64,000 bases of DNA from Burkholderiales bacterium (lineage in GTDB: Bacteria; Pseudomonadota; Gammaproteobacteria; Burkholderiales; Burkholderiaceae_E), in the NCBI GenBank assembly GCA_029977705.1, contig JAPOKJ010000001.1, positions 186,001 through 250,000 on the forward strand, given 5' to 3'. The notes under the pieces are model-generated. The model made no database searches and was not told where the DNA came from. It saw only the letters and a program-made list of their open reading frames with translations. The position numbers and the translations under genes were made by a program. This document shows positions 1 to 64,000 of the stretch, piece after piece (within the stretch, counting starts at the first letter, position 1; every line of letters starts with the position of its first letter).

Positions 1-1
1 T

Positions 2-1054
2 TCACGCCAAGGAACGGATGATCTCCAGGGCCCGGGCGATCTGGGCCGCGCTGACATCCAGATGGGTCACGGCACGCATGCGACGGCCGATGCCGGACAG
101 TTTGAGCCCTTGCGCCGCACAGGCTGCCACGAAGGCCTTGCTGTCGCGGGAAGGATCCTCGAACTCGAAGAAGACGATATTGGTCTGGGGCTGGTCGTAG
201 ACCAGCCGGATGCCGCCAATGCCGCTCAGGCCCTGGGCCAGTTCACGGGCGTGGTCATGGTCCTGCGCCAGCCGGTCCACATGATGGTCCAGGGCATGCA
301 GGCAGGCGGCGGCCGCGATGCCCGCCTGGCGCATCGCCCCGCCCACGACATGCTTGATGCGCCGGGCCTTGTCGATGAAGGCCTGGTCGCCGGCCAGCAC
401 CGCGCCCATCGGGGCCCCCAGGCCCTTGGTGAAGTCGATCCACAGCGAATCGGCACCGGCCGCCCATACCCGCGCCTCGATGCCACTGGCAACCACGGCA
501 TTCATCAGACGGGCACCATCGACATGGACCGAGGCGCCCGCCTTGCGGGCGGTGGCGCAGACGGCCTGCCAGGAGGCCAGCGGCCAGATGGCACCGCCGC
601 CGAAATTCTGGGTCTGCTCCAGGCACACCAGGCTGGCCTTGGCTGCATAGTTGTAGGGCATCATCGTGATCTGGTCGATGGCGGTCTGCAACTGCTCCGC
701 GGTGAAGCAGCCAAAGGGCGAGTGGCCATCGATGGCCTCGGTCATCACGCCGGAGATCAGGCCCGGTGCGCCGGTCTCGGCGCGCAGCACATGGGACATC
801 CGGTCGGCGATCATCACGTCGCCGGGCTGGGTGTGGGCCTTGATGGCCACCAGGTTGCACATCGTGCCGGTGGGCAGGAACAGGGCCGCTGGCTTGCCAA
901 GCAATTGGCAGACGCGCTCGAGCAGGCGGTTGACGGTGGGGTCCTCGCCCTTTTGCTCGTCGCCGACCTCGGCGCGGGCGATCGCCTCGCGCATGCTCGG
1001 GGTGGGCCGGGTTTCGGTATCGCTGGCCAGCGCGATGGTGGTGGGGGTGTTCAT
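2..1054 (-). CDS. Threonine aldolase family PLP enzyme (beta-eliminating lyase)
   Basis: This is a fold-type I PLP enzyme of the low-specificity L-threonine aldolase family, which cleaves beta-hydroxy amino acids to glycine and an aldehyde. The N-terminal SDTETRPTPSM motif is typical of the family. HVDGARLMNA carries the cofactor-binding Asp, and the Lys in WIDFTKGLG (about residue 210) should form the Schiff base. About 350 residues is normal length. I chose the ATG at 1054; a GTG at 1078 would overlap the stop of the upstream dehydratase gene and add eight residues. The stop lies at positions 2-4, so the gene is complete. It is probably co-transcribed with the altronate-dehydratase-like gene. 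The true substrate is not shown by the sequence. Confidence 0.88.
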   Translation of the reverse strand: MNTPTTIALASDTETRPTPSMREAIARAEVGDEQKGEDPTVNRLLERVCQLLGKPAALFLPTGTMCNLVAIKAHTQPGDVMIADRMSHVLRAETGAPGLISGVMTEAIDGHSPFGCFTAEQLQTAIDQITMMPYNYAAKASLVCLEQTQNFGGGAIWPLASWQAVCATARKAGASVHVDGARLMNAVVASGIEARVWAAGADSLWIDFTKGLGAPMGAVLAGDQAFIDKARRIKHVVGGAMRQAGIAAAACLHALDHHVDRLAQDHDHARELAQGLSGIGGIRLVYDQPQTNIVFFEFEDPSRDSKAFVAACAAQGLKLSGIGRRMRAVTHLDVSAAQIARALEIIRSLA

Positions 1055-1074
1055 GCGGTCACGCTGCAGCAGGT

Positions 1075-2610
1075 TCACATCACCGCGCCCAGCTGCCAGG
1101 GCACAAACTCGTCGTTGCCGATGCCCAGGGCCTCGCTCTTGCTGGCCTCGCCGCTGGCCGTGCGCAAGATCAGCTCGAAGATCTCGCGACCTTTCTGCTG
1201 CACGCTGGACTGACCGTCAACGATATCGCCGCAGTTGATGTCCATGTCTTCGATCATGCGCTCGTACAGCGCGCTGTTGGTCGCCAGCTTCAGCGAGGGG
1301 GCTGGCTTGCAGCCGTAGACCGAGCCGCGTCCGGTGGTGAAGCAGATCAGGTTGGCACCGCCCGCGACCTGACCGGTGGCCGAGACCGGATCGTAGCCAG
1401 GGGTGTCCATGAACACGAAGCCCTTGGCCGTGACCGGTTGGGCATATTCGAAGACATCGACCAGATTGGTGGTGCCGCCCTTGGCCACGGCACCGAGGGA
1501 CTTTTCCAGGATGGTGGTCAGGCCGCCTGCCTTGTTGCCGGGCGACGGATTGTTGTCCATCGAGCCGTTGTTGTGCGCGGTGTACTGCTCCCACCACTTG
1601 ATGCGCCTGATCAGCTTGTCGGCCACGGCCTGGGACACCGCCCGCCGCGTCAGCAGGTGCTCGGCGCCGTAGATCTCGGGCGTTTCCGAGAGGATGACCG
1701 TGCCGCCATGGGACACCAGCAGGTCGCAGGCCGCGCCCAGGGCCGGGTTCGCCGTGATGCCGGAGTAACCATCGGAGCCGCCGCACTGCAGGCCGATCGT
1801 GATGTGGCTGGCCGGCACCCGGGTGCGGCTCAGCTTGTTGGCTTCGGGCAGCATTTTCATGACGGCCGCGATGCCGGCCTCGACGGTCTTGCGCGTGCCG
1901 CCCGAGGTTTGCACCACGAGGGTCTGCAGGGCCTCCTGTTCCTTCAGGTTCTGGGCCATCATCAGCGCCCCCATCTGGTTGGCCTCGCAGCCCAGGCCGA
2001 TCATGACCACGCCGGTGAAATTGGGATGGCGTGCATAGCCGGCGATGGTCTGGCGCAGCACGTCCATGCCCGCGCCATTGGTGTCCATGCCGCAGCCCGA
2101 GGAGTGGGTGATCGGCACCACGCCATCGACATTCGGAAAGGCCTTGAGCACTTCCGGGGTGAAATGCGCGGCCACGTACTTGGACACCGAGGCCGAGCAG
2201 TTCACCGTCGAGATGACACCGATGTAATTGCGCGTGGCGACACGGCCATCGGGACGCACATAGCCCATGAAGCTGGCCGGCTGTTCGGGGGTCGGTGTGG
2301 GTTTGACATCGACGCCGACGGCGTAATCGCGCTCGAAGGTGTTGAACACCAGGTTGTGACTGTGGACATGGTCGCCGGGGGCGATGTCCTCGGTGGCAAA
2401 GCCGATGATCTGGCCATAGCGACGCACCGGTTGCCCCTTGGCGACCGGCTTGACTGCCAGCTTGTGACCGGCCGGGATGTCCTGGCGGGCGCTCAGGCCT
2501 TCGTCCTCGAGGGGCTGCCCCGCCTTGATCGGACGGGCGGCGATGACGACGTCGTCGATCGGGTTCAGGCGCAGGGTAGGTTTGCGGACCAGGGAGATGA
2601 CGGTGGCCAT
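1075..2610 (-). CDS. UxaA-family altronate/galactarate-type dehydratase
   Basis: A 511-residue sugar-acid dehydratase with an N-terminal SAF-like domain (about residues 15-100, including HSHNLVF) followed by the large UxaA/GarD catalytic domain. Family segments include HSSGCGMDTNGAG, IGLGCEANQMG, GLQCGGSDGYSGITANP and, near the C-terminus, TTGRGSVYGCKPAP. Known relatives dehydrate D-altronate or galactarate to 2-keto-3-deoxy acids. Here both domains are in one chain, as in standard UxaA. The SDR and FAH-family genes of the opposite strand (4.6-6.3 kb) act on 2-keto-3-deoxy acids in related pathways, so a role in a non-phosphorylative sugar-acid route is inferred. The exact substrate is not determined. 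Confidence 0.87.
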   Translation of the reverse strand: MATVISLVRKPTLRLNPIDDVVIAARPIKAGQPLEDEGLSARQDIPAGHKLAVKPVAKGQPVRRYGQIIGFATEDIAPGDHVHSHNLVFNTFERDYAVGVDVKPTPTPEQPASFMGYVRPDGRVATRNYIGVISTVNCSASVSKYVAAHFTPEVLKAFPNVDGVVPITHSSGCGMDTNGAGMDVLRQTIAGYARHPNFTGVVMIGLGCEANQMGALMMAQNLKEQEALQTLVVQTSGGTRKTVEAGIAAVMKMLPEANKLSRTRVPASHITIGLQCGGSDGYSGITANPALGAACDLLVSHGGTVILSETPEIYGAEHLLTRRAVSQAVADKLIRRIKWWEQYTAHNNGSMDNNPSPGNKAGGLTTILEKSLGAVAKGGTTNLVDVFEYAQPVTAKGFVFMDTPGYDPVSATGQVAGGANLICFTTGRGSVYGCKPAPSLKLATNSALYERMIEDMDINCGDIVDGQSSVQQKGREIFELILRTASGEASKSEALGIGNDEFVPWQLGAVM

Positions 2611-2723
2611 GATGTCGATGTCTGGGTAAAGGGTCGGGGGGGAAAAGGTAGCACGGGTGGGCGTTTCCGGCCTGCCCGAGGGGTCGTCGGCGGGCCTTGG
2701 GCAGGCAAGGGGGTGGCAACCGA

Positions 2724-2737
2724 TAGAATGACGCGTG
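2724..2737 (+). promoter_or_regulatory. -10 element directly before the exporter GTG (likely leaderless start)
   Basis: TAGAAT at 2724-2729 is a good -10 hexamer. Only five bases separate it from the GTG at 2735, so transcription should begin at or next to the start codon. No convincing -35 element is seen at 16-18 bp. Confidence 0.45.
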
Positions 2738-4588
2738 GCTGAACCTCTTTCCTCCGAACCGCTGGCGGGCGCTCCCGGGCCCGGTGGCGATGATGCAACC
2801 GGGCCGTCTGCCGCCCGGCCACCCGGCTCGCGCAGTGCCGCGCAACTGCTGCGCTCGCTCGCCCCCTTCCTGGGCCGCTACCGCTCCCGCGTCGTGCTGG
2901 CGCTGCTGGCCCTCTTGGTGGCTGCGGGATCGACACTGGCGGTGCCGGTGGCCTTCCGGCACCTGATCGACCTGGGCTTCTCGGGTGGCGAGATCGCCCG
3001 GCACCCCGGCCAGGTCAACCTGGTGTTCATCGGCCTGTTCGCCTTGTCAGTGGTGCTCGCGCTGGGCACGGCGCTGCGCTTTTACATGGTGACCTGGCTG
3101 GGTGAGCGCGTCACCGCCGACATGCGTGAGGCGGTCTACCGGCAGGTCCTGATCCAGGATCCCGGCTTCTTCGAGACCCTCAAGACCGGCGAGGGACTGT
3201 CGCGCCTGAACACCGACACCACGCTGATCCAGACCCTGGTGGGCACCAGCCTGTCGCTGGGCCTGCGCAACCTGGTGCTGTTCATCGGCGGCCTGACCAT
3301 GATGATCATCACCAGCCCGCGCCTGGCCCTGATGATCGTGGCCTTGCTGGCGGCGGTGGTGATTCCGATCATCCTGTTCGGGCGCCGGGTCCGCAAGCTT
3401 TCGCGGGCCAGCCAGGACCGCCTGGCCGATACCAGCGCGCTGGCCGGCGAAATCCTCAATGCGATGCAGGTTGTGCAGTCCTTTGTGCGCGAGCCCTTCG
3501 AGTCCGGCCGCTATGCCGCCTCGACGCAGGAGGCCTTCGCCACGGCGCGCCGGCGTTTCCGGGCCCGCTCCCTGCTGGTGGCGGTGGCCATCGTCCTGAG
3601 CTTCGGGGCCATCGTCTTCGTGCTCTGGCTCGGCGCCCATGCCGTGATCGCCGGCACCATGACCGCCGGCCTGCTGATGCAGTTCATCCTTTATGCCGGA
3701 CTGGTGGCCGGTTCGGTGGGGGCGATCGCCGAGGTGCTGGGCGATGTGCAGCGGGCTGCCGGCGCAACCGAGCGTCTGGTCGAGCTGATGCAGGCCCGTC
3801 CCGGCATCGTGGGCGGTGCGCGGCGTGTCGACCTGGCGTCCCTCGCGCCCGGCGGACCCTCGGCGATCAGTTTTGGCGCGCTCGCCTTTCATTACCCTTC
3901 GCGTCCCGGCCAGTGGGCCCTCGAAGATTTTTCCCTCGACATCAGGGCGGGCGAGACGGTGGCCCTTGTGGGCGCCTCGGGCTCGGGCAAATCGACCGTG
4001 TTCCAGTTGCTGCAGCGCTTTTATGACCCGCAGAAGGGCAGCATCCGCGTGGGCGGCATCGCCTTGCGCGACTGGGACCTGGCAGCCCTGCGCGAGCAGA
4101 TCGGCGTGGTGGCCCAGGACAACACTGTCTTCTCGGCCGATGCCATGGCCAACATCCGCTACGGCCGCCTGCAGGCCAGCGATGAGCAGGTGATGGTGGC
4201 GGCCCGGGCCGCGCAGGCCCATGACTTCATCATGGCCTTGCCGCAGGGGTACCAGACCTTCCTGGGCGAGCGGGGTGTGCGCCTGTCGGGAGGACAGCGT
4301 CAGCGTATCGCGATTGCCCGGGCCCTGCTCAAGAACCCGCCCATCCTGCTGCTCGATGAGGCCACCAGCGCCCTGGACACCGAGAGCGAGCGTGCCGTGC
4401 AACTGGCCCTGGAGACGGCGATGCAGGGGCGTACCACCCTGGTCATCGCGCACCGCCTGGCCACCGTGGTCAAGGCTGACCGCATTGTCGTGCTCGACAA
4501 AGGCCGCATCATCGAGACTGGCACGCACCGCGAGCTTCTGCAAAGAAACCAGACTTACGCTAGGCTTGCGGCTTTGCAGGAATTGTGA
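2735..4588 (+). CDS. ABCB/MsbA-type ABC exporter (fused membrane and ATPase domains)
   Basis: A 617-residue half-transporter. The N-terminal 50 residues are proline/alanine-rich and cytoplasmic. Six membrane helices follow at about residues 55-345, then a nucleotide-binding domain with Walker A GASGSGKST, signature LSGGQRQR, Walker B ILLLDEAT and H-loop IAHRLAT. This architecture exports lipids, lipid A precursors or hydrophobic drugs as a homodimer. The start is GTG at 2735; no ATG lies in frame near it. It is divergent from the dehydratase operon and followed 45 bp later by an SDR gene. The substrate cannot be read from the sequence. Confidence 0.9.
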   Translation: MAEPLSSEPLAGAPGPGGDDATGPSAARPPGSRSAAQLLRSLAPFLGRYRSRVVLALLALLVAAGSTLAVPVAFRHLIDLGFSGGEIARHPGQVNLVFIGLFALSVVLALGTALRFYMVTWLGERVTADMREAVYRQVLIQDPGFFETLKTGEGLSRLNTDTTLIQTLVGTSLSLGLRNLVLFIGGLTMMIITSPRLALMIVALLAAVVIPIILFGRRVRKLSRASQDRLADTSALAGEILNAMQVVQSFVREPFESGRYAASTQEAFATARRRFRARSLLVAVAIVLSFGAIVFVLWLGAHAVIAGTMTAGLLMQFILYAGLVAGSVGAIAEVLGDVQRAAGATERLVELMQARPGIVGGARRVDLASLAPGGPSAISFGALAFHYPSRPGQWALEDFSLDIRAGETVALVGASGSGKSTVFQLLQRFYDPQKGSIRVGGIALRDWDLAALREQIGVVAQDNTVFSADAMANIRYGRLQASDEQVMVAARAAQAHDFIMALPQGYQTFLGERGVRLSGGQRQRIAIARALLKNPPILLLDEATSALDTESERAVQLALETAMQGRTTLVIAHRLATVVKADRIVVLDKGRIIETGTHRELLQRNQTYARLAALQEL

Positions 4589-4633
4589 GGCCGTGCGCCA
4601 GCTGGTGCATCGGTCCTGAACCGGAACCCCGAC

Positions 4634-5392
4634 ATGACCCGACGACTTGAAGGCAAGCTCATCCTCATCACCGCAGCGGCGCAGGGCATGGGCCGTGCCA
4701 CAGCCCTTGCGATGGCCCGCGAGGGCGCGAAAGTGGTGGCCACCGATATCCGTGGCGACCTGCTCGAGACCTTGTCGGCCGAATCGCTCAAGGCCGGTGG
4801 CGAGCCGATCCAGACCCAGGTGCTCGATGTCACCGTCAAGGCCGGCATTGATCAGCTGATCGCCTCGCTGCCGCCGCTGGATGTGCTGTTCAACTGCGCC
4901 GGCTGGGTGCACCAGGGCTCGATCTTCGAGTGCGACGAGGCGGCCCTCGAGCGCTCCTGGCAGATCAATGTGCGCTCGCACTACTGGACCATACAGGCCG
5001 CGCTGCCGCGCATGATCGCCAACGGCGGCGGCTCGATCATCAACATGGCGTCGGTCTGCTCCAGCGTGAAGGGGTTTCCCAACCGCTTTGCCTACGGCAC
5101 CACCAAGGCGGCGGTGATTGGCCTGACCAAGTCGGTGGCTGCCGATTTCGTGACCAAGGGCATCCGCTGCAATTGCATCGGTCCGGGCACCGTCGAGACG
5201 CCCAGCCTGCATGACCGGATGCGCGAATTGGGCGACATCGACGAGGCCCGCAAGATGTTCGTGTCGCGCCAGCCCATGGGCCGACTGGCCCAGTCCGACG
5301 ACATCGTGCCGATCATGATCTACCTGGCCAGCGACGAGAGCCGCTTTGCCACCGGCCAGATTTTCAACATCGACGGCGGCATCACCATCTGA
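4634..5392 (+). CDS. SDR dehydrogenase, 2-keto-3-deoxy-L-fuconate/rhamnonate dehydrogenase-like
   Basis: A classical short-chain dehydrogenase of 252 residues. It has a cofactor-binding glycine motif (TAAAQGMGRA), the NCAG motif at about residue 83, a catalytic Ser in SIINMASV and the YGTTK active site at about residues 155-159. The C-terminal ATGQIFNIDGG is typical. Relatives oxidise 2-keto-3-deoxy-L-fuconate or rhamnonate at C4, and the next gene encodes an FAH-family hydrolase of the kind that cleaves the resulting 2,4-diketo acid. The pairing supports this role. Substrate stereochemistry is inferred, not shown. Confidence 0.85.
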   Translation: MTRRLEGKLILITAAAQGMGRATALAMAREGAKVVATDIRGDLLETLSAESLKAGGEPIQTQVLDVTVKAGIDQLIASLPPLDVLFNCAGWVHQGSIFECDEAALERSWQINVRSHYWTIQAALPRMIANGGGSIINMASVCSSVKGFPNRFAYGTTKAAVIGLTKSVAADFVTKGIRCNCIGPGTVETPSLHDRMRELGDIDEARKMFVSRQPMGRLAQSDDIVPIMIYLASDESRFATGQIFNIDGGITI

Positions 5393-5426
5393 GCCCGTCA
5401 TACCAACCTTTCCCAGGAGAACGCCC

Positions 5427-6281
5427 ATGAAACTCGTACGTTACGGAAAAGCCGGCAAGGAAAAGCCCGGCCTGATCGATGCCGCAGGCCAGCTGCGCGA
5501 CCTGTCTGGCGTGGTCGCCGACATCGGCCCCGAGCAGCTCTCGCCCAAGGGCCTGGCCAAGCTGGCCAAGCTCAAGACCGACAAGCTGCCGCTGGTCAAG
5601 GGCAAGCCGCGCATGGGTGTGCCCTTCTCGGGGGCCACCAAGTTCGTGGCCATCGGCCTGAACTACAGCGACCATGCCGCTGAAACCGGCATGCCGGTGC
5701 CCAAGGAGCCGATCGTTTTCCACAAGACCCTGAGCTGCATGCAGGGCCCGGACGATGAGGTGATGCTGCCCAAGAACTCGGTCAAGACCGACTGGGAAGT
5801 CGAGCTGGGCATCGTGATCGGCACCAAGGCCCAGTATGTGTCCAAAAAGGACGCGCTGTCCCATGTGGCCGGTTATGTGCTGGTCAACGACGTGTCCGAG
5901 CGCGAGTACCAGCTCGAGCGCGGTGGCACCTGGGACAAGGGCAAGGGCGCCGACACGTTCGGCCCGACTGGCCCCTGGCTGGTCACCAGCGATGAAGTGG
6001 GCAATCCCCAGAAGCTGGACATGTGGCTCGACGTCAATGGCGAGAAGCGCCAGCGCGGCAATACTAAGACCATGATCTTCGATTGCGCCACCCTGGTCAG
6101 CTATGTCAGCCAGTTCATGACCCTGAATCCCGGCGACATCATCACCACCGGTACGCCTCCCGGCGTGGGCTCGGGCATGAAGCCGACGCCGCAATTCCTC
6201 AAGCCGGGTGATGTGGTGACCCTGGGCATCCAGGGCCTGGGCCAGCAGACCCAGAAGGTCATCAAGTACAAGAAGGCCTGA
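5427..6281 (+). CDS. Fumarylacetoacetate hydrolase family protein (2,4-diketo-3-deoxy sugar-acid hydrolase-like)
   Basis: A 284-residue FAH-superfamily enzyme. The C-terminal catalytic domain starts at about residue 70 (FVAIGLNYSDHAAE) and carries the metal ligands in DWEVELGIVIG and VNDVSEREYQ, plus the family segments GKGADTFGPTGPWL and GDIITTGTPPGVG. Members cleave C-C bonds of acylpyruvates, including L-2,4-diketo-3-deoxyrhamnonate and -fuconate. The ATG at 5427 is preceded by CAGGAGA and follows the SDR gene by 34 bp. Its stop overlaps the next start by one base (TGATG), so translation of the beta-propeller gene is probably coupled to it. Confidence 0.88.
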   Translation: MKLVRYGKAGKEKPGLIDAAGQLRDLSGVVADIGPEQLSPKGLAKLAKLKTDKLPLVKGKPRMGVPFSGATKFVAIGLNYSDHAAETGMPVPKEPIVFHKTLSCMQGPDDEVMLPKNSVKTDWEVELGIVIGTKAQYVSKKDALSHVAGYVLVNDVSEREYQLERGGTWDKGKGADTFGPTGPWLVTSDEVGNPQKLDMWLDVNGEKRQRGNTKTMIFDCATLVSYVSQFMTLNPGDIITTGTPPGVGSGMKPTPQFLKPGDVVTLGIQGLGQQTQKVIKYKKA

Positions 6282-7303
6282 TGACCATGCCGCCGCTGCC
6301 TTCGCCGACGGGGCTGCCCTCGCCCTGCCAGCCGCAACGCCGGCAGGCGCTGGCCGCCGCGGGGGCGCTTGCGCTGTCCCTGCCGGCCTGCGCGCTGCTG
6401 CCGGCGGCGCAGGCCCAGCGCGTCTATGTGGCCAACGAGAAGTCCGGCGATATCGCGGTCATCGATCTGGCCAGCGATGCGGTGATCCAGCGCATCCCGG
6501 CCGGCAAGAAGCCGCGCGGCATGGCCGGCGACGCAAGCGGCCGTTTCCTGTTCGTCAGTGACCAGCCGGGCAACGACCTGCTGGTCATCGACCTGCAGCA
6601 GGGCAAGGTGGTCGACCGGGTCGACCTGGGCAAGTCCCCCGAAGCGGTCTATGCCTCCGCCGATGGGCGCTTGCTCGCGGTGGCGGTCGAGGAGGACAAC
6701 GCCGTCATCCTGATCGATTCGGCCAGCCGCAAGGTGCTGGCCACGATCAAGGTGCGCGGCGAAAACCCCGAGCACGCCGTCTTCTCGCCCGATGGCCGAT
6801 GGCTGTATGTCAGTGCCGAGAATGCCGAGCAGGTCGATGTCGTCGATGTCGCCGCGCGTCGCATGCACACCAGCATCAATGTGGGCAAGCGGCCGCGTGG
6901 CATCGGCTTTACGCCCGACGGGCGCAAGGCGTATGCGGCCTGCGAACTGGCCGACGAGGTGCACGTGATCGATGTGGCCGGTCATCGCACGAGCAAGGTG
7001 ATCAAGGCTGGCAAGCGCGTCAACGGTGTGACGATGACGCCTGACGGGCGCCTGGCCATCGTCAGCAATGGCGGCGACAACGATGTGCTGTTCATCGATA
7101 CCGCGCTCGATCAGGTCGTGGCCCGGGTGCCGGTAGGCAAGCGACCCTGGAACATGGCGGTCGATGCCCGTGGCGAAAAGCTCTATGTGGCCAACGGCCG
7201 CTCGGACTCGGTCACGGTGATCGCGATCGCCTCGCGCAGCGTGCTGCGCGAGGTGGCGGTCGGCGAGTTGCCCTGGGGCGCCTACATTCCGCCCCGGCGC
7301 TGA
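6281..7303 (+). CDS. Exported YVTN-type beta-propeller repeat protein
   Basis: A 340-residue protein with an N-terminal signal region (about residues 18-46, ending AAQAQ) followed by about seven repeats of roughly 42 residues, each with a VYVANEKSGDIAVIDL- or LFVSDQPGNDLLVIDL-like strand and a PDGR turn. This is the YVTN/surface-layer seven-bladed propeller fold, often found in the periplasm beside quinoprotein or catabolic enzymes. SLPAC near residue 36 might be a poor lipobox, but the later AQA site fits a simple signal peptidase site better. Its start overlaps the upstream stop by one base. It is probably a binding or scaffold protein; no enzymatic residues can be named. Confidence 0.8.
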   Translation: MTMPPLPSPTGLPSPCQPQRRQALAAAGALALSLPACALLPAAQAQRVYVANEKSGDIAVIDLASDAVIQRIPAGKKPRGMAGDASGRFLFVSDQPGNDLLVIDLQQGKVVDRVDLGKSPEAVYASADGRLLAVAVEEDNAVILIDSASRKVLATIKVRGENPEHAVFSPDGRWLYVSAENAEQVDVVDVAARRMHTSINVGKRPRGIGFTPDGRKAYAACELADEVHVIDVAGHRTSKVIKAGKRVNGVTMTPDGRLAIVSNGGDNDVLFIDTALDQVVARVPVGKRPWNMAVDARGEKLYVANGRSDSVTVIAIASRSVLREVAVGELPWGAYIPPRR

Positions 7304-7309
7304 GGCCTG

Positions 7310-7322
7310 CCCCGCTGCGGGG
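7310..7322. terminator. Short GC hairpin between convergent genes
   Basis: CCCCG, a CTG loop and CGGGG form a 5-bp hairpin in the 21-bp gap between the convergent beta-propeller and stress-protein genes. There is no U-tract, so it is at best a weak bidirectional terminator. Confidence 0.25.
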
Positions 7323-7324
7323 GC

Positions 7325-7768
7325 TCAGCGCAGCACCATCACCGGGATGTCCGAGTGGGTCAGCACATCCAGCGTCTGGCTGCCCAGCAGCAGGCGCTTG
7401 AAGCCCTTGTGACCGTGTGAGGCCATCACGATCAGGTCGCAATGGTGCTCCTTGGCGCTCTTGATGATGGTCTCGGCCACCCAGGTGGACTTGGCCGTGA
7501 CCGCCGTGGTCTTGACCTGGGCCGCCTCGCCGGCCGCCTTGATCGCGCCCACCATTTCCTGAGCCTTGTGCATCGATTTTTCCTCGATGGCGGCCACATC
7601 GGCCGGTGCCACGGTCATCGCGCCCTCGAAGTAGTTGAGGGGGTAGGGCTCGACCACGCGCAGGACCACCAACTCGGCGTGCATCGACCGGGCCATGGCC
7701 AGGGCGGTGTCGGAGGCCTTGCGGGCCAGGGTGGAGCCATCGGTAGCCACCAGAATCTTCTTGAACAT
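7325..7768 (-). CDS. Universal stress protein, UspA family
   Basis: A 147-residue single-domain UspA protein. It begins MFKKILVATDGS, with the Asp that contacts the nucleotide, and ends with the ATP-binding pattern VMASHGHKGFKRLLLGSQTLDVLTHSDIPVMV (the G-2x-G-9x-G-S/T type). The start at 7768 is preceded by a GAGGAC ribosome site; a longer reading from 7801 lacks homology. It is divergent from ccoI and shares a perfect FNR box with it. FNR/Anr-controlled Usp proteins that aid anaerobic survival are known in Pseudomonas, so low-oxygen induction is likely here. Confidence 0.9.
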   Translation of the reverse strand: MFKKILVATDGSTLARKASDTALAMARSMHAELVVLRVVEPYPLNYFEGAMTVAPADVAAIEEKSMHKAQEMVGAIKAAGEAAQVKTTAVTAKSTWVAETIIKSAKEHHCDLIVMASHGHKGFKRLLLGSQTLDVLTHSDIPVMVLR

Positions 7769-7837
7769 CTTGTCCTCGCTTTCGGGCCTTGTGAAGGGCA
7801 TCGTGGAGGGGATCGGGGGATCCCGCTCTCCTATTCC

Positions 7838-7843
7838 AGCGTA
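7838..7843 (-). promoter_or_regulatory. -10 element for the usp gene
   Basis: On the minus strand, TACGCT lies 21-22 bp from the FNR box at 7865-7878. This places the box near -40.5 relative to a start at about 7831, which is class-II geometry. The leader would be about 63 nt. Confidence 0.4.
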
Positions 7844-7864
7844 GGCGCCTGCCGCCGGGAGGCC

Positions 7865-7878
7865 TTGATCTGGATCAA
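7865..7878. promoter_or_regulatory. FNR/Anr box between usp and ccoI
   Basis: TTGATCTGGATCAA matches the FNR consensus TTGAT-N4-ATCAA at every defined base. It is centred 41.5 bp before a predicted ccoI start at 7913, with TAGGAT at 7901-7906 sitting exactly at -12 to -7. It is about 40.5 bp before the predicted usp start in the other direction, so one box can serve both genes. Confidence 0.85.
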
Positions 7879-7900
7879 GGAGGTGCCTGGTCGCTTGCCT

Positions 7901-7906
7901 TAGGAT
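7901..7906 (+). promoter_or_regulatory. -10 element of the ccoI promoter
   Basis: TAGGAT is correctly spaced from the FNR box for a class-II promoter. The predicted start is near 7913, only about five bases before the ATG at 7918, so the message has almost no leader. Confidence 0.55.
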
Positions 7907-7917
7907 GACAACTGATC

Positions 7918-10284
7918 ATGGACCCTCCTGCGCCCGACCTTTTGAGATCCGATGTGACGCCCGCCGCCCCCCTTCGGCAGGCGGCAGCGCAGGTCACTCC
8001 TGCGGCCGTCTTGGGCGAAGTGCCGCAGGGGGCCGAGGTCCTGCTCGATGAGCCGCAGCGCTGGCCCGAGTTCTCCGACCCGGTCGAAGGGGGTGCCTGG
8101 GTGTCGCGCATCAGCGTGCGCGGCATGCATTGCGCTGCCTGCGCCATTACCGTCGAGGCTGCCCTGCGTCAGGTGCCGGGCGTGGCCGCCTGCTCGGTCA
8201 ATGCCGCCACCGGCCGTGCCTGGGTGCGCTGGCTGCCCGGCAGCACCCGCCCTTCGCAGTGGCTGGCGGCCATCGAGCGCAGCGGTTATCGCGGCGCACC
8301 GGTACGCGGCCTCGATCTGCTCGAGCAGGCCCGCCGTGAGCAGCGGGCCATGCTCTGGCGCTGGCTGGTGGCCGGCTTTTGCATGATGCAGGTGATGATG
8401 TACGCCTGGCCCAACTATGGCGCCATGCCGGGTGACATCGATCCGGACAGTGACCGCCTGTTGCGCTGGGCCTCCTTCCTGCTCAGCCTGCCGGTCCTGC
8501 TTTTTTCGAGCGGACCGTTCTTCGGGGCCGCCTTGCGCGACCTGCGCCAGGGCCGCATCGGCATGGATGCACCGGTGGCCATCGGCATCCTGCTCACCTT
8601 TGCCATCAGCAGCGTGGCGGCCTTCCGGCCTGATGGTCCCCTGGGCAAGGAGCTGTACTTCGACTCCCTGACCATGTTCGTGTTCATCCTGCTGTCGGGG
8701 CGCTGGATCGAGACGCGCCTGCGCGCCCAGACGGCAGGCGCACTGGATCGGGTCGCCGAGCAACTGCCGATGGCCGCCAACCGGCTGCGTCCCGATGGCA
8801 GCACCGAGCTGGTGGCCAGTGATCGCCTTAGCCTGGGCGACGTGCTGCGGGTGCGCAGCGGCGAGGGCTTCCCGGTCGATGGCGAAGTCGTCACGGGCCG
8901 CTCCTGGGCCGATGAGTCCTTGCTGACCGGCGAGTCGCAGCCCGTGCAAAAGCAGCCCGGTGATGCGGTGGCCGCGGGCAGCATCAACCTGTCCGAAACC
9001 CTCGAGGTGCGGGCCTTGCGGCTCGGGCGGGACACCCGCTTTGCCCAGATCGTCGACCTGATGGAGCGCTCGGCCCATTACAAGACGCGCACCCTCCTGC
9101 TCGCCGATCGCATCGCCCAGCCCTTTCTGGTGGCAGTGATGGCAGTTGCCGCGCTGGCCTTCTTCGGCTGGTGGTCCAGCGATCCGCATCGCGCCCTGCT
9201 GGCGGCGATCGGCGTGCTGATCGTGACCTGCCCCTGTGCACTGGCCCTGGCGGCCCCCACGGCCATGCTCACCAGTGCGGCAGCACTGGCCCGGCGCGGG
9301 GTCCTGGTGCGCGATCTGGGCGCCCTGGAGCGGCTGGCGCGGATCGACGCCGTGGCCTTTGACAAGACCGGCACCCTGACGGGCGATGGCATCGAGGTGG
9401 CCCGCATTCATCATCTCAATGCCGCCCGCTACAGTGATGTGCTGTCGATGGCGGCGGCGCTGGCCGACCAGTCCCTGCATCCTGCCTCGCGGGCCCTGGT
9501 GCGCAAGGCGGCCCTGACCCAGGCACCGGTGGCATTCTGGGTCGCCAGCCAGGTGCGCGAGCATGCCGGCCAGGGCGTGGAGGGACTGCTGGGGGCGGTG
9601 GGTGACAAGGGCCATGGCCAGTGGATGCGTCTGGGCTCGGCCGATTTTTGCCAGGTGCCCGCTGCGCAGCGCAGTGCCGACAGCGACCGCATGGAGGTCT
9701 GGCTGGCCGATGCCGATGGCCCGGTGGCCCGCTTCGAACTGTCCGAGAGCCTGCGTCCGGATGCTGCCGACACCTTGCGCCAGCTGCGCGGCCTGGGGCT
9801 CGAGCTGGCCCTTTACTCGGGCGACAGTGCCCGCTCAGTGCGCCGCGTGGTGCGTGAACTGGGGCTCGATGCCCAGGCCCAGACCCGTGCGGCCTGCTCG
9901 GCCCAGGACAAGCTGGAGGCCTTGCAGCAGCGCCAGGCCCTGGGCCAGCGGGTCGCCATGGTGGGTGATGGCATCAATGATGCGCCGGTGCTGGCCGGCG
10001 CCGATGCCTCGTTTGCGTTCTCGCGTGGCGCTGCCTTGGCCCAGGTACGGGCCGATTTCCTGCTCCTGCAGCCGCGTCTGGCCCAGGTGCCGATGGCCAT
10101 CGTGCAGGCGCGCCGCACCCTGCGCATCGTGCGCCAGAACCTGTGGTGGGCGGTGCTCTACAACCTGATCGCCGTGCCGCTGGCCCTGGCCGGCTGGCTC
10201 ACGCCCTGGATTGCAGGCCTGGGCATGGCGCTCAGTTCGCTGGCCGTCCTGGTCAATGCTGCACGGCTGCGGCGGATGCCCTGA
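7918..10284 (+). CDS. ccoI: CcoI/FixI-type copper-transporting P1B ATPase
   Basis: A 788-residue heavy-metal ATPase that supplies copper for assembly of the cbb3 oxidase. It has one HMA domain with GMHCAAC (about residues 71-77), paired membrane helices, the TGES actuator motif, the CPC copper site in TM6 (IVTCPCALALAAPTA), DKTGTLTG (phosphorylated Asp) and GDGINDAP. The first 60 residues contain no cysteine, whereas many CcoI/FixI proteins carry an extra N-terminal Cys-rich segment. It is followed 48 bp later by ccoS and then ccoNOQP, the usual order of a biogenesis and structural cluster. Expression should be FNR-dependent. Confidence 0.93.
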   Translation: MDPPAPDLLRSDVTPAAPLRQAAAQVTPAAVLGEVPQGAEVLLDEPQRWPEFSDPVEGGAWVSRISVRGMHCAACAITVEAALRQVPGVAACSVNAATGRAWVRWLPGSTRPSQWLAAIERSGYRGAPVRGLDLLEQARREQRAMLWRWLVAGFCMMQVMMYAWPNYGAMPGDIDPDSDRLLRWASFLLSLPVLLFSSGPFFGAALRDLRQGRIGMDAPVAIGILLTFAISSVAAFRPDGPLGKELYFDSLTMFVFILLSGRWIETRLRAQTAGALDRVAEQLPMAANRLRPDGSTELVASDRLSLGDVLRVRSGEGFPVDGEVVTGRSWADESLLTGESQPVQKQPGDAVAAGSINLSETLEVRALRLGRDTRFAQIVDLMERSAHYKTRTLLLADRIAQPFLVAVMAVAALAFFGWWSSDPHRALLAAIGVLIVTCPCALALAAPTAMLTSAAALARRGVLVRDLGALERLARIDAVAFDKTGTLTGDGIEVARIHHLNAARYSDVLSMAAALADQSLHPASRALVRKAALTQAPVAFWVASQVREHAGQGVEGLLGAVGDKGHGQWMRLGSADFCQVPAAQRSADSDRMEVWLADADGPVARFELSESLRPDAADTLRQLRGLGLELALYSGDSARSVRRVVRELGLDAQAQTRAACSAQDKLEALQQRQALGQRVAMVGDGINDAPVLAGADASFAFSRGAALAQVRADFLLLQPRLAQVPMAIVQARRTLRIVRQNLWWAVLYNLIAVPLALAGWLTPWIAGLGMALSSLAVLVNAARLRRMP

Positions 10285-10332
10285 ATCCAACGCTGCTGCA
10301 ATCCGTCAACTTCTCCCAATCGCCAGGCCGCC

Positions 10333-10470
10333 ATGGAAATCCTTCTTGTCCTGATCCCGCTGTCCGTGGTGCTTGCGCTGCTGATCCTGCTGGCCCTGTG
10401 GTGGGCCGTCCACAGCGATCAATTCGATGATCTTGATGCCCAGGGGCAACGCATCCTCGACGAGGATTGA
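10333..10470 (+). CDS. ccoS: CcoS, cbb3 oxidase maturation protein
   Basis: A 45-residue single-pass membrane protein starting MEILLVLIPLSVVLALLI, followed by WWAVHSDQFDDLD. This is the standard CcoS pattern: one helix, then an acidic tail with a QFDD-like motif. CcoS is needed to insert cofactors into the cbb3 oxidase. Its place between ccoI and ccoN confirms the call. Its TGA stop (10468-10470) lies inside the FNR box that controls ccoN. Confidence 0.9.
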   Translation: MEILLVLIPLSVVLALLILLALWWAVHSDQFDDLDAQGQRILDED

Positions 10471-10480
10471 TCTGGATCAA
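10467..10480. promoter_or_regulatory. FNR box of the ccoNOQP operon, overlapping the ccoS stop codon
   Basis: A second perfect TTGATCTGGATCAA. Its centre at 10473.5 predicts a class-II start at about 10515, and AACACT at 10503-10508 is a weak -10 in exactly the right place. The ccoN leader would be about 73 nt. Confidence 0.82.
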
Positions 10481-10587
10481 TAACGCCCCGATGACACGGT
10501 GCAACACTTGCTCGGAACGTCGGGTCCATGCGCCAGTCAGGCCGCCAGGTGTGCGCGCGGATCCGGAGATAACACGGAGTCAATCCC

Positions 10588-12018
10588 ATGAACAACACAA
10601 GCAAATCGGTCTACAGCGACAACGTCGTCCGGAACTTCGCCGTCATGGCGGTGGTCTGGGGGATCGTGGGCATGCTCGTCGGCGTGATCATTGCGGCCCA
10701 GCTGACCTGGCCCGCGCTGAATTTCGACCTTCCCTGGATCACCTACGGCCGCCTGCGGCCCCTGCATACCAACGCGGTGATCTTTGCCTTCGGGGGCTGC
10801 ACCCTGTTCGCGACCTCTTATTACGCGGTGCAGCGCACCTGTCAGACGCGCCTGTTCGCGCCAGCGCTGGCGGCCTTCACCTTCTGGGGCTGGCAACTGG
10901 TGATCCTGCTGGCGGCCATCTCGCTGCCGCTGGGCTTTACCACCGGCAAGGAATACGCCGAGCTCGAATGGCCGATCGACATCCTGATCACGCTGGTCTG
11001 GGTCTCGTATGCGATCGTCTTCTTCGGCACCGTGGTGACCCGCAAGGTCAAGCACATCTACGTGGCCAACTGGTTCTTCGGGGCCTTCATCCTGACGGTG
11101 GCGGTGCTGCACCTGGTCAACAGTGCCGAGATCCCGGTCACCCTGTTCAAGTCCTACTCGGCCTATGCCGGCGTGCAGGATGCCATGGTGCAGTGGTGGT
11201 ACGGCCACAATGCGGTGGGCTTTTTCCTGACGGCAGGCTTCCTGGGCATGATGTACTACTTCGTACCCAAGCAGGCCGGCCGCCCGGTGTACTCGTATCG
11301 TCTGTCGATCGTGCACTTCTGGGCCCTGATCTTCACCTACATGTGGGCCGGTCCCCATCACCTGCACTACACCGCGCTGCCGGATTGGGCGCAGTCGCTG
11401 GGCATGGTGTTCTCGCTCATCCTGCTGGCGCCCAGCTGGGGCGGCATGATCAACGGCATCATGACGCTCTCGGGTGCCTGGCACAAGCTGCGTGACGATC
11501 CGGTGCTGCGCTTCATGATCGTGTCCCTGTCCTTCTACGGCATGAGCACCTTTGAAGGCCCGATGATGTCGATCAAGACGGTCAATGCGCTGAGCCACTA
11601 CACCGACTGGACCGTCGGCCATGTGCACTCGGGTGCACTGGGCTGGGTCGGCCTGATCTCCTTCGGCTGCCTGTACTTCCTGATCCCGCGCCTGTTCGGC
11701 CGCAAGACGATGTACTCGGTGCCCGCCATCGAGCTGCACTTCTGGGTGGCCACCATTGGCATCGTGTTGTACATCGCCGCGATGTGGATTGCCGGTGTGA
11801 TGCAGGGCCTGATGTGGCGCGCCACCACGCCCGACGGCAGCCTGACCTACACCTTCGTCGAATCGGTCAAGGCCACCTTCCCCTTCTACGTGATCCGCCT
11901 GCTCGGGGGTGTGCTGTACCTGACCGGCGCGGTGATCATGATGTGGAACGTCGTCAAGACCATCGGTGCCGGCAAGTCGGTCGTGACTGAAATTCCGGCT
12001 GTGGCCGCCCACGCCTGA
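10588..12018 (+). CDS. ccoN: cbb3-type cytochrome c oxidase subunit I
   Basis: The 476-residue catalytic subunit, carrying low-spin heme b, high-spin heme b3 and CuB. About twelve membrane helices are visible. Recognisable segments are the heme ligand region [16 protein letters not shown], the [11 protein letters not shown] CuB segment, the [14 protein letters not shown]-like stretch with a His pair, and the [15 protein letters not shown] heme-ligand helix. The length matches the family. It is followed 14 bp later by ccoO. It reduces oxygen at the inner membrane with high affinity, which suits the FNR box upstream. Confidence 0.97.
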
Positions 12019-12032
12019 TCGAGGAGAACAAC

Positions 12033-12650
12033 ATGTCTGAAAACACCGGCTTCACCCACGAGAAGATCGAGACCAACAGCTTCCTGATGATCGTGCTGAT
12101 CGTCCTGCTGGTGGCCATCGGCGGCCTGGTCGAGATCGTCCCCCTGTTCTTCCAGCACTCCACCACCAAGCCGATCGAGGGGGTCAAGCCCTACGAGCCG
12201 CTGCGCCTGGTCGGACGCGATGTCTATATCCGCGAGGGCTGCTACAACTGCCACTCGCAGATGATCCGTCCTTTCCGCGCCGAGACCCTGCGCTACGGCC
12301 CCTACTCGGTGGCGGGCGAGTTCGTCTACGACCACCCCTTCCAGTGGGGCAGCAAGCGGACAGGTCCAGACCTGGCCCGCGTCGGCGGCCGCTACAGCGA
12401 TGAGTGGCACCGCAATCACCTGAACAATCCCCGTGACCTGGTGCCCGAGTCGAACATGCCCGGTTATCCCTGGCTGGCCAAGGCCCGGCTCGATCCTGCC
12501 ATCGCCGCGCCGCGCATGGCTGCCCTTCGCAAGGTGGGCGTGCCCTATACCGATGCCGAGATTGCCGAAGCGGGCAAGCAGCTCGAAGGCAAGACCGAGC
12601 AGGACGCGCTGATCGCCTACCTGCAAGGCCTGGGCACTGCCCGCAAGTGA
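12033..12650 (+). CDS. ccoO: cbb3-type cytochrome c oxidase subunit II (monoheme cytochrome c)
   Basis: A 205-residue protein with one N-terminal membrane anchor (about residues 20-42) and a periplasmic cytochrome c domain. The heme site is [11 protein letters not shown], with the distal Met likely in [10 protein letters not shown]. The segment [16 protein letters not shown] is diagnostic of CcoO. It passes electrons from CcoP toward CcoN. It is preceded by GAGGAGA and lies inside the ccoNOQP operon. Confidence 0.96.
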
Positions 12651-12679
12651 TGCACCCCACCCATCAGGAGCAATGACAA

Positions 12680-12817
12680 ATGGATGTCAACGATCTGCGG
12701 GTCGCAGCGACCGTGGTCAGTCTGGTTCTTTTTCTAGGAATAGTGGCCTGGGCCCTGTCGGCGCGCAACCGCGCCGCCTTCGATGAAGCATCGAAGCTGC
12801 CCTTGCACGAGGAGTAA
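12680..12817 (+). CDS. ccoQ: CcoQ, small cbb3 oxidase subunit
   Basis: A 45-residue protein beginning MDVNDLRVAATVVSLVLFLG, with a single membrane helix (about residues 8-27) and a charged tail ending LPLHEE. It sits between ccoO and ccoP, 29 bp after the first and 6 bp before the second, with an AGGAG site upstream. Size, topology and place are those of CcoQ/FixQ, which stabilises the complex. Confidence 0.88.
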   Translation: MDVNDLRVAATVVSLVLFLGIVAWALSARNRAAFDEASKLPLHEE

Positions 12818-12823
12818 ACCGTC

Positions 12824-13735
12824 ATGTCAGATTTCATCAACGGCTTCTGGTCCGGCTATGTCGCGATCATCACCGTGGTCTCGATCCTGTTCTGTGTGGT
12901 CATCCTGATCGTCACCGGGCGCAAGAAGGTCAAGGTGTCGGCCGACAATTCGACGGGCCATGTCTGGGATGGCGACCTGCGCGAGATGAACAACCCCCTG
13001 CCGCGCTGGTGGGTGGGCATGTTCTGGCTCACCATCTTCTTCGGCATCCTGTACCTGGTGGTCTATCCCGGGCTGGGCGGCAACCCCGGCATGCTGGGCT
13101 GGAGCTCCTCGGGCGAGCTCAAGGCCGAGAACGAACAGGCCGAAAAGACCATCGCCAAGGTGTATGAAAAATTTGCCGGCCTCGATGCCCGGCAACTGGC
13201 GGGCAACAAGGATGCGATGGGCATCGCCGAGCGCCTGTTCCTGAACAATTGTGCCCAGTGCCATGGCTCGGATGGCCGTGGTTCCAAGGGCTTTCCGAAT
13301 CTGGCCGACAACGACTGGCTGTATGGCGGCACGCCCGAGATCATCCAGCAGACCATCACCGATGGCCGCAACGGCGTGATGCCGCCGATGGCGGCTGCCG
13401 TGGGCAGCGCCGAGGACATCTCGAATGTGGCCCATTACGTGATGAGCCTGTCAGGCAGTCCGCACGATGCCCTCAAGGCCAGCCAGGGCAAGCCCAAGTT
13501 CACGGCCTGTGCCGCCTGCCATGGTCCGGACGGCAAGGGCAATCCAGCCCTCGGGGCCCCCAACCTGTCGGACAAGATCTGGCTGCACGGGTGGGGCGAA
13601 GAGGCGATCACCGCCATGATCACGGCCGGCAAGAACAATCAGATGCCGGCTCAGAAGGGGCGCCTGAGCGAGCCGCAGATCAGACTGTTGTCGGCCTATG
13701 TCTGGGGGCTCTCGAACCAGGCGGGGGTCAAGTGA
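12824..13735 (+). CDS. ccoP: cbb3-type cytochrome c oxidase subunit III (diheme cytochrome c)
   Basis: A 303-residue electron-entry subunit. Two N-terminal membrane helices (about residues 9-31 and 62-84) flank a cytoplasmic loop with VWDGDLREMNNPLPRWW, the CcoP signature. The periplasmic part has two heme sites, CAQCH (about residue 145) and CAACH (about residue 230), with Met ligands in NGVMPPM and NNQMPAQ. All expected residues are present. It ends the structural operon; ccoG follows after 27 bp. Confidence 0.97.
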   Translation: MSDFINGFWSGYVAIITVVSILFCVVILIVTGRKKVKVSADNSTGHVWDGDLREMNNPLPRWWVGMFWLTIFFGILYLVVYPGLGGNPGMLGWSSSGELKAENEQAEKTIAKVYEKFAGLDARQLAGNKDAMGIAERLFLNNCAQCHGSDGRGSKGFPNLADNDWLYGGTPEIIQQTITDGRNGVMPPMAAAVGSAEDISNVAHYVMSLSGSPHDALKASQGKPKFTACAACHGPDGKGNPALGAPNLSDKIWLHGWGEEAITAMITAGKNNQMPAQKGRLSEPQIRLLSAYVWGLSNQAGVK

Positions 13736-13762
13736 CGCGCCTTTGGCCCACCGGATCGAGCC

Positions 13763-15235
13763 GTGAAAGCCGTGGCTGAAAAAGGCCCGCCGCAGGCAGT
13801 CCAGCCGGTGCCCGCCGCCAACGATGCAGCGGGTCCGCGTGTCGAAGCGGCCGAGCAGGAGCAGTATGTCTCCCTGTATGCGGCCAGCAAGAAGATCTAC
13901 CCGCGCAGCGTGCAAGGCCTGTTCGCCCGCTGGCGCTGGGGCCTGGTGTTTGCCACCCAGCTGATCTTCTACGGTCTGCCCTGGATCCAGTGGGGGTCTC
14001 GCCAGGCCGTGCTTTTCGAGCTGGAAGCGCGCCGCTTCTACATCTTTGGCGTGGTCCTTTACCCGCAGGACTTTGTCTACCTCACCGGCATCCTGGTGAT
14101 CTCGGCGCTGTCGCTGTTCCTGTTCACTGCGGTGGCCGGACGGCTGTGGTGCGGCTATGCCTGCCCACAGACGGTGTACAGCGAGATCTTCATGTGGATC
14201 GAGCGCAAGATCGAAGGCGATCGCAATGCCCGCATGAAGCTTGACCAGGGCGACATGAATCCGGACAAGCTGGTGCGCAAATGGTTCAAGCACCTGATGT
14301 GGTTCATGGTGGCGCTCTGGACCGGCCTGACCTTTGTCGGCTACTTCACGCCGATCCGCGAACTGTTCGTGTCGGCGATCCAGCTGGCCACCGGTCCCTG
14401 GGAAGGGTTCTGGATCCTGTTCTATGGCTTTGCCACCTACGGCAATGCAGGCTTTCTGCGCGAGCAGGTGTGCAAGTACATGTGCCCCTATGCCCGCTTC
14501 CAGGGCGCGATGTTCGACAAGGACACCTTGATCGTCACCTACGACCACACCCGAGGCGAGGCCCGCGGCTCGCGCTCGCGCAAGGCCGATCCGCGCGCGC
14601 TGGGCCTGGGCGACTGTGTCGATTGCGGACTGTGCGTGCAGGTCTGCCCGACCGGTATCGACATCCGCAATGGCTCGCAGTACGAGTGCATCGGCTGCGC
14701 GGCCTGCATCGATGTCTGTGACGAGGTCATGGTCAAGATGAACTACCCCAAGGGGCTGGTGCGCTATTCCACCCAGAATGCGATCAACAAGGGTTGGAGC
14801 AGCAAGGAAGTCGTGGCGCACCTGATGCGGCCGCGGGTGCTCATCTATACCGGTATCTGGCTGGCCCTGATTCTTGCGCTGCTTGCGAGCCTGGCCCTGC
14901 GCACACCGTTCAAGGTCGATGTGGTGCGTGACCGCACCAGCCTGGCCCGCATCGTTGGCGACGGACAACTCGAGAACGTGTACCGGCTGCAGTTGATGAA
15001 TGCCACCGAGCGCAAGCAGACTTTCCGCATCAGTGCGGTCGGTATCAAGGGGGTGCAGGTGGCGGGACAGACCGAGGTCGAACTCGATCCGGCACAGGCA
15101 CGCTGGGCGGTGGTGCGGGTCGACATCCCCTACAATGCCCTGACGCCCGGGTCGCACCCCTTCCAGTTCGAGATCAAGGTTGCGCCCGACGGCCCGGTGC
15201 TGTCCGAGAAGTCCGTCTTTTTTGTCCCGAGGTGA
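13763..15235 (+). CDS. ccoG: CcoG/RdxA-like cytochrome c oxidase accessory protein (4Fe-4S)
   Basis: A 490-residue membrane protein with about five helices and a ferredoxin-like domain. WCGYACPQTVYSEIF and CDVDCGLC-type clusters are seen as CVDCGLCVQVCP and CIGCAACIDVC, giving two 4Fe-4S sites. A C-terminal immunoglobulin-like FixG domain ends the protein. CcoG is implicated in copper reduction and delivery during cbb3 assembly. The start is GTG at 13763; the first 30 residues are low-complexity. It sits directly behind ccoP, as in most betaproteobacteria. Confidence 0.93.
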   Translation: MKAVAEKGPPQAVQPVPAANDAAGPRVEAAEQEQYVSLYAASKKIYPRSVQGLFARWRWGLVFATQLIFYGLPWIQWGSRQAVLFELEARRFYIFGVVLYPQDFVYLTGILVISALSLFLFTAVAGRLWCGYACPQTVYSEIFMWIERKIEGDRNARMKLDQGDMNPDKLVRKWFKHLMWFMVALWTGLTFVGYFTPIRELFVSAIQLATGPWEGFWILFYGFATYGNAGFLREQVCKYMCPYARFQGAMFDKDTLIVTYDHTRGEARGSRSRKADPRALGLGDCVDCGLCVQVCPTGIDIRNGSQYECIGCAACIDVCDEVMVKMNYPKGLVRYSTQNAINKGWSSKEVVAHLMRPRVLIYTGIWLALILALLASLALRTPFKVDVVRDRTSLARIVGDGQLENVYRLQLMNATERKQTFRISAVGIKGVQVAGQTEVELDPAQARWAVVRVDIPYNALTPGSHPFQFEIKVAPDGPVLSEKSVFFVPR

Positions 15236-15239
15236 TGTG

Positions 15240-15515
15240 ATGCAGACCCAACCCGATGCCCATCCTGAGCAACCCGGCGACTGGAAGCGAAACGGCTATG
15301 TCTGGCTGGTGCTGGCCGGCCCACTGCTGGTGATCATCGCGGCCTTCGTGACCGCCTACATCGCCTGGCACGGCGCCGATCCGGTGGTCGCTGAAAAATA
15401 CCAGGAGATGCGCAACAAGGCCGACGTCGGGGCGATGCTGCCTGCTCAGCGGGCGCGCAACCACGCGGCCACGCCGGCCGACCAGATCCCGATGCCCAGG
15501 CAGCCCGCGCAATAA
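15240..15515 (+). CDS. FixH/CcoH-like cbb3 assembly protein, short form
   Basis: A 91-residue protein with one membrane helix (about residues 22-43, YVWLVLAGPLLVIIAAFV) and the family-type segment WHGADPVVAEKYQ just after it. FixH proteins of alphaproteobacteria are about 160 residues and have a larger periplasmic domain, so this is the short type. It starts 4 bp after ccoG stops, so it is in the same operon. The assignment to FixH rests on topology, the post-helix motif and position. Confidence 0.75.
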   Translation: MQTQPDAHPEQPGDWKRNGYVWLVLAGPLLVIIAAFVTAYIAWHGADPVVAEKYQEMRNKADVGAMLPAQRARNHAATPADQIPMPRQPAQ

Positions 15516-15530
15516 GCCGTGGAGCGCACC

Positions 15531-15797
15531 ATGCGAAAGGCCTTCTGCATGTGCACGATATGGCCGGCCTTCCTCGGGGCGGCGGTGCTCGAGATGCTGG
15601 TGTTTGCACTGGTCGATCCGGCCGAGCTGCATCTTCCGATGCTCAGCCACCACCCCTCGGTGATGGTGGTCTACACCGCCTCGTTCTTTGTCTTCTGGAT
15701 CGGCACCCTGGTGGCCTCGGTGCTCACGGCCGTGCTGGCCGAGCGCGCCGAATCTGTCGATGCCCGCCTGCAGGCTACTGACAGACAGAAGGATTGA
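15531..15797 (+). CDS. Small two-helix membrane protein of the cco cluster, unknown function
   Basis: An 88-residue protein with two membrane helices (about residues 8-28 and 42-70). I do not recognise a named family. GGAG six bases upstream supports the ATG at 15531; a GTG at 15519 would add four residues. It follows fixH by 15 bp on the same strand, and its last 23 bases overlap the 3' end of the convergent fnr gene. Position suggests a role in oxidase assembly or membrane homeostasis under low oxygen, but nothing in the sequence proves it. Confidence 0.65.
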   Translation: MRKAFCMCTIWPAFLGAAVLEMLVFALVDPAELHLPMLSHHPSVMVVYTASFFVFWIGTLVASVLTAVLAERAESVDARLQATDRQKD

Positions 15798-16494
15798 CCA
15801 GGCGGGCCAGTGCCGCCGCATCGACGATCCGCACCTGGCGTTGCTTGACCTCGATCACGCCCTCTTCGGCAAAGCGTGACATCGAGCGGCTGACGGTTTC
15901 CAGTTTCAGGCCCAGATAGCTGCCGATTTCTTCCCGGGTCATGCGCAGCACGAACTCCGAGGAGGAGAACCCGCGCGCCTGGAAGCGCTTGGCCAGATTG
16001 AGCAGGAAGCCGGCCAGGCGTTCGTCGGCGCTCATGCTGCCCAGCAGCATCATCACGCCGTGGTCGCGCACGATCTCGCGGCTCATCACCTTGTGCACAT
16101 GGTTCTGCAGGGCGCTGACCTCACGCGACAGGGCCTGCAGCACATCGAAGGGAATGACGCAGACCTCGGTGTCCTCCAGGGCGATGGCATCGCACTGGTG
16201 GTGATCGTTCACGATGCCGTCAAAGCCCAGGATTTCACCGGCCATCTGGAAGCCGGTGACCTGATCGCGTCCGTCAGCTGCATTGACCGTGGTTTTGAAG
16301 AACCCGGTCCGGATGGCGTACAGCGATTTGAAACTATCGCCATTGCGGTAAAGATAGCCTTTTCTGATCACCTTGCGGCGGCTACCGACCAATTGGTCGA
16401 GGCGATGCATCTCGTCAGTGGTCAATCCGATCGGCAGGCATAGCTCGCGCATGTTGCAGTTCGAGCAAGCAATCTTGGCTTGTTTGAGGTCCAT
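15775..16494 (-). CDS. fnr: FNR-type oxygen-sensing transcription regulator
   Basis: A 239-residue CRP/FNR family activator. The N-terminus has CSNCNMRELC (about residues 10-19), which together with the internal Cys in DAIALEDTEVC gives the four ligands of an oxygen-labile 4Fe-4S cluster. A cyclic-nucleotide-like beta-roll follows. The C-terminal helix-turn-helix has GLKLETVSR, with the E--SR residues that read the TTGAT half-site. I chose the ATG at 16494 because an earlier start at 16584 would translate through an FNR box. It should control the four FNR boxes seen in this window. Confidence 0.95.
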   Translation of the reverse strand: MDLKQAKIACSNCNMRELCLPIGLTTDEMHRLDQLVGSRRKVIRKGYLYRNGDSFKSLYAIRTGFFKTTVNAADGRDQVTGFQMAGEILGFDGIVNDHHQCDAIALEDTEVCVIPFDVLQALSREVSALQNHVHKVMSREIVRDHGVMMLLGSMSADERLAGFLLNLAKRFQARGFSSSEFVLRMTREEIGSYLGLKLETVSRSMSRFAEEGVIEVKQRQVRIVDAAALARLVNPSVCQ

Positions 16495-16545
16495 GGGGGC
16501 TCGATACGGCGTAATACGGGTGGGAACTCTATCATGGGCGTTCCG

Positions 16546-16559
16546 TTGACCTGGATCAA
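16546..16559. promoter_or_regulatory. FNR box between fnr and hemN
   Basis: TTGACCTGGATCAA differs from the FNR consensus by one base. It is centred 41.5 bp before a predicted hemN start at 16594, with CATATT at 16582-16587 as the -10. Toward fnr no -10 has this spacing, so the box may activate hemN and act differently on fnr itself. Confidence 0.78.
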
Positions 16560-16610
16560 GGCCTGCGGTCCGCGAAGGCTTCATATTGGCGGCACACCGC
16601 CCACGTCTGC

Positions 16611-18029
16611 ATGTCCAATGTCATGAACACCCCCAAAGCCGAAGCGAGCGTCCAGGTGCTCCCGATTGACCTGCTGCGCAAGTTCGATCATCCCGGACCG
16701 CGCTATACCTCGTATCCAACGGCAGACCGGTTTGTCGAGTCCTTCACCGCCGAAGACTATGTCCTGTCGCTGGAGCAGCGCAGCCACGGGGCCGGCATCG
16801 CCAAGCCCCTGTCGATCTATGTGCACATCCCGTTCTGCGAATCGCTGTGCTACTACTGCGCTTGCAACAAGGTCATCACGCGGCATCCCGAGCGTGCGGC
16901 CACCTATCTGGACTACCTGATCCGCGAGATCCAGATGCAGGCCCGGCATCTGGGCGGAAAGGCCAGTGTCAGTCAGCTGCATTTTGGCGGCGGCACACCG
17001 ACCTACCTGAGCGACGCCCAGCTGGCGCGGCTGTGGCACGCCTTGCAGGAGCACTTCCGGCTGATGCCGGGGGGCGAGTACTCGATCGAGGTCGACCCGC
17101 GCACCGTCGACAGGACACGGCTGCAGTTTCTGGCCCGTCTGGGATTCAACCGGATCAGCTTCGGTGTCCAGGACTTCGACCCGGTGGTGCAGAAGGCGGT
17201 TCACCGGGTGCAGTCCTTCGAGCAGGTGCAGGGCCTGATGACCGCCTCGCGCGAGGTTGGTTTCGAGTCGGTGAACATCGACCTGATCTACGGGCTGCCA
17301 CACCAGTCGGTGCGAAGCTTCAGCGACACCCTGCGCAAGACCCATGACCTGCTGCCCGACCGGATCGCGGTCTACTCCTATGCCCACTTGCCGCAGCGCT
17401 TCAAGCCGCAGCGGCGCATTGCCGAGGCCGACCTGCCCGGCGCCGCCGTCAAGACCCAGATGGCGGCGCTGACCATCGAATACCTGGGCTCGGCGGGCTA
17501 TGTGTATGTGGGCATGGACCATTTTGCCTTGCCCACCGATGCCCTGGCCGTGGCCAAGCGGCAGGGGCGGCTGCACCGCAATTTCCAGGGCTATTCGACC
17601 CAGCCCGATGCCGACCTGATCGCGCTCGGGGTGTCGGCGATCGGCCGTGTCGGTCCGACCTACAGCCAGAACGCGAAAGAGATCGACGAGTATTACGACC
17701 TGCTGGACCAGGGGCGCCTGCCGATCGTGCGCGGCATGGCCCTGAGCCATGACGACCTGATGCGGCGTGCCGTGATCATGGCCATCATGTGCCAGGGTCA
17801 GCTCAGCTATGAATCCATCGAGGTGGCCTTCCTGATCGAGTTCCAGCGCTACTTCGCCTGGGAACTCACCCAGTTGCAGGCGATGCAGGACGAGGGACTG
17901 GTGCAGTTGCAGGCCGATGGCTTCAATGTGACGGCCAAGGGCTGGTACGTGGTGCGAGCCGTGGCCATGCTGTTTGACCGCTACCTGCAGGCCGACAAGA
18001 TGCGCACGCGTTACTCGCGCATCATCTGA
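16611..18029 (+). CDS. hemN: Oxygen-independent coproporphyrinogen III oxidase (radical SAM)
   Basis: A 472-residue radical SAM enzyme that decarboxylates coproporphyrinogen III to protoporphyrinogen IX without oxygen. The cluster motif is HIPFCESLCYYCACNKV (Cys-x3-Cys-x2-Cys, with an extra Cys typical of HemN). GGGTPTYLS, FGVQDFDP and the C-terminal HemN domain follow. Full-length HemN is about 455-475 residues. It is divergent from fnr and shares an FNR box, so heme synthesis for the cbb3 oxidase is coupled to low oxygen. An in-frame ATG at 16623 is an alternative start. Confidence 0.95.
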   Translation: MSNVMNTPKAEASVQVLPIDLLRKFDHPGPRYTSYPTADRFVESFTAEDYVLSLEQRSHGAGIAKPLSIYVHIPFCESLCYYCACNKVITRHPERAATYLDYLIREIQMQARHLGGKASVSQLHFGGGTPTYLSDAQLARLWHALQEHFRLMPGGEYSIEVDPRTVDRTRLQFLARLGFNRISFGVQDFDPVVQKAVHRVQSFEQVQGLMTASREVGFESVNIDLIYGLPHQSVRSFSDTLRKTHDLLPDRIAVYSYAHLPQRFKPQRRIAEADLPGAAVKTQMAALTIEYLGSAGYVYVGMDHFALPTDALAVAKRQGRLHRNFQGYSTQPDADLIALGVSAIGRVGPTYSQNAKEIDEYYDLLDQGRLPIVRGMALSHDDLMRRAVIMAIMCQGQLSYESIEVAFLIEFQRYFAWELTQLQAMQDEGLVQLQADGFNVTAKGWYVVRAVAMLFDRYLQADKMRTRYSRII

Positions 18030-18115
18030 GAACGTCATCCGACGGCCTGGGCTGCGCCGCATCGGCACCGGCCTTGCAAGTTCGTGTCCAGGGCTCGCAG
18101 CCAGGCCTGCGGCGC

Positions 18116-18124
18116 TGATACAGT
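18116..18124 (+). promoter_or_regulatory. Extended -10 promoter immediately before the SafE-like gene
   Basis: TG-A-TACAGT is an extended -10 (TG at 18116-18117, hexamer 18119-18124). Six bases separate it from the ATG at 18131, predicting a leaderless message. Confidence 0.5.
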
Positions 18125-18130
18125 AGCCGC

Positions 18131-18790
18131 ATGCTCGCTTCCCTGTTCGTGTCTGCTCTCGTGATGGGCCTGTTCGGCGGCCCGCATTGCGTGGGCATGT
18201 GCGGCGCACTGTGTGCGCTGCAGGAAAAAGGCCAGAGCCAGGCGCAGCGTCTGCGCTTTCATGCCGGCCGCGTCACCGGCTATGCTGCGATGGGGGCGCT
18301 CGCCGCCGGAAGCGTGCAAGCCCTGGGCTGGTCGGCCCAGCATAGCACCTGGCTCAAGCCGCTGTGGATGGGCTGGCATGTGGCCGTGATCGCCTGGGGC
18401 CTGGTCCTGGTGCTGTCCGGACGCCATCCGGTGTGGGCGCAGCAGGGGGCCAAGCGGCTCTGGCAGAAGACCCAGTCATTGCCTGGCCTGCGCGGCCAGC
18501 ATGCTGGTGTGTTGGGGATGCTATGGGCCCTGATGCCCTGTGGCCTGTTGTATTCGGCACTGGCCCTGGCCACTCTGGGCAACAGCCTGTGGCTGGGGGC
18601 CCTGCTGATGGCGGTGTTTGCGGCCGGTTCGGGGCTCTGGCTCTACGCCACTCCGACCCTGTGGCGGCTGCTGGGCCGCTGGCGCGAAGGCTGGGGCCAG
18701 CGCCTGGCCGGCCTGCTGCTGGTGGCCGGTTCGGGCTGGGCGATCTGGATGCAGTTCACCATGAAGGGCGGTTTGTTCTGCCTGGATTGA
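18131..18790 (+). CDS. TauE/SafE-family membrane protein linked to cbb3/copper clusters
   Basis: A 219-residue protein with about six membrane helices. The N-terminal FGGPHCVGMCGALCAL motif with two close cysteines, and the later MLWALMPCGLLYSALALA with a Pro-Cys-Gly turn, are typical of the COG2836-type branch of the TauE/SafE/DsbD superfamily. Such genes often lie next to ccoNOP-fnr-hemN clusters, suggesting a role in copper or thiol handling during oxidase assembly. The sulfite-exporter name of the superfamily should not be taken literally. Its promoter seems separate from hemN. Confidence 0.82.
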   Translation: MLASLFVSALVMGLFGGPHCVGMCGALCALQEKGQSQAQRLRFHAGRVTGYAAMGALAAGSVQALGWSAQHSTWLKPLWMGWHVAVIAWGLVLVLSGRHPVWAQQGAKRLWQKTQSLPGLRGQHAGVLGMLWALMPCGLLYSALALATLGNSLWLGALLMAVFAAGSGLWLYATPTLWRLLGRWREGWGQRLAGLLLVAGSGWAIWMQFTMKGGLFCLD

Positions 18791-18848
18791 ACCCCTTGCG
18801 AGGGCCCTGGGAAGTCTCGTTGATGCTGGCACAGTCTTTGCATCCCCT

Positions 18849-18860
18849 CTTGTATACAAG
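18849..18860. promoter_or_regulatory. Perfect palindrome CTTGTATACAAG, likely GntR operator over the atzF promoter
   Basis: A 12-bp perfect dyad that matches the FadR-subfamily GntR pattern (GT-n2-AC core in an A/T frame). It contains TATACA, usable as a -10, so bound repressor would block polymerase. It ends 15 bp before the atzF ATG. The FCD-type GntR gene at 32739, at the end of the same gene array, is the likely binder. Confidence 0.6.
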
Positions 18861-18875
18861 TTGGGATGCCACGAA

Positions 18876-20588
18876 ATGGTGCAAGCAAGCAAACAGCAGG
18901 GACAGGGGACGGGCGACGCGGCGTCAGGCGGGGCGGCCGCCTGGATCACCCGTCTCGAATCGCCCCTCGCCGGGTCGCCGCAAGGCCCTCTGGCCGGCCT
19001 GCGCTTTGCGGCCAAGGACAACATCGATGCGGCCGGCGTCCGCACGACGGCGGCCTGCGAGGCCTTCGCCTATGTTCCTGAGACGCACGCTGTTGTGGTG
19101 CAGCGCCTGCTCGATGCTGGTGCAGATCTGGCCGGCAAGACCAACCTGGACCAGTTTGCCTGCGGTCTGAACGGCACCCGTTCCCCCTGGGGGCCGGTGC
19201 CCAATGCCTTTGACCCGGCCTACGTCAGTGGCGGCTCCAGCGCTGGGTCCGCCTATGTGGTGGCGACTGGCCAGGTCGACTTCTCCCTGGGTACCGATAC
19301 GGCCGGCTCGGGCCGGGTGCCGGCGGGCCTGAACAACATCGTGGGCCTGAAGCCCAGCAAGGGCCTGATCAGTGCCCGCGGCGTCGTGCCGGCCGCCCAG
19401 AGCGTCGACGTGGTCTCGATCTTCTCCGGCACGGTGGCCGGCGCGGCCCGCGTGTTGCAGCAGGCCCGCGGCTTTGATGCCGACGATCCTTTTTCAAGAA
19501 AGCTGGCGCTGCCGCCGCCGCGTTGGGGCGAGGGCTTCCGTTTCGGTGTCCCGGATGTCCTCGAGTTCCATGGTGATGACTTGTCACGCCAGGCCTTCGC
19601 GGCGGCGCTGCGCGGGCTGCAGGCCCTGGGCGGCACACCGGTGACCATTCCGTATGCGCCCCTGGCACAGGCCGCCAACCTGCTCTACGACAGTGCCCTG
19701 GTGGCCGAGCGCTATGCCGCCATCCGCGGCTTCTTCGATGCCCATGAAGGCGAGGTGATCGAGCCGGTGCGCAGCATCATCGCCGGGGGGCGTCGCTTTC
19801 TGGCCGCCGACTGGGTGGATGCGTCGCTGCGCCTTCGCCAGCTTGGTCGGCAGGCCGACCGGATGTGGCAGGACATCGATGTGCTGGTGGTGCCGACCGC
19901 GCCGACGCACTATCGCATCGATGCGATGCAGGCCAACCCGGTGGTGCTCAACCGCAACCTGGGCGCTTACACCAATTTCGTGAACCTGCTCGATTACGGA
20001 GCGCTGTCGGTGCCCGCGAGCATGCGCAGCGACGGGCTGCCCTTTGGCATCACGCTGATCGCGCCCGCCGGTATGGACTGGTCGCTGACCGATCTGGGCC
20101 AGCGCTTCCACCTGGCCAGCGGCCTGACCCAGGGCGCGACAGGCCGGCCCCTGGGCGAGGCGCTCGACATGGACAGCCTCGCCGACCGGGAACCGTCGTT
20201 GCCGGTGGCGGTGGTGGGCGCGCACCTGAGTGGCATGCCCCTGAATGGCCAATTGCGCGAGCGCGGCGCCCGCCTGCTGCGCACCACCCGCACCGCTCCC
20301 GACTACCGCCTCGTGGCCCTGCCGGCTACGCAGCCGCCCAAGCCCGGCCTGATCCGCTGCGAGGCCGGTACCGGCACGTCGATCGAAGTCGAGATCTGGG
20401 ACATGCCGCTGACCCATTACGGCAGCTTTGTTTCGCTGGTCGCAGCGCCGCTGTCCATCGGCTGGCTCCGTCTTGAAGACGGCAGCCAGGTGCAGGGCTT
20501 CCTGTGCGAGCACTGGGCAACCCGTGATGCCCAGGACATCTCCAGCCATGGCGGCTGGCGTGCCTATCTCAAGACGCTCGGCCGGTGA
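18876..20588 (+). CDS. atzF: Allophanate hydrolase
   Basis: A 570-residue amidase-signature enzyme that cleaves allophanate to ammonia and CO2, the last step of biuret and cyanurate catabolism. The amidase domain (about residues 20-430) has the catalytic Lys in FAAKDNID and the Ser/cis-Ser pair in SGGSSAGSA and GTDTAGSGRVPA. A separate C-terminal domain (from about residue 440, VAVVGAHLSGMPLNGQL) is specific to AtzF-type enzymes. There is no biotin carboxylase, so this is not urea amidolyase. ATG 18876 is chosen; a TTG at 18861 would add five residues. It heads the ureide gene array. Confidence 0.93.
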   Translation: MVQASKQQGQGTGDAASGGAAAWITRLESPLAGSPQGPLAGLRFAAKDNIDAAGVRTTAACEAFAYVPETHAVVVQRLLDAGADLAGKTNLDQFACGLNGTRSPWGPVPNAFDPAYVSGGSSAGSAYVVATGQVDFSLGTDTAGSGRVPAGLNNIVGLKPSKGLISARGVVPAAQSVDVVSIFSGTVAGAARVLQQARGFDADDPFSRKLALPPPRWGEGFRFGVPDVLEFHGDDLSRQAFAAALRGLQALGGTPVTIPYAPLAQAANLLYDSALVAERYAAIRGFFDAHEGEVIEPVRSIIAGGRRFLAADWVDASLRLRQLGRQADRMWQDIDVLVVPTAPTHYRIDAMQANPVVLNRNLGAYTNFVNLLDYGALSVPASMRSDGLPFGITLIAPAGMDWSLTDLGQRFHLASGLTQGATGRPLGEALDMDSLADREPSLPVAVVGAHLSGMPLNGQLRERGARLLRTTRTAPDYRLVALPATQPPKPGLIRCEAGTGTSIEVEIWDMPLTHYGSFVSLVAAPLSIGWLRLEDGSQVQGFLCEHWATRDAQDISSHGGWRAYLKTLGR

Positions 20589-20664
20589 ACCCGATGCCCT
20601 CATCCCCCTTCTTGCCGCTGCCCCTTGCAGCACCGACTCCAGCCTTCATTGCAAAGGATCCGTC

Positions 20665-21687
20665 ATGACCCGTAATGCCAAAGCCGACCAGACCGCCACT
20701 GCCACCCGCTCGCGTCGCCGCGTGCTCAAGGCAGGCCTTGCAGCCACCGCATTGGGTGTCAGTGCGGCCGCCCGCAACAGCGTCGCACAGACCCCGGTGA
20801 AGATCCGCGTGGGCTATTGGCCGATCGCGGCTGGCCTGCCGTTTTACGCGGCCGTCGAGAAGGGCTTCTTCAAGGAAGCCGGGCTGGATGTCGAGGCGGT
20901 CCGCTTCGCGGGTGCCCAGCAGATCATGGAGGCGATGCTTGCCGGCCGCTGCGAGGGCAGTGCCAATGGCACCGGTTCGGCCAACCTGGCGATCGGCGAG
21001 ATGGCCGCACCGGGCACCTTCAAGATCTTTGCCTCCAATCCGAGCAACGCCAAGCATGTGCTCGATGAATTCCTGGTGCCAGCGGCCAGTACGGTCAAGA
21101 CGATTGCGGAGTTGAAGGGCCGCAAGGTCGGCTCCGGCCCCGGCATCCAGAATGTGACGCTGGCGAAAACTGTGCTCGAACGCGCAGGTGCGACTGGGGC
21201 GACGGTGATCGAATTGCCGATCGGCCAGCATGTGGCCGCCCTGGCCGCCGGTCAGGTCGATGCGGTCTACACCCTCGAGCCCACCGGCACCGTCGGCCGC
21301 CTCAATGGCTCGACCCGTCTGCTCGAGGCCGGTGTCATCGCCAAGTACATCCTGGGTGATCCGATGGCGCCCTGGTTCGGGGGCTCGGCCTCGCTCAAGG
21401 CCGACTTCGTCCAGAAGTATCCGGCCGAGGCGCGCAAGTTCGTGGCCGCCTATGCCAAGGGCATCGCCTTCGTGCGCAGCAATGCCAGCGAGGCCCGTCA
21501 GTACCTGAAGGGCTATACCGCCATCGAAGGCGCCCTCACCAGCGAAGTACCGCTGGCCGCCTACACGCTGTACAACGAGTTCACGCCCAAGGACATCGAG
21601 TACTTCCAGAAATTCTTTGACCTGTTCACCGAAAAAGGCATCTTCGCCTCGCGCCTGAAGGTCGAAACCATGCTCTACAAGGGCTGA
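20665..21687 (+). CDS. NitT/TauT-type ABC transporter substrate-binding protein
   Basis: A 340-residue periplasmic receptor of the SsuA/ThiY/NMT1 fold. The leader SRRRVLKAGLAATALG has a twin-arginine pattern and ends near NSVAQT. The mature part begins VKIRVGYWPIAAGLPFYAAVEKGFFKEAG, the usual start of this family. AAAGGATC precedes the ATG at 20665. It is followed by its permease (4 bp gap) and ATPase. Its place between atzF and atzGEH suggests a small amide such as biuret, triuret or a related ureide, but specificity cannot be read directly. Confidence 0.88.
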   Translation: MTRNAKADQTATATRSRRRVLKAGLAATALGVSAAARNSVAQTPVKIRVGYWPIAAGLPFYAAVEKGFFKEAGLDVEAVRFAGAQQIMEAMLAGRCEGSANGTGSANLAIGEMAAPGTFKIFASNPSNAKHVLDEFLVPAASTVKTIAELKGRKVGSGPGIQNVTLAKTVLERAGATGATVIELPIGQHVAALAAGQVDAVYTLEPTGTVGRLNGSTRLLEAGVIAKYILGDPMAPWFGGSASLKADFVQKYPAEARKFVAAYAKGIAFVRSNASEARQYLKGYTAIEGALTSEVPLAAYTLYNEFTPKDIEYFQKFFDLFTEKGIFASRLKVETMLYKG

Positions 21688-21691
21688 GGCG

Positions 21692-22486
21692 ATGACCGGC
21701 TCCGTCAGCCCTGCTGCTTCTTCAGTGCGCCGTCCTGCGCCCGCCTGGCTGTTGCCCCTGATTGGCCCCTTGCTGCTGATCGGGCTGTGGGAGGCGGCCG
21801 TGCAGATGAAGCTGGTCAGTCCGATCCTGCTGCCTTCGCCGCAGGCCACCTTGCTGGCTCTGGTCAAGGGCCTGGCGGGCGGCCCGCTGCTCAAGGACTT
21901 TGCCGTCACCCTGATGCGCACGCTGCAGGCCTTTGCCATTGCCGGCCTGATCGGTGTGCCGCTCGGGGTGCTGCTGGGCAGCAACGAGAAGGCCTATCGC
22001 AGTGTCGAGTTCCTGATCGACTTTTTTCGCTCCACGCCGTCCTCTGCACTGATCCCGCTGTTCCTGCTGATCTTCGGCGTCTCGGACATCAACAAGGTGG
22101 CGATCGCCGCCTTTGGTGCCCTTTTGATCGTGCTCTTCAACAGCGCCTACGGTGTCATGAACGCACGCAAGCAGCGCATCATGGCCGCGCGGGTGATGGG
22201 TGCCTCGCGCTGGCAGGTGTTCAAGGATGTGCTGATCTGGGAGAGCCTGCAGCCGACTTTCGTGGGCCTGCGCAGCGCGGTGTCGATGTCCTTGGTGATC
22301 GTGATCGTGGCCGAGATGTTCATCGGTTCGGAGAACGGTCTGGGTCACCGCATCATCGATGCGCAGCAGGTGATGAATGTGCGCGAGATGTATGCCGCCA
22401 TCCTGGCGGCCGGCATTCTCGGCTATGCCCTCAATGTGCTCTTCCTGCTGATCGAGAAGCGCACGGTTCACTGGAGTGGTCGCTGA
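21692..22486 (+). CDS. NitT/TauT-type ABC transporter permease
   Basis: A 264-residue SsuC-type inner-membrane permease with six helices. The EAA loop is seen as AARVMGASRWQVFKDVLIWESLQPTF (written across about residues 170-195 with the conserved Gly). It lies between the receptor and ATPase genes with gaps of 4 and 1 bp, so the three form one importer. Confidence 0.9.
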   Translation: MTGSVSPAASSVRRPAPAWLLPLIGPLLLIGLWEAAVQMKLVSPILLPSPQATLLALVKGLAGGPLLKDFAVTLMRTLQAFAIAGLIGVPLGVLLGSNEKAYRSVEFLIDFFRSTPSSALIPLFLLIFGVSDINKVAIAAFGALLIVLFNSAYGVMNARKQRIMAARVMGASRWQVFKDVLIWESLQPTFVGLRSAVSMSLVIVIVAEMFIGSENGLGHRIIDAQQVMNVREMYAAILAAGILGYALNVLFLLIEKRTVHWSGR

Positions 22487-22487
22487 G

Positions 22488-23309
22488 ATGGGCACCGTCC
22501 TCAATCCCATGGTCGCCCCCGACCCCCTGCCGCCCAGTTTCCAGCCGGGTCCGGAAGGCACGCACATCACGATCCGGGGCCTGCGCAAGTTCTTCGCCGG
22601 CCAGCCCCTGTACCAGGACTTCAACCTGGACATTCCGCGCGGCCGCATCGTCTCGGTGTTCGGACCCAACGGTTGTGGCAAGAGCACCCTGATCAACATG
22701 ATCGCGGGCCTGATTCCGATCGATGCCGGCCAGATCCTGTTCGATGGCAAGACCCTCAAGGAAACCAAGATCGGGTACGTTTTCCAGAACTATCGCGAGG
22801 CGATGTTTCCCTGGATGCGGACCATCGACAACATCGCCTATCCGCTGCGTCTGGAGGGTCGCTCACGCGCCCAGGTCGACGCCCGGGTGCAGGAGCTGAT
22901 CGCCTCCTTCGATGTGCGCTTCGACCTGAACCGCTATCCCTACGAGCTGTCCGGCGGCCAGCAGCAGACGGCCTCGATCATGCGTGCCCTGGCACCCCAG
23001 CCTGAGGTGCTCTTTCTGGACGAACCGTTCTCGGCGCTCGACTACGAGATGACCTTGTTCATTCGTGAAAAGCTCCAGGAAGTCTTCATGAAGACCGGCA
23101 CCACCATGATGCTGGTCTCACACGATCTGGAGGAGGCGGTCTACCTTGCGGACCAGATCCTGCTGCTGACCAAGCGGCCGACCCAGATTGCCGAATTGAT
23201 CGACTACGGCCAGGCTCGGCCGCGGACCGATGCCACCCTTTCCGACGCCGGCTTCATCGCGACCAAGCGGCGCAGCCTGGAGATCTTCCAGCGCGAGGTG
23301 CGCAAATGA
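22488..23309 (+). CDS. NitT/TauT-type ABC transporter ATP-binding protein
   Basis: A 273-residue ATPase with Walker A GPNGCGKST, Q-loop FQNYREAMFPW, signature LSGGQQQT, Walker B VLFLDEP and H-loop LVSHDLEEA. The YREAMFPWM segment is typical of SsuB/TauB-like proteins. The ATG at 22488 comes directly after the permease stop; a GTG at 22476 is less likely. Its stop overlaps the ATG of atzG (ATGA), linking transport and catabolism in one transcript. Confidence 0.92.
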   Translation: MGTVLNPMVAPDPLPPSFQPGPEGTHITIRGLRKFFAGQPLYQDFNLDIPRGRIVSVFGPNGCGKSTLINMIAGLIPIDAGQILFDGKTLKETKIGYVFQNYREAMFPWMRTIDNIAYPLRLEGRSRAQVDARVQELIASFDVRFDLNRYPYELSGGQQQTASIMRALAPQPEVLFLDEPFSALDYEMTLFIREKLQEVFMKTGTTMMLVSHDLEEAVYLADQILLLTKRPTQIAELIDYGQARPRTDATLSDAGFIATKRRSLEIFQREVRK

Positions 23310-23575
23310 GCGCTGGCAACGGCACCATGCTCTCCGAGGCTCATGCCCTGGCCTATGTGCAGGCCGCTGCCCTGGTGGCCGGGATCCCGATGCCAGCCGA
23401 CCGGGCGCAGCGGGTCGCCTTCCAGCTCCAGCAGATCTCACGCATGGCGGGCAGCCTCAATGACCTGGACCTGCCGCCCGAGCTGGAGCTGGCCGAGATC
23501 TACCAGCTGCCGCGCTCGCCCGAAGCATCGTCGGGGCCTGTACGGGCTGCAAAGGCGACGGAGTCCGGACAATGA
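23306..23575 (+). CDS. atzG: AtzG-like small subunit of the 1-carboxybiuret hydrolase (DUF4089)
   Basis: An 89-residue protein with a helical GatC-like core (about residues 14-66) containing VQAAALVAGIPMPADRAQRVAFQLQ in two parts, and a disordered tail. In Pseudomonas sp. ADP the small protein AtzG binds AtzE in a GatCA-like heterotetramer and is required for soluble, active enzyme. Here it overlaps atzE by four bases (ATGA), the expected arrangement for subunits made in equal amounts. The symbol rests on size, DUF4089 character and adjacency. Confidence 0.85.
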   Translation: MSAGNGTMLSEAHALAYVQAAALVAGIPMPADRAQRVAFQLQQISRMAGSLNDLDLPPELELAEIYQLPRSPEASSGPVRAAKATESGQ

Positions 23576-24969
23576 ACCGCGCTGCCCTGACCGCTTCGTC
23601 GCTGAATGCCGCCTTCCTGGCAGGCGAGCGCTCGGCCCGCGAGATCGTGGTGTCGACGCTGGCGCGCATCGCCGCCACCGATGCCCGCGTCAATGCCTTC
23701 ACCAGTGTCTTCGAGGCCCGCGCCCTGGCCAGTGCCGCGCGCCTGGATGCGCTGCGCGAGGAAGGCATGCCACTGGGCCCGATGGCCGGGGTCCCGTTTG
23801 CAGTGAAGAACCTGTTCGATGTGCGTGGCGTGGTGACCCTGGCCGGCTCCATCGTCAACCGGGACCATGCGCCCGCCTCGCACGATGCAGTGCTGATCGA
23901 ACGTCTCGAGGCGGCCGGCGCCATCCTGGTCGGTGCGCTGAACATGGACGAATATGCCTATGGCTTCACGACCGAGAACAGCCACTACGGACCGAGTTGC
24001 AATCCGCATGATCCGAGCCGCATCGCCGGCGGATCCTCGGGAGGCTCTGGCGCGGCCGTGGCGGCCCATCAGGTCCCGCTGACCCTGGGCTCGGATACCA
24101 ATGGTTCGATCCGCGTGCCCGCCTCACTGTGTGGCGTCTGGGGTCTGAAGCCCACCTTCGGACGCCTGTCACGCCGCGGCAGCTATCCCTTCGTCTACAG
24201 CATCGACCATCTCGGCCCGCTGGCCGACTCGGTCGAGACCCTGGCCATGGCCTATGACGCCATGCAGGGACCGGATGCGCTCGATCCCGGCTGCCGTGCT
24301 GATCGTATCGAGTCCGTACGGCCCGGCCTGCGCGAGGGCGTCGCCGGCCTGCGCATCGGTGTGCTCGGGGGCTACTTCGAGGACAACGCCTCCGAGGCTG
24401 CCAGCCAGGCGGCCCACGAGGCTGCCCGCGTACTGCAGGCGCGCCCCGGTGTGATCTGGCCCGATGCAGCCCTGGCGCGCAGCGCTGCCTTCATCACCAC
24501 CGCCAGCGAGGGCGGCGCCCTGCATCTGCCGGACCTGCGCCAGCGTCCCCAGGATTTCGAACCCCTGTCGGTCGATCGCTTCATCGCCGGCGCCTTGTTG
24601 CCCGCCGCCTGGTACTTGCGCGCGCAACGATTCCGTCGCCTCTACCGCGACAAGGTGATGCAGCTGTTCCGTGACTGGGATGTGCTGATTGCGCCGGCCA
24701 CCCCGGTGCCCGCGCCCCCGATCGGCACCGAGACCATCGAGGTCCGTGGCCAGCGTCATCCCTGCCGGCCCGCCATGGGCCTGCTGACCCAGCCGGTCTC
24801 GTTTGCCGGCGTACCGGTGGTGGCCGCACCGCTTTGGCCGGCGTTGGCCGGGCGCCTGCCGGTGGGTGTGCAACTGATTGCGCCCCCCTGGCGCGAAGAA
24901 CTGGCCTTTCGCGCTGCCTGGGTGCTGCAACAGTCGGGCCTGGCGCATCCGAATCCCGGGAGTCTTTGA
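23572..24969 (+). CDS. atzE: 1-carboxybiuret hydrolase large subunit (AtzE-family amidase)
   Basis: A 465-residue amidase-signature enzyme. Catalytic Lys is in [10 protein letters not shown] (about residue 82), Ser in [13 protein letters not shown] (about 154) and Ser in [11 protein letters not shown] (about 178). AtzE deaminates 1-carboxybiuret to 1,3-dicarboxyurea in cyanurate catabolism. It is flanked by atzG upstream and atzH downstream, the arrangement of the revised pathway in Pseudomonas sp. ADP. GatA is excluded because no gatB is present and the neighbours are ureide genes. Confidence 0.9.
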
Positions 24970-24970
24970 G

Positions 24971-25357
24971 ATGCAGATCAACCAACCCGATGTCCTGGCC
25001 GAAGTGACGGCCGCCTTCGAGCGCTACGAGCAGGCGTTGGTGAGCAACGATGTGGCGGTCCTCGACGAATTGTTCTGGAACCACCCGAGCACGCTGCGCT
25101 ATGGCGCGACCGAGAACCTGTACGGCTACGAGGAAATCCGCAACTTCCGTGCCGCACGCCCCGCCACCGGTCTGGCCCGACGCCTGTTGCGTCGCTGGAT
25201 CACCACCTATGGCCAGGACTTTGCGACCGCCAATGTCGAGTTCCAGAGGGAGGGCAGCAGCCGCACCGGACGCCAGAGCCAGACCTGGATGCGCACGCCG
25301 CAAGGCTGGCGTGTGGTGTCCGCCCATGTGAGCCTTCTCGATGCGCCGCCGGCCTGA
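24971..25357 (+). CDS. atzH: AtzH-like SnoaL/DUF3225 protein (1,3-dicarboxyurea processing)
   Basis: A 128-residue single-domain protein of the SnoaL/NTF2-like cone fold. It starts [20 protein letters not shown] and has [18 protein letters not shown] and a C-terminal [13 protein letters not shown] strand. AtzH is described as a decarboxylating amidohydrolase that turns dicarboxyurea into allophanate, so that it is not lost as urea. It lies 1 bp behind atzE. The 107 bp that follow, before the BMP-type receptor gene, may hold an internal promoter. Confidence 0.87.
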
Positions 25358-25464
25358 GTCGGAAGGGCGCCCGCTTTCCCCTTGTTGCAACCTTGTGTTT
25401 GACCCTTTGTCTCAACCCTTCCCTTTGAACCCTGACCCCTGTAATCCCTGAAAGGACCTTCATC

Positions 25465-26577
25465 ATGACCGATTTCAACCGTCGTCAAACCCTCAAGTCG
25501 GCTGCCACCCTGGCGGCTGGCGCCACTCTGGCTGGTGCCTCGCGCCTGGCCCTGGCACAAAAGCCGCTGACCGTGGGCGTGATCTACGTCGGTCCGCGTG
25601 ATGACTTTGGCTACAACCAGGCGCAGGCCCTGACGGCCGCCGAGCTCAAGAAGATGCCGGGCATCAAGGTGGTCGAAGAAGAAAACGTACCCGAGACCGC
25701 TGCCGTCCAAAAGACCATGAGCGGCATGATTTCCCAGGACGGTGCCACCGTGCTGTTCCCGACCTCGTTCGGCTATTTCGATCCGCACATCCTGGCTGTC
25801 GCCGCCAAGAATCCCACCGTTCGCTTCGCCCATTGCGGCGGTCTGTGGACCGAAGGCAAGCATCCCAAGAACGTGGGCAGCTTTTTTGGTTATATTGATG
25901 AGTGCCAGTATCTGAACGGCGTTGTCGCCGGCCACATGAGCAAGAGCGGCAAGATCGGCTTCGTGGCCGCCAAGCCGATTCCCCAGGTCCTGCGCAACAT
26001 CAATGCCTTCCTGCTCGGCGCGCGCTCGGTCAAGCCCTCGATCACCTGCAGCGTGATCTTCACTGGTGACTGGTCGATGGCCGTCAAGGAAGCCGAGGCC
26101 ACCAACAGCCTGGCCGATCAGGGCGTCGACGTCTTCACGATGCATGTGGACGGCCCGAAGGTGGTGGTCGAGACGGCCGCCAAGCGCGGCAAGATGGTGT
26201 GCGGCTATCACGCCAGCCAGGCCAAGCTGGCACCCAATGCCTACCTGACCGGCGCCGAGTGGAACTGGATGACCGCCTACAAGACGGTGATCGATGCAGC
26301 CCGCAGCGGCGCGCCCCACCCCAACTTCATTCGTGGCGGCCTCAAGGATGGCTATGTCCGCATGTCGCCGTATGGCTCGATGGTCAGCGAGGGCGCACGC
26401 CGCAACGCCGACGACATCAAGGCCAAGATGATGGCGGGCAGCTTCGACATCTTCAAGGGTCCGCTGAAGGACAACAAGGGCAACACCGTCATCGCCGGTG
26501 GCAAGCAGCTCAAGCAGACCGATCTCGAACTCGAGAAGATGAACTATCTGGTCGAAGGCGTGATCGGTACCATCTGA
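25465..26577 (+). CDS. BMP-family ABC transporter substrate-binding protein
   Basis: A 370-residue periplasmic receptor of the basic membrane protein/PnrA family. The leader NRRQTLKSAATLAAGATLAG is of twin-arginine type and ends ALAQ. The mature protein begins TVGVIYVGPRDDFGYNQAQ, with the family's G-x-NQ segment, and has FGYIDECQYLNGVVAGHMSKSGKIGFV (in two parts). Characterised relatives bind nucleosides or other small heterocycles; here the neighbours suggest an amide. AAAGGACC precedes the ATG. It is followed by two permeases and, after two enzymes, by the ATPase. Confidence 0.88.
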   Translation: MTDFNRRQTLKSAATLAAGATLAGASRLALAQKPLTVGVIYVGPRDDFGYNQAQALTAAELKKMPGIKVVEEENVPETAAVQKTMSGMISQDGATVLFPTSFGYFDPHILAVAAKNPTVRFAHCGGLWTEGKHPKNVGSFFGYIDECQYLNGVVAGHMSKSGKIGFVAAKPIPQVLRNINAFLLGARSVKPSITCSVIFTGDWSMAVKEAEATNSLADQGVDVFTMHVDGPKVVVETAAKRGKMVCGYHASQAKLAPNAYLTGAEWNWMTAYKTVIDAARSGAPHPNFIRGGLKDGYVRMSPYGSMVSEGARRNADDIKAKMMAGSFDIFKGPLKDNKGNTVIAGGKQLKQTDLELEKMNYLVEGVIGTI

Positions 26578-26590
26578 GGCAGACGACGCG

Positions 26591-27676
26591 ATGCGTGACA
26601 CCCTTGACAACTTGCTGCTGCCAGTGCTGGCCGTCGCGCTGGCCCTGCTGCTGTTCGGTCTCATGGTCGCCCTCGCGGGCGTCGATGCGATCGAGATGTG
26701 GCGGCTCCTGTTCAAGGGTGCCTTTGGCGACGTGTTCTCGCTGCAGAACACCTTGCAGCGCGCTGCTCCCCTGATGATGACGGCCCTGTGCGTTGCTTTG
26801 CCGGCGCGCGCCGGGCTGGTCATCATCGGTGGCGAGGGGGCCATGGTGCTCGGCGGCCTGGCCTGTGCCTTCCTGCCGATGGTTTTGCCGCTGCCGGCCG
26901 ACCTGAGCGGCAGCATCGCCGTATGCCTGGCGGGCGCGCTGGCAGGCGCCCTCTGGACAGCACTGGCTGGCGCCTTGCGCGCCTTGCGCGGTGTCAATGA
27001 AACCATCAGCAGCCTGTTGCTGGCCTATGTCGGCATCGGGCTGTTCAAGCATTTCGTGGAGGGGCCGCTGCGCGACCCCTCCAGCCTCAACAAACCATCG
27101 ACACCGGCGCTGGCTGAGGGCCTGCGCATCGGCGGCATCCTCGGCACCGATGTGCATTGGGGATTCGTCATCGGCCTGGTGGGCTGTCTGGTGTCGGGCC
27201 TGTGGCTGTTCTGGACCAGCTCCGGCTTCTCGGTACGGGTGGTCGGCGGCAATGCCCGCACCGCCCGCCTGGTGGGTCTGCCGACCACGGCGCTGCTGGT
27301 ACTGGCCTGCGGGCTGGGGGGCGGCTTTGCCGGCATGGCCGGCGCCGTCGAGGTGGCCGCCGTGCATACCAGTGCCAACGCCTCGCTGATCGCCGGTTAT
27401 GGCTATGCCGGCATCCTGGTGTCCTTCATCGCCCGCCATCACCCCTGGGGCATCGTGCCGGTGGCGATCCTGTTCGGCGGCTTCGGTGCAGCCGGCAGCT
27501 TGTTGCAGCGGCGCCTGGGTCTGCCGGATGCCTCGGTGCTGGTGCTGCAAGGCATTGCCTTCGTGCTGATTCTTGCCTTCGAGGCGCTGCGTGGCCTCGA
27601 GCGCGAGCGCTGGACCGGTTGGCTGGCGCTGCGCCACATGAAACCGCGCACCACCGCGCAGGAGCGTGCGACATGA
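26591..27676 (+). CDS. BMP-type ABC transporter permease 1 (YufP-like)
   Basis: A 361-residue permease with eight to ten helices, of the BPD_transp_2 (sugar/nucleoside, LivH-like) fold. ALRGVNETISSLLLAYVGIGL is the coupling region found in YufP-type permeases. It overlaps the second permease by four bases (ATGA). Confidence 0.88.
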   Translation: MRDTLDNLLLPVLAVALALLLFGLMVALAGVDAIEMWRLLFKGAFGDVFSLQNTLQRAAPLMMTALCVALPARAGLVIIGGEGAMVLGGLACAFLPMVLPLPADLSGSIAVCLAGALAGALWTALAGALRALRGVNETISSLLLAYVGIGLFKHFVEGPLRDPSSLNKPSTPALAEGLRIGGILGTDVHWGFVIGLVGCLVSGLWLFWTSSGFSVRVVGGNARTARLVGLPTTALLVLACGLGGGFAGMAGAVEVAAVHTSANASLIAGYGYAGILVSFIARHHPWGIVPVAILFGGFGAAGSLLQRRLGLPDASVLVLQGIAFVLILAFEALRGLERERWTGWLALRHMKPRTTAQERAT

Positions 27677-28599
27677 ATGTCTTGCTGGAACAGTGGCCCG
27701 CCTTTCTGGCCGCGATCGTCGGCGGCGCACTGCGCGTCGGGGTGCCTTTTCTGTTTGTGAGCCTGGGCGAGTGCCTCACCGAGAAATCGGGCCGCGTCAA
27801 TTTGGGCCTCGAGGGGGTGCTGGTGCTGTCGGCGATGAGTGCCTTCGGCGCCTCCTATTGGAGCGGATCGCCCTGGGTCGGCGTGCTGGCCGCCGCGCTG
27901 GCCGGTGCCCTGCTGGCCGCCCTGCATGGGGTGCTGTGCAGCTTGCCTCGCGTCAATGACGTGGCCACCGGCATCGCTCTGATGTTGCTCGGGACCGGCC
28001 TGGCGTTCTATCTGGGCAAGCCCCTGATCCAGCCCCAGGCGCCCCAGCTCCCGGCCCTGCCGCTGGGGCTGTGGAGTGACAACCCGGCAGTACGCTCGGC
28101 CCTGCAGGTGAACAGCCTGCTGCCGCTGGGCATCGTGATGGCGGCGCTGCTGGCCTGGGGCCTGCGCACCACGCGCCCGGGACTGCTCGTCCGTGTGGCT
28201 GGTGACTCCGCCCAGGCAGCGCGTGCGCTCGGCTACTCGGTCAGCGCGATCCGCATCGCCGCGACCTCGGCCGGCGGCGCCATCGCCGGACTGGGGGGGG
28301 CTTCTTTGACGCTCTTTTACCCGGGCAGCTGGAACGAGGGCATCTCCAGCGGCCAGGGCCTGATCGCGGTCGCCCTGGTGATCTTCGCGCGCTGGAGCCC
28401 CTGGCGCTGCATCGGCGCGGCCGCCCTGTTCGGTGGTGCGGGCGCCATCGGACCGGCCCTGCAATCGGTGGGCATCGGCTGGGGCTATCACCTGTTCAAT
28501 ACCGTGCCTTACCTGCTCACCCTGATCATCCTGGTCATCACCTGCCGGCCTGGCAGCGTAGCGGCTGGCAGCCCGGGCGAGTTGTCATCATCTTCCTGA
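27673..28599 (+). CDS. BMP-type ABC transporter permease 2 (YufQ-like)
   Basis: A 308-residue partner permease. FVSLGECLTEKSGRVNLGLEG is a characteristic N-terminal segment, and VNDVATGIALMLLGTGL is its coupling region. The ATG at 27673 overlaps the stop of permease 1, so the heterodimer is translated together. The formamidase gene starts 10 bp downstream. Confidence 0.88.
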   Translation: MNVLLEQWPAFLAAIVGGALRVGVPFLFVSLGECLTEKSGRVNLGLEGVLVLSAMSAFGASYWSGSPWVGVLAAALAGALLAALHGVLCSLPRVNDVATGIALMLLGTGLAFYLGKPLIQPQAPQLPALPLGLWSDNPAVRSALQVNSLLPLGIVMAALLAWGLRTTRPGLLVRVAGDSAQAARALGYSVSAIRIAATSAGGAIAGLGGASLTLFYPGSWNEGISSGQGLIAVALVIFARWSPWRCIGAAALFGGAGAIGPALQSVGIGWGYHLFNTVPYLLTLIILVITCRPGSVAAGSPGELSSSS

Positions 28600-28609
28600 A
28601 GGAGTGTCC

Positions 28610-29653
28610 ATGAGCGGACTTGGCGGACTCAACAAATCACCCCAGGGCGTCGGCATCGGCCTGGTGCAATTGCAATTGCCGGTGGTGGACACCCCGGCCC
28701 AGCTGGCCGCGCAGACGCAGCGCATCTGCGATCTGGTCGGCAAGGCCCGCCGCAACCAGGCCGGCATGGACCTGGTGGTCTTTCCAGAGTATTCCCTGCA
28801 CGGTCTGAGCATGAACACCGACCCGGCGCTGATGTGCTCGCTCGACGGCCCCGAGGTGGCGGCTTTCAGGCAGGCCTGCCGCACCCATGCCATCTGGGGG
28901 TGCTTCTCGATCATGGAACTGAACCCCGGCGGCAACCCCTACAACAGTGGTCTGGTCATCGATGACCAGGGCCAGATCCGCCTGTACTACCGCAAGCTGC
29001 ATCCCTGGGTGCCGGTCGAACCCTGGGAGCCGGGCAATCTGGGCATACCGGTGTGCGAGGGACCGCGCGGCGTCAAGCTGGCCCTGATCATCTGCCATGA
29101 CGGCATGTTCCCCGAGATGGCCCGCGAGGCCGCCTACAAAGGGGCCGAGTTGATCCTGCGCACCGCTGGTTACACCGCCCCCATCCGCCACGCCTGGCGC
29201 ATCACCAACCAGGCCAATGCCTTCTGCAACCTGGCCTACACGGCCAGCGTCTGCATGTGCGGCAGCGATGGCACCTTCGACTCGATGGGCGAGGGCATGA
29301 TCTGCCACTTCGATGGCACGGTCATGGTCGAGGGGGGCGGGCGTCCCGACGAGATCATCACGGCCGAGATCCGCCCCGACCTGGTACGGGAGGCCCGCAC
29401 TGGCTGGGGCGTCGAGAACAACATCTACCAGCTCTACCATCGCGGCTATGCGGCCGTTGCCGGTGGCGCCCAGGACTGCCCCTACACCTACATGCACGAC
29501 ATGATGGCGGGTCGTTACAAGCTGCCCTGGACCGTCCAGGTGACCGATGGCACCTCCTGTGGCATTCCGGCGCCCCAGCGCAGCTACATCGGGCCGCAGG
29601 CCCATCCCCTGGTGCCTGACGCTAATCCCCTTGCCGCGCGCAAGGCCGGTTGA
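28610..29653 (+). CDS. amiF: Formamidase (AmiF-type, nitrilase superfamily)
   Basis: A 347-residue amidase that resembles Helicobacter pylori AmiF over its whole length. The Glu-Lys-Cys triad lies in VVFPEYSLHG, YYRKLHPW and IICHDGMFPE. EPWEPGNLGIPVCEGP, NQANAFCNLAYTASV and WGVENNIYQLYHRGY are further AmiF segments. AmiF releases ammonia and formate from formamide. GGAG at 28601-28604 supports ATG 28610 over a GTG at 28604. Its presence inside a biuret array is unusual; it might act on formamide or on a formylated ureide. Confidence 0.87.
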   Translation: MSGLGGLNKSPQGVGIGLVQLQLPVVDTPAQLAAQTQRICDLVGKARRNQAGMDLVVFPEYSLHGLSMNTDPALMCSLDGPEVAAFRQACRTHAIWGCFSIMELNPGGNPYNSGLVIDDQGQIRLYYRKLHPWVPVEPWEPGNLGIPVCEGPRGVKLALIICHDGMFPEMAREAAYKGAELILRTAGYTAPIRHAWRITNQANAFCNLAYTASVCMCGSDGTFDSMGEGMICHFDGTVMVEGGGRPDEIITAEIRPDLVREARTGWGVENNIYQLYHRGYAAVAGGAQDCPYTYMHDMMAGRYKLPWTVQVTDGTSCGIPAPQRSYIGPQAHPLVPDANPLAARKAG

Positions 29654-29665
29654 AAGGATGTCCCG

Positions 29666-30382
29666 ATGAATGCAAGCCAGAGCCCTTCGCGTCATGTCAA
29701 TGCCCAGCCCTACGGCTGGCCTTGGAATGGTGACCTGCGCCCCCAGAACACGGCGCTCATCATCATCGACATGCAGACCGACTTCTGCGGACCGGGTGGT
29801 TATGTCGACACCATGGGTTATGACATCTCGCTGACGCGCGCGCCGATCGAACCGCTTCGGAAGGTACTGGCCCGCATGCGGGCAGCGGGCTTTGTCGTGA
29901 TGCATACCCGCGAAGGCCATCGTCCTGACCTGTCGGACCTGCCGGCCAACAAGCGCTGGCGCTCGCGCCAGATCGGCCGTGACGGCGTGGGCATCGGTGA
30001 TCCTGGGCCCTGTGGCCGCCTGCTGGTGCGGGGCGAGCCGGGCTGGGAGATCATTCCCGAACTGGCGCCGCTGCCCGGTGAGGTCATCATCGACAAGCCC
30101 GGCAAGGGATCGTTCTGCGCCACTGATCTCGAGCTGATCCTGCGCACCCGCGGTATCGACAACCTGGTGCTCGCCGGCATCACCACCGACGTTTGCGTGC
30201 ACACCACGATGCGCGAGGCCAATGACCGCGGCTTCGAATGCCTGGCCCTGTCCGACTGCACGGCGGCCACCGATTACGGCAACCATCTGGCGGCCCTGAA
30301 GATGATCACCATGCAGCACGGTGTGTTCGGTGCCCATGCAGAGTCGGGCAGTCTGCTGGCCGCCCTGGCCGATCTCCCATGA
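29666..30382 (+). CDS. biuH: Biuret hydrolase (isochorismatase-like cysteine hydrolase)
   Basis: A 238-residue member of the isochorismatase-like hydrolase family that converts biuret to allophanate and ammonia. The catalytic triad is Asp in [11 protein letters not shown], Lys in [10 protein letters not shown] and Cys in [15 protein letters not shown]. The segments [37 protein letters not shown] and [13 protein letters not shown] agree closely with recalled rhizobial BiuH. AtzF upstream uses the product. Its stop overlaps the ATG of the ABC ATPase gene. This is the most secure of the two cysteine hydrolases here. Confidence 0.9.
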
Positions 30383-31995
30383 CGACTGCTGCCGGCACCC
30401 TGATTCCGCCACCGCCCGCGCCGCCTGCCGGTGGCATGAGGCTGGAGACCTATGCGCTGACCAAGCGCTTTGGCAGCTTCATCGCGCTCGACGATGTCAA
30501 CCTCAGGGTGGCACCGGGAACAGTCCATGCGCTGCTCGGGGAAAACGGCGCCGGCAAGAGTACGCTGGTCAAGTGCGTGGCTGGCTTTCACCGGCCCGAG
30601 CAGGGCAGTCTCCTGATCGATGGCCGCGAGCAGGGCATTGCCACGCCCGTGGCTGCACGCCAGTTGGGCATCGGCATGGTGTACCAGCATTTCACGCTCG
30701 CACCCGGCATGACCGTGGCCGAGAACCTGCTGCTGGCCGGGGGCCAGTTGCCGGCTGTCATCGACTGGCGCAGCAAGCGCCTCGAGCTGGCCGAGTTTCT
30801 CAAGACCACACCGTTCCAGCTCGACCTGGATGCGCGTCCGCAAAGCCTGTCGGCCGGCGAAAAGCAGAAGCTCGAGCTGCTCAAGCAGTTGTACCTGCGA
30901 CCGCGTCTGCTCATCCTCGATGAACCGACCTCCGTGCTCACGCCCCAGGAGGCCGACGAGGTGCTTGGGCACATGCGCAGCTTTGCCCGCAGTGGCCAGT
31001 GCACCATCATCCTGATCACGCACAAGTTCCGTGAGGTCGAGGCCTATGCCGATGAAGTGACGGTACTGCGGCGCGGTCGCGCCGTGTTCCAGTCGCTGAC
31101 CGCCCAGACCAATTCCGGCCGCCTGGCTGCTGCGATGATGGGCGGGCAGGACGAAGCGGCGCCCGAGCAGCCGGCTGCGCTGCCTGCAGCGCAGCGGCCC
31201 CCTGGCACCGGGGAGGTGGTGCTGCAGGTGGAAGGCCTGTCGGCGATGGGTGACCGTGGTGCCCTGGCGGTCCAGGACCTGCAGTTTGCGGTACGCGCCG
31301 GCGAGATCCTGGGTATTGCCGGCGTCTCGGGCAATGGTCAGCGTGAGCTGGTCGAGGCCCTCGTGGGCCAGCGCCCCCGCCAGCGCGGTCAGGTGCGGGT
31401 GATGGGACAGCCCTATCACGCCACGCGTGCCGAGAACCGTCGCCTGGGGCTGCGCAGCCTGCCCGAGGAGCCGCTGCGCAATGCCTGCGTGGCCGGACTG
31501 AGTGTGGCCGAGAACATGGCGCTGCGCGACTTCGAGGCGCCACCGCTGGCACGCATGGGCTGGCTGCGTTTTGGCCAGTGGCGCAAGCGTGCCCGCCAAT
31601 GGATCGCCGATTACGGCATCAAGGCGCGCAGCGAGCGCTCGCCCATGTCCAGCCTGTCGGGCGGCAATGTGCAGCGCTCGGTGCTGGCCCGCGAACTGGA
31701 TGGATCGATCCATGTGCTGATCGCTGCCAACCCGGTGTTCGGCCTGGACTTTGCAGCGGTGCGCGACATCCATCAGCGCCTGCTCAAGGTACGGGAGCAG
31801 GGCGCCGCCGTGCTGCTGATCAGTGAGGATCTCGATGAACTGCTCGAACTGGCCGACCGCATCGCGGTGATGAGCGAAGGCCGGCTGGTCTACGAGGTAT
31901 CAGCCGACAAGGCAGAGCGCTCGCTGCTGGGAGCCTACATGGGTGGTGGCGCCCACTCGGCCGGAGCGGCCCATCCTACTCCCGTTTCCTCCTGA
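30379..31995 (+). CDS. BMP-type ABC transporter ATP-binding protein (two ATPase domains)
   Basis: A 538-residue YufO/MglA-like protein with tandem ATPase domains. The first has Walker [10 protein letters not shown], signature LSAGEKQK and Walker [12 protein letters not shown]. The second has the degenerate [14 protein letters not shown], signature LSGGNVQR and [12 protein letters not shown], the usual degenerate form in this family. Its ATG overlaps the biuH stop (ATGA). It completes the importer begun at 25465, with two enzyme genes inserted between the permeases and the ATPase. Confidence 0.9.
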
Positions 31996-32011
31996 GCTTT
32001 GTGAATACATC

Positions 32012-32695
32012 ATGAAAGTGCTGCAAGCCCGACCCTTTGCCTTCGATTGCACGCCTGCCCAGACGGCGCTGGTCATCATCGACATGCAGCGCGATTTCAT
32101 CGAGCCGGGTGGCTTCGGGGAATCGCTGGGCAACCAGGTCAGCCGCCTGGGTGCCATCGTGCCGGCCTGCCAGCGTGTGCTGGCGGCCTGGCGGGCGCGC
32201 GGCGGGATGGTGATCCATACCCGCGAGTCGCATGCCCCGGATCTGTCCGACTGCCCCCCGGCCAAGCGCCTGCGCGGTTCGCCGGCGCTGCGCATCGGTG
32301 ATGTCGGCCCGATGGGGCGCATCCTGGTACGAGGCGAGCCCGGCAATGACATCATTGCGGCCCTGGCGCCGCTGCCCGGCGAGGTGGTGATCGACAAGCC
32401 CGGCAAGGGCGCCTTTTACGCCACCGGACTGCAGGCCCTGCTCAGCGAGCGCGGCATCACCAGCCTCGTGTTCATGGGGGTGACTACCGAGGTCTGCGTG
32501 CAGACCAGCATGCGTGAGGCCAATGACCGGGGCTATGATGCCTTGCTGCTCGAGGACTGCACCGAAAGCTATTTCTCTGCCTTCAAGACGGCCACGCTGG
32601 ATATGATCACGGCCCAGGGCGGCATCGTCGGCTGGGTGGCTGAGAGCACGGCCCTGCTGGCCGCGCTGGCGCTGGAGGATGCCCGTGCCGGCTGA
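32012..32695 (+). CDS. Isochorismatase-like cysteine hydrolase, candidate triuret hydrolase
   Basis: A 227-residue relative of the biuret hydrolase in the same operon. The triad is Asp in [18 protein letters not shown], Lys in [10 protein letters not shown] and Cys in [15 protein letters not shown]. It shares [14 protein letters not shown] and DKPGKG with the biuH product but has a shorter N-terminus and differs in the substrate-lid region ([14 protein letters not shown] instead of GYVDTMGYD). Triuret hydrolase (TrtA) is a published close relative of BiuH encoded beside it. That makes TrtA the leading call; guanylurea hydrolase or ureidoacrylate hydrolase are alternatives. Confidence 0.7.
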
Positions 32696-32721
32696 TCCCG
32701 GGCCCGCCGGGTGCCGGCTAT

Positions 32722-32730
32722 TGGTATAGA
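32722..32730 (+). promoter_or_regulatory. Extended -10 promoter of the GntR gene
   Basis: TG-G-TATAGA (hexamer 32725-32730) lies eight bases before the ATG at 32739. This gives the regulator its own promoter and predicts little or no leader. Confidence 0.5.
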
Positions 32731-32738
32731 GTTGCCCC

Positions 32739-33473
32739 ATGCGAACTGCTGCGCCCAATCCGACCGTTCCTGCTGATGCTCGCGTCATGCCCTCGCGTGC
32801 CGAACTGGTCTATGCGCGCCTGAAGCTGGACATCGCCGATTTCAAGCTGGTGCCTGGCGACCGCTTTACCGAGAATGAGTTGTGCCTGCGTCTGGAAGTG
32901 TCGCGCACGCCGGTGCGCGAGGCGCTGTTCCGCCTGCAGCAGGAAGGCTATGTCGAAGTGATGTTTCGCAGCGGCTGGCGCGTGCTGCCCTTTGACTTCG
33001 ACCGCTTCGAGCAGTTGTACGACTTTCGCATGGTGATCGAGACCACGGCGGTGCATCGCCTGTGTGTCGGCGACAACCGCATCGATGCCGATATTCTCAA
33101 GGACCTGGCAGCCATCTGGCTGGTGCCGGTTGCCGAGCGCCTGACCGACCCGGTCCGGGTCGGCCAACTCGACGAGGCCTTCCATTGTGCCTTGGTGGTG
33201 GCGGCCGGCAATGCCGAGATGGCTCGTGTGCATCGCGATGTGACCGAGCGCATCCGCATCATCCGGCGGCTGGACTTTACCCAGGCGGCGCGCATCGATG
33301 CCACCTATGACGAGCACGCCAAGATCCTGCGTGAAATCCAGCGCAATCGCCCGGATCAGGCCGAGTTGCTGCTGCGCACCCATATCCAGACCAGCCAGGC
33401 CGAAGTGCGCAAGATCACCCTGCACCAGGTCTATCTGGCGCGGCAGGTGGCGGAGCGGGCGCAGCCGCAATAG
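32739..33473 (+). CDS. GntR-family regulator with FCD domain (ureide operon)
   Basis: A 244-residue FadR-subfamily GntR protein. The N-terminal winged helix has RFTENELCLRLEVSRTPVREALFRLQ (about residues 45-70, read in two parts). The all-helical FCD ligand domain follows, with conserved Asp/His positions such as DEAFHCALV and the metal-site His in RTHIQTS. It ends the ureide array, and the palindrome CTTGTATACAAG before atzF fits this subfamily. It probably represses the operon until an amide intermediate binds. The effector is unknown. Confidence 0.88.
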   Translation: MRTAAPNPTVPADARVMPSRAELVYARLKLDIADFKLVPGDRFTENELCLRLEVSRTPVREALFRLQQEGYVEVMFRSGWRVLPFDFDRFEQLYDFRMVIETTAVHRLCVGDNRIDADILKDLAAIWLVPVAERLTDPVRVGQLDEAFHCALVVAAGNAEMARVHRDVTERIRIIRRLDFTQAARIDATYDEHAKILREIQRNRPDQAELLLRTHIQTSQAEVRKITLHQVYLARQVAERAQPQ

Positions 33474-33571
33474 GCAGGAGCAATAAGTAGCTGCAACATG
33501 CAGCCAGGAAGGCTACCCGCGCTGGCGGCCTGATGCCTCGACCAGTGCAGCGTCGGGAGGCCCTGCCGTCC

Positions 33572-34342
33572 TCAGGTAATGGTCACACCGCCATCAGCAA
33601 CCAGCGCCTGCCCGGTCATGAAACTGCCGGCGGCACTGGCCAGGAACACGGCGGCGCCGGCGATCTCGTCGGGCTCGCCAATGCGGCGCAAGGGTGTCAC
33701 GGCGGTGTAGTGCTTCAGCGTGTTCGGGTTTTCCCACAGGGCGCGTGCAAAGTCGGTCTTGATCAACCCGGGCGCGATGCAGTTGACGCGGATGTTGTCC
33801 GGCCCGTATTCGACGGCGTAATTGCGCGCCAGCTGGAAGTCGGCCGCCTTCGAGATGTTGTAGGCACCAATGATCGGCGAACCGCGCAGGCCGCCGATCG
33901 ATGACACGATGATGATGGCGCCGTCCTTGCGCTCGCGCATCTGGGGCGCCACCATGCCCACCAGCCAGTGGTTGGAGATCACGTTGTTGTCGAGGATCTT
34001 GCGGAACTGGTCGTCCTCGATGCCGGCCAGCGGCCCGTAGTAGGGGTTGGACGCCGCATTGCAGACCAGGATGTCGACCTTGCCGAAGCTGCTGTTGGCG
34101 GCATCGACCAGGGCCTGCAAGGCTTCCTTGGAGGAGATGTTGGCAGCCACCGCGATGGCGCGGCCGGCACCGAAGGCGCTGTTGATCTCGTCAGCCACCT
34201 TCTGGCAGGGCTCGAGCTTGCGTGAGGAGATCACCACCCGGGCACCGTGCTCGGCCAGGCGATAGGCAATGGCCTTGCCGATGCCGCGCGATGAGCCGGT
34301 GACGATCGCGACTTTGTCCTTCAGGTCGAAAAGGGTGGTCAT
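33572..34342 (-). CDS. SDR-family oxidoreductase
   Basis: A 256-residue classical short-chain dehydrogenase with TGSSRGIGKA (cofactor), NAAS, a catalytic Ser in IIIVSSIGG and YNISKAA (active-site Tyr and Lys). It is the last gene of a five-gene minus-strand operon with a lactonase and a D-2-hydroxyacid dehydrogenase. AAGGAGC lies before the ATG. The substrate is unknown. Confidence 0.87.
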   Translation of the reverse strand: MTTLFDLKDKVAIVTGSSRGIGKAIAYRLAEHGARVVISSRKLEPCQKVADEINSAFGAGRAIAVAANISSKEALQALVDAANSSFGKVDILVCNAASNPYYGPLAGIEDDQFRKILDNNVISNHWLVGMVAPQMRERKDGAIIIVSSIGGLRGSPIIGAYNISKAADFQLARNYAVEYGPDNIRVNCIAPGLIKTDFARALWENPNTLKHYTAVTPLRRIGEPDEIAGAAVFLASAAGSFMTGQALVADGGVTIT

Positions 34343-34419
34343 GGGTGCTGCTCCTTTGTCTGTCTCGCATCGATTGTCATTGCGGCCGGCCCGCGAGGGG
34401 CCTGGCCGGCAGGCCGCTT

Positions 34420-35127
34420 TCAGCCGCCAAAACCCTTGCGGGCATGGGCCTCTGACGATGCCGAGAATTGTGGCCCATCGAGATGGCGGTCACAGTTGAG
34501 CAGTTCCAATAAATGCGGCGGGCTGGCCGAGAAGATCGACAGCGAGGTATTGGCGATACGGTCGGGCAGGGGCTCGCCCGAGGGCAATTGCAGGTGATGC
34601 TCGAAGAAGCCGCGGATCACCAGGCCATGGGTGACGACCACCAGCAGCGGATCCGGGGGGGCACCGACATGGCGGGCGGACTCGCCATCCAGCACGCGGG
34701 CTTGATGGCTGTCGGCAAGCTCCTCGGCCAGTTCCTGGTGCAGGTCGATGACATGCCCGAAGGCCTGGGCCACCCGCTCCTCGAACTCGGCCTTGGATTC
34801 GCCATTGGGGGGTTTGCCATCGAAGCTGTGCAGGTCGATGCCCAGCACCTCATAGGGCTGGCCGCGCAGGTCGCCCAGGTTGCGCTCCTGCAGCAGCGCG
34901 CTGGTGTGCAGGCGCAGGGGGGCGCGACCTTCCACGATGCCCTGCGCGGTCTGCATCGTGCGGGTCAGGTCGCTGGTGATGAGGGCATCGATCGGCAGCC
35001 TGCGCAGCCGTTCGCCGAGTGCCCGGGCCTGGGCATGTCCCAGCTCGGACAAGGGGGTATCCGCTGGCTGGAACACACGGGAGGCATTGAGGGCGGTTTC
35101 GCCGTGGCGAATGAGATAGATCGGCAT
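34420..35127 (-). CDS. Histidine phosphatase (phosphoglycerate-mutase-like)
   Basis: A 235-residue branch-1 histidine phosphatase. The catalytic RHGE is at about residues 7-10, ERNLGDLRG holds the acid Glu, and VVTHGLVIRG the second His. The C-terminal 40 residues are not typical of the family. Its placement between an SDR and a lactonase gene suggests action on a sugar phosphate rather than glycolytic mutase activity. Specificity cannot be assigned. Confidence 0.85.
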   Translation of the reverse strand: MPIYLIRHGETALNASRVFQPADTPLSELGHAQARALGERLRRLPIDALITSDLTRTMQTAQGIVEGRAPLRLHTSALLQERNLGDLRGQPYEVLGIDLHSFDGKPPNGESKAEFEERVAQAFGHVIDLHQELAEELADSHQARVLDGESARHVGAPPDPLLVVVTHGLVIRGFFEHHLQLPSGEPLPDRIANTSLSIFSASPPHLLELLNCDRHLDGPQFSASSEAHARKGFGG

Positions 35128-35164
35128 GGGTCGGGCCCTGGAAGGTGTCGGAAAGCCAGTCGGG

Positions 35165-36109
35165 TCAGGCGTTGTAGGCCAGGCGATGGCCGGGTACCGG
35201 CCAGTCGTCGATCGCGATCAGCTTGCCCACGCCCGAGAGCGTGATGTAGGCGGTACGCATGTCCTTGCCGCCAAAGCAGATGTTGGTGGTCATGATGTCG
35301 CCGGTCGGCACGAAGGACAGCGTGGTGCCATCCGGCGCGACCGTGGTGATACCCGACTTGAGCAGGGTGGCGATGACGATGTTGCCGAAGGCATCGACGG
35401 CGATGGAATCGAAGCGCTGGTAATGTCCTCCGGGGGCGGCGCAGACCATGCGCCCGCCGTGCGGGGAGGGGAAGCCATGCTTGCGGATCTGGCCCGGAGC
35501 CTCGAGGTCGAAGGCCCACAGCCGCGCGCCTTCGGTCTCGGCGTAGTACAGGACCTTGTCGTCCGGCGACAGGGCGCAGCCATTGGGTGTGAGGGCCGGG
35601 TGGCAGATGACGCTGGAGGCGCCGGTGGCCGGATTGAAGAAGTAGACGCCACCGCGGTCCATCTCGGTGGGCCGTACCTTGCCCAGGTCGGTGAAATACA
35701 GATGGCCCTGGCGATCGAAGACCAGGTCATTGGGGCCGCGCAGCTTGATGGTGCCGCCCTTTGCAGAGGGCACTTCGTCGAGCACGCGCTCGAAACGACC
35801 GGTGGCCAGGTTGACGCGTTCGATGCGCCCGCCGGCATAGTCGGCGGCCTGGGCCACCGGGCGGAAGGTGCCATTGGGTTCGGTCACCCAGGCAAAGCCG
35901 CCGTTGTTGCAGACCCAGACCTGTCCGTCCGGTCCGATCGCCGCGCCGTTGGGGCCTCCCCCGAGCGTGGCCACCACCGAGGTCTTGCCATCGGGTGCGA
36001 CCCGCGTCAGCGTGCCGCGGGCGATCTCGACCAGCAGCACCGAGCCGTCGTCCATGGCGATCGGTCCTTCGGGAAATTGCAGGCCACTGGTGATTTCACG
36101 GATCTTCAT
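35165..36109 (-). CDS. SMP-30/gluconolactonase-family lactonase
   Basis: A 314-residue six-bladed beta-propeller hydrolase. PEGPIAMDDGSVLLVE near the N-terminus provides the metal-binding Glu, GPNDLVFDRQGHLYFTD the Asn/Asp ligands, and LSPDDKVLYYAET the catalytic-side Asp. Relatives open sugar lactones or lactones of ring-fission products. It sits in an operon with a D-2-hydroxyacid dehydrogenase and a ThDP enzyme, consistent with sugar-acid breakdown. The 86 bp before it hold a 9-bp tandem repeat. Confidence 0.86.
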   Translation of the reverse strand: MKIREITSGLQFPEGPIAMDDGSVLLVEIARGTLTRVAPDGKTSVVATLGGGPNGAAIGPDGQVWVCNNGGFAWVTEPNGTFRPVAQAADYAGGRIERVNLATGRFERVLDEVPSAKGGTIKLRGPNDLVFDRQGHLYFTDLGKVRPTEMDRGGVYFFNPATGASSVICHPALTPNGCALSPDDKVLYYAETEGARLWAFDLEAPGQIRKHGFPSPHGGRMVCAAPGGHYQRFDSIAVDAFGNIVIATLLKSGITTVAPDGTTLSFVPTGDIMTTNICFGGKDMRTAYITLSGVGKLIAIDDWPVPGHRLAYNA

Positions 36110-36131
36110 GGGGTCTCCTCGGCGATGGTAT

Positions 36132-36167
36132 GGGGGTACAGGGGGTACAGGGGGTACAGGCGGTGTA
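36132..36167. repeat. 9-bp tandem repeat in an intergenic leader
   Basis: GGGGGTACA occurs three times in direct succession (36132-36158), then a degenerate copy GGCGGTGTA (36159-36167). It lies in the 86-bp gap between the 2-hydroxyacid dehydrogenase gene and the lactonase gene, in the leader of the latter. Confidence 0.9.
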
Positions 36168-36195
36168 GGTATATGGGAGCGATGCCGCAGGCGGG

Positions 36196-37164
36196 TCAGG
36201 AATGGCCGACCACGACCGGATAGTCGGGGCGACCGGTGCGAACCCAGGTGACGATGTTCATGGCAGCCTTGCGGCGCAATTCGACTTCGGATTCAGCCGA
36301 ATAGAAGGCCGAGTGCGGCGTGAAGCTCACGCGCGGATCGTTGAGCAGGGGGTGATGCTGTGGGATCGGTTCGACCGGCAGCACATCCAGTCCCACGCCG
36401 GCAAAGCGGTTGGCCTGCACCTCTGCGGTCAGGTCGTCCAGGTTGATGATGGCCCCGCGCGCAGTGTTCACCAGGTAGGAGCCCGGCTTCATGCGCGAGA
36501 GCAGCGCGCGGTTGACCAGACCCAGCGTGCCGGGATTGAGCAGGCAGTGGATCGAGATCGCATCGGCCTGCTCGAACAGGCCCTCGAGCGAGACGCGTTC
36601 GACATATTGCGGGAAGTCGCCCTCGATCAGGTAGGGGTCATGGGCGATGACCTTCTTGAAGATCGGCGCCGCATAGTGGGCAAAGCGCTTGCCGATGCGG
36701 CCCAGCCCGAGGATGCCCACGGTCAGGTTCTGGGCACGCGGGATGCGCCCGGTGGTGGTGTAGTGCCACTTGCCATGGTGGATGTCCCGGTCGTAGCGCG
36801 AGACATTGCGGATGGCATTGAGCAGCATCGTGAGCGCATGCAGGGATACCTCGCCGACGCCGTAGTCGGGCGAATTGGCCAGCCAGACACCGAAGCGGGC
36901 GGCATCCTCGGCATTGATGGTGTCGTAGCCGGCCCCGATGCGCGAGCACAGCCGGATATTGGGACGAGCCTCGAACACGATCTTGTTGACGGGCGCGTAC
37001 TGGATCAGCAAGGCCTGACAGCCGGCCGAGGCCTCGATCACCTGCTGCTCGGTGCGGCATTGCGCCTCGATCAGTTCGATGCCGGCCTCGCGAAAGATCT
37101 GGCGCTCCAGGCTCACATCGAGCATGTCGTAATCGGTGAACAAAACCTTCGGGGTACTGGCCAT
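36196..37164 (-). CDS. D-isomer-specific 2-hydroxyacid dehydrogenase, C-terminal-binding-protein type
   Basis: A 322-residue NAD-dependent dehydrogenase. The cofactor motif is GILGLGRIGKRFA (about residue 150). Catalytic Arg is in LVNTARGAII, Glu in LPVEPIPQHHPL and His in FTPHSAFYS. GAGYDTINAEDA is typical of the CtBP-like branch. The ATG at 37164 is chosen because the first 39 residues of a longer reading are low-complexity. Likely role: interconversion of a 2-keto acid and a D-2-hydroxy acid. Confidence 0.88.
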   Translation of the reverse strand: MASTPKVLFTDYDMLDVSLERQIFREAGIELIEAQCRTEQQVIEASAGCQALLIQYAPVNKIVFEARPNIRLCSRIGAGYDTINAEDAARFGVWLANSPDYGVGEVSLHALTMLLNAIRNVSRYDRDIHHGKWHYTTTGRIPRAQNLTVGILGLGRIGKRFAHYAAPIFKKVIAHDPYLIEGDFPQYVERVSLEGLFEQADAISIHCLLNPGTLGLVNRALLSRMKPGSYLVNTARGAIINLDDLTAEVQANRFAGVGLDVLPVEPIPQHHPLLNDPRVSFTPHSAFYSAESEVELRRKAAMNIVTWVRTGRPDYPVVVGHS

Positions 37165-37219
37165 GGTGTCGTTGCAGTGAGGGGCGGTCGGTCGTTGAGG
37201 GGAGGCGCCGGGGGCGGGC

Positions 37220-38965
37220 CTATTGCTTCTTGAGCGCGGCCTCGCGCAAGGCCTCGAGTGTCGTGCCCGGCGTGATGGCATTGGGGTCGATGCAGATCTC
37301 GATCAGCGCCGGCTTGCCGGCATCGCGGGCGCGCGCCAGCGCCGGTGCGAACTCGGCGGTCGTGGTCACCCGCTCACCGTGCGCGCCATAAGCCCTGGCC
37401 AGTGCCGGAAAGTCGGGATTGGTAAAGGCGGTGCCATGCACGCGGCCCGGATGCTCGCGCTCCTGGTGCATGCGGATGGTGCCGAACATGCCGTTGTTGA
37501 CGATGATGAAGATGACGTTCAGGCCGTAGTGCACGGCGGTGGCCAGCTCCTGGCCATTCATCATGTAGCAGCCGTCGCCGTTGTACGAGACCACCGTGCG
37601 TCGGCGGTCGGCGACCTTGGCCGCAATGGCTGCGGGCACGCCGTAGCCCATCGAGCCGCTCGAGGGCGCCAACTGGGTGCGAAAGCCGGTGTAGCGGTGG
37701 AAGCGGTGCATCCAGCTGGCAAAGTTGCCGGCACAGTTGGTGAAGATCGTGTCGACCGGCAGGCTGCGCTCCATCTCGAGCACCACCTCGCGCAGGTCGA
37801 CCTGGTCGGTTCGTCCGCCCGGCATGCCCTTGTAGGCCGAGGTCTGCCAAGCCTCGTAGTCGGCTCGGGCGGCACGCGTGCGGACCGCGTAGACCGGTTG
37901 CACCGGTGGCGGGAGGGCCCGCGCCATTTTGGCGAACTCGTTCATGCCGCTGGCGATGTACAGGGCTGCGTGGTAGACGCGACCCAGTTCATTCGGATCG
38001 TTGTGCACATGGATGAGCGTCTGGCTCGGCGTGGGCACCGTCAGCAGGGTATAGCCCGAGGTGGTCATCTCGCCCAGTCGTGCGCCTACCGTGAGCAGCA
38101 CGTCGGCTTCGCGGACGCGCTGTGCCAGGGCCGGGTTGATGCCGATGCCGACATCGCCGGCATAGTGGCTGCTGCGGTTGTCGAGCAGGTCCTGAAAGCG
38201 GAAGGCGCAGCCGGCGGGCAGATCGAAGGCCTCGATGAAGGCGCGGATGTCGGCAATGCCCTGGGCATTCCAGCCGGCACCCCCGAGAATGACCATCGGG
38301 CGCTGCGCACCCTCGAGCATGGCCTTGAGCTGCAGCATGTCCTCCTGGCGGGGGGCGGCCTGCACGACACGAAAGGGCAGGGCATCGGGCACGCTGACCA
38401 TCTGGGTCAGCATGTCCTCGGGCAGGGCCAGCACCACCGGTCCCGGGCGGCCGGAAACGGCCTTCTGGAAGGCCTGCTGCACATATTCGGGGATGCGGTC
38501 GGCGCGGTCGATCTGGGCCACCCATTTGCACAGCGGGCCGAACATGCGCCGGTAGTCCACCTCCTGGAAGGCCTCGCGTTCGACCTGGTCGCTGGCGACC
38601 TGGCCCACCAGCAGGATCATCGGATCGCTGTCCTGGAAGGCGGTGTGCACCGCGATGCTGGCATTGGTTGCGCCCGGGCCGCGGGTGACGAAGGCAATGC
38701 CGGGCTTGCCGGTCAGCTTGCCATAGGCTGCAGCCATGAAGGCGGCGCCCCCATCCTGGCGGGCCACGATCAGTTCGATCTGCTCGCGCACGCCGTACAG
38801 CGCGTCGAGCGCTTCCAGGTAGGACTCGCCGGGCACGCAGAAGGCGTGGCGTACGCCGTGCACGACCAACTGGTCGATCAGCACCTGGCCGCCCGAGCGG
38901 GCGACGGGCTGGGCGGGACCGCTTGCCGGCCGGGATGCGGGTGCGGAGGAATTCGGATTGTTCAT
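37220..38965 (-). CDS. Thiamine-diphosphate enzyme, acetolactate-synthase-like
   Basis: A 581-residue ThDP-dependent enzyme with three domains. The N-terminal pyrimidine-binding domain has the catalytic Glu in VPGESYLEALDAL (about residue 50). The middle domain is of DHS type. The C-terminal domain has the GDGCYMMNGQELATA-to-IIVNN diphosphate/metal motif. The first 25 residues are Pro/Ser/Ala-rich. No regulatory small subunit is nearby, so a catabolic 2-keto-acid decarboxylase or carboligase is more likely than valine biosynthesis. It is the first gene of the minus-strand operon. Confidence 0.87.
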   Translation of the reverse strand: MNNPNSSAPASRPASGPAQPVARSGGQVLIDQLVVHGVRHAFCVPGESYLEALDALYGVREQIELIVARQDGGAAFMAAAYGKLTGKPGIAFVTRGPGATNASIAVHTAFQDSDPMILLVGQVASDQVEREAFQEVDYRRMFGPLCKWVAQIDRADRIPEYVQQAFQKAVSGRPGPVVLALPEDMLTQMVSVPDALPFRVVQAAPRQEDMLQLKAMLEGAQRPMVILGGAGWNAQGIADIRAFIEAFDLPAGCAFRFQDLLDNRSSHYAGDVGIGINPALAQRVREADVLLTVGARLGEMTTSGYTLLTVPTPSQTLIHVHNDPNELGRVYHAALYIASGMNEFAKMARALPPPVQPVYAVRTRAARADYEAWQTSAYKGMPGGRTDQVDLREVVLEMERSLPVDTIFTNCAGNFASWMHRFHRYTGFRTQLAPSSGSMGYGVPAAIAAKVADRRRTVVSYNGDGCYMMNGQELATAVHYGLNVIFIIVNNGMFGTIRMHQEREHPGRVHGTAFTNPDFPALARAYGAHGERVTTTAEFAPALARARDAGKPALIEICIDPNAITPGTTLEALREAALKKQ

Positions 38966-38987
38966 CCCTGCAGTTTCGCATTTTTCT

Positions 38988-38993
38988 TACAAT
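38988..38993 (+). promoter_or_regulatory. -10 element for the SDR-Ldh-dehydrogenase operon
   Basis: TACAAT lies 57 bp before the ATG at 39051 in the divergent intergenic region. No clear -35 is seen, so an activator may be required. Confidence 0.4.
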
Positions 38994-39050
38994 CCCCATG
39001 CCCGTCCTTTGCGGAACGGGACGCCCTCTTCACTCCCGAAAGAAATCGTC

Positions 39051-39809
39051 ATGAACCAGATCGACCTCAAAGGCCGCAGTGCGGTGGTCACCGGCGGCGC
39101 CGCCGGCATCGGATTCGCCATTGCGCAGCGTTTTGCCCAAAGCGGCGCCCGCGTCACGATCTGGGACCTGGACGCGGCCGCCGCACAGGCAGCGGCCGCC
39201 CGGTTGCCGGCGGTGCCCGCAGGGGCGCACGCCCATCAGGCCGTCGATGTGGCCGACGAGGCCTCGGTCGATGCCGCCACCCGCGCCACCGTGTCGGCGG
39301 CCGGCCGTATCGACATCCTGGTCTGCAGTGCCGGCGTGGCCGGTCCGAACATGCCGGTGGCCGAGTACAGCGTGGCCGACTGGCGCAAGGTCATCGACAT
39401 CAACCTGACCGGTACCTTCCTCTGCGACCGCGCCGTCGTTCGCGACATGCTGAAAAACGATTACGGTCGCATCATCAACATCGCCTCGATCGCCGGCAAG
39501 GACGGCAATCCCAATGCCTCGGCCTACAGCGCCTCCAAGGCGGCCGTGATTGGCCTGACCAAGTCGCTGGGCAAGGAGACCGCAAGGACCGGCATCCGCG
39601 TCAATTGCATCACACCGGCCGCTGTGCGCACCGCGATCTTCGACCAGATGACGCAAGAGCACATCGGTTTCATGCTGTCCAAGATCCCGATGGGCCGCTT
39701 CGGTCTGGTCGAGGAAATCGCGGCCATGGTGGCCTGGCTGGCCAGCGAAGATTGCGCCTTCTCCACCGGTGCCGTCTTCGATCTGTCCGGCGGCCGGGCG
39801 GTGTACTGA
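39051..39809 (+). CDS. SDR-family oxidoreductase (FabG-like)
   Basis: A 252-residue classical SDR with TGGAAGIGFA, CSAGVAG, the Ser in IINIASIAG and YSASKAAV (active-site Tyr/Lys). CGAAAGAAATC precedes the ATG. It opens a three-gene plus-strand operon, and its stop lies 1 bp before the next ATG. It probably oxidises a polyol or sugar acid; the substrate is not identified. Confidence 0.88.
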   Translation: MNQIDLKGRSAVVTGGAAGIGFAIAQRFAQSGARVTIWDLDAAAAQAAAARLPAVPAGAHAHQAVDVADEASVDAATRATVSAAGRIDILVCSAGVAGPNMPVAEYSVADWRKVIDINLTGTFLCDRAVVRDMLKNDYGRIINIASIAGKDGNPNASAYSASKAAVIGLTKSLGKETARTGIRVNCITPAAVRTAIFDQMTQEHIGFMLSKIPMGRFGLVEEIAAMVAWLASEDCAFSTGAVFDLSGGRAVY

Positions 39810-39810
39810 G

Positions 39811-40911
39811 ATGGCCGCATCGCCTTCGCCGGGACCGACCGCCGGTGCGCTGCAACGCGACCGCTACGATGCCGGCGCGCTGACCGGTTTCGCCTGCAAA
39901 CTGCTGCAGGCCGGTGGCCTGCCCGAGCCCATGGCGCGCGATGTGGCCGAGGTGCTGGTCGAGGGCGACCTGCTCGGGCACGACACCCATGGCCTGCAAT
40001 TGCTCGGCCCCTACCTGGCCGAACTGGAGCGCGGCGACATGACCCGCGAGGGCGCGCCCCTGGTGCTGGCCGAAGCCACCTGTGTGGCGACCTGGGATGG
40101 CCGGCGCCTGCCTGGGCCGCATCTGGTACGCCAGGCGCTGGCCTGGGCGGTGCCGCGGGCCCGTGCCCATGGCCAGGCCACGGTGGCGATCCGGCGCAGC
40201 CATCACATTGCGGCGCTGGCCGCCTACCTCGAAGCAGCAGCCCGCTCCGGCCTGCTGGTCATCCTGGCCTGCTCCGACCCTTCCGTGGCCAGCGTGGCCC
40301 CCTTCGGTGGCACGCAGGCGGTCTTCACGCCCAATCCCTTCTCGATCGGCATCCCGACGGGCACTGATCCGGTGATGATCGACATCTCTGCCTCGATCAC
40401 CACCAATGGCATGAGCAACCGCATGAAGGCGGCCGGCCAGAAGGGCGAGCATGCCTGGTGGCTCGATGCCCTGGGCCAGCCCAGCAACGACCCGGCCGTG
40501 ATCACGGCCCAGCCGCCGGGGACCATCCTGCCGCTGGGGGGGCTCGACGCCGGTCACAAGGGCTATGGGCTGGCACTGATGATCGAGGCCCTCACTGCGG
40601 GGCTGTCTGGCCATGGCCGGGCCGATGTGGCCGAGGGCTGGGGCGCGACGGTCTACCTGCAGGTGATGGACCCGGCCGCCTTTGCAGGCCTGAGCCCTTT
40701 CACCTGGCAGACCGACTGGCTGGTCGATGCCTGCCGCAGCAATCCGCCGCGTGATCCGGCCCGCCCGGTGCGTCTGCCCGGTCATCGCGGCATCGCGCTC
40801 AAGCAGGACCAGCTGGCCCACGGCGTGGCCCTGCATCCGGGCATTGCGCCCCAGCTCAAGGGCTGGGCGAGCAAGCTCAACGTGCCCATGCCCGCGCCGC
40901 GTCTGTCGTGA
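39811..40911 (+). CDS. Ldh2/YlbC-type malate/L-lactate dehydrogenase family oxidoreductase
   Basis: A 366-residue NAD(P)-dependent dehydrogenase of the Ldh2 fold, which is unrelated to classical lactate dehydrogenase. GHDTHGLQLL (catalytic His), RRSHHIAALAAYLE, FTPNPFSIGIPT and GHKGYGLALMIE are family segments. Characterised members reduce 2,3-diketogulonate or act on ureidoglycolate or sulfolactate. Neighbouring SDR and 2-hydroxyacid dehydrogenase genes suggest hydroxy-acid catabolism. Confidence 0.87.
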   Translation: MAASPSPGPTAGALQRDRYDAGALTGFACKLLQAGGLPEPMARDVAEVLVEGDLLGHDTHGLQLLGPYLAELERGDMTREGAPLVLAEATCVATWDGRRLPGPHLVRQALAWAVPRARAHGQATVAIRRSHHIAALAAYLEAAARSGLLVILACSDPSVASVAPFGGTQAVFTPNPFSIGIPTGTDPVMIDISASITTNGMSNRMKAAGQKGEHAWWLDALGQPSNDPAVITAQPPGTILPLGGLDAGHKGYGLALMIEALTAGLSGHGRADVAEGWGATVYLQVMDPAAFAGLSPFTWQTDWLVDACRSNPPRDPARPVRLPGHRGIALKQDQLAHGVALHPGIAPQLKGWASKLNVPMPAPRLS

Positions 40912-40963
40912 CGGCCGCGCCGATCCTTTATCCTTGCGAACCTTCTTAGATTCCGGAACGACG

Positions 40964-41917
40964 ATGAGCAAACCTGTTGTGCTGCTGATGGGCCCGATCC
41001 ATGCCCCTTCCCAGGCCAGGCTGGAGGCCACCTACGATGTACGCCGCTACTGGGAGGCGCCCGACAAGGGCTCGCTGCTCGATGCGATCGCGCCCCACTG
41101 CCAATGCATCGTCACCAATGGCGGCCGCGGCGTCGAGGCCGAGGTGATGAAGCAGTTGCCCGGGCTCAAGATGGTGGCCAACTTCGGCGTCGGCTACGAC
41201 GCGGTCGATGTGCCGTATTGCCAGGCCCGCAGGATCGGCCTGTCCAATACCCCGGATGTGCTGACCGAGGACGTCGCCGATCTGGCCCTGGCCTTGCTGC
41301 TGGGCAGCCTGCGTCGCATCCCGGCGGGCGACCAGCATGTGCGCAGCGGTGCCTGGGCCAAGGGCGGCATGGCGCTCACGCAAAGCATGCAGGGCAAGAA
41401 GATCCTGATCCTGGGCATGGGCCGCATCGGTCAGGCCATTGCCAAGCGCTGCCTGGCCTTCAACACCGAGATCGGTTATTCAGGCCCGCGCAAGAAGGAC
41501 GGCTTGTCCTTCCCCTATTTCGCTGATGTGGTCGAAGGCTCGAAATGGGCCGATGTGGTCGTGGCAGCGTTGCCGGGCGGTGCCGCCACCAAGGCTGCGA
41601 TGAGCCGTGCCGCGCTCGAGGCGCTCGGGCCGCAGGGCACCTTCGTGAACATCGCGCGCGGCTCGGTGGTCGATGAAGAGGCCCTGATCGAGTTGCTGGG
41701 CAATGGCAAGCTGGGCGCGGCCGGGCTGGATGTGTTCTACAACGAGCCCAACATCAACCCCGCATTCTTCGGCCTGCAGAACGCGGTGCTGCACCCGCAT
41801 CAGGGCAGTGCCACCACGCCGACGCGCGATGCGATGGGCGACCTGACGCTGGCCAATGTGACCGCGTTCTTTGCCGGTCAAAAACTGGTCACCGAGGTCT
41901 TGCCGGTTCACTATTGA
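40964..41917 (+). CDS. 2-hydroxyacid dehydrogenase (GyaR/hydroxypyruvate reductase-like)
   Basis: A 317-residue NAD(P)-dependent dehydrogenase. Cofactor motif ILGMGRIGQAIA, catalytic Arg in VNIARGSVVDE, Glu in YNEPNINPAF and His in LHPHQGSA are all present. GVGYDAVDV and NTPDVLTEDVADLALALLL are typical of glyoxylate/hydroxypyruvate reductases. It is the second such enzyme within 5 kb, from a different branch than the one at 36196. Confidence 0.88.
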   Translation: MSKPVVLLMGPIHAPSQARLEATYDVRRYWEAPDKGSLLDAIAPHCQCIVTNGGRGVEAEVMKQLPGLKMVANFGVGYDAVDVPYCQARRIGLSNTPDVLTEDVADLALALLLGSLRRIPAGDQHVRSGAWAKGGMALTQSMQGKKILILGMGRIGQAIAKRCLAFNTEIGYSGPRKKDGLSFPYFADVVEGSKWADVVVAALPGGAATKAAMSRAALEALGPQGTFVNIARGSVVDEEALIELLGNGKLGAAGLDVFYNEPNINPAFFGLQNAVLHPHQGSATTPTRDAMGDLTLANVTAFFAGQKLVTEVLPVHY

Positions 41918-42011
41918 TCGTCCGGCCCGGTTGAGTGTCCGACCGGCTCGATCCCTTCGTCGCCTGAGCGCTTCAAATCGCAGTCCTTGCTCTGGCTGAT
42001 GTCTCGTAAAT

Positions 42012-42035
42012 GTCCTATTGACAGAACAATAAGAC
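42012..42035. promoter_or_regulatory. Inverted repeat over the -35 of the GntR/UTRA gene (probable operator)
   Basis: GTCCTATTG and CAATAAGAC, separated by ACAGAA, match in 8 of 9 positions. The repeat covers the TTGACA -35 element, so the encoded GntR protein could repress its own gene. Confidence 0.55.
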
Positions 42036-42047
42036 CGAACCTAAGAT
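42018..42047 (+). promoter_or_regulatory. Sigma-70 promoter of the GntR/UTRA gene
   Basis: TTGACA (42018-42023) and TAAGAT (42042-42047) with an 18-bp spacer form a near-consensus promoter. The start codon at 42054 lies six bases after the -10, so the transcript should begin at the ATG. Confidence 0.65.
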
Positions 42048-42053
42048 GCCGCG

Positions 42054-42848
42054 ATGGTCCCCGGCCTGCCCCTGCCCAAATATCACCGCATCTACCTGGT
42101 GCTGCGCGAGCAGCTTCAGGAGGGGCGCTTCGTCGATGGCCTGCCGGGCGAACTGGCCCTGATGCAGCAGTTCGGTGTGGCCCGGGTCACGGTGCGGCGC
42201 GCGCTGCAGCAACTGGCCAGTGAGGGCCTGATTTCGCGCGAGCCGGGGCGTGGCACGCGGCCGATCGATGTGGGGCGCCCGGCAGCCAATGAAGCGGGCG
42301 AGCATGCCCAGCGCGCCCATCTGACCGGGCTGCTGGAAAACCTGGTCAGCATGGGGCTGCGCACCCAGGTCCGGGTGCTGGATGTGCAGACCATCACGGC
42401 CTCGCAGCCGGTGGCGTCGGCCCTGCAGATTGCACCCGGCGATGCGGTGCAAAAGGCGGTACGGGTGCGCAGCACCGGCGAGGGGCCGCTGTCGCACATC
42501 ACCACCTACGTCCCCGGCCAGATCGCGCGCCGTTTCGGCCGGCGCGAGCTGGCGAAAAAGCCCATCCTGTTGCTGCTCGAGGAGTCCGGCGTCAAGGTGG
42601 GGCGTGCCCATCAGATGATCTCGGCCCGGCTGGCAGATGACGTGGTGGCCGCCCATCTGGATGTGGCCGTAGGCTCGGCCCTGCTCGCCGTCAAGCGGCT
42701 GATTTTTGATGAAGCGGATCGTCCGGTGCAATGGCTGCATGGCCTGTATCGGCCCGATCGCTACGAATACGAAATGCAGCTGTCCCGCGTGGGCAGCATC
42801 GATGCCAAGGTCTGGGTCAGCCGCGAGCTCGGCGCCCAGTTCTCATGA
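42054..42848 (+). CDS. GntR-family regulator with UTRA domain (HutC subfamily)
   Basis: A 264-residue regulator. The winged helix at about residues 10-75 contains LPGELALMQQFGVARVTVRRAL and a wing LISREPGRGT (in separate stretches). The UTRA effector domain runs from about residue 90 to the end, with YVPGQIARRF and DRPVQWLHGLYRPDRYEYEM. HutC-type proteins sense catabolic intermediates. It directly precedes the 42.9-54.4 kb cluster on the same strand, so it most likely controls that cluster and itself. Confidence 0.9.
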   Translation: MVPGLPLPKYHRIYLVLREQLQEGRFVDGLPGELALMQQFGVARVTVRRALQQLASEGLISREPGRGTRPIDVGRPAANEAGEHAQRAHLTGLLENLVSMGLRTQVRVLDVQTITASQPVASALQIAPGDAVQKAVRVRSTGEGPLSHITTYVPGQIARRFGRRELAKKPILLLLEESGVKVGRAHQMISARLADDVVAAHLDVAVGSALLAVKRLIFDEADRPVQWLHGLYRPDRYEYEMQLSRVGSIDAKVWVSRELGAQFS

Positions 42849-42885
42849 TCCCATCTTCACCGCCTCATACCGACAGGAGTCCCCC

Positions 42886-44088
42886 ATGAGCAAGCGTCGT
42901 CAATTCCTCTCCGGCAGTGCTGCCGCCGCCACCACGCTGGCCTTTCCCGCGATCACGGGTGCCCAGCCCAAGCCGGTCAGGATCGGTGTGCTGCATCCGG
43001 TCACCGGAGCCCTGGCCTATTCCGGCCAGCAGTGCCGCGAAGGTGCCCTGATGGCCATCGAGGACATCAACAAGGCCGGTGGCATCAAGGCGCTGGGCGG
43101 TGCCAAGATTGAAGCCTTGCTGGGCGATGCCCAGTCCTCGCCACAGGCCGGCACGGCCGAGATCGAGAAGATGAACGAGGCTGGGGTGTCGGCCGTGGTC
43201 GGTGCCTTTGCCTCGGCGATCTGCCTGGCCACCACCCAGGCGGCGGCCAAGTACAACCTGCCGCATGTGGTCGATGTCGGCGTGGCCGACCAGATCGTCG
43301 AGCGCGGCCTGAAGAACACCTTCCGCTTCGGCCCTGGCTACAAGAAGTGTGCCGAGGTGGCGGTGGCCAACCTGCATGTGCTCAACACCGCCGCCGGCAA
43401 GCCAGCCAAGAGCGTGATGATCATCCATGAAGAGTCGCTGTTTGGCACCGGCACCGCGCAATTGCTGGCCAAGGAGCTGCCCGGCTATGGCTATGAGGTC
43501 AAGGAAGTCATCAAGCACGCCAACCCGACGCGTGACTTCAACAACATCGCCTTGCGCATCAAGGCGGTCAATCCGGACATCGTGATCCCGGCCAACTACT
43601 ACAACGAGTACGCGCTGCTGGTGCGAACCCTGCAGCAGCAGAAGATCACGCCCAAGGCGATCTACTCGGTGCTGGGCGGGGCGGCCTCGAGCTACAAGTT
43701 CGTCAAGGAATTCCCGGATGCCGCCAATGGCATCATCGACTGCAACCACTGGTTCAACCCGCGCGACAAGCGCAGCGCCGAACTGCGCAAGCGGGTCGAG
43801 GCCAAGGGCCTGTTCTTCAGTTACGAGGTCTTCATGACCTATACCGCGATGCGCCTGCTGGCCGATGCCATCGAGCGCGCCAAGTCCACCGACCGGGCCG
43901 CGATCATCGACGCGCTGGGCAAGAGCACGTTCTCGGACCACATCATGCCGTATGGCGCGACCCAATTCGTCAATGGGCAGAACACCGGCGCCCAGCCGCT
44001 GATGACCCAGGTGAGCAAGGGCGACATCCGCGTGATCATCCCGCGCGAGTACCGTGAAATGGATCCGATCTTCCCGCTCAAGGCCTGA
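42886..44088 (+). CDS. Branched-chain-amino-acid-type ABC receptor (HAAT family)
   Basis: A 400-residue periplasmic receptor. A twin-arginine-like leader KRRQFLSGSAAAATTLA ends near TGAQ, and the mature part begins PVRIGVLHPVTGALAYSGQQ, typical of LivJ/UrtA-like proteins. GACAGGAG precedes the ATG. The four LivHMGF-like genes follow. HAAT receptors bind amino acids, amides, urea or aromatic acids, so the ligand must be inferred from the enzymes downstream. Confidence 0.88.
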   Translation: MSKRRQFLSGSAAAATTLAFPAITGAQPKPVRIGVLHPVTGALAYSGQQCREGALMAIEDINKAGGIKALGGAKIEALLGDAQSSPQAGTAEIEKMNEAGVSAVVGAFASAICLATTQAAAKYNLPHVVDVGVADQIVERGLKNTFRFGPGYKKCAEVAVANLHVLNTAAGKPAKSVMIIHEESLFGTGTAQLLAKELPGYGYEVKEVIKHANPTRDFNNIALRIKAVNPDIVIPANYYNEYALLVRTLQQQKITPKAIYSVLGGAASSYKFVKEFPDAANGIIDCNHWFNPRDKRSAELRKRVEAKGLFFSYEVFMTYTAMRLLADAIERAKSTDRAAIIDALGKSTFSDHIMPYGATQFVNGQNTGAQPLMTQVSKGDIRVIIPREYREMDPIFPLKA

Positions 44089-44120
44089 GAGCAGCGTCTC
44101 GGCGATGTCCTGGCACGGCC

Positions 44121-45005
44121 ATGTTTGACCTGAGCATCCTTTTTCCGTCCCTGCTCAACGGGCTGACGACCGGCGCGGTCTATGCATTGATCGCGCTCGG
44201 CCTGACGCTCATCTATGGCGTGCTGCACATCATCAACTTCGCCCATGGCGCCGCACTGATGATGGCCCTGTATGCAGTGTACGGACTCAAGGAGCGCTTC
44301 GGGATCGACCCCTACCTGGCGCTGCCGCTGGTGGTGCCGGCCATGTTCGTGCTGGGCTATGCCCTGCAGCGTGTCATCATCAACCGGGCCAGTCATGGCA
44401 AGGACGAGAACATCCTGCTGGTCACGCTGGGCCTGTCGATCGTGCTCGAGAACCTGGCCCTGCTGCTGTTCAAGTCGGACACCCGGACCATCGAGACGGC
44501 CTACACCCTGACCACGGTGCCGATCGATGTCGGCTTTGCGCAGGCCATGATCGCGCTGCCCAAGCTGGTGGCCTTTGCGGGGGCCTTGCTGGCCTCGGCC
44601 CTGCTGGTGCTGATCGTCACCCGTACCGACCTGGGGCGGGCCATCCGTGCCGTGGCCAGGGAAAAGCACGGTGCCAAGCTGATGGGCATCGATGTCGATC
44701 ATGTCTATGCCATGAGTTTCGGCATCGGACTGGCCTGCCTGGGCGCCGCAGCCTGCCTGCTGCTGCCGGCCTACTATGTGAACCCGCAGGTGGGCAATGG
44801 CTTCGTGCTGGTGGCCTTTACCATCGTGGTGCTGGGGGGCATGGGCAGCTTCGCCGGCGCGCTCGTCGGTGGCCTCCTGATTGGCGTGGTTGAATCGCTG
44901 GGCGGGCTCGTGCTGGGCGAGTCGCTCGGGCAGATCGGCATCTTTGCCATCTTCATTGCCGTGCTGCTGTTTCGTCCGCAGGGCCTGTTCGGAGCGCGCG
45001 CATGA
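44121..45005 (+). CDS. LivH-type ABC permease
   Basis: A 294-residue permease with eight helices. LLNGLTTGAVYALIALGLTLIYGVL at the N-terminus (two stretches) and NFAHGAALM are LivH hallmarks, and GGMGSFAGALVGGLLIGVVES lies near the C-terminus. It overlaps the next gene by four bases. Confidence 0.92.
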   Translation: MFDLSILFPSLLNGLTTGAVYALIALGLTLIYGVLHIINFAHGAALMMALYAVYGLKERFGIDPYLALPLVVPAMFVLGYALQRVIINRASHGKDENILLVTLGLSIVLENLALLLFKSDTRTIETAYTLTTVPIDVGFAQAMIALPKLVAFAGALLASALLVLIVTRTDLGRAIRAVAREKHGAKLMGIDVDHVYAMSFGIGLACLGAAACLLLPAYYVNPQVGNGFVLVAFTIVVLGGMGSFAGALVGGLLIGVVESLGGLVLGESLGQIGIFAIFIAVLLFRPQGLFGARA

Positions 45006-46042
45006 GCAGGCCTTCCCCGGGCGCAGCAAATGCCGCGCAGGTTCCGGTCGCGGCTGCATCGTCCCTGATGTTGCCATCGCTGCGTCGCGACCTCTTGCTG
45101 ATCGCCTTGTTTGCAGGCGCGGTCGTTGCACTGGCGATGGCCTCAAGCTCCGGCGTGATGCTCAACTTCATCATGGGGGCGCTCTATGCCGCCCTGCTGG
45201 CCCAGGCCTGGAACATCCTGGGCGGATTTGGCGGACAGTTCTCGTTTGGTCATGCCCTGTTCTTCGGCACCGGCGCCTATGCACAGGCGATCGCGCAATT
45301 GCAATGGGGCTTGAACCCCTGGGTGGCGCTGCCCACCGCAGTCCTGATCGCCGCCGGCGTGGCCTTGTTCGTCGGCGCGCTCAGCTTTCGTTATGGCCTG
45401 AAGGGCTCCTACTTCGCGCTGGTGACTCTGGCCTTTGCCGAGGTGTTCCGCATCCTGGCCACCTCGGTGCCCTTTACCGGGGCGGGCGTGGGCCTGATGG
45501 TGCCGCTCAGGGAGGGCCTGGCCAACATGCAGTTCGGTTCGCGACGCGGCTTTGTGCTGCTGACGCTGGCCATCGTGGTGCTGGCCCTGCTCTTTACCGC
45601 CTGGTTGCGGCACTCGCGCTTCGGGGCCTCGCTGCAGGCGGTGCGCGACAACGAAGATGCGGCGCGCGCCGTGGGCGTGGATCCCTTTCGCATCAAGCTG
45701 GCAGCGATTGCCTGGTCTGGTGCCTTCATGGGCTCGGCAGGCGCCTTGTATGTGCAGGTCTTCCAGTACATCGACCCGGGCATCGCCTACGGCTCGCATA
45801 CCTCGGTCGAGGCCCTGGTGGGCGCCATCGTCGGTGGACTGGGCACCTTGTGGGGTCCGGTGATCGGTGCGCTTGCCCTGCACGTGCTGGCCGACCTGAC
45901 CCGCAATCTTTTCGGCCAGCTGCCCGGCATCAACATGGTGATCTATGGCAGCGTGCTGGTGCTGATGGTCATGTTCGCACCGCGCGGCCTGGGCGGCTGG
46001 GGACAGTCGATCCGGCGGCTCTGGCGGGGAGGGCGCTCATGA
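45002..46042 (+). CDS. LivM-type ABC permease
   Basis: A 346-residue permease. LLAQAWNILGGFGGQFSFGHALFFG and the RFGASLQAVRDNEDAARAVG coupling region identify LivM. The first 20 residues are extra and hydrophilic. The stop at 46040-46042 lies within the first copy of a 25-bp repeat that also brings an ATG, so the downstream junction is abnormal. Confidence 0.92.
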   Translation: MSRPSPGAANAAQVPVAAASSLMLPSLRRDLLLIALFAGAVVALAMASSSGVMLNFIMGALYAALLAQAWNILGGFGGQFSFGHALFFGTGAYAQAIAQLQWGLNPWVALPTAVLIAAGVALFVGALSFRYGLKGSYFALVTLAFAEVFRILATSVPFTGAGVGLMVPLREGLANMQFGSRRGFVLLTLAIVVLALLFTAWLRHSRFGASLQAVRDNEDAARAVGVDPFRIKLAAIAWSGAFMGSAGALYVQVFQYIDPGIAYGSHTSVEALVGAIVGGLGTLWGPVIGALALHVLADLTRNLFGQLPGINMVIYGSVLVLMVMFAPRGLGGWGQSIRRLWRGGRS

Positions 46043-46082
46043 GCGACCTACCGCCGCGTGAGATGCATCGGGGAGGGCGCTC

Positions 46083-46093
<11 letters not shown>
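46025..46093. repeat. 25-bp direct repeat spanning the livM-livG junction
   Basis: Identical 25-bp copies lie at 46025-46049 and 46069-46093, offset by 44 bp. Each holds GGGGAGGG, a ribosome site, and ATGAGCGACCT, the first codons of livG. The layout is that of a recent tandem duplication of the livG initiation region. Confidence 0.93.
46039..46086 (+). CDS. 15-codon mini-ORF between livM and livG
   Basis: The first copy of the repeat supplies an ATG (46039) that overlaps the livM stop (ATGA) and a strong ribosome site. The frame runs 15 codons (MSDLPPREMHRGGRS) and stops at 46084-46086, overlapping the true livG ATG at 46083. It could carry ribosomes from livM to livG by two coupled re-initiations. 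Whether the peptide has any role is unknown. Confidence 0.45.
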
Positions 46094-46825
<732 letters not shown>

Positions 46826-46829
<4 letters not shown>

Positions 46830-47587
46830 GCGACCAGACCGTGGCCCCCGGTCCGCACGCCCCGCAGGGTGCTGCCGACCCTGCGCTGCTGCGAATCGAG
46901 GCGCTGCGCGGCGGTTATGGTGCGGTCGAGGTGCTGCGGGGCGTGGACCTGAGCGTGGCGCCCGGCGAGATCGTGGCGCTGCTGGGCAGCAACGGTGCCG
47001 GCAAGACCACGCTGAACAATGTGTTGTGCGGCATCTATCCGGCCTGGTCGGGGCGGGTATGGTTCGACGGGCAGGACCTCAGTGGCGCGCATTACCGGCG
47101 CGTGGTCCAGGCTGGCCTGATCCAGGTGCCGGAGGGACGCAAGGTCTTTCCCAACCTGTCGGTGCTCGAAAACCTGGAGCTGGGCTCCTTCACCAGGGCG
47201 CGCGAACGTCGCGCCACGAATCTGGACAAGGTGTTCGCGATCTTTCCGCGCCTGAAGGAACGTCTGACGCAACTGGCGGGCACGATGAGCGGCGGCGAGC
47301 AGCAGATGCTGGCGATCGGCCGTGGCCTGATGGCCGAGCCGCGCCTGCTGATTCTGGACGAGCCTTCGCTCGGCCTGTCACCGCTGCTGGTCGAGGAGAT
47401 GTTTGCACTGATCGGCCAGTTGCATGCGCAAGGCCTGTCGCTGCTGCTGGTCGAGCAGAATGTCGCGCAGTCCCTCGAGATTGCTCAGCGCGCCTATGTG
47501 ATGGAGAACGGCGTGATCCGTTTTTCCGGCGCCAGCCAGGACCTGCTCGCCAGTGATGAGCTGCGCAAGGCCTATCTCGGGGTGTGA
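46826..47587 (+). CDS. LivF-type ABC ATPase
   Basis: A 253-residue ATPase with Walker A GSNGAGKTT, signature MSGGEQQML, Walker B LLILDEPSLGLSP and H-loop LVEQNVAQS. VPEGRKVFPNLSVLENL is the LivF Q-loop region. The first 20 residues are extra compared with standard LivF. It is followed 7 bp later by a Bug receptor gene. Confidence 0.92.
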
Positions 47588-47594
47588 AGGGTAG

Positions 47595-48584
47595 ATGAGC
47601 CTCATGCCCGGAAAAACAGATGGGACGCCCAGCCGCCTGCGCCGCGCGCTGGTGGCTGCGGCCTTTTTGCCGCTTGGCACGGAACTGCGGGCCCAGGTCG
47701 CAAGCCCGGTGCGCATCCTGGTGGGTGCCCCGGCTGGCGGTACGACCGATACCATGGCACGTACCCTGGCCCAGGAACTGGGCAAGGCGCTGGGCCGCAC
47801 CGTGGTGGTGGAGAACCGCCCCGGTGCGGGCGGCAACATTGCCGCCGAAGCAGTGGCGCGCGCCGCACCCGATGGCAGCACCCTGCTGATGAGCTTCACC
47901 AGCCATGCCATCAATGCCTCGCTCTACCCGACACTGCCCTTTGATCCGGAGCGTGACTTCACGCCTCTGACGATGGTCTCGACCTCGCCGGCGATGCTGG
48001 TGGCCCACCCTTCCTTTCCCGCCAACAATCTCAAGGACGCGATGGCGCTGATCAAGCGTCAGCCGGGCCGATTCAACTTTGCCATCGGCGCCCTGGGCTC
48101 GTCGGTTCATCTGGCCGGCGAGGCCTTCAAGATGATGGCGGGTGTTTACATCGTGAACATTCCCTACCGGGGCACGGCACCGGCCATCCATGACCTGCTG
48201 GCCGGGCAGGTGGAGCTGATGTTTGCCAATGTCGGCAATGCGCAGGCCCATGTCCGTGCCGGCAAGCTCAAGGCGCTGGGGGTGACGGCTCCGAAGCGCC
48301 TGGCTGCCTTCCCTGACGTGCCGGCGATTGCCGAGGTCCTTCCGGGCTATCAGTCCAATGCCTGGTTCGGATTGTTCGGGCCGGCGCGCATGGCACCGGA
48401 TCTGGCCCGGCGTATCAGCGAGGCGGCACGCCAGGCGATCCAGGCGCCCGAGGTGCGGCGCCGTATCGAAAGCGAGGGTGCCTCGCCGGTGGGCAACACG
48501 CCGCAGGAGTTTGCCGCCTTCGTGCATGAGGAGATTCCGCGCTGGGCCAAGGTGGTCAAGTTCTCCGGAGCCAAGCCGGAATGA
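47595..48584 (+). CDS. Bug-family tripartite tricarboxylate receptor (orphan)
   Basis: A 329-residue periplasmic binding protein of the TctC/Bug family. A short signal region (to about residue 35, LRAQVA) is followed by VRILVGAPAGGTTDTMART, VENRPGAGGNIAAEAVA and IPYRGTAPAIHDLLAGQVELMF, all Bug landmarks. No TctA or TctB membrane genes occur in the window, so it must use distant partners or act as a sensor. Its stop overlaps the start of the hydratase gene by four bases. Confidence 0.9.
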   Translation: MSLMPGKTDGTPSRLRRALVAAAFLPLGTELRAQVASPVRILVGAPAGGTTDTMARTLAQELGKALGRTVVVENRPGAGGNIAAEAVARAAPDGSTLLMSFTSHAINASLYPTLPFDPERDFTPLTMVSTSPAMLVAHPSFPANNLKDAMALIKRQPGRFNFAIGALGSSVHLAGEAFKMMAGVYIVNIPYRGTAPAIHDLLAGQVELMFANVGNAQAHVRAGKLKALGVTAPKRLAAFPDVPAIAEVLPGYQSNAWFGLFGPARMAPDLARRISEAARQAIQAPEVRRRIESEGASPVGNTPQEFAAFVHEEIPRWAKVVKFSGAKPE

Positions 48585-49897
48585 CCAACGACCAACGCCG
48601 ACGCGGCGACCCTGCACCCCAAAGCCTTGCCCAGAAACTGGTCGCCCGTGCGGCCGGCCGCGCACAGGTGTCGGTGGGCGAGGTACTCACCTGCCAGGTC
48701 GATCTGGCCATGTTCCATGACTCCTCCGGCCCGCGGCGACTCAAGCCCATGCTCGAGGAACTGGGTGCCACCATCAAGGACAAGTCGCGCCTGGTGCTGG
48801 TGATGGACCACTATGTGCCCGAGCGTGACGAGGCCTCGCGCAAGATCGTGCGCATCGCGCGGGAGTGGGCGCGGGACCAGGCCCTGCCCCATGTCTACGA
48901 CAGCCAGGGCATCTGCCATGTGGTGCTGCCCCAGCAGGGCCATCTTCGTCCGGGCATGTTCTGCGTGGGCGGCGATTCCCATTCACCCACCGGTGGCGCG
49001 TTCGGCGCCTACATGTTCGGTATCGGCAGCACCGAGATGCTGGGGGTGGTGGTGACCGGCGAGATCTGGTTGCAGGTACCGCGTACCATCGCCATGCGAT
49101 GGGAGGGACGCCTGTCGCCCGGCGTCTGCGCCAAGGACATGATGCTGGCCATGATTGCGCGCTTCGGCATGAATGGCGCGGCCTACCAGGCGGTGGAATT
49201 CTGTGGTGAGGCGGTGCGTGCCCTGCCGATGGCCGAACGCATGACCTTGTGCAACATGAGCGCCGAGTTGGGCGCGCAGACCGGGCTCGTGGCGCCGGAC
49301 GAGGTCACCCATCAATGGCTGCGCGAGGTGGCCAGAGTGCCGGCCGCTGCCCTGGAAGAGGCAGCGGACTGGACGAGCCGGTGGTGCTCCGATGCCGGCA
49401 GTTTCGATGAAGAACACGGCTTCATCGCGCAGGACCTGGCCCCGCAGCTGGCCGCACCGCACAGCCCCGCCAAGGGGGTGCCGATCGCGGTGCATGTCGA
49501 CACCCGCATCGACATTGCCTACATCGGCGCCTGCACCGGTGCCAAGCTCGAGGACCTTCGCCATGCGGCCCAGGTACTCCGTGGCCGGCGCATCGCTGTT
49601 GGCATGCGACTGCTGGTGGCCCCGGCCAGCCTGAAGGATCGGGCTCAAGCCGAGCGTGAGGGCACGATGAAGGTCCTCACCGATGCAGGCGCCACTGTGC
49701 TGCCCAGCAGTTGCGGCGCCTGTGCAGGCTATGGCGACAGCTTCGGCGAGAACGAAACGGTGATCTCCTCGACGGCGCGCAATTTCAAGGGCCGCATGGG
49801 GCCGGCCAGTGCGCAGGTCTTTCTGGGTTCCCCCTTTACCGTGGCAGCCTCGGCCCTGCGTGGCCGTATCACCGACCCGCGCGAGGTGCTGGCATGA
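48581..49897 (+). CDS. Aconitase-superfamily hydratase large subunit (LeuC-like)
   Basis: A 438-residue 4Fe-4S hydro-lyase subunit. Cluster cysteines are seen in IGACTGAKLEDL and SSCGACAGYG (C-x2-C). VVTGEIWLQVP and FCVGGDSHSPTGGAFGAYMFG are family segments. Relatives are 3-isopropylmalate, homoaconitate, maleate and 2,3-dimethylmalate hydratases. Its place in a catabolic operon with a hydantoinase and flavoprotein argues against leucine biosynthesis. The first 30 residues are extra. The small subunit overlaps by four bases. Confidence 0.88.
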   Translation: MTNDQRRRGDPAPQSLAQKLVARAAGRAQVSVGEVLTCQVDLAMFHDSSGPRRLKPMLEELGATIKDKSRLVLVMDHYVPERDEASRKIVRIAREWARDQALPHVYDSQGICHVVLPQQGHLRPGMFCVGGDSHSPTGGAFGAYMFGIGSTEMLGVVVTGEIWLQVPRTIAMRWEGRLSPGVCAKDMMLAMIARFGMNGAAYQAVEFCGEAVRALPMAERMTLCNMSAELGAQTGLVAPDEVTHQWLREVARVPAAALEEAADWTSRWCSDAGSFDEEHGFIAQDLAPQLAAPHSPAKGVPIAVHVDTRIDIAYIGACTGAKLEDLRHAAQVLRGRRIAVGMRLLVAPASLKDRAQAEREGTMKVLTDAGATVLPSSCGACAGYGDSFGENETVISSTARNFKGRMGPASAQVFLGSPFTVAASALRGRITDPREVLA

Positions 49898-50460
49898 AGG
49901 CCCAATCCGGCACTGCGCCCGCTGCCATGACCACGACCACCACCATCCATCGCATCTGGCATCTGGGCGCTGATGTGGACACCGATGCCCTGGCGCCGGG
50001 CCAGTGGATGCAGCATGGCATCGAGGTGATCGCGCAGCATTGCCTGGAACGCCTGGCGCCCGGATTTGCCTCGCAGGTTCGCCCGGGTGACGTGATCGTG
50101 GCCGGTCCCAACTTCGGCATCGGTTCTTCGCGCGAGCAGGCCGCTGCCGCCCTTCGCCACCTGGGGGTGGCTGCGGTGATTGCACCCAGCTACGGCGGGC
50201 TGTTCTTTCGCAATGCCTTCAACCTGGGCCTGCTGCTCATGACCTGCCCGCAGTCGGACCGCTTGGCGGGGGATGCGCAGCTGCAGCTGGATCCGGAAAG
50301 TCTCATGATTGTCCGCGGCAATGGCGAGGCGCTGCGGACCGACCCCGTGCCCGATTTCCTGTTGGCCATGGTGCGGGCCGGCGGGCTGATGAATGTGCTG
50401 CGCCAGCGCGCGCACGCGGCCCCTGGCAGCCCGGTCCCGGGCGCTGCCGGCGGACCGTGA
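49894..50460 (+). CDS. Aconitase-superfamily hydratase small subunit (LeuD-like)
   Basis: A 188-residue swivel domain. HLGADVDTDALAPGQWM is the N-terminal loop, and GPNFGIGSSREQAAAAL holds the substrate-binding Ser-Arg. Leucine-pathway LeuD normally has Cys where Ile stands in NFGIGSS, a sign of different specificity. FFRNAFNLGLLLMTC is typical. It is translationally coupled to the large subunit. Confidence 0.87.
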   Translation: MKAQSGTAPAAMTTTTTIHRIWHLGADVDTDALAPGQWMQHGIEVIAQHCLERLAPGFASQVRPGDVIVAGPNFGIGSSREQAAAALRHLGVAAVIAPSYGGLFFRNAFNLGLLLMTCPQSDRLAGDAQLQLDPESLMIVRGNGEALRTDPVPDFLLAMVRAGGLMNVLRQRAHAAPGSPVPGAAGGP

Positions 50461-50513
50461 TCCCCCATGAGACGACCCTTCCCCGAATCAATTCCGTGAA
50501 CAAGGAGCATCCG

Positions 50514-51989
50514 ATGGCCACCCCTGAATTCGACCTGATCATCAAGAACCTGCGCGTCGTGCGGCCGCAGGGCAATGTCGTGCACGAGAGCGACATTGCC
50601 ATCAAGGAGGGCAAGTTCGCGCGCATCGCGCCAGGGCTCGATGTCAAGCGTGCCAAGGCGGTGCAGGACGGCCGTGGCCTGCTGGCCTTTCCCGGCGTGG
50701 TCGATGCCCACATGCATGCCGGCATCTACTCGCCGCTGGCCGAAGATGCGGTCACCGAAAGCCAGGCGGCCGCGATGGGGGGCGTGACCTCGAGCCTGAA
50801 CTACTTTCGCACCGGCCAGTACTACCTGAACAAGGGCGGGCCGTACAAGAAGTTCTTTCCCGAGGTGCTCAAGATCTCGAAGGACAAGTTCCACGTCGAC
50901 TACGGCTATCACCTGGCGCCGATGGATGGCACCCACATCAAGGAAATTCCCGAGCTGATCGCCAGGCATGGGGTGTCCAGCTTCAAGATCTTCATGTTCT
51001 ACGGCTCGCACGGACTGCATGGCGCCTCGGATTCGCAGAAGCAGTTCCTGATGATCGGCGAGGACGAGCGCTACGACTATGCCCACTTCGAGTTCATCAT
51101 GCGCGGCGTGCAGGCGGCGCGCGAGATGCTGCCCGACAAGGCCCACCAGATCTCGCTGTCCCTGCATTGCGAGACGGCCGAGATCATGACGGCCTACACG
51201 AAGATCGTTGAAAAGGACAAGTCCCTCAAGGGCCTGGCTGCCTACTCGGCCTCGCGGCCGCAGCATTCGGAAGGCCTGGCGGTGTTCATTGCCAGCTACC
51301 TGGCCAATGAGACAGCGCTGCCCAACATCAACCTGCTGCACCTGTCCTCGCGCAAGGCGGTACAGGCGGCGATGATGATGGCCGACGTGTTCCCGCACAT
51401 CGACTTCCGGCGCGAGGTCACCATTGGCCACCTGGTGCTCGACATCAGCTCGAAGGCCGCCTGGATGGCCAAGGTTAACCCGCCGATCCGGCCGCGCGAG
51501 GATGTGGAGTTCCTCTGGGAAGCCCTGCTCGATGGCGAGCTGGACTGGGTGGTATCGGACCACGCCTGCTGCCGCCACGAGATGAAGATGCCCAAGCAGT
51601 ACGGCAACAACATCTGGATGGCCAAGAGCGGCTTCGGCGGTACCGAGTACCTGCTGCCGGCCTTGATCAGCGAGGGCACGAAGCGGGGCATGGACTATCA
51701 CCACATGGCGCGCCTGACCAGCTTCAATCCGGCCCAGCGCTTCGGTCTGAACCACAAGGGCGACATCGCCGAGGGCTTCGATGCCGACCTGGCCCTGGTC
51801 GATCCCGCGAAAACCTGGACCATCCACGCCAAGGACTCGCCCTCGACCCAGGGCTACACGCCCTTCGAGGGCATCGAGTTGTCGGCCCGCGTGGAACAGA
51901 CCTGGTTGCGTGGCCACTTGATCTATGACCAGGCCAAGGGCATCGTCGGCAAGCCGATCGGGCAGTACCTGCACCGGCCGACGGCCTGA
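50514..51989 (+). CDS. Hydantoinase/dihydropyrimidinase-like amidohydrolase
   Basis: A 491-residue cyclic amidohydrolase of the TIM-barrel metal-dependent class. The HxH pair is in VVDAHMHAG, the likely carboxylated Lys in SSFKIFMFYG, metal His in LSLHCETAE and NLLHLSS, and the catalytic Asp in VVSDHACC. A C-terminal beta-sandwich follows with FGLNHKGDIAEGFDADLALVD in two stretches. Members open hydantoin, dihydropyrimidine or other cyclic amides. AAGGAGC supports ATG 50514. Length and metal residues are intact; the substrate is unknown. Confidence 0.88.
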   Translation: MATPEFDLIIKNLRVVRPQGNVVHESDIAIKEGKFARIAPGLDVKRAKAVQDGRGLLAFPGVVDAHMHAGIYSPLAEDAVTESQAAAMGGVTSSLNYFRTGQYYLNKGGPYKKFFPEVLKISKDKFHVDYGYHLAPMDGTHIKEIPELIARHGVSSFKIFMFYGSHGLHGASDSQKQFLMIGEDERYDYAHFEFIMRGVQAAREMLPDKAHQISLSLHCETAEIMTAYTKIVEKDKSLKGLAAYSASRPQHSEGLAVFIASYLANETALPNINLLHLSSRKAVQAAMMMADVFPHIDFRREVTIGHLVLDISSKAAWMAKVNPPIRPREDVEFLWEALLDGELDWVVSDHACCRHEMKMPKQYGNNIWMAKSGFGGTEYLLPALISEGTKRGMDYHHMARLTSFNPAQRFGLNHKGDIAEGFDADLALVDPAKTWTIHAKDSPSTQGYTPFEGIELSARVEQTWLRGHLIYDQAKGIVGKPIGQYLHRPTA

Positions 51990-51992
51990 GAC

Positions 51993-53396
51993 ATGGGTGC
52001 GCAAGCGCCGACGCCCGGGCTGCTGCAAGGCCGTCCAGACCCTTCGGCCGGCTGCGTGCCGGCCGTGATTGTCGGAGGCGGCGCCTGCGGGCTGGTGGCC
52101 GCCCTGATGCTGCACGATGCCGGTGTCGACGCCGTGGTGCTGGAGCGCGATGCCCTGCCTGCGGGATCCACCGCGCTGTCCTCCGGCTTCATTCCGGCGC
52201 CCGGCACCCGGGCCCAGCGCGCCCGTGGCATCCAGGACAGTGTCGGGCAGTTTGCGCAGGACATCCAGGCCAAGGCGCATGGCCAGGCTGCACCGCATCT
52301 GGTGCAGGCCTATGCCGGCGCCATCGGTCCGGCGCTCGATGCGCTGGCGCAGCGCCACGGCCTCGCCTGGGAGGTGCTCGACGGCTTTTTGTACCCGGGC
52401 CACTCGGCCCTGCGCATGCATGCCGTGCCCGAGCGCACCGGTGCCGGCCTGATGGGCCGCTTGTTGCGGGCCGTCGAAGCGGCTGGCATCACGGTGATGA
52501 CGCAGTCGCGGGTCACCCACTTGTGGGTTGAATCCGGGACGCGCATCAGCGGTGTGCGCCTGCAGCGCCCCGATGGCCAGCACGAGGACCTGGGCTGCGA
52601 GGCGCTGCTGCTGGCCTGCAACGGCTTTGGCGGCAACCGGGAGAGGGTGGAGCAATGGCTGCCCGAGATGCGTGCGGCCGCCTTTGGCGGCCATGCCGGC
52701 AATGACGGCAGTGCCATCGCATGGGGCCTGCAACTGGGTGCGGCGCTGGCCGATCTCGGGGCCTATCAGGGACATGGTTCCTGGGCCGTGCCCCAGGGGG
52801 CGCTGATCTCCTGGGCCCTGATGATGGAAGGGGGCGTGCAGATCAATCTTCGCGGCGAGCGCTTCCATGACGAGACCCAGGGCTACTCCGAGGCGGCCGT
52901 GCAGGTGCTGGCCCAGCCCGGCGCTGTCGCCTGGAATGTCATCGATGCTCCGCTGCTCGAGTTGGCGCGCAGCTTCCCGGACTTTGTCGAGGCCGAGAAG
53001 GCCGGTGCCTGCCGGACTGCGGCCGATGCGGCCGAACTGGCCCGGGTGATCGGCTGTGATCCCCGGGTCCTGCAACATACGCTCGATGGCATCACGGCCG
53101 GGCGACAGGGGCCGGATGGCCGTAGCTTCAAGCGTGCATTGCAAGCCCCCTATGTGGCGATCAAGGTGACCGGCGCCTTGTTCCACACACAGGGCGGTCT
53201 GGACATTGATGCACAATGCCGCGTGCGCGATGCGCAGGCGCGACCCTTGCCCAACCTGTGGGCCGCCGGTGGCGCGGCGCGCGGCGTCTCGGGCACGGCG
53301 GTGTGGGGTTATCTGTCTGGCAATGGGCTGCTCAGTGCGGTGGCAGGCGCGTCACTGGCTGCAGCGTCCATGGCCGCGCAACTGAACCCCCGGTGA
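51993..53396 (+). CDS. FAD-dependent oxidoreductase, fumarate-reductase flavoprotein type
   Basis: A 467-residue FAD_binding_2 protein. The dinucleotide motif is AVIVGGGACGLVAALMLHDAG with Glu in VVLERD. GSTALSSGFIPAPGT, LLLACNGFGGNRE and a C-terminal LPNLWAAGGAARGVSG FAD segment are typical of succinate dehydrogenase, tricarballylate dehydrogenase and 3-ketosteroid dehydrogenase relatives. It lacks a signal peptide, so it is cytoplasmic. It follows the hydantoinase gene by 3 bp. It may desaturate an acid that the LeuCD-like enzyme then hydrates. Confidence 0.87.
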   Translation: MGAQAPTPGLLQGRPDPSAGCVPAVIVGGGACGLVAALMLHDAGVDAVVLERDALPAGSTALSSGFIPAPGTRAQRARGIQDSVGQFAQDIQAKAHGQAAPHLVQAYAGAIGPALDALAQRHGLAWEVLDGFLYPGHSALRMHAVPERTGAGLMGRLLRAVEAAGITVMTQSRVTHLWVESGTRISGVRLQRPDGQHEDLGCEALLLACNGFGGNRERVEQWLPEMRAAAFGGHAGNDGSAIAWGLQLGAALADLGAYQGHGSWAVPQGALISWALMMEGGVQINLRGERFHDETQGYSEAAVQVLAQPGAVAWNVIDAPLLELARSFPDFVEAEKAGACRTAADAAELARVIGCDPRVLQHTLDGITAGRQGPDGRSFKRALQAPYVAIKVTGALFHTQGGLDIDAQCRVRDAQARPLPNLWAAGGAARGVSGTAVWGYLSGNGLLSAVAGASLAAASMAAQLNPR

Positions 53397-53472
53397 CATG
53401 GGTGGCACGCCCGGCCGGATGCCGCGCGTCCCGGTGCCTCGGCGCGCCCCCGAATCAAAGAGGATGAGGCTG

Positions 53473-54435
53473 ATGAACCTGAAACGAACCACCCTGAAAG
53501 CTTTGGCAGCCTCGACCGGTGCGGCCATCTGGCCTGCTGCCCAGGCCCAGGAGCAGACCCTGCGCCTGATCGTGCCCTATGCGCCGGGAGGTGGCACCGA
53601 CATTGCGGCACGCCTGCTCGCGCCCGAAATGGCCGCCCGCCTGGGTCGCCCGGTCGTGGTCGAAAACATCACCGGTGCCGGTGGTCGCGTGGCCCTGCAA
53701 ACCCTCAAGCGACTGGCGCCGGATGCCGATGCCCTGGTGCTGGTCAATCCGGCCCTGATCGTGGTCATGCCCGAGACCCTGAAGGATGTCGGCTACAACG
53801 TCGAGGCCGATTTCCAGCCGGTGACCCAGATCTCGCAGTACGAGATGGCGGTGGCGGTGGGTGCTGCGGTGCCGGTGCGCGAGATCAATCACCTGCTGGC
53901 CTGGATGCGCGTCAATCCCGAGAAAGCCAGCATTGGTGTGCCGGCCACCGGCAGCATCCCGCACTTTTTCGCGCTGATGATGGCCGATGCCGCCAAGGTC
54001 AAGGTGCCGGTGGTGGGCTATCGCGGCTCGGCCCCGCTGGCCACCGATCTGGCCGGCGGTCATGTACCGGTCGCGGTGGACACCCTCGACAGCCTGCTGA
54101 CGCAGCATGAAGCCGGCAAGGTGCGCATCCTGGCCAGCTCAGGCGAGCGCCGCCTGGTGCCCACGATTCCGACGCTCAGGGAATCGGGCCTGAACCTGAG
54201 CGCACTGGGCTGGAACAGCTTCTTTGCCAGGACCACGATGCCGGCCGAGCGGGTCGCCCGTTATGCCGAACTGATTTCGGGCTTGATGGCGGGCCCCGCC
54301 ATGCGCGAGAAGATGAAGAACGCCCGCATCCTTGATCCCAATGCGATGTCGCTGGACGAGACCCGCAAGCGGCTCGCCGCGTTCAGGCAGCAGTGGGTGC
54401 CGGTGATCCGGGCGTCCGGGCTCCGGTTCGATTAA
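53473..54435 (+). CDS. Bug-family tripartite tricarboxylate receptor (second, orphan)
   Basis: A 320-residue TctC-like receptor with a signal peptide ending [27 protein letters not shown] and [17 protein letters not shown] are Bug motifs. AAAGAGG nine bases upstream supports ATG 53473; an in-frame ATG at 53464 adds three residues. The 3' end overlaps the end of convergent rppH by four bases. It has no membrane partners nearby. Confidence 0.89.
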
Positions 54436-55058
54436 TCCTGCACCTTGCCTACCCGCGGCGGGTAGCGCAGCGGCGGACCGCCATCGAGCGCCTGCGCGTT
54501 CGGGTCGCGTGGTGGCCGGCCCTGCAACTGGCGCTCACGGGCGTCGGCGCGGCGCCGCATCTCGGCCGTCTTGTTGGACGGCGCACGGTTGTGCAGGATC
54601 TCGTGCAACTCGCTCAGGGCCTGCTTGTAGACCTCGCGCTTGAACTCGATCACGGCATCGAGCGGCACCCAGAACTCGTTCCAGCGCCAGGCGTCGAACT
54701 CGGGATGATGCGAAGCGCGCAGGTTGATATCGGCGTCGCGACCGATGAGTCGCAGCAGAAACCAGATCTGTTTCTGGCCGCGGTAATGACCTCGCCACTC
54801 CCGTCGGACCCATTGCTCGGGGACGTCATAACGCAGCCATTCACGGGTACGACCGATCAGCTGCACGTGTTCGCGTTGCAGGCCGATCTCTTCGTTCAAC
54901 TCTCGAAACATCGCCTGTTCAGGCGATTCGCCACGGTCGATCCCCCCTTGGGGGAACTGCCATGAATGTTCCCGAATCCGTTTTCCCCAGAAGACTTCGT
55001 TGTCCTGATTGAGCAATATGATGCCGACGTTGGGGCGGTAGCCGTCTCTGTCCAGCAT
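54432..55058 (-). CDS. rppH: RNA pyrophosphohydrolase
   Basis: A 208-residue Nudix hydrolase that removes pyrophosphate from mRNA 5' ends and so triggers decay. The Nudix box is [23 protein letters not shown] (about residues 38-60; shown here by its key residues GG, ESPEQA and RELNEE). WQFPQGG and the charged tail [16 protein letters not shown] resemble betaproteobacterial RppH. It is divergent from proS, the usual neighbour in Burkholderiales. Confidence 0.93.
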
Positions 55059-55090
55059 GGCTGACCCCGTAATCCTTTAAACTGCGGTCG

Positions 55091-55097
55091 ATTATAT
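55091..55097. promoter_or_regulatory. Overlapping divergent -10 elements of rppH and proS
   Basis: ATTATAT reads as TATAAT on the minus strand (rppH; leader about 26 nt) and as TTATAT on the plus strand (proS; leader about 10 nt, with no clear ribosome site). The two promoters share their -10 bases. Confidence 0.5.
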
Positions 55098-55113
55098 CGA
55101 CACTTCCCCTGCC

Positions 55114-56886
55114 ATGAAAGCCTCGCACTACCACCTGTCCACCCTCAAGGAAGCGCCCGCCGACGCCGAGATCGTCAGCCACAAGCTGATGACGCGCGCC
55201 GGGATGATCAAGAAGGTGGCCGGGGGCATCTACAACTACATGCCGGTGGGCCTGCGCGTGATCCGCCGCATCGAGGCCATCATCCGCGAGGAGATGAACC
55301 GCGCCGGAGGCATCGAGTTGCTGATGCCGGTGATCCAGCCGGCCGAACTCTGGAAGGAAACCGGCCGCTGGGACAAGATGGGCCCCGAGCTGTTGCGGGT
55401 CAAGGACCGCCACGACCGCGACTTCATCGTCCAGCCGACCTCCGAGGAGGTGATCACCGACATCGCCCGCCAGGAGATCAAGAGCTACCGGCAGATGCCG
55501 AAGAATTTCTATCACATCCAGACCAAGTTCCGGGACGAGCGTCGTCCGCGTTTTGGTCTGATGCGCGGGCGCGAGTTCACGATGAAGGATGCCTACTCCT
55601 TCGACCGTGATCATGAGGGGGCTCTCAGGAGCTACCAGGCGATGTACGACGCCTACATCGCCATCTTCGAGCGCATGGGCCTGCGTTTCCGGGCCGTGGC
55701 CGCCGACACCGGCGCCATCGGCGGCTCGGCTTCCCATGAATTCCAGGTCATCGCCGACACCGGCGAGGATGCCATCGCCTATTGCCCTGATTCGGACTAC
55801 GCCGCCAACATCGAGCTGGCCGAAGCCGTGTCCCTGCTGCCGGCGCGTGCCGCGGCCGCCCAGGCGCTGAGCAAAACCCCCACGCCTGGCAAGGCCAAGT
55901 GCGAGGCGGTGGCCGAACTGCTGCAATTGCCGCTCGAGCGCACCGTCAAGTCGCTGGTGCTGGCAGTCGACAGCGTTGATGCCAATGGCATCGTCACCGG
56001 CACCCAGGTGTGGCTGCTGCTGGTGCGCGGCGACCACGACCTGAACGAGATCAAGGCTGGCAAGGTGCCGGGCCTGGCCGGCTTTCGCTTTGCCACCGAG
56101 GCCGAGATCCTCGAGTACTTCGGCACGCCGCCTGGCTACCTGGGGCCGATCGGAACCCGCAAGCCGGTCAAGGTGGTCGCCGACCGTACGGTCGCGAACA
56201 TGGCCGACTTCGTCTGCGGCGCCAACGAGGCCGATTTCCACTATACCGGCGTGAACTGGGGCCGCGACCTGCCCGAGCCGCTGGTGGCCGACATCCGCAA
56301 CGTGCGCGAGGGCGATCCCTCGCCTGATGGCAAGGGTCGCCTGGCCATCCAGCGCGGCATCGAGGTGGGCCATGTGTTCTACCTGGGCACGCGCTATTCG
56401 CGCGACATGAATGCCGTCTTCATCGACGAGCAGGGCAAGACCGCGCCCATGGAAATGGGCTGTTATGGCATCGGCGTGACCCGGCTGCTGGGTGCGGCGA
56501 TCGAGCAGAACCACGACGACAAGGGCATCATCTGGCCGGTCCCGATCGCCCCCTTCGAGGTGGTGATCTGTCCGATGGGCTGGAGCAAGTCCGAGGCGGT
56601 ACGCCAGCACTGCCTGGCCATTCACGACCAGTTGCAGGCCGCGGGCATCGACGTCATCCTGGATGATCGCGACGAGCGGCCGGGGGCGATGTTTGCCGAC
56701 TGGGAACTGGTCGGTGTGCCGCTGCGGGTCACGGTCGGCGATCGTGGCCTGAAGGAGGGCAACTGTGAAGTCACCACGCGCCGGGGCCTGAGCACCGAGA
56801 TGCTGCCGGTGGCCGATGCGGTGGCACAGGTGCGCAGCCGCCTGGATGCCTTGCGCACGATGGAGCAGGGGCGCAATCGCGCCTGA
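55114..56886 (+). CDS. proS: Prolyl-tRNA synthetase (bacterial type with editing domain)
   Basis: A 590-residue class II aminoacyl-tRNA synthetase. Motif 1 is in [22 protein letters not shown] (in two stretches), motif 2 in [23 protein letters not shown] and motif 3 in [17 protein letters not shown]. Between motifs 2 and 3 lies the INS editing domain (about residues 230-400, [16 protein letters not shown]), which hydrolyses Ala-tRNAPro. A C-terminal anticodon-binding domain follows. The length is slightly above the typical 570-580. It is an essential housekeeping gene. Confidence 0.97.
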
Positions 56887-56937
56887 GGCCTGCCCGCCTA
56901 AAGCGGAACGCCGGACTGGCTCGCGGGCCTGCCGGCG

Positions 56938-56943
56938 TACACT
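56938..56943 (+). promoter_or_regulatory. -10 element upstream of the TRAP operon
   Basis: TACACT lies 78 bp before the ATG of the TRAP receptor gene. No clear -35 was found. The intervening leader contains a small hairpin (AGCGG-CT-CCGCT) near 56960. Confidence 0.3.
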
Positions 56944-57020
56944 GGAATGACAGCAGCGGCTCCGCTCCTGATCGGGAGTGTGACAAGCCCTGCATCGACC
57001 GACATCCAGGAGGAAGACCC

Positions 57021-58001
57021 ATGTCCCGCTTTGGCCTCTCGCGCCGCCTGGCGCTCGCCGCCGCCGCCTCGATCACCCTGCTTGCCCCGGCCTTGGGCCA
57101 GGCACAGACCGTGCTCAAGATGGCGCACATCTACATCCCCGGCAACATCTGGTACGAGACGGCCGAGGCCTATGCCAAGGCTGTCGAGGCCCGCACCGCG
57201 GGCAAGGTCAAGATCCAGATCGCCCACTCAGGGTCCACCGGCGACTGGCCGCAGGCCATCGAGGCCCTGAAGATCGGCACCAATGACATCGTGCTGCAAA
57301 GCGTGGGCACCCTGGATCGCTACGGCATCATCGCCGGCATCGAGGCCTACCCTTATCTGGTCCGCGATGTCGATCATTTCAAGAAGGTCTACTACGGACC
57401 GATGGGCGGGCAGCTGTATGACGAGATTGCCGCCAAGACGCAGTTTCGCATCATCGGCGCCGGCTACCGCGGCGCCCGCCACCTGTCCTCCAACAAGAAG
57501 GTCGAGAAGGTCGAGGACCTCAAGGGCGTGAAGCTGCGCGTGCCGCCGCTCAAGATGTACCGCATGACCTGGGAATTCCTGGGCGCCAGTCCGACGCCGA
57601 TGGGTATCGCCGAACTGTTCACCTCGCTGCAGAACGGCGTGGTCGATGGCCAGGAAAATCCCCTCGAAGTGCTCGAGCAGCAGAAGTACTACGAGGTGCA
57701 GAAGTACCTGATCGAAACCGGCCATGTGATGGGCGCGATGACCTGGATCTTCCACGAGCCCAAGTTCAAGGCACTGCCGGCCGATGTGCAGAAGGTGCTC
57801 AAGGAAGAGGGTGACAAGGTCATGCTGGCCGCCACCGACCGCATGGTCAAGATGGAAGCCGACTACAAGACCCGCATGCAGGCCAAGGGCATGACCTTCA
57901 TCAAGGTGGATACCGGTCCGTTCCAGGCCCGTCTCAAGCCGATGGCCAAGGAATTCCCCGAGCTGAGCGGCTGGGTCGAGAAGATCCAGGCCATCCGGTA
58001 A
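57021..58001 (+). CDS. TRAP transporter solute receptor (DctP family)
   Basis: A 326-residue periplasmic receptor. The signal peptide ends at about residue 31 (ALGQAQ). LRVPPLKMYRMTWEFLGASPTPMGIAELFTSLQNGVVDGQENPL (residues about 175-218, key features R...P and QENP) holds the conserved Arg that clamps carboxylates. CAGGAGGAAG precedes the ATG. Together with the downstream SDR and uronate-dehydrogenase-like genes it suggests uptake of a uronate or related sugar acid. Confidence 0.92.
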   Translation: MSRFGLSRRLALAAAASITLLAPALGQAQTVLKMAHIYIPGNIWYETAEAYAKAVEARTAGKVKIQIAHSGSTGDWPQAIEALKIGTNDIVLQSVGTLDRYGIIAGIEAYPYLVRDVDHFKKVYYGPMGGQLYDEIAAKTQFRIIGAGYRGARHLSSNKKVEKVEDLKGVKLRVPPLKMYRMTWEFLGASPTPMGIAELFTSLQNGVVDGQENPLEVLEQQKYYEVQKYLIETGHVMGAMTWIFHEPKFKALPADVQKVLKEEGDKVMLAATDRMVKMEADYKTRMQAKGMTFIKVDTGPFQARLKPMAKEFPELSGWVEKIQAIR

Positions 58002-58011
58002 GGCGCTCGTG

Positions 58012-58545
58012 ATGAGCGCGCAGGCGCCCGCCGCGACCGGCACCGCCAGGGCCCACCCGGCCCTTCGGCTGGCGCACCGCATCGAGCAGTTGATCGATGC
58101 GCTGTGCGTCCTGATGCTGGTGGTGATGACGGCGGCGATGTGCTGGCAGGTCTTTGGCCGCTATGTGCTGGACCGTTCTCCGGCCTGGGCCGAGGAACTG
58201 GCCCGCTACATGATGGTGTGGATCACCTTCATCGGCGCGGTGGCGGTATTGCGCGAGGGCGGGCACCTGACGGTGACGGCCCTGGTCGATGCCTTGCCGC
58301 CTGCCGGCAAGCGGGTGCTGCTGGCGCTGCGCGACCTGGTGATGTTCGGCGTCTGTGTGCTGCTGGCCTGGAAGAGCGGCGAGTTCGCGCTGCTGAACCT
58401 GAGCCAGGACACGCCGGCCCTGGAGATCCCGGTGACAGTGCCCAACCTGGCCATGGTGATCGGCTTTGGCCTGCTGGCCCTGCACATCGTGCTGTGCCGC
58501 TTGGGTGGCGAGCCCTTCAAGGCGCTCACCGGCGACGAGTTCTGA
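58012..58545 (+). CDS. TRAP transporter small membrane subunit (DctQ family)
   Basis: A 177-residue four-helix membrane protein. FGRYVLDRSPAWAEELARYMMVW is the DctQ signature (in two stretches). The ATG at 58012 is preceded by an in-frame GTG at 58009. It lies 10 bp after dctP and 9 bp before dctM. Confidence 0.9.
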   Translation: MSAQAPAATGTARAHPALRLAHRIEQLIDALCVLMLVVMTAAMCWQVFGRYVLDRSPAWAEELARYMMVWITFIGAVAVLREGGHLTVTALVDALPPAGKRVLLALRDLVMFGVCVLLAWKSGEFALLNLSQDTPALEIPVTVPNLAMVIGFGLLALHIVLCRLGGEPFKALTGDEF

Positions 58546-58554
58546 GGGGATTGC

Positions 58555-59841
58555 ATGGATCTGGCCTGGTTCATCCTTGTCGTCGTCAGCGCCCTGTTGC
58601 TGCTGGCGATCCCGGTGGCCTTCGCGCTGGCCCTGACCGCGATCCTGGCCATCGTCTGGATCGGCAAGATCCCGCTGATGATCGTGCCGCAGCAATTGTT
58701 CGGCGCCGTCGACAGCCTGTTGCTGCTGTCGATTCCCTTTTTCCTGCTGGCCGGTGACCTGATGACGGCCGGTGGCCTGACCACCCGCCTGCTGCGGCTG
58801 ACCAATGCCCTGCTGGGTCGCTTCCGGGGCGGCCTGGCGATGAGCAATGTGGCCTCGGCCGTGTTCATGTCGGGCATCTCGGGGTCGGCGGTGGCCGACA
58901 CCAGTGCCCTGGGCCGGGTGCTGATCCCGGCGATGATCAAGGAGGGCTACAGTCCCGGCTTTGCCGCCGCGCTGACCGCCTCGGCCAATATCGTCGGGCC
59001 GATCATTCCGCCCTCGATCGCCTTCGTGATCATCGGGGTGCTCACCAACCTGTCGATCTCCAAGCTGTTCCTGGCGGGCGTGCTGCCCGGCATCGCCTAC
59101 GGCCTGGTGATGCTGTTCATGGCCTGGTACATGAGCGTGCGGCGTGGTTACCCGGTGCACGGCAAGGCCCCCAAGGGTGAGCTGTGGGCCGCCACCCGGG
59201 CAGCCTTCTGGGCCCTGCTGATGCCGGTGATGATCATTGCCGGCATCCGCAGCGGGGTGTTCAATGTCACCGAATGTTCGGCGGTGGCCGTGCTCTACGC
59301 GCTGGTCGTGGGTGGGCTCATCTATCGCGAGCTGAGCTGGGCCGCGCTGTGGCAGGCCCTGCATCGCACCGCACGCACCACCGCCGTCATCATGATCGTG
59401 ATTGCCGGCGCCCAGGCGGTGTCCTGGCTGCTGGCCTACCAGAACATTCCGCAGTCCATCGCCGAGGCGATGCTGGCGGCCACCCGCAATCCGCTGCTGT
59501 TCCTGCTCATCGTCAACCTCTTCCTGCTGTTCATCGGCACCTTCATGGAGAACGGTCCGGCCATGGTGATGCTGGTGCCGGTGCTGTTCCCGATCGCCCA
59601 GAAGTTGGGGATCGATCCCTATCACTTCTCGATGATCGTCTCGATCAATCTGGTGCTCGGACTGATCACGCCACCGGTGGCGATCTGCCTGTCGTTGGGC
59701 TCGGTGATCGCCGGCTGCCGCCCGTCCGAGGCGGCGCGCGAGGTCTGGCCCTTCTTCTGGGCCGCCGTTGGCGTCCTGATGCTGGTCACCTATGTGCCGG
59801 CGCTGTCGCTGTGGCTGCCCTCGGTGATTGGCGGCCGCTGA
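58555..59841 (+). CDS. TRAP transporter large membrane subunit (DctM family)
   Basis: A 428-residue twelve-helix permease. IPFFLLAGDLMTAGGLTTRLL, SGISGSAVADTSALG, NIVGPIIPPSIAFVI and LGLITPPVAICLSLG are DctM landmarks, the repeated P-P segments being the two inverted hairpins. It imports the substrate with sodium, using DctP as receptor. Confidence 0.94.
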   Translation: MDLAWFILVVVSALLLLAIPVAFALALTAILAIVWIGKIPLMIVPQQLFGAVDSLLLLSIPFFLLAGDLMTAGGLTTRLLRLTNALLGRFRGGLAMSNVASAVFMSGISGSAVADTSALGRVLIPAMIKEGYSPGFAAALTASANIVGPIIPPSIAFVIIGVLTNLSISKLFLAGVLPGIAYGLVMLFMAWYMSVRRGYPVHGKAPKGELWAATRAAFWALLMPVMIIAGIRSGVFNVTECSAVAVLYALVVGGLIYRELSWAALWQALHRTARTTAVIMIVIAGAQAVSWLLAYQNIPQSIAEAMLAATRNPLLFLLIVNLFLLFIGTFMENGPAMVMLVPVLFPIAQKLGIDPYHFSMIVSINLVLGLITPPVAICLSLGSVIAGCRPSEAAREVWPFFWAAVGVLMLVTYVPALSLWLPSVIGGR

Positions 59842-59922
59842 ATCCGCGCCGGCCCGGCGTCGCCTGACCGCCTTCGCAAAGCCCTGCCTGAACCCCTGCC
59901 ACCTGCATTGAAAGGAATCGCC

Positions 59923-60753
59923 ATGTCTGCCAGCCCCTCCAGCCCGAACCCTGACCGCCGCGGCCGCGTCCAGGACAAGGTGGTGCTGCTGATGGGCGCG
60001 GGCTCCTGTGGCCCCGGCTTTGGCAATGGTCGCGCCAGTGCCATCACCTATGCCCGTGAGGGCGCGCGTGCCGTCGTCTGTGTCGACATCGTCCCCGCCT
60101 TTGGCGAGGAGACCGCCGCCTTCATCCGCAACGAAGGCCATGAGGCGGTGATGATGCAGGCCGATGTCACCGTCAATGCCGATGTGCAGCGCGTGGTCGC
60201 CGACACCATTGCCCGCTATGGCCGCATCGATGTGCTGCACAACAATGTCGGCATCACCGCGATGGGCGGGCCCGAGGAGGAAACCCTCGAGAGCTGGCAC
60301 CATGTGATGGATACCAATGTCACCGCCCATTTCCTGGCGGCCAAGCATGTGCTGCCGCACATGGTGCGCCAGGGCAAGGGGGCCATCGTCAACATCAGCT
60401 CGCTGGCCGGCCTGCGTGTCACGCCCTATCCCTACAGTTCGTACTACGCTTCGAAGGCGGCGGTGATCCACTTTTCCACCCATGTCGCGGCACAGTATGC
60501 CCGGCAGGGGATCCGTAGCAACACCATCTGCCCGGGGCTGATGAACACGCCGCTGATCCACATCCAGATCGCCGGCCAGTACCCCTCGACCCAGGCCATG
60601 ATCGATGCCCGCAATGCGATGAGCCCGACCGGCAGGATGGGCGAGGGCTGGGACATCGCCCACGCGGCCGTCTTCCTGGCCAGCGACGAGGCCGCCTTCA
60701 TCAATGGCGTGGTCCTGCCTGTCGACGGCGGCCAGCACACCATCGCCCGCTGA
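59923..60753 (+). CDS. SDR-family oxidoreductase of the TRAP/uronate operon
   Basis: A 276-residue SDR with a longer N-terminus, GAGSCGPGFGNGRA as cofactor motif (with an insertion), NNVGI, Ser in VNISSLAG and YYASKAAV. AAAGGAATC precedes the ATG at 59923. It lies between dctM and the uronate-dehydrogenase-like gene. The substrate is probably a sugar acid, by context. Confidence 0.86.
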   Translation: MSASPSSPNPDRRGRVQDKVVLLMGAGSCGPGFGNGRASAITYAREGARAVVCVDIVPAFGEETAAFIRNEGHEAVMMQADVTVNADVQRVVADTIARYGRIDVLHNNVGITAMGGPEEETLESWHHVMDTNVTAHFLAAKHVLPHMVRQGKGAIVNISSLAGLRVTPYPYSSYYASKAAVIHFSTHVAAQYARQGIRSNTICPGLMNTPLIHIQIAGQYPSTQAMIDARNAMSPTGRMGEGWDIAHAAVFLASDEAAFINGVVLPVDGGQHTIAR

Positions 60754-60770
60754 AGTCCAGAGGCCCTGCG

Positions 60771-61574
60771 ATGCGTGTCCTGCTCACCGGTGCCAGCGGC
60801 GGCGTGGCCCGCATGCTGCGCCCCTTGTTGGCCGCCAGCGGCTTGCAACTGCGCCTGTCCGATCTCCAGCCTCCTGATGACCTGCAGGCTGGTGAGGACT
60901 TCATGGCTGCCGACCTGGCCGATGCGGCAGCCCTGGCGCCGCTGGTGCGGGATATGGAGGCCATCGTGCACCTCGGGGGCCATTCGGTCGAGGGGCCCTG
61001 GGCAACGATCCTGAAGGCCAACATCGAGGGCTGCTACAACCTGTATGAGGCCGCCTTCCAGGCCGGTGTGCAGCGCATCGTGTTTGCCTCCAGCAACCAT
61101 GTGATGGGCTTTCATGAGCGCGGCGACAAGGTCGATGCCGAGCGCATGCTGCGGCCCGATTCCCGCTATGGCGTGAGCAAGGCCTTTGGCGAGGCGCTCG
61201 GCGCCCTTTATGCCGACAAGTTCGGCCTGCGCATCACCAATCTGCGGATCGGCAACGTGGCACCTGCGCCGGTCGACCGCCGCCGGCTGGCGATCTGGTT
61301 GCATCCCGAAGATCTTTGCCAGCTGATCCTGATCGGCCTGCGCCATCCCGACATCCGCTACGAGACCTTCTACGGCATGTCGGACAATGCGCGCGCCTGG
61401 TGGGACAACCGCCGGGCGCAAGCCTTCGGCTACCGGCCGCGCCATCGCAGCGAGGACCATGCAGCCCGGGTACTGGCCGTGGCGGAAGCGCCCGATCCGA
61501 TCGCCGACCGCTTCCAGGGCGGCGCCTTCTGTTCCCAGGAGCATCCTCATCCGCCGGGCGTTCCCAAGCCCTGA
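60771..61574 (+). CDS. NAD-dependent uronate dehydrogenase-like epimerase-fold enzyme
   Basis: A 267-residue extended-SDR protein. TGASGGVARML is the NAD motif, VHLGGHSVEGPW and FASSNHVMGFH (with the catalytic Ser) match recalled Agrobacterium uronate dehydrogenase, and YGVSKAFGEALG holds the Tyr/Lys pair. WWDNRRAQAFGYRP and DRFQGGAF near the C-terminus are also Udh-like. Udh oxidises galacturonate or glucuronate to aldarolactone. This fits the TRAP importer in the same operon. Confidence 0.82.
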   Translation: MRVLLTGASGGVARMLRPLLAASGLQLRLSDLQPPDDLQAGEDFMAADLADAAALAPLVRDMEAIVHLGGHSVEGPWATILKANIEGCYNLYEAAFQAGVQRIVFASSNHVMGFHERGDKVDAERMLRPDSRYGVSKAFGEALGALYADKFGLRITNLRIGNVAPAPVDRRRLAIWLHPEDLCQLILIGLRHPDIRYETFYGMSDNARAWWDNRRAQAFGYRPRHRSEDHAARVLAVAEAPDPIADRFQGGAFCSQEHPHPPGVPKP

Positions 61575-61607
61575 CGCCGGCCTGCGCAGGGATCAAGGAC
61601 GGTTCGC

Positions 61608-61621
61608 TTGATCTGCGTCAA
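61608..61621. promoter_or_regulatory. FNR box upstream of the candidate small RNA
   Basis: TTGATCTGCGTCAA matches the FNR consensus at nine of ten defined bases. TATGAT at 61643-61648 is a -10 that places the box centre about 40.5-41.5 bp before the predicted start near 61655, as in class-II FNR promoters. Confidence 0.7.
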
Positions 61622-61642
61622 TGTCGCGTTGGCTGTGCTTTG

Positions 61643-61648
61643 TATGAT
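61643..61648 (+). promoter_or_regulatory. -10 element of the candidate small RNA
   Basis: TATGAT differs from consensus by one base and is correctly spaced from the FNR box. The predicted start is near 61655. Confidence 0.6.
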
Positions 61649-61654
61649 CAAGGC

Positions 61655-61798
61655 ATGGTCAGCATTGCAGCGTCCCCCGCGGGCGCAGGCCTTGCCGGCC
61701 ATGGACCCGGAGTGTCTTCCTCTGCGTCTTGCCGAGACCCTCTTGACGGCAGGTTCGCCCTGGGCCCCATCGCCACTGCGGTCGATGGGGTCTTTTTT
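61655..61798 (+). ncRNA. Candidate FNR-activated small regulatory RNA (about 144 nt)
   Basis: The stretch is bounded by an FNR-type promoter and a strong intrinsic terminator and lies entirely between genes. It contains short GC hairpins (around 61670-61705) and a CU-rich single-strand candidate, TCTTCCTCT at 61715-61723, able to pair with GGA-rich ribosome sites. The unit resembles enterobacterial FnrS and neisserial FNR-dependent small RNAs in plan; I do not claim sequence homology. An alternative is a leaderless small protein, because an ATG sits at 61655, but its frame runs through the terminator and into the next gene with no stop until about 61940. Confidence 0.55.
61765..61798 (+). terminator. 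Intrinsic terminator
   Basis: CCCCATCG and CGATGGGG form a perfect 8-bp stem with a 10-nt loop, followed by TCTTTTTT. It is the only textbook intrinsic terminator I see in the window, and it ends 24 bases before the EamA start codon. Confidence 0.9.
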
Positions 61799-61806
61799 AT
61801 GTTCAG

Positions 61807-61815
61807 TGCTATAAA
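61807..61815 (+). promoter_or_regulatory. Extended -10 promoter of the EamA gene
   Basis: TG-C-TATAAA (hexamer 61810-61815) lies six bases before the ATG at 61822, predicting a leaderless message. It begins directly after the terminator, so this gene is an independent unit. Confidence 0.5.
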
Positions 61816-61821
61816 CCGGAC

Positions 61822-62820
61822 ATGTCCCACGTTGATGCAAGGGCTGATTCCGGTGCAAAGCACCCGGCCGCAGCGGGTCCCTCTCCCGCGCACTGGAGCC
61901 ATGCCTTTGAAGCCTATTCCCTGCCGATCGCCCTGGTGCTGATCACGCTGTGGGGCCTGAACTTCTCGGTACAGAAGTCGGTCTTCCAGTGGATGTCTCC
62001 CAATGGCGTCCTGCTGGTGCGCTATGGCCTGATCATGCCGGTGTGCTCGGTCATCCTGCTGCTGCTCACCTATGGCCGGCGCTGGCCGCGCTTGTCGCGG
62101 GCCGATGTCTGGACGCTGTTCAAGGTCGGTCTGGTCGGCCATCTCGTGCATGTCGGCCTGGTGATGCATGGCATGAACTGGTCGACCCCGTTTTCCAGTT
62201 CGGTGCTGATTGCCTGTGGACCCTTGTTCACCCTGCTGCTGCTGCGGGTCATGACCCACGAGAAGATGCAGCGCGCGGTGTTCTCGGGCGTCCTGATCGC
62301 AATGGCTGGCGTCCTTATCTTCCTGTCCGAAAAGCTGCTCACCGGCAGCTTCACCGCCAGCCTGGGCGATCTCGCCCTCCTGCTGGCCGCTGCGCTGTTT
62401 TCGTACTACACGGTGGTCACCCGTCCGCTCAATGAGCGTCTGGGCGGTGTGCCGGTGATGACCTACACCGCCTTGCTCAGTTGCCCACCGATCGTGCTGA
62501 TGGCCTCGCTCGGGGGCGGTTGGTCGGTGGCCTGGTCGCAGGTGCCTCTCAGTGGCTGGCTCAGCCTGGGCTACAGCGTGGTGGTGGCGGCCTTCGTTGG
62601 CTGGTCGGTGTGGGGCTGGATCAACCGGGTACGCGGCGTGGCCCGCAGTGCGCCGCTCAATTACCTGATGGCGCCGGTGGCGGGTGCGGTGTCCTGGGCG
62701 GTGGGAGGCGAGAGTTTCACCTGGGTCAAGATCCTGGGCGCCGTGCTGGCGCTGGCCGGTGTGGCCTATGCCCAGTTTGCCTCGCAGGACCAGCGCGTGC
62801 TGCCGCCGGCAGGCGAGTAA
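61822..62820 (+). CDS. EamA/DMT-family transporter
   Basis: A 332-residue drug/metabolite transporter with ten helices in two EamA repeats (about residues 33-165 and 180-315). LITLWGLNFSVQKSVFQW opens the first repeat, and LGAVLALAGVAYAQF closes the second. The N-terminal 30 residues are hydrophilic. Family members export amino acids or other metabolites; nothing indicates the substrate. Confidence 0.9.
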   Translation: MSHVDARADSGAKHPAAAGPSPAHWSHAFEAYSLPIALVLITLWGLNFSVQKSVFQWMSPNGVLLVRYGLIMPVCSVILLLLTYGRRWPRLSRADVWTLFKVGLVGHLVHVGLVMHGMNWSTPFSSSVLIACGPLFTLLLLRVMTHEKMQRAVFSGVLIAMAGVLIFLSEKLLTGSFTASLGDLALLLAAALFSYYTVVTRPLNERLGGVPVMTYTALLSCPPIVLMASLGGGWSVAWSQVPLSGWLSLGYSVVVAAFVGWSVWGWINRVRGVARSAPLNYLMAPVAGAVSWAVGGESFTWVKILGAVLALAGVAYAQFASQDQRVLPPAGE

Positions 62821-62958
62821 GGTCAGGGTCATTCCATGAATGCACCGCGAGGCCCGCATCAATTGGCACATGCAGTGTCATAATGCCCGTCAGCAGTTCA
62901 CTTTGAAGCGTTTCGGGCCGCCCGCAGGGCCCGGGCCCAGGTTCGACCGGAGAGTCGC

Positions 62959-64000
62959 ATGGCAGTGCTATTTCGCAGATTGGGTCTGGGCCTTGCCGCA
63001 CTGGCGGTTCTGGCCGGCCTGGCCTTCTGGGCCCTGGGCGGACGGGAAGGCGTGCTCCTGTTCTATGTCCAGCATGTCCTGCGCAAGGACCCGATCGAGA
63101 CCCAGCCCATCGTCTGGCAGCAGGGCCCGGCCGCAGCCCTGCCGGCTGCGCAGTACCCGGGGGGCCGCAGGCCGCCGAACGTGGTCGTCATCCTGGCCGA
63201 CGACCTGGGCTTCAACGACATCAGCTTCTATGGCGGCGGCATTGCCGGTGGCCAGGTACCCACGCCCCATATCGACAGCATTGCCCGCGATGGCGTGAAT
63301 TTCCGCGCGGGCTATTCGGGCAATGCCACCTGCTCGCCCTCGCGTGCCGCCATCATGACCGGCCGCTATGCCACCCGCTTCGGTTTCGAGTTCACGCCGG
63401 TGCCGGTGCAGTTCATGCGTCTGGTCGGCGGTCACAGCCGTCCGGGCAGCCTGCGCAATCCGGTCTACCACGCCGAGCGTGAGGCGGGCATCCTGCCCTA
63501 CGAGGATCAGGGCCTGCCCACCAGCGAAATCACCATCGCGAAATTGCTGCAGGGGGCTGGCTATCACACCGTGCATCTGGGCAAGTGGCATCTGGGCGAC
63601 AGCCCGCAATTCCGGGCCTATGCCCACGGCTTTGCCGAATCATTGTCCCTGCAGCATGGCGGTTCGATGTATCTGGCGGCCGACGATCCCAAGGTGGTCA
63701 ATGCCCGCCAGGAGTTCGATCCGATCGACCGCTTCCTGTGGGCGGCCCATCCCTGGGGCTTGCGCATGAACGCCGGTCCGGTGTTCAAGCCCGCCGGCTA
63801 TCTCACCGATGTGCTCACCGACGAGGCGGTGAAGGTGATCGATGCCAACAAGCATCGCCCCTTCTTCATGTACCTGGCCTACAACGCGCCGCACACGCCG
63901 CTGCAGGCCACCCGTGAGGACTACGATGCACTGGCGGCGATTCCCGACCATACCACCCGCGTGTATGCCGCCATGATCCGCTCGCTGGACCGCAACATCG
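62959..64000 (+). CDS. Sulfatase/arylsulfatase, 3' end beyond the window
   Basis: The first 347 residues of a type I sulfatase. An N-terminal membrane anchor or signal lies at about residues 8-29. NVVVILADDLGFND supplies the metal-binding Asp pair, CSPSRAAIMTGRY is the sulfatase signature whose Cys becomes formylglycine, and HLGKWHLG holds catalytic Lys/His. The first 75 residues before the catalytic domain are longer than usual. The gene is cut by the window end, so length and C-terminal domain cannot be judged. CATAAT at 62879-62884 may be its -10. Confidence 0.9.
   Translation, partial: MAVLFRRLGLGLAALAVLAGLAFWALGGREGVLLFYVQHVLRKDPIETQPIVWQQGPAAALPAAQYPGGRRPPNVVVILADDLGFNDISFYGGGIAGGQVPTPHIDSIARDGVNFRAGYSGNATCSPSRAAIMTGRYATRFGFEFTPVPVQFMRLVGGHSRPGSLRNPVYHAEREAGILPYEDQGLPTSEITIAKLLQGAGYHTVHLGKWHLGDSPQFRAYAHGFAESLSLQHGGSMYLAADDPKVVNARQEFDPIDRFLWAAHPWGLRMNAGPVFKPAGYLTDVLTDEAVKVIDANKHRPFFMYLAYNAPHTPLQATREDYDALAAIPDHTTRVYAAMIRSLDRNI

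Follow-up and report, generated by a model that had tools for sequence, protein, structure and literature searches.

A segment of 144 nt (61655-61798, + strand), lying between a dehydrogenase gene and an eamA-type transporter gene, is probably an independent gene for an FNR-activated, trans-acting small non-coding RNA. The segment belongs to a 64-kb stretch of a Burkholderiales draft genome, and it is this whole stretch that we call the window. The elements that define the candidate are an FNR-type box with a -10 hexamer at its start and an intrinsic terminator at its end. As in the known FNR-activated small RNAs, the box and the -10 stand at the class-II distance, the unit as read from its sequence anatomy is short and closed by a terminator, and the segment is non-coding. 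The predicted transcript begins with AUG, its start being placed from the promoter elements. An earlier note on this DNA had proposed such an RNA from inspection of the letters, and its claims are taken up below where the evidence bears on them.

The promoter

The FNR-type box, TTGATCTGCGTCAA (61608-61621, + strand), agrees with the consensus at 9 of 10 positions, and the -10 hexamer TATGAT (61643-61648, + strand) follows it after a spacer of 21 nt, which is class-II spacing; there is no -35 element. TATGAT is followed by a discriminator of 6 nt and then by an ATG, whose A (61655) is the predicted start. From that start the centre of the box lies at -40.5, and a start at 61656 would be required for a centre at -41.5. 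For FNR sites of class II the usual centre is close to -41.5: that of fnrS is at -41.5 (PMC3032703), and that of Herbaspirillum fnr1 at -42 (PMC5934665). A generic promoter scan reported no sigma-70 promoter in the region of the box and TATGAT because the -35 is missing, as expected for an activator-dependent promoter.

Such an arrangement is rare in this DNA. The strict box pattern, TTGATNNNNRTCAA, is matched 6 times in the window, at 4 sites, where shuffles average 0.03 matches. In the draft genome as a whole (4.3 Mb in 143 contigs, about 96% complete) it occurs at 14 distinct sites, the one at 61608 among them, while the reversed control pattern gives one match per strand. Two instances of the box followed after 19-23 nt by TANNAT are present in the window and none in 100 dinucleotide shuffles of it. 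The same two are the only such sites genome-wide, the second preceding the gene for the copper-type P-type ATPase at 7918; the looser hexamer TANNNT adds two further sites in the genome. Hexamers of the form TA...T that match at 5 or more of 6 positions number nine on the + strand of the 64 kb, TATGAT included; at the base composition of the window, one would fall within the five allowed spacings with a probability of about 0.002. The earlier description of a near-perfect FNR box, with TATGAT at class-II spacing from it, is thus borne out, and the coordinates and lengths given there are correct. Boxes of this kind would also suit a NO-sensing regulator of the Dnr/NnrR type.

The presumed activator is encoded in the same window, by an fnr gene at 15775-16494 on the - strand (NF008365, 242 bits against a cut-off of 228, scored on 15775-16584). 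Since the longer frame of 269 codons, reaching to 16584, overlaps an FNR box at 16546-16559, ATG 16494 is the likelier start; it gives a protein of 239 aa and leaves the box between fnr and hemN. The N-terminus of the translation reads CSNCNMRELC, which we take to fit the cysteine spacing of iron-sulphur FNR proteins. Also in the window are ccoN, ccoO, ccoG and hemN, each above its NCBIfam cut-off, a P-type ATPase above both the heavy-metal and the copper cut-offs, and a stress protein whose universal stress protein matches all fall below cut-off. The other strict boxes of the window lie at 7865 (between the stress protein and ATPase genes), 10467 (before ccoN) and 16546 (between fnr and hemN). 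With Fnr above cut-off and boxes at ccoN, at the P-type ATPase and between fnr and hemN, the earlier statement that the window holds fnr and three other FNR targets is supported at the level of sequence.

Ten further strict sites lie outside the window, and the neighbours inspected at seven of them encode polyphosphate kinase 2, an MFS transporter, HDOD and DksA/TraR-type zinc-finger proteins, an iron alcohol dehydrogenase, an ABC ATPase, and DUF465 and DUF2244 proteins. One perfect box lies 74 nt upstream of the polyphosphate kinase 2 frame (PF03976; L067, about 1501; G000:C36:3722). Another lies between the divergent HDOD-domain and DksA/TraR-type zinc-finger genes (L074, about 1501; G000:C114:7835), a position that may possibly bring a stringent-type regulator under oxygen control.

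The terminator

The predicted transcript ends at an intrinsic terminator (61765-61798, + strand). Its perfect 8-bp stem (61765-61790), with arms CCCCATCG and CGATGGGG at 61765-61772 and 61783-61790, encloses a loop of 10 nt and is followed by UC and a run of six U residues (TC, then T6 at 61793-61798, in the DNA); the pairs of the stem have predicted probabilities of 0.73-0.77. When strong terminators are defined by a perfect stem of at least 8 pairs, a loop of 3-12 nt and then at least 6 T in 8, this is the sole one on either strand of the window, shuffled sequences having a mean of 0.05 and at most 1. A generic terminator scan did not list it, probably because the 10-nt loop exceeds the limit of 8 in that scanner. 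What the scan listed instead was a weak candidate within the promoter (61617-61633), of a kind that shuffles contain 1.2 times on average. The perfect stem-loop with its U-run can be read directly from the letters, just as the earlier note had it, and is unique at its strength in the window.

The pairing of a class-II promoter with such a terminator also sets the site apart from others of its kind. The class-II pattern was searched in all 74 genomes of the family (78 rows), and a tighter form of it in 76 genomes of the family and order. We inspected 96 distinct sites in 91 loci, comprising the 78 family rows and, from other families, 18 sites in 14 loci; 23 of the 37 other-family rows from the tighter search had no locus of their own and fell outside the 96 inspected sites as such. 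That the pattern does pick out promoters of the FNR type is seen from what follows the 96 class-II-like sites: in ten cases a relative of ccoN, and in two a relative of the stress protein (the window's own counted). At a single one of the 96, the 61608 site, the next 320 nt contain an 8-pair stem with a U-run; near the promoter of one other (L230, a ccoN relative) there is a stem of 6 bp whose tail is poor. An open frame of at least 70 codons starts within 150 nt of 84 of the 96 sites, a mechanical count that includes the 61608 site and is therefore a weak measure.

The segment between promoter and terminator

The segment 61655-61798 is non-coding by a codon-position test and by Pfam. GC3 minus GC2 stays in the range from -0.04 to 0.04 in each of the six frames of 61655-61797; for the coding reference, 295 windows of similar length from 14 hand-picked genes of the window, the 5th percentile is 0.28. 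Two forward frames are open, one from the ATG at 61655 to 61942 and one through 61644 to 61814. Both run past the terminator, so that neither would end inside the predicted transcript, and neither has a Pfam match; the third forward frame contains an internal stop and no long ORF. Small ORFs within 61655-61798 were likewise rejected on the missing codon-position signal. The earlier judgement that some 144 nt here hold no convincing ORF is confirmed by these results.

The RNA is predicted to fold at -65.6 kcal/mol (61655-61799), a stability that is only mildly unusual by this model (z = -2.0; 5 of 200 shuffles equally or more stable). The CU-rich stretch to which the earlier note drew attention, TCTTCCTCT (RNA UCUUCCUCU; 61715-61723, + strand), is present, and its first four bases (UCUU, 61715-61718) are mostly unpaired in the predicted ensemble. 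Between it and the terminator lies a possible hairpin (61728-61753, + strand), in which CUUGCCG and CGGCAGG would pair, with probabilities of 0.36-0.67, around a CU-rich loop of 12 nt, AGACCCUCUUGA.

Conservation and homology searches

The absence of conservation is the main weakness of the case: it neither supports the candidate nor supplies targets for it. With blastn, no relative of the segment was found in 73 other genomes of the family or in 398 other genomes sampled from the order, some of them from the same family; the order sample is the less sensitive, because two candidates were scored per genome. Fragments matched in 11 of 149 and 7 of 73 other genomes (E up to 0.01) and in 3 of 398 (E up to 0.001). 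These fragments measure 22-48 bases, the best has an E-value of 4.3e-5, and none spans the whole unit; a blastn search of plasmids with the segment gave no match. No other genome of the same genus is among the 74 family genomes searched. The best fragment (L003) and two others (L007 and L013) are pieces around FNR-type boxes located elsewhere. At L007 (G123:C34, 1501-1717), in another family, a box TTGATCTGCATCAA with similar flanks stands about 110 nt before a gene for the small SRP RNA (RF00169, 1619-1717, 77.5 bits).

The flanking genes tell a similar story. An FNR box with at least 9 matches is found in none of 29 cases within 500 nt upstream of relatives of eamA (one with 102 nt only), and in none of 19 within 500 nt on the relevant side of relatives of the dehydrogenase gene. 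Loci to examine existed in 29 of the other 37 eamA genomes and for 19 of the other 37 dehydrogenase rows, with identities to the window's genes of 47-56% and 45-67%, respectively. Upstream of one eamA relative (L016) stands a long terminator with no box. The junction of the dehydrogenase gene with eamA recurs in none of the 48 other loci searched, and one related-locus search with EamA returned nothing. Relatives of CcoN are found at 80 loci or more, the best at about 83-85% identity among the matches listed, most of the top rows coming from Comamonadaceae, Burkholderiales or a genus belonging to it; not being a marker gene, CcoN gives a rough taxonomic guide only.

Considering that no other genome searched contains a relative, the candidate is at most lineage-specific, and the unit appears, as far as can be seen from the sequences compared, to be confined to a single lineage. 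For such a unit comparison cannot separate function from accident, and selection on the RNA cannot be shown. The earlier suggestion of a new anaerobic regulatory RNA of Burkholderiales, in the sense of a shared family, consequently finds no support in the genomes searched, and the conservation that it had proposed to look for in related genomes amounts to the short fragments above, with no full-length relative.

The earlier note knew of no FNR-induced small RNA with this sequence, and the Rfam covariance models agree, giving no match at gathering score anywhere in the window, that of enterobacterial FnrS included. In 61560-61900 the sole match at E up to 5 is anti-hemB (RF02837, Burkholderia RNA 7) at 61727-61798. 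This RNA resembles the candidate in having a hairpin with a CU-rich loop before its terminator, at a score (15.1 bits against a gathering score of 49.5, E 0.43) that is at chance level, and membership in its family was rejected. Among the open-licence papers listed, the titles and abstract openings contain no description of the candidate RNA or of an FNR-activated small RNA in Burkholderia-like bacteria, and the main text of a paper on Herbaspirillum small RNAs does not contain the word 'Fnr' (PMC7011215).

Alternative readings

The genes on either side, both on the + strand, offer the main alternatives to an independent small RNA gene. The upstream gene (60771-61574) encodes an NAD-dependent epimerase/dehydrogenase (PF01370), for which the best NCBIfam model, Azf, gives 141 bits against a cut-off of 400. 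The downstream gene (61822-62820) encodes the eamA-type transporter (PF00892). Six bases before its ATG at 61822 there is an extended -10-like sequence, TGCTATAAA (61807-61815, + strand), which on a reading of the sequence may be a separate eamA promoter; no Shine-Dalgarno sequence is evident in 61799-61824. Together these suggest that the eamA mRNA is leaderless or nearly so, and eamA is probably read from this start and -10 of its own, located past the terminator.

The main rival, unlikely in our view, is that the segment is an FNR-driven 5' leader of eamA, in which a conditional terminator would allow FNR and a second signal to set eamA expression by attenuation. From the end of the U-run it is 23 nt to ATG 61822, on the same strand, and the RNA can fold in two ways. 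Either the terminator stem forms (about 0.77), or a long alternative does, in which 61735-61741 pair with 61787-61793 and so occupy the terminator's 3' half (ensemble probability 0.23). The minimum-energy fold contains this competing pairing, which breaks the terminator stem, and the best fold that keeps the terminator is 1.0 kcal/mol less stable; it is because of this competing fold that attenuation keeps a share of the probability. Against it, the competing fold pairs with the 3' half of the terminator and not with the 5' half. The usual antiterminators pair with the 5' half. The -10-like sequence just before the eamA ATG also speaks against a leader, and so does the lack of the box before all 29 eamA relatives.

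Somewhat less probable again is that the segment forms the long 3' end of the operon of TRAP-transporter and dehydrogenase genes. The terminator would then be that operon's own, with the box and -10 either unused or driving an internal RNA of the 3'UTR type. Past the stop codon at 61574 there is no second terminator as strong as this one, and there is a precedent in NarS, a 3'-end RNA from narK in an FNR-controlled transcript (PMC8139620). The distance of about 190 nt between stop codon and terminator argues the other way, however, as does the presence of a box and -10 at a spacing not expected by chance.

That no transcript starts here at all, the box being functionless or the array accidental, we regard as very improbable: the lack of conservation in any genome searched would fit such an accident, but box, -10, spacing and terminator occur jointly. 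Least probable of all is that a small protein is translated from ATG 61655 on a leaderless mRNA, a reading which the earlier note had already ranked below a small RNA. The predicted start does coincide with the A of that ATG, in a frame open to 61942, but the frame meets no stop before the terminator and has neither a codon-position signal nor a Pfam match, and gonococcal FnrS also begins with AUG, yet a leaderless fusion there was inactive (PMC3032703).

A proposed function for the candidate RNA

If the segment is an independent small RNA gene, its action can be pictured as follows. At low oxygen, the iron-sulphur form of the window-encoded Fnr would bind the box and, as a class-II activator, bring RNA polymerase to TATGAT. 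Transcription would begin near 61655 and stop at the U-run ending at 61798, provided that promoter and terminator are both active as predicted. The RNA might then bind Hfq through its terminator and U-tail; Hfq is encoded in the genome (97.9 bits, above cut-off). The CU-rich parts, namely 61715-61718 and the loop 61735-61746, could pair with purine-rich ribosome sites, and the paired mRNAs would be those for functions dispensable without oxygen, whose translation would be lowered.

When 56 start regions in the window were scanned, the mean duplex energy was -53.0, against -52.0 (sd 1.4) for 40 shuffled RNAs, and the best duplex was -76.5, against shuffled bests that average -72.4 and reach -80.5. 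These are whole-RNA duplex energies without accessibility, for crudely called genes of the window only. As the energies lie within the shuffled range, we name no target.

A combination of functions is also conceivable, though we think it improbable: a lineage-specific, oxygen-controlled RNA with two outputs. It would be a terminated, trans-acting small RNA by default, and an FNR-controlled read-through leader of eamA whenever the terminator is opened by the alternative fold (61735-61741 with 61787-61793), by a bound target or by a protein.

Relation to known FNR-controlled small RNAs

The closest known RNA in anatomy is gonococcal FnrS, a 108-nt transcript that begins with AUG downstream of a class-II FNR box at -41.5 and a -10, and whose Rho-independent terminator silenced a downstream lacZ (PMC3032703). 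The candidate shares the class-II site, the -10, the predicted AUG start and the Rho-independent terminator. It is longer (144 nt), its box agrees at 9 of 10 positions where the gonococcal box is perfect, and it lies between genes, whereas gonococcal FnrS is antisense inside an annotated ORF (NGO0796). Enterobacterial FnrS, which also has class-II FNR activation, is the model for the proposed silencing (PMC8139620, PMC3032703); it represses more than 30 mRNAs of functions dispensable without oxygen (PMC8139620). The candidate has no match to its Rfam family at gathering score.

Two further RNAs are similar in logic. Meningococcal AniS is reported to be made under oxygen limitation (PMC5362039). 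SicX (PA1414) of Pseudomonas aeruginosa is a short, Anr-dependent RNA that is induced without oxygen and has upstream a motif for Anr, a regulator of the FNR type; it activates ubiUVT, its proven target, to the same effect with or without Hfq (PMC10247376). SicX differs from the candidate in having 258 aligned orthologues and a proven target, while the candidate has no orthologue among the genomes searched and no named target. By analogy, the candidate would work, if at all, like FnrS, AniS and SicX, and the tests run place it in none of their families.

Should the transcript exist, it would suggest that regulators of the FNR type gain a small RNA of their own independently, in enterobacteria, Neisseria, Pseudomonas and here, with no evident shared sequence. 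'FNR plus one small RNA' would then be a recurring design, to be sought by anatomy (class-II box, -10, terminator, no ORF) and not by sequence, and the inspection of 96 sites for terminators is a simple version of such a screen.
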